Positions 1-64,000 of a stretch of DNA of 64,000 bases are shown here, piece after piece (the stretch's first letter is position 1; each line of letters starts with the position of its first letter). The DNA comes from Lumbricus terrestris (taxonomy: Eukaryota; Annelida; Clitellata; Crassiclitellata; Lumbricidae). The stretch is from positions 63,085,470-63,149,469 of the forward strand of contig OX457038.1 of assembly GCA_949752735.1 (NCBI GenBank), given 5' to 3'. The position numbers were made by a program, and so were the translations under genes. Under the pieces are notes generated by a model. That model ran no database searches. It saw nothing but the letters and a program-made list of their open reading frames with translations, and was not told the origin of the DNA.

Positions 1-116
1 GTGGCCTAACCCTCAAAAATTTTAAATATGTTTTTTTATGAAAATAATTTTTTTTTAATCTAAAAAAATTATTTTCATAAAAAAAACATATTTAAAATTT
101 TTGAGGGTTAGGCCAC
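1..116. repeat. Near-perfect palindrome at window edge
   Basis: The first 116 bases fold on themselves. The left arm starts GTGGCCTAACCCTC and the right arm ends GAGGGTTAGGCCAC. The arms are about 54 bases, joined by a short AT-rich loop and differing only by small length changes in T/A runs. It resembles a foldback or miniature inverted-repeat element. The window begins exactly at the arm, so the true left end cannot be seen. Confidence 0.7.
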
Positions 117-492
117 TCTGGCGCTCATTATAGTAGGCATACATTTGCATGGATATTGTGTTAGCCCTACCCTCAGCTGTACGTATACGATGGTGTTATG
201 CTCTTAGTATAACTAGTATTATGCTCTTATGAATTATGCAGTTATTGTAGGGCATGCCCTGTATTGTACATGCACAGACAGGTGTATACATGCACCATGT
301 CACACCCAAGCATCACACAGGAGTCCAGTGTGGGTCAAGCCATTATCATGTATAACGTTAACTCTCCTATGGAGTCGATTTTACATGTATGTCAGTCACT
401 CAGTCTGCAATGTGTCTATCGTATAGGCCACTGTTATTTTTACAGCTTTAGCCTGTCTGTATAAGGACAAGAAGACTGAGTTATCATCATAT

Positions 493-568
493 GGGGCAGC
501 ATTGGGGCTAGCGGGTATTGAACCCACGTCCTTATCATCTTTGTGCCAACACGCTACGCCACACAACC
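493..568 (-). mobile_element. tRNA-like sequence, probable SINE remnant
   Basis: On the minus strand this stretch has the two internal RNA polymerase III promoter blocks at tRNA-like spacing: an A-box-like TGGCGTAGCGTGTTGG (546-561) and a B-box-like GGTTCAATACC (514-524). I could not draw a clean cloverleaf, so I call it a tRNA-derived SINE head or decayed tRNA pseudogene rather than a functional tRNA. Confidence 0.4.
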
Positions 569-579
569 ATTCAACTCAG

Positions 580-888
580 CTCTTCTAACATTCAAACAGT
601 TGAATGACTCTTCTAACATTTAAACCGTTAAGTCACTCTTCTAACATTTAAACTGCTGAATCACTCTTCTAAGTTCTAACATTTAGTCCTAAACCGTTAA
701 ATGACTCTTCTAGCATTTAAATCGCTAAATAGGCCTAGACCTAACTCATCTAACATTCAAACCGTTAAATAACTCTTCTAACACTTTAAACCGTTAAATG
801 ACTCATCTAACATTCAAATCGTTAAATAACTCTTCTAACGTTCAAACCGTTAAATAATTCTTCTAACATTTAAACTGCTAAATCACGC
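580..888. repeat. Minisatellite, roughly 28-30-bp unit
   Basis: About ten diverged copies of a unit containing TCTTCTAACATTTAAACCG and then TTAAATGAC. Copies differ by substitutions and small insertions, so the array is old. It lies upstream of the gene 1 promoter. Confidence 0.75.
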
Positions 889-1123
889 TTCCTTCAGTTT
901 TCATGTTGATTTTAGTATGAACGGATTTCAATTGGACAGCCATGCTCACAGATCTTCTGAGTGGCCTTAGAAAGTCAACACACAGATGTTGAGTTACACG
1001 CATTCTCATAAGCAGGGCCATTGCATGCTTGGTTTGCGCGGATGCCACAGTGACGTAGCTGACACATGTCCGTCGTCTGCTTAAAGGGTCATTGACCTCG
1101 ACGCTGATAGGTCACCAAAACAG

Positions 1124-1282
1124 CCAATAAGATAAGAGCGTTTCCCGAGTCACGAGTGACCAGAGGGTAGGGTGCAGGCGGGTCAGCTGTAACGGGTTAC
1201 TTGATACGGAGAGGATTTCAAGATATTGTTGATGGTGAGGATTTCGCAGGTGTTTTCAATTATCAGACGAGTGTTATAAAAG
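1124..1282 (+). promoter_or_regulatory. Core promoter of gene 1: CCAAT and TATA box
   Basis: A TATAAAAG box lies at 1275-1282, with a CCAAT motif at 1124-1128. A TCATTC initiator-like site at 1297-1302 is about 24 bases after the TATA start. This predicts transcription starting near 1299-1305 and a 5' UTR of about 280 bases before the ATG at 1585. The position just upstream of a coding exon with a good splice donor supports the call. No transcript evidence is available. Confidence 0.55.
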
Positions 1283-1584
1283 AGAGGCGCTCATCATCAT
1301 TCGTTTAGAAACAGCTGAGGCATGTTGTAGGCAGCTAAATCGAATCCATCCGCATCACACAGTGAAGGTGGTTTTGCCAGCAGACTGTCATAGGCCTACG
1401 TCTACTTGTGCGTGGTAACTGCTATATTCGATAGCCTATAGTTCCAAACTTGCTGTTAGTAAAGTCATTCTTTCCTGGATCACCTGAAAGTTGGAGCTAA
1501 AAATTTCATTCTGTGTCCAGCCATTCCGATAAATGATCCTGGATCAGTGAAGTTCATCAGGTTGAAGGTGGCAACGCAGCAGCA

Positions 1585-1596
1585 ATGGAAAGGGCG
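1585..1596 (+). CDS. Gene 1, coding exon 1 (four codons)
   Basis: ATG at 1585 encodes Met-Glu-Arg-Ala and is followed directly by a strong donor, GTAAGT (1597-1602), in phase 0. The only long downstream frame is open up to an acceptor at 4941-4942, also in phase 0, so the two exons join cleanly. The exon was chosen because it lies about 280 bases after a TATA-predicted start. A cDNA would settle it. Confidence 0.6.
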
Positions 1597-1799
1597 GTAA
1601 GTATGCAGCCACAATCAAAATCACTACGTTGCTATAATGCATAATAATGCATAGACCTAAGTCTAAATTTAGGTCTATTTATTAAAGGTAATTTTACGAT
1701 AAGTTTAATTCCATCGCTGTTTTCAAATCATTTGGGTGAAACGAAAATTGTGCTCATATAGACCTAAACCTATATGAATTTCTAATCAACGGGAGTTTA

Positions 1800-1897
1800 T
1801 GCATGTAGGTATGTAAGTAAGTATGTATGTGTGTAGACCTATGTATGTAGGCCTATGTATGTATGTATGTATGCATGCATGCATGCATGCATGTATG

Positions 1898-1928
<31 letters not shown>

Positions 1929-2114
1929 GTATGTATGTATGTATGTATGCATGCATGCATGCATGTATGTATGTATGTATGCATGTATGTATGTATGTAT
2001 GTATGTATGAATGTATGTATGTATGTATGTATGTATGTATGTATGTATGTATGTATGTATGTATGTATGTATGTATGTATGTATGTATGTATGTATGTAT
2101 GTATGTATGTATGT
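1800..2114. repeat. (ATGT)n microsatellite with ATGC interruptions
   Basis: About 300 bases of tetranucleotide ATGT with blocks of ATGC, inside intron 1 of gene 1. Reading frames here (Met-Tyr-Val-Cys repeats and the antisense) are by-products of the repeat, not genes. Confidence 0.95.
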
Positions 2115-2513
2115 TTTAATGTCCATCTTCACTGGCACGATACGTCGATATGATAGGTAATCGTTTACGTAGAGCCTATATATAATCCGTTTATAAGCCA
2201 TTCAAGTCGCAGTTATCTGCTATAGCTTCTAGAGCGCCTTCGTCTTTTCTACTTCTAACTTTCACATTGCAACTTTGTTATGCGCTATATAAATACGATT
2301 CAGCTCAACTCTCATCGCTTCTAACCCTGTCTTATCTTATAAAGTTATACGAACTTCTATGGCGCCGCAGTTCATGCAAGCTGTCATTCTTCCAAGCTAG
2401 GTATAATCTGGGTAGACAATTATCTCGGTCAAACCAACGATACCCACTGCGCTGGGTAAATATAAACATGCCACAAGTGCCGCGCATGCAGAATCCCATG
2501 GCTTTGGTTTAGC

Positions 2514-2539
2514 GTGCTTTGGTTTAGCGTTACGCAGAG

Positions 2540-2596
<57 letters not shown>

Positions 2597-2619
2597 TCTG
2601 CGTAACGCTAAACCAAAGC

Positions 2620-2662
<43 letters not shown>
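2514..2662. repeat. (TA)n tract in an inverted repeat
   Basis: The segment GCTTTGGTTTAGCG followed by TTACGCAGAGTATA reappears inverted at about 2592-2620, on the other side of a (TA)n run, with a second (TA)n run after it. The arms are near 28 bases and should extrude as a cruciform. A partial direct copy of the arm start sits just upstream (about 2503-2516). Confidence 0.75.
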
Positions 2663-2665
<3 letters not shown>

Positions 2666-3080
2666 TGTGTAGGCTATAGGCTATTGTTTTGTGTACGTGC
2701 TCTCCTGCATAATTATGATTATGTCGTAAAAGAGTTAATTGGTCTTTGGTCTATAAACGAAGCTGAACACGAATCTTCCAAATAAATCTATTATCTTATA
2801 TTATCATACTTAACGATTGTTTCCTTATCACCATGTTGTCCTTTTAATTGGGAAATTCCTCCCCGGATGCGATGATTTCCACGCTCAGCCTAACAAGCGA
2901 CATGCTGCTGCAGCTGCTGCTGCGGCTTATGCAACTCTATCGGACTAAGACAACGCGTTTCGCTAGGGGGCGCATCCTGGTTGAAGGCTGCAAACGTCAC
3001 AGCATGGTGCTTGTTGAGATTAGAGGAGATGACAATCATAGTAACTTTATTTGGCTGATCAGTTTGTTGTTATGACAACA

Positions 3081-3153
3081 TTGGTAATCGGTAGAGAATT
3101 GGTCATCGTGCTAGACTATCCCTTCGAGAGTTCGTGGGTTCAAATCCCCACTA
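3081..3153 (+). mobile_element. tRNA-like head at the start of the B-box array
   Basis: An A-box-like TGGTAATCGGTAGAGAATTGG region (3082-3102) is followed about 35 bases later by a canonical B box GGTTCAAATCC (3137-3147), tRNA-like spacing. It is probably a SINE head or tRNA pseudogene and directly abuts the tandem array that repeats only its B-box end. Confidence 0.45.
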
Positions 3154-4540
3154 GGGCAGAAATGGGGCGGGTTCAAATCACCACTAGGGTAGAAATGGGG
3201 TGGGTTCAAATCTCCACTAGGGTAGATATGGGGGTGGGTTCAAATTCCCACTAGGGCAGAAATGGGGTTGGTTCAAATCTCCACTAGGGTAGAAATTGGG
3301 TGGGTTCAAATCCCCACTAGGGCAGAAATGGGGCGGGTTCAAATCACCACTAGGGTAGAAATGGGGTGGGTTCAAATCTCCACTAGGGTAGATATGGGGG
3401 TGGGTTCAAATTCCCACTAGGGCAGAAATGGGGTTGGTTCAAATCTCCACTAGGGTAGAAATTGGGTGGGTTCAAATCCCCACTAGAGCAGAAATGGGGT
3501 GGGCTCAAATCTCCACTACGGTAGAAATGGGGTGGGTTCAAAATCCCCACTAGGGTAGAAATGAAGTGGGTTCAAAATCCACACTATAGGGTAGAAATGG
3601 GGATGGGCTCAAATCTCCACTAAGGTAGAAATGGGGTGGGTTCAAATCTCCACTAGGGTAGAAATGGGGCGGGTTCAAATCACCACTAGGGTAGAAATGG
3701 GGTGGGTTCAAAATCCACACTAGGGTAGAAATGGGGATGGGCTCAAATCTCCACTAAGGTAGAAATGGGGTGGGTTCAAATCTCCACTACGGTAGAAATG
3801 GGGTGGGTTCAAAATCCCCACTAGGGTAGAAATGGAGTGGGTTCAAATCTCCACTAGGGTAGAAATGGTGGTGGGTTCAAATCCCCACTAGGGTAGAAAT
3901 GGTGGTGGGTTCAAATCCCCACTAGGGTAGAAATGGGGCGGGTTCAAATCACCACTAGGGTAGAAATGGGGTGGGTTCAAAATCCACACTAGGGTAGAAA
4001 TGGGGATGGGTTCAAAATCCCCACTAGGGTAGAAATGGGGTGGGTTCAAATCTCCACTAGGGTAGAAATGGGGGTGGGTTCAAATCCCAACTAGGGTAAA
4101 AATGGGGTGGGTTCAAATCCCCACTAGAGTATAAATGGGGTGGGTTCAAATCCCCACTGGAGTAGAAATGGGGTTGGTTCAAATCTCCACTAGGGTAGAA
4201 ATGGGGTGGGTTCAAATCCCCACTGGAGTAGAAATGGGGTGGGTTCAAATCTCCACTAGGGTAGAAATGGGGGTGGGTTCAAATCCCCACTAGAGTAGAA
4301 ATGGAGTGGGTTCAAATCCCCACTAGAGTAGAAATGGGGTGGGTTCAAATCCCCACTAGGATAGAAATGGGGTGGGTTCAAATCCCCACTAGAGTAGAAA
4401 TGGAGTGGGTTCAAATCCCCACTAGAGTAGAAATGGGGTGGGTTCAAATCTCCACTAGGGTAGAAATGGGGGTGGGTTCAAATTACCACTAGGGTAAAAA
4501 TGGGGGTGGGTTCAAATCCTCACTAGAGTAGAAATTTGGT
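3128..4540 (+). repeat. Roughly 33-bp minisatellite, each unit with a Pol III B box
   Basis: About 43 copies of a 31-34-base unit consisting of GGTTCAAATCYCCACTAGGG and then a short TAGAAATGGGG segment, in intron 1 of gene 1. Nearly every copy keeps GGTTCAAATC, the core of the tRNA B box that binds TFIIIC. The first unit is continuous with a tRNA-like head at 3081, so the array probably arose by tandem amplification of that sequence's 3' half. The long open frames in both strands are a result of unit length and are not genes. Confidence 0.85.
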
Positions 4541-4942
4541 TCTAGATTTCTGCTCGAAGAATCAAACTGCTGTTGACCATTGTGCATTCAGATATATTGA
4601 TAGTCTATAATAAATAGAAGGAGTGTACATTGACTGTACAATGTACATTGACTCTACATTGACTGTACATTGTTGGTGGGAAGATGAGACGGCGAGGCAG
4701 AGGATCAGCCATCCATCTTCAAATGTCGAGGCAAAGAAAACGAAGTCGTTCACATTTCGCATGTCTACCCATGACATGGGTCACGATGGGTGACTCCTCA
4801 GGACTAGTTTATATACGAGACTACTCTCTAGTTCTTCTTTAAGTCAACATTTGCGGCAGTTTATAAGGAAAAGCTTTGAAGCAACTTTGTTAATCGATTA
4901 GCTAAGATTAAACTAACATGCAGTGCATTTCTACGTTTTCAG

Positions 4943-7384
4943 CTATCACTCTACCGAGACAGTATTGCAATCAGAGCAAAGACCGAACGCACCCGGACGA
5001 AAGTCATCCAACAACTGAGGAGGCAACAACAACAGATGGAAGCCAGTGCACAGGGTCTTTCGAAGTCTTCTGGTAAAACGTCGTCAGTTCTGCGCAGAAC
5101 CATCCAACTGAGGAACAGTGAAGACAAAGAGAATCAAGGAACATCGTTGAGTAGCAAGAGATTAAGGAAAGATTTAGCAAAGTATCGATCAGACGAGAAC
5201 CAATTGGAAGTTAATCGACTAAAGACAGAGATCTACGAATCATGCAACGCACCACCACACTGCTACTTCCCAACAGAGAAAGTTCGCCATTACGACTACG
5301 AACCAGAGAGACTTCAGACACGTCCATCAATTGCTTTTTGTTCCAGAAAACAATGCTGCAATGTGGATGAAAACGGAAGAGTTGGGAGAACGCTTAAGCG
5401 AAAAGCGACGGACTGTAACCAGAATGAGTTTGAAGCATCCGCCAGAGAAGAGGAAACCAGTTCCAGTGGATGCACAAAGTGGATGTGTCCTACGGTGACT
5501 GTAACAAAACACAATTGGACAGTTGTCACACCGCTAAGACGGACCTCCAGAAGATTCTTCTTGTCTCCTAAGCTGTCAGAAGAGAACGAAGATCAGAGCA
5601 GTGATACTTCCGTTTGGTCGGAAACTTCCACTGGCGCTACAGTCGTCACAGCCCCGATTCTTACAACTAAAGACGAATCTAAAAGCGTATCATCAGTAAA
5701 ACACAACAAAAACGAGAATTTTCGCGTGCCAATCGAACCATCCAATAAACATCCCTGCAGTCTTATTTCAAAGTCTTCCGCACTATCAACTCCGTTGGAA
5801 AACGATGATTCGGTAAGATCTACTTCCGGCGTCGGGACTTCATGCGAAGAAGGTTCAGCTGCTGGCGGTACTGGTTCTCTGAGTTCACTTGGCGGCACTG
5901 GTTCTCTGAGTTTACTTGGTGGCACTGGTTCCCTGAGTTCACTTGACGATGTGAGCAACATCAGTAGAGAACCGGGGCTGAACAGACGCGAAGAAATCTC
6001 AACGAGCTTCAACTTCAACGGTGCCTTCCACAGTACGTTCAACTATCCGCTTCACAGCACCATGAACTTCCAGGGCATCAACCACCTCGATATTTCTCCA
6101 GTACCTTCGTCATCCGCTGCCATATCGCCGCCCGCCCCAACTGTTACTTCTCTGAAGTCCAAGAACACTTGTGTAAGATTGGGACAGGTTCTGAGCATTG
6201 ACAGTGAGCCGAGAAGATTGGTTTGTCGCTGTGCATTCAGTCGCCAAACTCACGATATCGAAGACGGGCAAACACTTCACTTCAACAAACAAGAGCAAAT
6301 CTTTTCTACAAAACGTCAGCGAATGCAGCTTGCACCATCTTCTGAATTAGTCCGGCCGAACAACTACATAGCGACAAGAACAAAGTCAAACGGAAACGGA
6401 CCGATGAAACCCGCACAACCCGAGAAATGCGTGGACGATTTTAGCCTGAAGAAGAAGTATTCGCACCGCACATCTCTGCCACGTCAAACAGGTCAGGTAG
6501 AGCTGACAACATATCCATTCATCTCCGATCCTGCACGATGTCAGCAAATAGGTCTACTAGGACGGTGTCGGTTTCAGAAACAAAAAGCAACAATGCGTTC
6601 GAAGGAAGCAGCTGACACTGAAGCGAAACTTTCAACATCGTCCGAAACTGCTGTCGATTCCCCCAACAATTGTAAAGCTGACACACCAGTTCTTTTTGAA
6701 GCTGTGACTCTCATAATAGACCCACAGAATGATTCCTCTAAAGAACACGAGGTCACCGTCACGACTAAGAAGTGTTCGGTGAATAGGAAAACGACGGTGA
6801 AACGTCGTCGCATCAACAACTGTCTGCCAAGTCTCCTCACATTCGTACCATGTAAATCCCTCAAACGATTCGTGGGAGAAACGATGTCAAAGACAACAGG
6901 AAATCCAACAGAAGGTACAACAGTGACGTTGGACAATGTGACTGCTTGGCTGTGCACTGGAACCAAAGAAACTGCAACAGACACAACAGCAATTCCTACG
7001 TCAACTGGACAGAAAGAACCGAGTCTTGACCAAATCAAGACCTTAAGAAACGACGAATTTTCAATATCAGACATTTCAAACTGGCAAAACTCGGCAGTTG
7101 ATGGCATTGAGACGAAAGAACTCGCTCGATTTTCTGCTCTCGGCAACAGAAACGGGAAGCACGTTTCTGGGAGCAAACAACACGAAAGCAACATCATCAT
7201 CGGTTGGAAGAAGCAACAGAACGAAATGCGAAGACGACGACTCAGAAGAGCACAACACATTTTCAGGAAACAGCAAAGTGACCTGACAAAGAAAAAACGA
7301 AAAGTCAGTCAACTGAAAAAACAGTCAACACAGTCCGATGATGATGATGATACAGTCTGCATCAGAACGCTAGGGGTTTTGTAG
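4943..7384 (+). CDS. Gene 1, main exon: unidentified nuclear-type protein with KEN box
   Basis: The acceptor TTTTCAG (4936-4942) opens a frame running to TAG at 7382-7384. With exon 1 the protein is about 817 residues; if read only from the internal Met at 5036 it would be 782. It begins with a basic helix-prone segment (about residues 5-35, Arg- and Gln-rich), then a KEN box (residues 66-68), the APC/C degradation signal, in an EDKENQ context. A three-copy Gly-Gly-Thr-Gly-Ser-Leu repeat is encoded at about 5866-5946. A basic C-terminus carries KKKRKV (residues 787-792), identical in pattern to the SV40-type nuclear signal. The rest is Ser/Thr/Lys-rich and probably disordered, with no enzyme domain that I recognise. 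The KEN box plus nuclear signal suggests, but does not prove, a cell-cycle-regulated nuclear protein. The frame's length and clean splicing make it a real gene; its identity is open. Confidence 0.75.
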   Translation, partial: LSLYRDSIAIRAKTERTRTKVIQQLRRQQQQMEASAQGLSKSSGKTSSVLRRTIQLRNSEDKENQGTSLSSKRLRKDLAKYRSDENQLEVNRLKTEIYESCNAPPHCYFPTEKVRHYDYEPERLQTRPSIAFCSRKQCCNVDENGRVGRTLKRKATDCNQNEFEASAREEETSSSGCTKWMCPTVTVTKHNWTVVTPLRRTSRRFFLSPKLSEENEDQSSDTSVWSETSTGATVVTAPILTTKDESKSVSSVKHNKNENFRVPIEPSNKHPCSLISKSSALSTPLENDDSVRSTSGVGTSCEEGSAAGGTGSLSSLGGTGSLSLLGGTGSLSSLDDVSNISREPGLNRREEISTSFNFNGAFHSTFNYPLHSTMNFQGINHLDISPVPSSSAAISPPAPTVTSLKSKNTCVRLGQVLSIDSEPRRLVCRCAFSRQTHDIEDGQTLHFNKQEQIFSTKRQRMQLAPSSELVRPNNYIATRTKSNGNGPMKPAQPEKCVDDFSLKKKYSHRTSLPRQTGQVELTTYPFISDPARCQQIGLLGRCRFQKQKATMRSKEAADTEAKLSTSSETAVDSPNNCKADTPVLFEAVTLIIDPQNDSSKEHEVTVTTKKCSVNRKTTVKRRRINNCLPSLLTFVPCKSLKRFVGETMSKTTGNPTEGTTVTLDNVTAWLCTGTKETATDTTAIPTSTGQKEPSLDQIKTLRNDEFSISDISNWQNSAVDGIETKELARFSALGNRNGKHVSGSKQHESNIIIGWKKQQNEMRRRRLRRAQHIFRKQQSDLTKKKRKVSQLKKQSTQSDDDDDTVCIRTLGVL

Positions 7385-7654
7385 TGCAATCTTAAAATCA
7401 TTATTTTAAATTTCCTGCAGAGTACTGTAATACTCAACATTTCCTTTGACTGTCAATGGCTGACATGTAGTCTCTATGGCCTTGTGTAGACCTATCTTAA
7501 CTGGCTGTTTACAGATGATTGTGATCATGGACGGTGTAGTAGGCATTGTATGAATCTCACATTATCTAATAGAACCTAGCATTCATATCATGCAAACATT
7601 AGTGTACAGATCTGGATATATGCATGAAGAATGTAATTCTTTTGCAACTAGACT

Positions 7655-7660
7655 AATAAA
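7655..7660 (+). terminator. Polyadenylation signal of gene 1
   Basis: The canonical AATAAA lies 271 bases after the stop codon of gene 1, in an AT-rich stretch just before the 54-bp satellite array. It is the first such hexamer downstream and gives a 3' UTR of about 290-300 bases. Confidence 0.5.
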
Positions 7661-7748
7661 TTATTGATCTTACAGAAGTTATAAAGAACGACAATTAAGC
7701 CAAAAGATCTGAATAGAAGGGTGTTGTGAGTCACATTGTGTTTGTAGA

Positions 7749-9424
7749 TTCTGATTAGATAAAATGGCAAACGGATTGGTAGTTATGTTAACTGATGTTT
7801 TGTTTTATTGATTAGATAAAATGGCAAAAGGATTAGTTATGTCAACTGATGTTTGTTTTATTGATTAGATAAAATGGCAAAAGGATTAGTTAGGTCAACT
7901 GATGTTTTGTTTCATTGATTAGATAAAATGGCAAAAGGATTAGTTAGGTCAACTGATGTTTTGTTTCATTGATTAGATAAAATGGCAAAAGGTTTAGTTA
8001 GGTCAACTGATGTTTTGTTTCATTGATTAGATAAAATGGCAAAAGGATTAGTTAGGTCAACTGATGTTTTGTTTCATTGATTAGATAAAATGGCAAAAGG
8101 TTTAGTTAGGTCAACTGATGTTTTGTTTCATTGATTAGATAAAATGGCAAAAGGATTAGTTAGGTCAACTGATGTTTTGTTTCATTGATTAGATAAAATG
8201 GCAAAAGGTTTAGTTAGGTCAACTGATGTTTTGTTTCATTGATTAGATAAAATGGCAAAAGGATTAGTTAGGTCAACTGATGTTTTGTTTCATTGATTAG
8301 ATAAAATGGCAAAAGGTTTAGTTAGGTCAACTGATGTTTTGTTTCATTGATTAGATAAAATGGCAAAAGGTTTAGTTAGGTCAACTGATGTTTTGTTTCA
8401 TTGATTAGATAAAATGGCAAAAGGATTAGTTAGGTCAACTGATGTTTTGTTTCATTGATTAGATAAAATGGCAAAAGGTTTAGTTAGGTCAACTGATGTT
8501 TTGTTTCATTGATTAGATAAAATGGCAAAAGGATTAGTTAGGTCAACTGATGTTTTGTTTCATTGATTAGATAAAATGGCAAAAGGTTTAGTTAGGTCAA
8601 CTGATGTTTTGTTTCATTGATTAGATAAAATGGCAAAAGGATTAGTTAGGTCAACTGATGTTTTGTTTCATTGATTAGATAAAATGGCAAAAGGTTTAGT
8701 TAGGTCAACTGATGTTTTGTTTCATTGATTAGATAAAATGGCAAAAGGATTAGTTAGGTCAACTGATGTTTTGTTTCATTGATTAGATAAAATGGCAAAA
8801 GGTTTAGTTAGGTCAACTGATGTTTTGTTTCATTGATTAGATAAAATGGCAAAAGGATTAGTTAGGTCAACTGATGTTTTGTTTCATTGATTAGATAAAA
8901 TGGCAAAAGGATTAGTTAGGTCAATTGATGTTTTGTTTCATTGATTAGATAAAATGGCAAAAGGTTTAGTTAGGTCAACTGATGTTTTGTTTCATTGATT
9001 AGATAAAATGGCAAAAGGATTAGTTAGGTCAACTGATGTTTTGTTTCATTGATTAGATAAAATGGCAAAAGGTTTAGTTAGGTCAACTGATGTTTTGTTT
9101 CATTGATTAGATAAAATGGCAAAAGGATTAGTTAGGTCAACTGATGTTTTGTTTCATTGATTAGATAAAATGGCAAAAGGTTTAGTTAGGTCAACTGATG
9201 TTTTGTTTCATTGATTAGATAAAATGGCAAAAGGATTAGTTAGGTCAACTGATGTTTTGTTTCATTGATTAGATAAAATGGCAAAAGGTTTAGTTAGGTC
9301 AACTGATGTTTTGTTTCATTGATTAGATAAAATGGCAAAAGGATTAGTTAGGTCAACTGATGTTTTGTTTCATTGATTAGATAAAATGGCAAAAGGTTTA
9401 GTTAGGTCAACTGATGTTTTGTTT
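7749..9424. repeat. 54-bp satellite array with a 108-bp dimer pattern
   Basis: About 31 near-identical copies of a 54-base unit that includes ATTAGATAAAATGGCAAAAG and GTCAACTGATGTTTTG. One position alternates between GGATTAG and GGTTTAG in successive copies, forming a 108-bp higher-order unit. The alternation breaks twice, with two T-type copies near 8312/8366 and two A-type copies near 8854/8908. It lies between the 3' ends of the two convergent genes. Confidence 0.95.
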
Positions 9425-9649
9425 TATTTTGATCAAATGACAACAAAACGAAAGAATGTCACGAAACAAAAACAAAATGCAGAAGCGATGGATCATCGAG
9501 CGAATCATACAATGTTTTATCGTCATTTGTTTTATGTTGATGAGCAGAGACAACAATCAAATCTGAGATCACGACGTATGAAAGGAGACTCAAAGGAGAG
9601 AGATACTCGACACTCGACAGGAGGCTAAAGACAGACAGTGAGACACATA

Positions 9650-9890
9650 ATTATGCACAGAGACACACTGAATGTGAGAGAAACAAATGCGATAAACAGA
9701 TACATACAGAAAGACAGGATATAACAGAAACTAAAACATATTGGAAGAGTGAAAGAGAGATCAAGATACAAACACAGACAGACAGATAGAGAGAGATGGA
9801 AAGCAAGACAAAGACACAAACACACAGAGCGAGAGAAAGAGAGAGAGAAAGAGGGAGGGAGAGTGAGAGTGAGAGACAGCCAAACTGAGA
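9650..9890. repeat. GA/CA-rich simple sequence
   Basis: Purine-rich low-complexity DNA (GAGAGA and ACAGA motifs). Antisense frames here are Leu/Ser-rich repeats without gene features. The rest of the intergenic stretch between 9425 and 10767 shows AT-rich sequence and an (AATC)n run. Confidence 0.8.
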
Positions 9891-10291
9891 GAAAGTCAAC
9901 TATGTATTAAACAGAGACACAGACAGCAGACTATGCAGCAGAAACCAGTTTCTATGAATCTAGGCTTTAGCTCAAACAATGAACTCAAAACAATATAAAA
10001 TTGCTTATTGTGTCTCTAAAAAGCCTTAGCACAAAACAATCGAACCAGAGGCGCACTCTCATTAATCTCAGCTCACCAAGAATGGTCTATTTATAGCACT
10101 CTTTAAAAGTCTCCAGGCAATCGATCAATCTTACGAAACAATCGACCAATCATATTTACACAATTGATCAATCAACAAACTGATTGCTCCATCAATAAAT
10201 TTAACAATCAATCAAAACTGCTCAATTTGCTAATTGTTTTAAGAAGTTACCCATCAATGAGAAAATCAAACAAATCAAATCACCTCCTGAC

Positions 10292-10342
<51 letters not shown>

Positions 10343-10372
10343 CATCAAAATCAATCCATCAATCAAAATCAA
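10292..10372. repeat. (AATC)n microsatellite
   Basis: About 80 bases of tetranucleotide CAAT repeats, with further scattered ATCAATCA motifs around them. Confidence 0.85.
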
Positions 10373-10767
10373 TCAATTACTGAAATTCCTAATGAATCAA
10401 TTGATTGATTGGTCAATTATGTAAAACACCAATTAATGAGCTTACCAATCGCAATTGACCAATAAAGCTACCAAACAATGAAGAGAGACCAGTCAATCAA
10501 AAACTCAATCAAATTGTGCAGGACAACAGAAATCACAAAATGAAAAACGTCCAGCGCTACGGACAGCAGACAATTTCCATTTAACGGAGGTTGACAACAA
10601 AATTCGACGAAAGCCAAATTGTTTGCGATCACATCATAAATCGAATAACAAACAAAATTATCACGTGTTAACGACAATTATTACTATTACTAGCTCCCAT
10701 GTGCAGATCATTTGGACAATAGTTCAGCAAAATGTCGCTTCTAAGCAACGTGCGACTTACATATGGA

Positions 10768-11024
10768 CAGTGGCGTAGACAAGGGGTGTTTCGGGGGTTA
10801 AAATCCCCCAATGGCTGATGAAGTTTTTTAAAGGTTATTTATTCACTTAAATAAGAAAAAACAAAACAATTGCTTGTAGTAACAATTGTTTTTCTTACTT
10901 TATTCCCTTTGTTACTTTATTCCCTTTTATTTACTGTAATACTGTTGGGTCAGTGTCAGAAAGGGCATCCGGCCAGGCCATAAAACCCCCAAACCCCCAT
11001 CATAAATTCCTGGCTACACCACTG
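10768..11024. mobile_element. Non-autonomous hAT-like element (MITE), family A copy 1
   Basis: The ends are CAGTGGCGTAG and its imperfect inverse CTACACCACTG. The flanks CATATGGA and CTTATGGA match at 7 of 8 bases, an 8-bp target duplication as made by hAT transposases. The body has G/C-rich ends and an AT-rich centre without coding capacity. A second copy with the same ends and related body lies at 46299-46462. Confidence 0.8.
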
Positions 11025-11225
11025 CTTATGGAGCATACGCTATTTTATCTATGATGTAGGTATGGTATGTGTACATTTATTGTGTCATACGTTGCATACG
11101 TTTGCATACATCAACATTAATTTTTTACTTGCGCGTATCACTCACCTGTTCAGAATCGGACTTTAAAGTATAACTGGAATAACTGCTACTATCAGCACAA
11201 AAATACACTCGATCATTTCATTCAA

Positions 11226-11510
11226 CAGACCCCTCATGATAATCCACAACATTTATTTTGTCCAAAAGATGATCATTTGCATGAATGTACACTGTGCAGT
11301 GTACATTGATTTCTACATAAACGTATTTTGTTCATTCTGCACCAGTGCAATTGAAATGACGTTTTTAACGTACGCTAGAAGTGCGCTAATTTTTTCAATA
11401 AGTATGGCTCGCACATGTTATTCTCGTAGGCAACGTACGGTCGCACTATGCTTCTACGGAAACTCTTCTGTTACTTCACATTTTCTACGGGCCATGAAAG
11501 CATTGACAAC
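11226..11510. repeat. Dispersed repeat, copy 1
   Basis: This stretch shares several blocks with 19190-19400, in the same order and orientation, including TTTTTAACGTACG and a TTTGCAT-containing segment. The copies are well diverged. No coding capacity or ends were recognised. A minus-strand AATAAA (11252-11257 on +) lies in it and may serve gene 2. Confidence 0.45.
11252..11257 (-). terminator. Possible polyadenylation signal of gene 2
   Basis: TTTATT on the plus strand reads AATAAA on the minus strand, about 540 bases after the stop codon of the myotubularin gene. Other positions are possible; this is the first canonical hexamer that I noticed. Confidence 0.3.
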
Positions 11511-11795
11511 ACCGTAACCCAGTACATCACCTACTCTGAACACCGTTTTCATTCAAATATTATTCTCAAACAGCGCTCATGATCACCATCACCTATATAC
11601 ATATACACACACAATTCCAAAGTCACTATTACATAAACTACTATTATATCACGGTTACATCATCATCATCACCGCTATCATCGTCATTATATTTACGAAG
11701 AAACACACTGAAATACAGCTGACCATATTGAACAGAGCAATTGCGTCCATAGTCTAGTCCTAATTCTTAAGGTTACGAGGTCAGAGAGCAGCGCT

Positions 11796-46664
<34,869 letters not shown>

Positions 46665-46860
46665 CTAAAACAGTCAAAATTTAATTGATAGCGATTTGTA
46701 GCCATCCACCTAAAACAGTCAAATCTTCCACTGTCTACAAATCGCAGTCAATTAATCGACAGAGTCAACCAACTCGTCTAACATAGCGCAACCAAAACAT
46801 GTCGTTCAGCATTTTTTAGAACATGATCCAAATCTGGAAATTGTTACGAAGCCATGCATG

Positions 46861-47205
46861 CACGGTTTTGGTCCACTATTCCGAGGGTCCACTATTCCGA
46901 AGGTCCACTATTCCGAACCCTAACCCTAAGCCTAACCCTAACTATAACCGGAATAACCCTAACTCACCCCAACCCTAACCATAACCCTAACCCACCTCAA
47001 TCCCAACCATAACCATAACCCTCCCCCTCCCCAACCCTAACCATTACCCTAAACCTAATCCTAACCCACCCAACCCTAACCCACCCTAACCCAACCCTAA
47101 CTCACTGTAACCCTAACCACAAGGATAACGAACAAAATATAGCGGATACTCGGAACAGTGGACCTTCGGAAGAGTGGACCCTCGGAATAGCGGGCCGTTA
47201 CCGCA
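46861..47205. mobile_element. Inverted-repeat element enclosing telomere-like repeats
   Basis: Both ends carry two to three copies of GGTCCACTATTCCGAAGG-like units in opposite orientation, forming roughly 60-base inverted repeats. Between them 46915-47120 is degenerate CCCTAACC / ACCCTAACCATAA sequence resembling the animal telomere repeat. It lies just upstream of the first placed exon of gene 2. No coding capacity. Confidence 0.7.
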
Positions 47206-47234
47206 TGCACTACACAAAGAAGAACGAAGTTACA

Positions 47235-47300
47235 GTTTTGTATTGTATTCAAACATTTATAAAGCATCTCTTGTAGGGTGGACCATTCAGAGACGCTTAC
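47235..47300 (-). repeat. LINE/SINE tail remnant
   Basis: The minus strand reads ...TCTCTGAATGGTCCACCC TACAAGAGATGCTTTATAAAT and a TACAATACAA tail, a diverged copy of the LINE 3' end described at 34171-35356. Confidence 0.4.
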
Positions 47301-48820
47301 AGTGCGCAAGGCCACTCGAGAAAAAACAGTTTTGGAGAAGACAGAATGTAAAGGAGAGACTGCCAGACAGAAGAAGCATAGAGCGAACAGAATTATAAGG
47401 AGAAAGCCTATTGCAAAGAGAAGCACCAATTGAGGCAAATCAACAAGACTATATACATAAGCCAAAGCAGTTCTAAAGCAAGGAACCAAGTAGTCAATAG
47501 AAAACCTCTGATTAATCTTTATTACCAAGGTTTAAGCCTTGTATACGGTGAGTAAATCTCAATCCGAGGTGAGACACATGTGCACCAAATAACCTCTTAT
47601 GTGTTGTTAGTGTTACAGTGTCAACTCAGGAGGATTGAATGGTTGGATTACAAGTCCATGCAGTCACTGACAAAAGAGACTACCGTATACTGCGAGGAGG
47701 CGGCAGGCATTTGAATGCAGAAGCACGCACTGATGGGATGATCAGTGCTTCTATTAGAATCCATTAAATATATTTGTGTAACTGGCAAATATAAGAGTAA
47801 TGAAACTTGCGGCATAGCCAATGTTTGTCTGCATGGGCAGTTAAACATAAACGTAAACACATTGGTTTAGAGTGCCTGCATGGCCTGTAAGGGATGGTTA
47901 CAAGAGTTGAATCGTCCATCATAGAATCAATTGCTGTGTAGGGACCATGAGCAAGTTCCTAAAATCCACGCTGATCTCTTATAGTTCATAGTTGACTGTA
48001 TAAGGGCCATGAAAATAAAATACCAATTTAATGATGCCATTAGTAATAAGCCCTGTGTTACTGAGTGTAATCTGGACACCAACACCAATTTATAATAAAA
48101 TGTGCACTTGTAAAGACCCATAGCACCTGTATATACAGGCGCCAAATCAGAGTCAATAATGAAACACCATCAGACAAGATTGGCAAAGGCAAATTCAGAC
48201 AACATGTCTAAGATTCAGATTAGCCTTATATAGAGCCAACAGTGGTATATAGCCATCAAACAATAGGCATACACATTAAGTAAAATCGAAGCCATAATGA
48301 AGCTCCCTGTGGTTAATGTTGCAAGCTACCGACCATCATCTTGTCACACTGGTCATTGGTAATTAGGTCTCTGCTCAGCGGGACTTGTCCGTTTTGGCGC
48401 GCCTATTGCTCCCACAATGTTATCCCGAGGAATCATTATGAGAATTTCCTTACTTGCTGGCTACATTGGGATCAATAAAAATGTCTATATGTCTATATAA
48501 ATACATAATGTATAATTCCATAATAAATACGATTTAATAATTATGCAATAATTGATGTAATTTTCCCATCTTTTTAGGACCGTTCCTGCGAAATAATGTA
48601 GTCTCCAATTTACCCTATTTGAAATCCTAAGACCAGGTATAGGTCACCTTCAGTCTTTTAGAGTCTGTGTATATCACAAAAGAAGCTGCAAAAACTTCCT
48701 GTCATCCAACGTCTCACACTCCCCCCCCACCTCAATAGTCAAATCTGGACCCCACCTCTTTCAACTCATGAATATGCGAGTAACTTCAACTGGTTACAAA
48801 AATGTCTGGGGATAACCAGA
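47301..48820. other. No features recognised
   Basis: AT-rich sequence with short unrelated frames. I see no gene, RNA or bounded element. Confidence 0.4.
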
Positions 48821-48821
48821 G

Positions 48822-49624
48822 TAAGGCCAAAAAAAATAATGCTGTGTTTCCGGTAACAGAGCTCTAAGAAATTGGGTAGGTAGGTCGAAAAATATTTTTA
48901 TTTTGGTAAAATATTTTTATACAGTGACTATCCGAAAAATTATACCCAACTACTCTTTTTTGCATAAAGGTACACGCTGCAACAAAGTACGTGTTCCAAG
49001 CAAGTATAAACTGCTTATTTCCCGACTGTCTGCACCTAAAATTTGCTCTAGAAAACAATTCTATTAATTTCATTTTGTTGACATCTTTTCTGGTAAGATA
49101 AAGTGGGAAGGGAATGGGAAGATGAGTGCGAACAAAACATCACTGCTAAGGGTCGCTCCAGACTGGCCGAGCCAGTGACTAGTTACACCTAGAGGTTGCT
49201 AGATTTATTTTCTCTAGTCACCGATACAGGTGGCTCAAGTGAGAATGATAAGGCTAGAGGTTTTTCAAGACTGGCAACCAGGAAGTAGTTAGGCAGGCGT
49301 GAAACTTTAAGGCAATGTCACTGTAAATAAAAAAAATGCAAAAATTTTTCCGAGTCTCGGCAATAAAAGTGAGTCGGTCGGGTTACCGGGAACACAACAT
49401 TTTTTGGCCTAAGATCCAACTCTATACGGAAGCAAAGTCACCATATTATGTCAATAAAAGTATTTTTAAACAAGTTTTAAAAATTTGAAAAAAAAATTTT
49501 TAATAAAAAAATTTTTTAATAAATTTTTTTTTCAATCAAATTTTTTTACAAAATTATTTGAGTCGCGGCAATGAAAGAGGGTCGGTCGGGTTACCGGAAA
49601 CACAACATTATTTTTTTGCCTAAC
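48822..49624. mobile_element. TIR element remnants with GTTACCGGAAACACAAC ends
   Basis: A segment of about 60 bases occurs three times: inverted at 48822-48880 and direct at 49350-49411 and 49558-49624. Each includes GGTTACCGGRAACACAACAT and a run of T before GCCTAA. The first and second copies could be the two ends of one element. 49450-49560 is a T/A-rich palindromic filler. Confidence 0.55.
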
Positions 49625-50589
49625 AAAAGTCCATTGACCAGATAAAAGATGGTTAAGCAGGTTCTAGCTACATTAGTATCTGCTGCTTCCAGACCGTACT
49701 CTCATGATTGTGGACAACTGCCTTAAGTAAGTGAATTGTAAATCCGCAAGTCCATGGTTTAGAGATTAGGAAGCCAATGAAATTCTACAGTGACATTATT
49801 AAACATTGGGCAAGTACGTATTTAATGGGTTGCCAAAGTATAATGGATAAGAACACCTGCATGTACAAGGGGAACCGGACATTATCCCCCCCAGAACATT
49901 ATTCCCCCCGGACAAAAGCCCCCAGACATTACCCCTAACGGTAGGGCATTATCCCCCCTGGTCTATGATATCATCACCTAAAAAAGTGATGTAGCTTTTC
50001 CGGAAAAATATTCTTCGGAAAATTTTCCAACAAATTTCCGGAAACTTTCCGGAAATTTTCCATACAACCAGAAAAATACATCTGACTCCCAATGTCGGAT
50101 TTTCAGTATCAAACAACACTAGAAAATTTCGTTTTTAAAGTTCCTTTATAGAACATTTTTTCCAATGTTGTAAACATTCACCTTTAATAAAAGAATTAAA
50201 ATGAACATTAAACACTGTTCATTAGCAGGATGGATGGACTAATTACTATTCATGTCTCGGAAATGTTGATGGCATCCCTAATTGATGGCTAGATGGATGA
50301 GTGGTAAAACTGATGGACACAAGTATACACATCAAATGGTGTTCATGTTAAACTGGAGTGGCATGCTGCAGGAAGCAGACGAAATCCCTTATAAGTTCCA
50401 AGCACTGGAATTAAAACACCCTGATCGAAATCGAATGGTTTTAAAACGATTATGGAAAAAATGGACAATGAAAGACTGGTCATCATCATAAGCGAGTACA
50501 TCCAGCAAGATGAACTGACCAAAATGTCCACGAAGTTTGGCTGTAATGTAACTTGATCAAAAGATGACAATTTCTATATATAACACTAG

Positions 50590-50960
50590 CTTACCCGGCC
50601 GCAAATGGACGATTTTGTAAAAACCGACAGTTACATATAAATTTGGGCTATAGAAGACGGCCGGATATACGTTTTGAAACGCGCCCGAAGAATGGGTTTG
50701 AAACGCGCCCGAAGAATGGGCAGACGGATGCGTCTTCAAACTCGAAATGCCTGGACTCCATCGACGTCTATCGGATGGAATTAAAAGTTGTGTTTTTTTG
50801 GTCATAAAGATTGTGCTTTTTCTCAAAAGGCATTATACAAACCCGCTCATGTCCGAATGGAACGTTTTGCGAAAATTTTAAAAACAATAGGTCAAGAATT
50901 TTCCGAGGTCCTTCATGTCGAACGGTAACGTTTTACATTTTTATTTATATAGATGGTCAG
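50590..50960. repeat. Dispersed-repeat-like block with a 24-bp duplication
   Basis: It begins ACTAGCTTACCCGGCCGC and ends ...TTTTATTTATATAGATGG, a layout seen in widely dispersed invertebrate repeats. Inside, a TTTGAAACGCGCCCGAAGAA segment is repeated directly (50670-50717). Class unknown. Confidence 0.35.
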
Positions 50961-51182
50961 TAGTAAGCTACTTCCAGAATGACTTAAACACACACTCACA
51001 CACACTATGTCACACACACACATACACAACACACACCCACACACACAGCACCATGCACACACACACACACACGATGACATACCCAGACTACTATGAGCCA
51101 GAAAAAATCGTACAGCAAAGACTACAATGGTTTATGCATGTAGAATGAAAGCCAGCTGACTGAATACACCTCATATTGCACT

Positions 51183-51640
51183 AGATGACAGATTAGACTC
51201 ACACAATGGACTATAGATGAAAGATTAGACTCACACAATGGACTAGATGACAGATTAGACTCACACAATGCACTAGATGACAGATAAGACTCACACAATG
51301 CACTAGATGACAGATAAGACTCACACAATGGACTAGATGACAGATTAGACTCACACAATGGACTAGATGACAGATAAGACTCACACAATGCACTAGATGA
51401 CAGATAAGACTCACACAATGGACTAGATGACAGATTAGACTCACACAATGGACTAGATGACAGATTAGACTCACACAATGCACTATAGATGAAAGATTAG
51501 ACTCACACAATGCACTAGATGACAGATAAGACTCACACAATTCACTAGATGACAGATAAGACTCACACAATGGACTAGATGACAGATTAGACTCACACAA
51601 TGCACTAGATGACAGATTAGACTCACACAATGCACTATAG
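51183..51640. repeat. 30-bp minisatellite
   Basis: About 15 copies of a 30-base unit (ACTAGATGACAGATTAGACT and then CACACAATGG), with ATTAG/ATAAG and GGACT/GCACT variants in mixed order. Thirty bases equal ten codons, explaining the open antisense frames (Cys-Glu-Ser-Asn-Leu repeats). Confidence 0.92.
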
Positions 51641-51754
51641 ATGAAAGATAATACTAAGATGAAGGAACAATGACTGCAGACTGCAAAGAATAGATGATGC
51701 AGATGAGGCTATAACTTGCACTAAATTCTAAGGGAAGCAAGGTACAAGTGACAA

Positions 51755-52218
51755 ATGACGGTGTCATGAAACGGAGTATCCCCCCTGAAAGCTATCCGGG
51801 GGGATGAATTAATCTATCCCCCCGGATGGAATTAACCGGTCTATACTATCCGGGGGGATAAACCATTCTATCCCCTTTTTTGAAAAATGCGAATAATAAA
51901 AATATTTATGCTGCAATCAAAATTTAAAGTGACTCTAATTGTTTTAAGTGTCCTAGGCAATGCTCAGATAAAGACAACTCGAATTTATTTAGTGACTCTG
52001 AGTGTTCTTAAGTGTTTTAAATGTTTTAAGTGCTCTAAAAACAGGGCAAAACAAATTATCTAGTCGGAATAAACATACCTGTTAGTGTCATTGTTCAAAA
52101 CAAGGCAGATGAAAATTAATTTGCAAAAAAACTGCATGTGGAAGCTGTTTTTTCGACTTTTTTAATTTTGGGGGGATACAATTAATACGGGGGATACTCT
52201 ATTTCGTGACAACGGCAT
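51755..52218. mobile_element. Non-autonomous TIR element, family F
   Basis: The left end ATGACGGTGTCATGAAAC plus GGAGTATCCCCC pairs with the inverse of the right end GGGGGATACTCTATTTCGTG plus ACAACGGCAT (about 25 of 30 positions). The flanks share ACAA. GGGGGGATAAA-type motifs recur inside. No coding capacity. Confidence 0.6.
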
Positions 52219-52605
52219 ACAATGAAGATCATTATTTATTCCTACCAACCACTGCCCCCCTCAACCCCCCCGCCGATTGGCTGGCACAAGGAACTGGTGC
52301 TAACGATGTATGGGACGACACACAGCTCTCCTTAAAATACTATGGAGCAGACCTTGTCAGACAAATGGTCCCCGAAGAAGCCAAGGACAGACTGCTAACG
52401 ACTGACTATCAGCAGGAATGAAATTCATTTCCTCTGCATCTTGTTTCGATTTATCATCAAGCCACTCCACAGCGTATATGCCCCAGAACTCGAGATTTTA
52501 AATGTCACCAACAAACCATACATATAGTTTGAGGCTTTAATTTACTAATCTCGGTTCACTTCCACCTCTTACTGTGCTGCAGACTGCCATATTTTATTAT
52601 ACACA

Positions 52606-52620
52606 CATATATATATACAC

Positions 52621-52680
<60 letters not shown>
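52606..52680. repeat. (TA)n microsatellite
   Basis: About 70 bases of alternating TA. Confidence 0.95.
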
Positions 52681-52921
52681 AGCATTAAAGCCAATGCATT
52701 TTTCAAATGGCAATCTGTGCTGCAGTTTCTCTTGATTAAAAATTGGTCAACGTATAAATAGATGGCTGGACGGATTCCATTGATAGATGGATGGATTAAA
52801 TACGGATGAATGGCTGGATGAATAGATGGTTGAATGTATGAACTGGATAGACTGGTCCATCGCCAAATACATCCATGGAAGAATTAGCCACTATGCTGCT
52901 ATATGAAGCAACAAACCAATA

Positions 52922-53192
52922 AATCATCACATGCATCATATGCATCACACATGCATCACATGCATTGCATGCATCACACATGCATCACAAATGCATCTCA
53001 TGCATCACATGCATTGCATACATCACATGAAAAACATGAATCACATGCATTGCATGCATCACATGCATCACATGCATCACATGCATCGAATACATCATAT
53101 GCATCACACGCATTGTATGCATCACATACATCGCATACATCACATGCATCATATGCATCACACATGCATCACACATGCATCACATGCATAGC
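52922..53192. repeat. 9-bp CATCACATG tandem repeat
   Basis: About 30 units built from CATCACATG and CATTGCATG variants. The resulting Met-His-His and Ala-Ser-His frames on both strands are artefacts. Confidence 0.9.
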
Positions 53193-53199
53193 ATTCCAT

Positions 53200-55320
53200 T
53201 TAATAAATCATTTAACAATTTACAGCAATGCATCATGGACGCCACCAACATTTGCCAAACATTAATATCACTTAGTGCGGCAACCTTCAAATCCTTGGAT
53301 TCGCCCTTCAATCCGTTTGCAACAACATCCCCCATACATCCACGATCTTAAACACAGCAGACGACTTCTACGTTAACGACGACTGATCCACTTCTGCATC
53401 CTCCGGCCTCGAAGAAATTCCGGACGTGACACCGGAAGCCAAAGCACTCCGCAGCGGAGCGCGAGTTATTTGCGTCGAGCACATATATCCGCATCGCCGA
53501 GTTGATTTAGGGGAATCAAGTGGAATTAGCAGGAAGACTTTAAACGAAATGGAAATGCGAACTGGAACACGACTGAACCCTGACCTTCAGTCCATATCCA
53601 GGAGAATCACGGTTTTAATCCATGGCACAAAGTCCCTGCATAGCTTCCGGCAAATGCAGCTACATAAATTTCACAACTTCGTTCGCTTCATTGCGATATG
53701 GTGCAGTGATAATTCATCAGGGGAAAATCCATGGCATTTATCGGCTTGCTTGAAATTGGATTCGTATTGACGTGCAGCGGCTTAATCAAACAGAACTATG
53801 TATACAGCCAGCCCCCAGATTCTGCAGGCTACTCTCTCAGATTTTAGTAATAAACATGCAATGGTAAATGCAAATGGCTAATGGAACATTTGCAGAACCT
53901 ATCACAACCGGTGTCTTTCAACGTAAAGGCCTATACTTAATGCTGTTTAGCATCCTCTCTGCAGTCCTCCTTGGCCAATATCTGATGTAATATCAGTGGT
54001 AATGGCACAATTCGAATTCATGAGAGGGTTGCATCACCTGCAGAAGCAACCGAAGAGGCCATTACCACCAGGAAATGTTCATTTGTATGAACAATTCCGA
54101 TCGGTAAACCGTTATACGATTCACCCGTCGGGCGTCATATGACGTTCTCAGTTACAGACGAAAAGGTCGCCAGACGCACGCACGACGGACCCGCTAAATA
54201 AATTTTTCATGATCGCATAAATATATCTCTGCAGCGTCAACACCTTCGCGAACGGTAGACGCGTCTCCTGGTTACAAATCAACTGACGATCGAGGCGGCG
54301 GCAATATTAACAGCCGAAGTAGCAGCAGCAGTCATTGCGGGGTATCGTATTAACTGTCCAGGCAGCAATTTCACTGCAGCCAATTGTATATACTGTCCAG
54401 CAATCTTAGAAGCAATATGCATGAACATCGGAAACAGTAATTTCAACAACCCCTCCAGAGTATAGCACTCACGGTAAAACTCAGAAAACTGTGGTACCTC
54501 AAAATCCGTAATTTTAACCTTGATTAATGTTCTTTCAGTCTCCATTCCTTTCTAACTCAGCTGGAAATTATGCCCCATATAGCCTATATAATTCCCACAC
54601 GCTACTTCCACCATGTCCCAAGAGCCCAGTCCATGCAATTACCCACCAATGGCCACCATGCATGTTAGGATCAGGTGTTCAGCAACCAACTTTAATAAAG
54701 GCTCTGGATATCTTCCGTATACACAGGCAGTTAGTTACTATTATTTAGTGGATATACGTGCTCATTAGATGCAGATATAGGATGTGGCTGCAGGCAGTTG
54801 AAAGCGCACACCTGGTTATATATCACCTGTAGAGTATAGAGCGGCGCGTCGAATTTAAACCTAATGTACGGAAGCACCTGAGCGCAAATGCTAAGTAAAA
54901 GATGAAAGCAAAGAAACTGTTATTTTTCACCTGCCAACATCATTAGTAGTCACCAACGCATCTCCTTTCAGCCGAAGCACGCAATGACTCATTAGCAATC
55001 AACAACTGCACAACTACTCCCACTTCTTATATGTCTGCACATGCAATCGCCTAAATTACAAGCTAAAGGAAAACCCTGCATGCAGGGGGTTAAGGTAATG
55101 GTAAACACTTCGGCAAAAAGAGCCGCACGGATGTCCGATCGCTTCTCACTATACCCTCCCAAAAAATCAACTCAACCTTCCAGACCGTAGTTAGCGTTGG
55201 TAAACTGAGTTGTAGGACGAGATGATGGGCGCCTTGCATGGCTGCCAACAGTTAACTTCGACTCCTGTAATTTAACTTGTGACCATGCGTTCATTACTGA
55301 CTGTAATCAAACTGCGCTGT
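53200..55320. other. No firm features; possible 5' region of gene 2
   Basis: No repeats or domains are recognised. It includes the weak candidate first exon of gene 2 (54519-54545). A plus-strand frame of 114 codons at 53426-53770 has no similarity that I recognise. Confidence 0.35.
54519..54545 (-). CDS. Candidate first coding exon of gene 2
   Basis: On the minus strand ATG at 54545 encodes nine residues (METERTLIK) and ends in phase 0 at AAG|GTTAAA, which would join exon 2 (VDGVCLVDRF) to give a start like the family pattern ME-x(3)-T-x-K-V-(E/D). The donor is weak and the distance is 7.9 kb. It was the best of several short candidates that I looked at, so it could be chance. Confidence 0.22.
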
Positions 55321-55339
55321 GTCAGTTTGACAAATAAAC

Positions 55340-55482
55340 GAAGATTATTATTATTATAGTTATTATTAATATTATTGTTATTATCATTATTTTTTTATTG
55401 GAATGGACCCTATTCGCCAAGGTCCCAGTATTATTAGTATTATTAATATTAATATTATTGTTATTATTATTATTATTATTAC

Positions 55483-55542
<60 letters not shown>
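55340..55542. repeat. (ATT)n microsatellite
   Basis: About 150 bases of ATT repeats in two blocks (55340-55390 and 55425-55542). Ile/Leu-rich frames here are artefacts. Confidence 0.92.
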
Positions 55543-55543
<1 letters not shown>

Positions 55544-56000
55544 GTCTCAGGCAACAGCATTGTCGAGAGACAAAGTCTGGCAAACACTATTGACACCCCA
55601 CAAACGTGCAATACAGCTTACTTCGCGTGCACAAGCAAATATAGTCTACACCCAGCTGAATAAACCATATTGTGTGCTGAAAATTCCCCAATATCGCGGT
55701 ATAGTCAATAAACCATCGTATACTGCACACAAAATAATAACGCCACAACTGTGCAACGAAAATATATGGAATCGCACCAAGCTCCTTTAATATCATCCTG
55801 CACAGTGAGCAGCCCAACTCTTCCTTCATCATCAAGTATACTCTAGCTGCGTGACTCATTTTCATTTCGAATGCCAAGATTGATTAAATAGACTTATGAT
55901 GGTTCGACAGATCCTCGAAAACGCATTCCGCTGCTTTTCGTCAACATCGAGCTTAATAAAGCGATTTTATGGCATCTGCTATGCTGCACTTAACTCATAT

Positions 56001-56556
56001 TGTGAGCTAATGTTGTATAGTCTATATAGTCAGTTAATGTTTAGGCGTACGACTAGACCAGCTCAAGGTCAGCGTCTAGACAGTTAGGCCTGCAGGTGAC
56101 AGACTGGCGGGAAAGTTGGCGCGGCTCGGCCGACCGTCGCCGGAGAGCGCGAGAGAGAGAGGGATAGGCAGACAGACAGACGGACAGATAGAAGGACAGA
56201 GCGGCAAGGGGAAGAGTGTACGTCTAGACAGTGAGTTAAGTGGTAGAAGAATGAGTTGGTAAGAGAGAGTAGAAGACGTTTTAGAGAACAGTGGAGTTAG
56301 ATAATAATAGTTGCGTTGCTGTCGTTGAATTCAAGCGTTTGTCGTAGTTGATCCTTTGTTGTGCTATTTGCGTTGTTATGAACGAAGAAGAAAATACAAG
56401 AAACAGAGCTTTGTTGTAATTGAACAAGTTGAGAACTTTAGAAACTTATACACTAGCTTTAGATACCGAAATACAGTGACTAGGTTAGGCCTAGGCTGCG
56501 CTACTGAACACTGAAGAAAAAGGAAGAAAACTTTGAAGGTCAATTGGAGGTTGACA
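56001..56556 (+). repeat. 5' LTR
   Basis: Starts TGTGAGC and ends TTGACA. Matches 62812-63367 at 555 of 556 positions by eye. A TCTATATAG string at about 56020 could be a TATA-like element, and a GA/CAGA-rich zone (about 56150-56200) follows. U3/R/U5 borders cannot be set from sequence alone. Confidence 0.97.
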
Positions 56557-56559
56557 TTT

Positions 56560-56577
56560 TGGTGGCAGCGGTGGGAT
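56560..56577 (+). promoter_or_regulatory. Primer-binding site for tRNA-Leu
   Basis: Three bases after the LTR, TGGTGGCAGCGGTGGGAT is an 18-base perfect complement to the 3' end, including CCA, of animal tRNA-Leu (AAG type, as I know its sequence). Minus-strand DNA synthesis would start here. Confidence 0.88.
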
Positions 56578-56616
56578 ACTGAACTCAAGCAAAGGACGTT
56601 GGGATAGCGAACTCAT

Positions 56617-56778
56617 TTGGAGGAATATTTTCAATTGGAGGAATATTTTCAATCGGAGGAATATTTTCAATTGGAGGAATATTTTCAATTGGAGGAATAT
56701 TTTCAATTGGCGGAATATTTTCAATCGGAGGAATATTTTCAATTGGAGGAATATTTTCAGTCGAAGGAATATTTACGA
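56617..56778 (+). repeat. 18-bp tandem repeat in the element's leader
   Basis: Nine copies of TTGGAGGAATATTTTCAA with small changes lie between the primer site and the gag start. The repeat leaves frames open on both strands (Glu-Glu-Tyr-Phe-Gln; antisense Ile-Glu-Asn-Ile-Pro-Pro), but these do not join gag. A role in packaging or translation is only a guess. Confidence 0.9.
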
Positions 56779-56974
56779 TTGGAGACGCATTTCGGAGTCT
56801 GGTGAGAAGATACAACGGGCATACGAATAACATTACGACAACGCAACGCCAGAGAGAGGTATACAAAACTTGCTTGTTTACCCAAGGAGCCATAAGAATT
56901 AAAGTCAGCCAATCACAGATATTCATAGCCACTCCCTCGATTCTTCACGGTAATCACTGAAGTAAAGAAGTAAG

Positions 56975-59900
56975 ATGGAGAAACTTACAGAACAAAAGCA
57001 AGCCAGTATAAAGAAGATGTCTTCTGATCGATTAATAAAGTTATTAATTGAAGAGGGTCTAGACGTAGAAGAAGTCGAAGAGATGTCTAGAGAAAATTTG
57101 ATGAGAGCATTAGCAGAGGTTTGGCTTAAAAAGGAAGCTGAAGAGAAAGGTGCTGTGGGTGGCGCTGAGGAGAAACCAATTGAAAAACCACCGGCACCGA
57201 TGTCTATGGAGGCGTTGATGCAATTTATGATGATGAGGGAGGAGCAACGCAGACAGGAAGAGAAAGAACGGAAACAAGAAGAGAAAGAGAAAGAGGAACA
57301 AAGGAGACAACAGGAGAAGGAGAAAGAAGAACAACGTAGACAAGAGGAGAAAGCGAAAGAGGAGCAACGCAGACAAGAAGAGAAAGTGAAAGAGGAACAA
57401 CGGAGAAAAGAGGAGAAAGAGAAAGAAGAGCAACGTAGACAAGAAGAGAAAGAGAAAGAGGAGCAACGGAGACGAGAGGAGAAAGAACAAAAACAAGAAG
57501 AGAAAGAGAAAGAGGAGAAACGGAGACAAGAAGAGAAAGAACGGAGACAAGAAGAGAAAGAACGGAGACAAGAAGAGATTGAACGAACAGAAAAGCTTCG
57601 ACTAGAGGAAAAAGCAAGAGCAGAACAAGCAGAAAGGATGAGACAAGAAGAGATACAGATGCAGAAGCAGCAGTTCCAGCTTCAGCTAGAACAACTGAAA
57701 AGAGATCGTGACGAAGCTGAACGAAGAAGAATGGAATTGATGATAGAATACGAGAGAGCAGGGAAAAGTGATGAAGAAATACGAAAACAACAGATGGAAG
57801 AGCAAAAGATTCGTGAGGAAGACAAAGAAGCCATGCGTTTGGCAGAATTACAAAGAGCCGAAGAGATTCGACAGGAAGAATTGAAAATGGAGAAAGAAAA
57901 TTTGGAAAAAGCGGAAAGAGAAAGGGAAGAACAATTAGAATTAGAACAAAAGAAACTCGCTCTTAAGGAAGCTCAGCTCCGAGAAATGGCTATAGAAAAG
58001 GAGGAACGCAGAAAACAGTTAGAATTGTTGCAGCAAAAGATAGAACAAGAAGAACTGCGTAGGGTAGAAGATCAAAATAGACTGAGGGAACGAAATGAAG
58101 ACGAAAGAAGAAGCCGTGAAGAGTCAGAACGAAACAGGATCAGAGAAAGTGAGACAATGGTGTCCAAGATTAAAAGGATAGGTGATGCAATGAAACACGT
58201 ATTACCTAAGATGCCATATGATATGATGGAGGTGCCATTATATTTTGAGACAGTTGAGAATGCATTCAACAGTTTTACGGTGGAAAAGCAGTTTTGGGTC
58301 AAATTGCTGTTGCCACTAATGACGCCTAGAGCAAGAACGGTGTTGAACCGATTGTCTTTCGCTGATCTAGACGATTACGACATAGTGAAAGAACATTTAC
58401 TGAAAGAATTCAAATTGACAGCGAGAGAATATCGATCACGATTTGGAGATGCGAGGAAAACGGCAGAAGAAACATACACGATGTTTACAGCAAGATTGAA
58501 GAATCTGTTGAACTATTATGTCAGAAGTAGGCGAGTGGGCAAAAGCTACGAGAAGTTATTTGATCTGTTGGTGGCGGATAAATTGAAAGAATGTCTACCA
58601 CCGGGTCCACTACAGTTCGTACTAGCAAAAGAGGGTACTGAATGCTTTGAAGCTAGTAATGTTGCAGAACTCGCAGACGTACACGTGAACAATCGAATTG
58701 GTCTAATGTTTCAAGACAAACCGAAATATGAAGCATGGGGAAATAGTTCGAAGCAACCCAGGTGGAATAGTAATAACAAAGAAACAGGAAATCAAGCCAG
58801 AAATAACGAAGCAAGGAATGATGGTGCTCCTGGAAGACAGTTTGGTCAAGATAGAAGAGAAGCAACGGGTGACAGACAAATGTACAGTCGAATTCCAGTG
58901 ATGGGACGCCAAAGAGAAAACAATACAGCGTACAATTACAGGCGGGAGAGCACTGAACAGAGAGGGATTGTTAAAAAACGTTGCCATAATTGTCAGTCAG
59001 ACCGACATCTGTTAAAGGATTGCAAAGCACCACCCAGAATGACAAATCTGAGAAATAGATTTACTCGAAGTGCAGAAAATCTCAGAGTAAATCAGATACA
59101 AGTAATGAATGCACCGAATCAGTCTGAAGAACAAGACAACCGCGAAACGGAAGTGAAGTCAGTGATGAAGTGCACGCCTCAATTTGCTATACAGAGAGAA
59201 ATAGTAAATTCTGCTCCAATTAAAGATACTGGTCGAGAAACAGAAAGCAAAGATGAATGTCAACGTACGAAGAAGTCTTTACTACAGCATGTCAATGTAG
59301 AGATACGTGGAAATGATGACAGTTGTCATCCCGTGCAAGTCAGAGCGCTGATCGACTCTGGTACTGAGATTCCAGTAATCAATGAGGAATTGTTGAAAGG
59401 AGCGACAGTGGAAGAAATTGGCAGAGTACATTTGCAATGTGTGGCTGGAGAACCCATTCCAGCTAAGTTGGTGAAAATCGAAGTGCGGATGAGTTGTCAT
59501 AACGAAGGAGGAGATTTGAAAGACAAGGGAGTAAATATCGCGCCATATTTAACCTTGGTGTGTGCCAGCATTCCGGCAGTCTTGTGCAAAGATAACAAAG
59601 AAAAGTTCTTGCTGCATCCAGAGATAATCGCAGAACTGAAAGAGGTTCCACCAGTGAATGTATTACAAGGAGAATTGCAAGTGAACGTGACTACAAGAGC
59701 ACAGAGTCGGAGAAGAGAAGTGGAAGAAGGAGAAGAGGAAAAGTCAAATGAAAGTTTGCTAGATGAGGACACAGAAAGCGATGATGAACAAAGCGTTCAA
59801 GAAGAAGAAGAAGGAATAACATCCGGAAACAATGAAATTGAAGAAGAGATGGTTGCATGTGAACGTGATAATGATGATGATTCTGAGAATGATGGTGAAA

Positions 59901-62698
59901 TAGACACGAGTATGAGGGATTTGTTTGCCGAAAATACGAGTGATGAAAGACAATTAGCAGACGCAAAGAAATTTGAAGAGCAGCAGAGAAATGACGAGTC
60001 ACTGAGGTCGTGGTGGAAGATAGCTGAAGACAAAGGATCAGAGTTTAGTGTGGTGAATGGGTTGATGTATAAGAAGCATCAAATGTTGGACCAGTTGGTG
60101 TATCAGTTGGTGTTGCCGAAGGAAAGAAGAATTCAGGTGATGGAATTGGCACATGAGTCAGTATTTGGCGGACACTTGGGAGAAGAGAAGACAAGGGAAC
60201 GTATCAAGTTGTCCTTTGTGTGGCCAAGAATGCGTAGAGATGTGGTGAAGTTCTGCAAGTCCTGTGAGAAGTGTCAGTTGAAAGCACGAAGTTTGGTGAT
60301 GGATCGAGTGCCGATTACACCAATACCAAGAGAGGATGTACCGTTCAGAAGAATGACCATGGACGTCGTAGGACCAATCGAACCGACTTCAGCAGCAGGG
60401 CATAAGTATTGTTTGTGCATCGTGGACTCATGTACAAGATGGCCGACAATATTCTTGATGAAGTCATTGACCGCTAAGGCTGTATGCGAAGCTTTGATGA
60501 AGCTGTTCATGGATGTGGGAGTTCCGTCAGTAATCACGAGTGATAGAGGAACGAATTTTACAGCCAGTCTAACAAGAGAATTTCTGAAACTGATGGGGTG
60601 TTGTCCTCGATTCGATTCGCCAGGACATCCAGAAGCGGCAGGATTGGTGGAGAGATGGAATCAAACGTTCAAGAAAATGATTCATCATGTCGTTGTGGAA
60701 AATCCGAGACAGTGGCATAAAATTATTCCATTTACAGTCTGGGCATTGAGAGAAGTGCCTAATGCAACTACAGGAGTGGCACCGTATTTGCTGGTCTATG
60801 GAAAGTTGCCGAGAGGGCCACTCACCATCCTTAAAGAAAGCTGGACCAAAGAAATAAATCTACCACCGAACATTGGAGTACAACCGGCAAAGTACCTGAA
60901 GAATTTAAGAGCAGACATGGAAAAGGCCTTGACATTCGCCGAGAGCTGTGCTGAAGAAAAGCAAAAACAGTACGCCAGTCAATACAACAAAAGAGCAAAA
61001 GATAAAGAATTCGAGCCAGGAGAGAACGTCATCGTGCTGTATCCAACGTCAACCAATAAATTGATCTCCCGATGGCATGGTCCATGCACGGTCCTGCAAA
61101 GAAGATCCAAATATTCGTATCTGGTGGACATGAACGAAAACGGTCGACGGATTATTCATGCTAACAAGATGAGGAAGTTCATTACGAGAACATTGTCTTG
61201 TGGTCTGATCGTGGAAGAGGATGACGAATTTGGATCAGTGGTAGAAATACCGCTGAAGGAAGACTATTCAGAGACAAAACAGAAGTCACTTCAATTGGAT
61301 TACGAACAAATTGGACATCTGACCAGCGAACAGCAGAAACAATTACTTGATGTACTGAATCGATATGCAGATAGATTTTCAGACCAACCTGGATTATGTA
61401 CATTAGTAGAACACGAAGTGGTACTGAGACCAGACTTTCGAGAAAAAGAATTCGTGGCATATCGAATACCATTAATATACCGAGCAGAAGTGGAAAAACA
61501 AATACAAGAGATGCTGAAAGAAAACATCATTCAACCATCGTCAAGCAGAATGGCAAGTCCACTTGTCATTGTCAAAAAGAAGAATGGATCCTTGAGATTG
61601 GCTTGTGACTACAGGTACATTAACTCTTTTACTGAAAATTGCCGATATCCTATGCCAATCGTCAACGATGTCTTGAGCAAAGTTGGAAAATCCAAGTTCA
61701 TTTCTGTTATGGACTGTCGCAGTGCATATTGGACTTGTCCTGTGAAAAAGAGTGACCAATGGAAGACGGCGTTTGTTACACATAATGGACTGTATGAATT
61801 TACGCGTGTTCCTTTTGGAATGATTAACTCTGGACGGACTTTTGTAAAAGCGATAAATATGATCTTGCAACCGATTCATGATTTTACTGAACCTTATGTT
61901 GATGACATTGCAGTGCATTCGAATGATTGGGACAGTCATTTAAGACATTTGGAATTATTTTTGAAACAAATAAGACTGCATAATGTAACATTGAACTTGA
62001 AGAAATGTGTGTTTGGTAAGAGTGAGGTGAAGTTCATCGGTCACCTCATAGGATCAGGGAAGAAGATGATGAATCCAGACAGGATTGACAGTTTAATTAA
62101 TTTGAAGAAACCTGAAACCAGGAAGGAAGTGAAGCAAGTCTTAGGATTTTTTGGATTTTACAGACAGTTTATTTGTAATTTTGCTGAAATTGCTAAACCA
62201 TTGACAGACTTGACCAGCAAAAAAGTACCTGATAACATTGTTTGGACTGATGCACATCAGAAATCTTTTGATTCCCTTAAACAGATTGTCTTATCAAATG
62301 TGATTCTATATATGTTTGAGGTTGGGAAACCATTTAATTTGTACTGTGATAGCAGTGATTTTGCTGTGGGAGCTGTACTGTCTCAGGTGGACGAGGAAGG
62401 GATTGAACGTCCCGTTTCATTTATCAGTCAGAAGCTGACAGATACTCAGAGGAGGTGGGCGACGATTGAGAAGGAAGCCTATGCAATCATATGGGCTTTA
62501 AACAAGTTGAAAGAAATTCTTATTGGTTCTAAAATCAATGTTTTTACAGACCATAATCCTTTAGTTTATTTGACTGAATCAATGTCGAAATCTGCTAAAT
62601 TAGTCAGATGGTCTTTATCATTGCAAAATTTTGACATTCTGTTGAACTATAAGAAAGGTAAATTGAATGTAGTAGCTGATTGTCTGTCTAGATTGTAG
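56975..62698 (+). CDS. Gag-Pol polyprotein of Gmr1-like retrotransposon (1,907 aa)
   Basis: Domains in order. Residues 1-395: charged coiled coil, with Arg-Gln-Glu-Glu-Lys repeats at about 89-205. About 415-573: capsid; its C-terminal part (about 524-573) resembles a SCAN domain. 670-683: zinc knuckle CHNCQSDRHLLKDC (C-x2-C-x4-H-x4-C). 794-796: aspartic protease DSG. An acidic linker. 1060-1100: integrase zinc finger (H1060, H1067, C1097, C1100). Integrase core D1130, D1190, E1226, with exactly 35 residues between the last two. About 1366-1405: GPY/F module, no chromodomain. About 1505-1705: reverse transcriptase with D1580 and YVDD at 1641-1644. About 1785-1905: RNase H with D1792, E1834, D1859. 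Integrase before reverse transcriptase marks the Gmr1 group. No stop or frameshift separates gag from pol, so Gag excess must arise another way, or not at all. The ATG at 56975 is chosen as the first in this frame. Confidence 0.96.
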   Translation: MEKLTEQKQASIKKMSSDRLIKLLIEEGLDVEEVEEMSRENLMRALAEVWLKKEAEEKGAVGGAEEKPIEKPPAPMSMEALMQFMMMREEQRRQEEKERKQEEKEKEEQRRQQEKEKEEQRRQEEKAKEEQRRQEEKVKEEQRRKEEKEKEEQRRQEEKEKEEQRRREEKEQKQEEKEKEEKRRQEEKERRQEEKERRQEEIERTEKLRLEEKARAEQAERMRQEEIQMQKQQFQLQLEQLKRDRDEAERRRMELMIEYERAGKSDEEIRKQQMEEQKIREEDKEAMRLAELQRAEEIRQEELKMEKENLEKAEREREEQLELEQKKLALKEAQLREMAIEKEERRKQLELLQQKIEQEELRRVEDQNRLRERNEDERRSREESERNRIRESETMVSKIKRIGDAMKHVLPKMPYDMMEVPLYFETVENAFNSFTVEKQFWVKLLLPLMTPRARTVLNRLSFADLDDYDIVKEHLLKEFKLTAREYRSRFGDARKTAEETYTMFTARLKNLLNYYVRSRRVGKSYEKLFDLLVADKLKECLPPGPLQFVLAKEGTECFEASNVAELADVHVNNRIGLMFQDKPKYEAWGNSSKQPRWNSNNKETGNQARNNEARNDGAPGRQFGQDRREATGDRQMYSRIPVMGRQRENNTAYNYRRESTEQRGIVKKRCHNCQSDRHLLKDCKAPPRMTNLRNRFTRSAENLRVNQIQVMNAPNQSEEQDNRETEVKSVMKCTPQFAIQREIVNSAPIKDTGRETESKDECQRTKKSLLQHVNVEIRGNDDSCHPVQVRALIDSGTEIPVINEELLKGATVEEIGRVHLQCVAGEPIPAKLVKIEVRMSCHNEGGDLKDKGVNIAPYLTLVCASIPAVLCKDNKEKFLLHPEIIAELKEVPPVNVLQGELQVNVTTRAQSRRREVEEGEEEKSNESLLDEDTESDDEQSVQEEEEGITSGNNEIEEEMVACERDNDDDSENDGEIDTSMRDLFAENTSDERQLADAKKFEEQQRNDESLRSWWKIAEDKGSEFSVVNGLMYKKHQMLDQLVYQLVLPKERRIQVMELAHESVFGGHLGEEKTRERIKLSFVWPRMRRDVVKFCKSCEKCQLKARSLVMDRVPITPIPREDVPFRRMTMDVVGPIEPTSAAGHKYCLCIVDSCTRWPTIFLMKSLTAKAVCEALMKLFMDVGVPSVITSDRGTNFTASLTREFLKLMGCCPRFDSPGHPEAAGLVERWNQTFKKMIHHVVVENPRQWHKIIPFTVWALREVPNATTGVAPYLLVYGKLPRGPLTILKESWTKEINLPPNIGVQPAKYLKNLRADMEKALTFAESCAEEKQKQYASQYNKRAKDKEFEPGENVIVLYPTSTNKLISRWHGPCTVLQRRSKYSYLVDMNENGRRIIHANKMRKFITRTLSCGLIVEEDDEFGSVVEIPLKEDYSETKQKSLQLDYEQIGHLTSEQQKQLLDVLNRYADRFSDQPGLCTLVEHEVVLRPDFREKEFVAYRIPLIYRAEVEKQIQEMLKENIIQPSSSRMASPLVIVKKKNGSLRLACDYRYINSFTENCRYPMPIVNDVLSKVGKSKFISVMDCRSAYWTCPVKKSDQWKTAFVTHNGLYEFTRVPFGMINSGRTFVKAINMILQPIHDFTEPYVDDIAVHSNDWDSHLRHLELFLKQIRLHNVTLNLKKCVFGKSEVKFIGHLIGSGKKMMNPDRIDSLINLKKPETRKEVKQVLGFFGFYRQFICNFAEIAKPLTDLTSKKVPDNIVWTDAHQKSFDSLKQIVLSNVILYMFEVGKPFNLYCDSSDFAVGAVLSQVDEEGIERPVSFISQKLTDTQRRWATIEKEAYAIIWALNKLKEILIGSKINVFTDHNPLVYLTESMSKSAKLVRWSLSLQNFDILLNYKKGKLNVVADCLSRL

Positions 62699-62791
62699 TG
62701 TAAGATATTTTATGATGTATTATGTTATGGACTATTTGCATTGTTTAGTTAAAGTACGTTCGCTAATTTTTATAGATAATTAGCTCTCTTT

Positions 62792-62808
62792 AAAAGAAAG
62801 GAGGGAGG
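62792..62808 (+). promoter_or_regulatory. Polypurine tract
   Basis: AAAAGAAAGGAGGGAGG, pure A/G, ends three bases before the 3' LTR and would prime plus-strand DNA synthesis. Confidence 0.9.
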
Positions 62809-62811
62809 TAA

Positions 62812-63367
62812 TGTGAGCTAATGTTGTATAGTCTATATAGTCAGTTAATGTTTAGGCGTACGACTAGACCAGCTCAAGGTCAGCGTCTAGACAGTTAGGC
62901 CTGCAGGTGACAGACTGGCGGGAAAGTTGGCGCGGCTCGGCCGACCGTCGCCGGAGAGCGCGAGAGAGAGAGGGATAGGCAGACAGACAGACGGACAGAT
63001 AGAAGGACAGAGCGGCAAGGGGAAGAGTGTACGTCTAGACAGTGAGTTAAGTGGTAGAAGAAGGAGTTGGTAAGAGAGAGTAGAAGACGTTTTAGAGAAC
63101 AGTGGAGTTAGATAATAATAGTTGCGTTGCTGTCGTTGAATTCAAGCGTTTGTCGTAGTTGATCCTTTGTTGTGCTATTTGCGTTGTTATGAACGAAGAA
63201 GAAAATACAAGAAACAGAGCTTTGTTGTAATTGAACAAGTTGAGAACTTTAGAAACTTATACACTAGCTTTAGATACCGAAATACAGTGACTAGGTTAGG
63301 CCTAGGCTGCGCTACTGAACACTGAAGAAAAAGGAAGAAAACTTTGAAGGTCAATTGGAGGTTGACA
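62812..63367 (+). repeat. 3' LTR
   Basis: 556 bases, identical to the 5' LTR except G at 63063. Followed by the target duplication CATAT. Confidence 0.97.
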
Positions 63368-63534
63368 CATATTATGGCATCTGATTACGTCTCGCTTTAC
63401 ATTCCTTTATCAGCCAAGGACTTGGTGTGTCCACCGTTTGACATGCTTGAGTTTAAGCCAACTGAACAAACCATCAGAATGGTACAAGATTCCACGATAC
63501 TATAAAACAACCATACAATATAAGAACTTGAAAA

Positions 63535-63645
63535 CTGTTCTTTTTGCCCGTGCTGGAGTCGGGAGCACCTCTAATTAGTTTCCCTGAAGAGGTGCTATAT
63601 AAATACTTGAAGAAATTAATTAATGTATATATATATATATATATA
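63535..63645 (+). pseudogene. LINE 3' tail with (TA)n
   Basis: TTTTTGCCCGTGCTGGAGTC, GGGAGCACCTCTAATTAG and GAAGAGGTGCTATATAAAT follow the same order as the LINE tail at 35265-35335. A (TA)n run follows. Upstream 63373-63530 may be more of the same copy. From 63650 to the window end I recognise nothing. Confidence 0.65.
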
Positions 63646-64000
63646 TTAGGGTGGTCCTTATTTTTAAAAGTTTGATTTTATAACGGGGCACCCTCTAAGT
63701 TGGTTTCTATTGATGAGAAAAAAAATGAGAAAATTTTTGGAGAGAATCTGAGGACATTTAGAGGTCGCTACCAGAGGTTAAAGTTCAAGGTTAGAATTAA
63801 TTTGGGCTTTGTGGTCCACTATGCGCAATTTCCATTAATATGCTTTCCAACCATGTTAATCGCTATGATATAATTTGATAGACAACTATAGTCACATATT
63901 TATTAACATCTCCGACATCATGATTGCCACCTACTTACTTATTTTATTGACTTTTATAATGCATTCACAGCCATTGCATCTTTTGGTGGCAATTTCGCTT

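What the first reader, a model, noticed from the sequence alone, without database searches (positions are those of the whole stretch)
55996..63372. Intact, very young Gmr1-type element with integrase before reverse transcriptase
Seen: integrase finger and DDE core (residues 1060-1226) come before YVDD (1641-1644) and RNase H in one frame, inside LTRs differing by one base in 556 with an exact 5-bp target duplication. Known: this swapped order defines Gmr1-like Ty3/gypsy elements reported by Goodwin and Poulter. Inference: the copy inserted recently and may still be mobile; full-length, coding-intact copies are valuable for studying how the order works.
Basis: partly seen in the sequence, partly recalled or inferred. 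Interest (0 to 1): 0.85.

Follow-up and report, generated by a model that had tools for sequence, protein, structure and literature searches.

The report
Active integrase-first gypsy retrotransposon family
This is a recently inserted, intact jumping element of a known type (integrase before reverse transcriptase), one of at least 36 closely similar two-ended copies in its animal genome, whose short primer-binding site appears to be rewritten from host tRNA at each jump, as in retroviruses and unlike its yeast relative Ty3.

Summary
Observation confirmed to the base: 556-bp LTRs with one difference, TSD CATAT, one 1907-aa Gag-Pol frame with integrase before RT and RNase H. The Gmr1-type reading is supported: 101 of 120 listed relatives share the order, and in RT-RNase H and integrase trees the sampled integrase-first elements lie on one side of one branch. 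Gag carries the SCAN-related capsid of Gmr1-like elements. Authentic Gmr1 was not available, so placement rests on proxies.

New: of the 40 best-matching copies in the genome (window included), 36 have both LTRs; 27 of these pairs have no mismatch and 35 an exact TSD. The family is in a recent burst. The 18-nt primer-binding site has four versions without ancestry signal (position 6: 11 steps, 11.5 expected from shuffling), while a site 7 nt away follows the copy tree. I infer recopying from one of several tRNA primers each cycle, as in retroviruses; Ty3 does not do this (PMC5371799). The matching tRNA genes could not be searched for: the tool stayed unreachable. New member structurally; new variant in replication mode.

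The parts
55996..56000 (.). target-site duplication CATAT, left
56001..56556 (+). 5' LTR (TG...CA, 556 bp)
56560..56577 (+). 18-nt primer-binding site, 3 nt after the LTR; haplotype GCT of four found among copies
   Evidence: tRNA-Leu identity recalled, not tested
56613..56784 (+). 18-bp leader minisatellite, length-variable among copies
56975..62698 (+). single Gag-Pol frame, 1907 aa plus stop
57258..57585 (+). 33/21-bp repeats coding for a charged, coiled-coil-like Gag segment (coil is inference from sequence), length-variable among copies
58175..58684 (+). Gag capsid region, related to SCAN-bearing Gag (residues 401-570)
58982..59023 (+). CCHC zinc knuckle (C670-C683)
59315..59614 (+). aspartic protease region, D794-S-G (profile match weak, below cut-off)
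60104..61189 (+). integrase: HHCC, D-D35-E, GPY/F module (residues 1044-1405)
61190..61402 (+). integrase-RT junction with conserved acidic DFG motif (D1416, F1419, G1420)
61403..62074 (+). reverse transcriptase (residues 1477-1700), YVDD 1641
62243..62692 (+). RNase H (residues 1757-1906)
62792..62808 (+). polypurine tract, 3 nt before the 3' LTR
   Evidence: read directly
62812..63367 (+). 3' LTR
63368..63372 (.). target-site duplication CATAT, right

Best explanation
A complete, very recently inserted member of a Ty3/gypsy family of the Gmr1 type, in recent expansion in an unidentified animal genome. Shown: structure, integrase-first order, conserved catalytic residues, SCAN-type capsid, at least 36 two-LTR copies (window included) mostly with mismatch-free LTRs and exact 5-bp duplications, and a primer-binding site whose four versions are shuffled relative to copy ancestry while nearby sites are not. 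Inferred: the RNA is made from the LTR; Gag-Pol is translated as one chain and cut by its protease; reverse transcription starts from one of several closely related host tRNAs (probably tRNA-Leu species); plus-strand strong-stop synthesis copies 18 nt of that tRNA up to the modified A58, so each new copy takes its primer-binding site from the tRNA used, as in retroviruses; integrase trims about three nt from each end to CA and inserts with a 5-bp stagger.
For: Structure. Order in relatives: 101 of 120 IN-RT, 18 RT-IN, 1 incomplete. Trees. Capsid: hhalign probability 99.8 against Gag of 10 SCAN-bearing elements; AF2 model pLDDT 85.9 with Arc and SCAN structures ranked first by Foldseek. Copies: 36 of 40 with both LTRs; 27, 5, 1, 2 and 1 pairs with 0, 1, 3, 4 and 9 mismatches (24 without mismatch or indel); TSD exact in 35 of 36; 36 of 36 Gag pieces open over the 191-289 codons held; 7 of 8 integrase-to-RNase H pieces open, window copy among the 7. 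PBS: position 6 needs 11 steps (shuffle mean 11.5), positions 7 and 13 four steps for four copies each; a site 7 nt past the PBS, not used for the tree, needs 2 steps against 10.4, and LTR sites 16 and 13 nt before the PBS 1 and 5 against 4.8 and 9.0, none of 300 shuffles as low. Of 85 variable sites PBS position 6 needs most steps, 11, next 7. Of 37 copy pairs with at most 2 differences over about 1,090 bp, 25 differ in PBS. Retroviral PBS is tRNA-derived, Ty3's is not.
Against: No tRNA gene matching the four PBS versions was located: the genome search was unreachable from then on. All three PBS differences are transitions, so editing or mutation hot spots are not excluded by type. Positions 7 and 13 are not unique: four other sites of the 85 also change once for every minor copy, and six LTR sites with only two minor copies show no signal either (no power). 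The 37 close pairs overlap in membership. Copies are the 40 most similar to the window's RT, a sample biased to young ones. No authentic Gmr1 in the trees; only 18 RT-first rows as contrast, several on long branches; no AU test run. No Foldseek match reached E 0.001. One of eight checked copies is interrupted (L002). No expression data.
Confidence: 0.78

Rival explanations
1. An ordinary Gmr1-type element whose PBS is inherited from the RNA template as in Ty3; the shuffled PBS comes from recombination between co-packaged RNAs of different copies.
For: Other sites also show homoplasy, so some recombination between copies is likely; LTR elements package two RNAs (established knowledge).
Against: Recombination would shuffle flanks too, but the site 7 nt past the PBS and LTR sites 13 and 16 nt before it keep strong tree signal; it would need two crossovers within about 30-40 nt, again and again.
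Confidence: 0.1
2. PBS variation is recurrent mutation or RNA editing in the PBS-tRNA duplex, not primer copying.
For: All three variable positions show transitions; a few other sites are as homoplasious as PBS positions 7 and 13; PMC7472051 (section 13 read) discusses recurrent PBS mutation in mouse ERVs.
Against: In the 35 copies only three of 18 positions vary, always with the same alternatives; they correspond to paired tRNA positions 71, 70 and 64 (mapping recalled from tRNA numbering).
Confidence: 0.1
3. Chimera or misassembly of two elements produced the integrase-first order.
For: None found.
Against: One uninterrupted frame, same order in 101 of 120 relatives, one open frame over integrase to RNase H in 6 of 7 other copies checked.
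Confidence: 0.01
4. Independent origin of integrase-first order in this lineage, so it works like Gmr1 but is not of that clade.
For: No authentic Gmr1 in the trees; the integrase-first side contains several deep groups and the root is not inferred.
Against: One change of order explains both RT-RNase H and IN trees; capsid homologous to SCAN-bearing Gag.
Confidence: 0.06

Closest known systems
Gmr1-like Ty3/gypsy elements (Goodwin and Poulter 2002; paper not seen, cited in PMC3587641 as ref. 59)
   Same: Ty3-type RT, integrase upstream of RT, SCAN-related Gag (PMC4592553 and PMC3424704, passages read), single Gag-Pol frame and young copies as in pufferfish Gmr elements (PMC11117352, passages read)
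   Different: Larger frame (1907 aa against 1506-1634 in PMC11117352), repeat-built variable N-terminal Gag segment, 18-bp leader minisatellite; primer-binding site shuffled among copies (not mentioned in the passages read)
Yeast Ty3
   Same: Homologous RT-RNase H and integrase, LTRs, 5-bp duplication (Ty3's recalled)
   Different: Ty3 has RT-RNase H before integrase, and its PBS is not perpetuated by copying the tRNA (PMC5371799, passages read); here the PBS looks tRNA-derived
Retroviruses such as HIV-1 and MLV
   Same: 18-nt PBS, inferred renewal from the tRNA primer, alternative-primer signatures (PMC6450007, passages read)
   Different: RT before integrase; no env here (113 bp between stop and 3' LTR); PBS alternatives are common here, on average 0.52% (Lys5) in HIV-1 plasma (PMC6450007)
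Ty1/copia
   Same: Integrase-before-RT order
   Different: RT and integrase match Ty3-type sequences and profiles

Membership tests
Gmr1-like Ty3/gypsy | integrase upstream of RT-RNase H in one pol | tested here: met
Gmr1-like Ty3/gypsy | RT of Ty3/gypsy, not copia, type | tested here: met
   Ty3 is the best PDB match by sequence; Pfam RVT_1 with RT_RNaseH
Gmr1-like Ty3/gypsy | RT and IN trees place it with Gmr1 | tested here: inconclusive
   Groups with the sampled integrase-first elements, SCAN-bearing Anolis and Penaeus ones among them, on one side of a branch; authentic Gmr1 not available
Gmr1-like Ty3/gypsy | Gag capsid related to the SCAN domain | tested here: met
   hhalign 99.8% against SCAN-bearing Gag; Foldseek SCAN matches with probability 0.95-1.00 but E 0.09-1.3. 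Direct Pfam SCAN match weak: 17.3 bits for the capsid piece, cut-off 27; none for the whole window protein, 1 of 13 members of A1 at E up to 1
Metaviridae replicating like Ty3 | PBS inherited from the RNA template | tested here: not met
   indirect: PBS carries no ancestry signal while nearby sites do
Retroviridae | env gene | tested here: not met
   Only 113 bp between the Gag-Pol stop and the 3' LTR
Recently active family | near-identical LTR pairs and exact TSDs at many sites | tested here: met
   27 of 36 with no mismatch, 35 of 36 exact TSD
Retrovirus-like PBS renewal | host tRNA genes match each PBS version | not tested
   the genome search pattern search did not complete (29 tries)

The most novel reading that the evidence does not exclude
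Gmr1-type Ty3/gypsy elements renew the primer-binding site from the tRNA primer at each cycle, like retroviruses and unlike Ty3, and use at least four tRNA species interchangeably. If so, retroviral plus-strand transfer is not restricted to retroviruses, and the PBS of such families is a direct genomic record of which tRNA primed each insertion.
Probability: 0.65. Interest if true: 0.65.

Novelty: new variant of a known kind. Interest (0 to 1): 0.5.

Why it matters
The element itself is a new member of a described clade. What adds value is a family with dozens of closely similar, datable copies in which the 18-nt primer site switches independently of its surroundings. That makes the strand-transfer mode of a non-retroviral LTR element readable from one genome, and offers a way to ask when the retroviral mode arose relative to Ty3. 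It also shows that integrase-first order is compatible with recent, high-copy expansion.

Tried and rejected
Misassembly: rejected. Second copy or solo LTR elsewhere in the window: none at blastn E up to 1e-3. Viral-contig scans with single proteins, which reach close relatives only: none. Host naming through the 834-aa frame: two unnamed relatives only. tRNA genes in the window: none; Rfam: none. Four viral contigs hold the 22-base tRNA-end pattern; ARAGORN puts a tRNA gene over the hit in three of them (Ser, Met, Met), so the pattern alone does not prove tRNA-Leu. Per-sequence palindromy of target sites: not significant, 81 against 81.6, although A/T stands at mirrored positions -3 (32 of 35) and +7 (35 of 35). 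Whole-LTR count of the genome: asked three times, unanswered and given up, so no solo-LTR number. In one search the LTR columns beyond about -40 and post-PBS columns 31-60 are affected by indels and are not used.

Full report
OBSERVATION. LTRs 56001-56556 and 62812-63367 are 556 bp and differ at one base; CATAT flanks both ends. One frame runs from 56966 to 62698, 1907 codons from the ATG at 56975. Three nt after the 5' LTR comes an 18-nt primer-binding site (56560-56577); a 17-nt purine run ends three nt before the 3' LTR (read). Both cDNA 3' ends would thus be CA plus three nt, the kind of end an integrase trims (inference).

DOMAIN ORDER. Pfam finds integrase zinc finger and core before RT and RNase H. 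Aligned to Ty3 (7q5b), the integrase segment matches chain residues 1088-1447 and RT-RNase H 583-1008, so the integrase with its GPY/F module sits in front as one block. Zinc-knuckle, protease, HHCC, DDE, RT and RNase H catalytic residues are invariant or at least 90% conserved in an alignment of the window with 12 relatives.

RELATIVES. A search with the IN-RT-RNase H region gave 207 proteins, of which the best 120 were listed: 101 integrase-first, 18 RT-first, 1 incomplete. A second search from a distant integrase-first protein gave 959, best 120 listed, 115 of them new, all 115 integrase-first. In RT-RNase H trees (113 rows, SH-aLRT 98, 61 selected rows with all 18 RT-first ones, support 95/99) and the integrase tree (120 rows, support 90) order changes once. 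Named rows on the integrase-first side are tick, scorpion, penaeid shrimp, Anolis and a frog (names). Limits: RT-first rows are few and chosen by similarity, some branches are long and warns that long branches meet, the root is not inferred, no AU test was run, and authentic Gmr1 is missing.

GAG. The capsid region aligns with Gag of 10 SCAN-bearing integrase-first elements at hhalign probability 99.8. A model of it (pLDDT 85.9, pTM 0.57) finds Arc and SCAN structures first; no match has E below 0.001, SCAN chains have E 0.09-1.3 and probabilities 0.95-1.00. The direct Pfam SCAN match of the piece stays below the cut-off. That the SCAN domain came from Gmr1-like Gag is in print (PMC4592553 and PMC3424704, passages read).

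COPIES. The window lies in a 1.056-Gb genome. Of 1047 first-look candidates the 40 best matches to 601 bp of RT were scored, all listed at 99-100% identity, the window's own among them. I fetched both ends of each in pieces. 36 had both LTRs: 27 pairs with 0 mismatches, 5 with 1, 1 with 3, 2 with 4, 1 with 9; six pairs also have one indel, so 24 pairs are fully identical. TSDs are exact in 35 of 36. Two of the 36, on C7, share a TSD and look like a tandem duplication, so they count as one insertion. The four dropped copies lacked a complete LTR at one end in the piece fetched. 36 of 36 Gag pieces are open over the 191-289 codons held. Of eight 3.6-kb pieces from integrase to past RNase H, seven are open (the window's copy is one of them) and one, L002, is interrupted. 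The leader array varies from 5 to 20 units by motif count and the Gag repeat segment from 115 to 202 aa where measurable (33 of 36). The sample is biased to young copies.

AGE. One difference in 556 gives K about 0.0018 for the window copy. Without a host rate I give no years; 27 of the 36 pairs are younger by this measure.

PRIMER-BINDING SITE. Among 36 copies four versions occur, differing at positions 6, 7 and 13: 17, 11, 4 and 4 copies. On a tree of LTR, leader and Gag start without the PBS they need 19 changes, no fewer than shuffled labels (mean 16.6, 200 of 200 as low). Site by site (35 copies after dropping the tandem duplicate), PBS position 6 needs 11 steps, as after shuffling (147 of 300 as low), and positions 7 and 13 need the maximum of 4. 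A site 7 nt past the PBS, which was not used for the tree, needs 2 steps against 10.4 after shuffling; LTR sites 16 and 13 nt before the PBS, which were used, need 1 and 5 against 4.8 and 9.0 (0 of 300 each). Six nearby LTR sites with only two minor copies have no power. In one search, over 85 variable sites (at least 3 minor copies), PBS position 6 has most steps (11, next 7); but four non-PBS sites, like PBS 7 and 13, change once for every minor copy, so hot spots or recombination exist elsewhere too. Of 37 pairs with at most two differences over about 1,090 bp, 25 differ in PBS and 12 agree, about what the version frequencies give by chance; nearest-neighbour agreement is 8.2 of 35 against 11.1 after shuffling. 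The pairs overlap in membership.

READING OF IT. In retroviruses the PBS of the new copy is taken from the tRNA; in Ty1 and Ty3 it is not (PMC7472051, section 13 read; PMC5371799, passages read; the primary papers by Lauermann and Boeke were not seen). From recalled tRNA numbering the three positions pair with tRNA 71, 70 and 64, and complementarity ends before A58, where retroviral copying stops. The window's version matches the 3' end of animal tRNA-Leu(AAG/TAG) as I recall it. The direct test, matching tRNA genes in this genome, did not complete by the tool.

LITERATURE. Gmr1-like elements are known from fish, frogs, crustaceans and an annelid (PMC11117352, PMC4131045, PMC3587641, PMC8220671, passages read). 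My searches for PBS switching listed HIV/SIV and mouse ERV papers among others; in the listings and the passages I read I saw no report for Gmr1-type elements, but the library omits most subscription journals.

VERDICT. Known kind of element, correctly recognised, in an unusually informative burst; the probable retrovirus-like renewal of its primer site is the part worth following.

Noticed in passing
56613-56784: 18-bp minisatellite in the element's leader; 5 to 20 units by motif count among 36 copies.
   Followed up: partly
L079-L082 (G000 C7:39.90-39.92 Mb): Two copies 7,748 bp apart share TSD CTGAT, length and PBS: apparently a tandem duplication of a whole insertion.
   Followed up: partly
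61190-61402: Integrase-RT junction holds an acidic ..DFG motif; a strict pattern hits 24 of 101 integrase-first (one of these, P0005, outside the junction) and 0 of 18 RT-first proteins, and 0 of the 115 new proteins.
   Followed up: partly
P0099, P0100, P0102, P0105-P0108, P0123-P0237: A large distant group of integrase-first proteins from unnamed ENA contigs, many long; two zinc knuckles in the three read (P0099, P0102, P0105); host unknown.
   Followed up: partly
target sites of the copies: Three of 35 insertions lie in (TATG)n, two of them with the same 19 bp, others in CATC and ATAC repeats; A/T at mirrored positions -3 and +7.
   Followed up: partly
33401-35710: A non-LTR RT fragment (RVT_1, 34161-34751) lies between two arrays of the same 33-bp satellite unit.
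   Followed up: no
7752-9428: 54-bp satellite, 31 copies, 97% matches.
   Followed up: no
46916-47118: Interstitial AACCCT telomere-like repeats.
   Followed up: no
4880-7381: 834-aa open frame without Pfam match; two unnamed relatives at 50-53% identity.
   Followed up: partly
24963-25463: Exon-like match to a myotubularin phosphatase.
   Followed up: no
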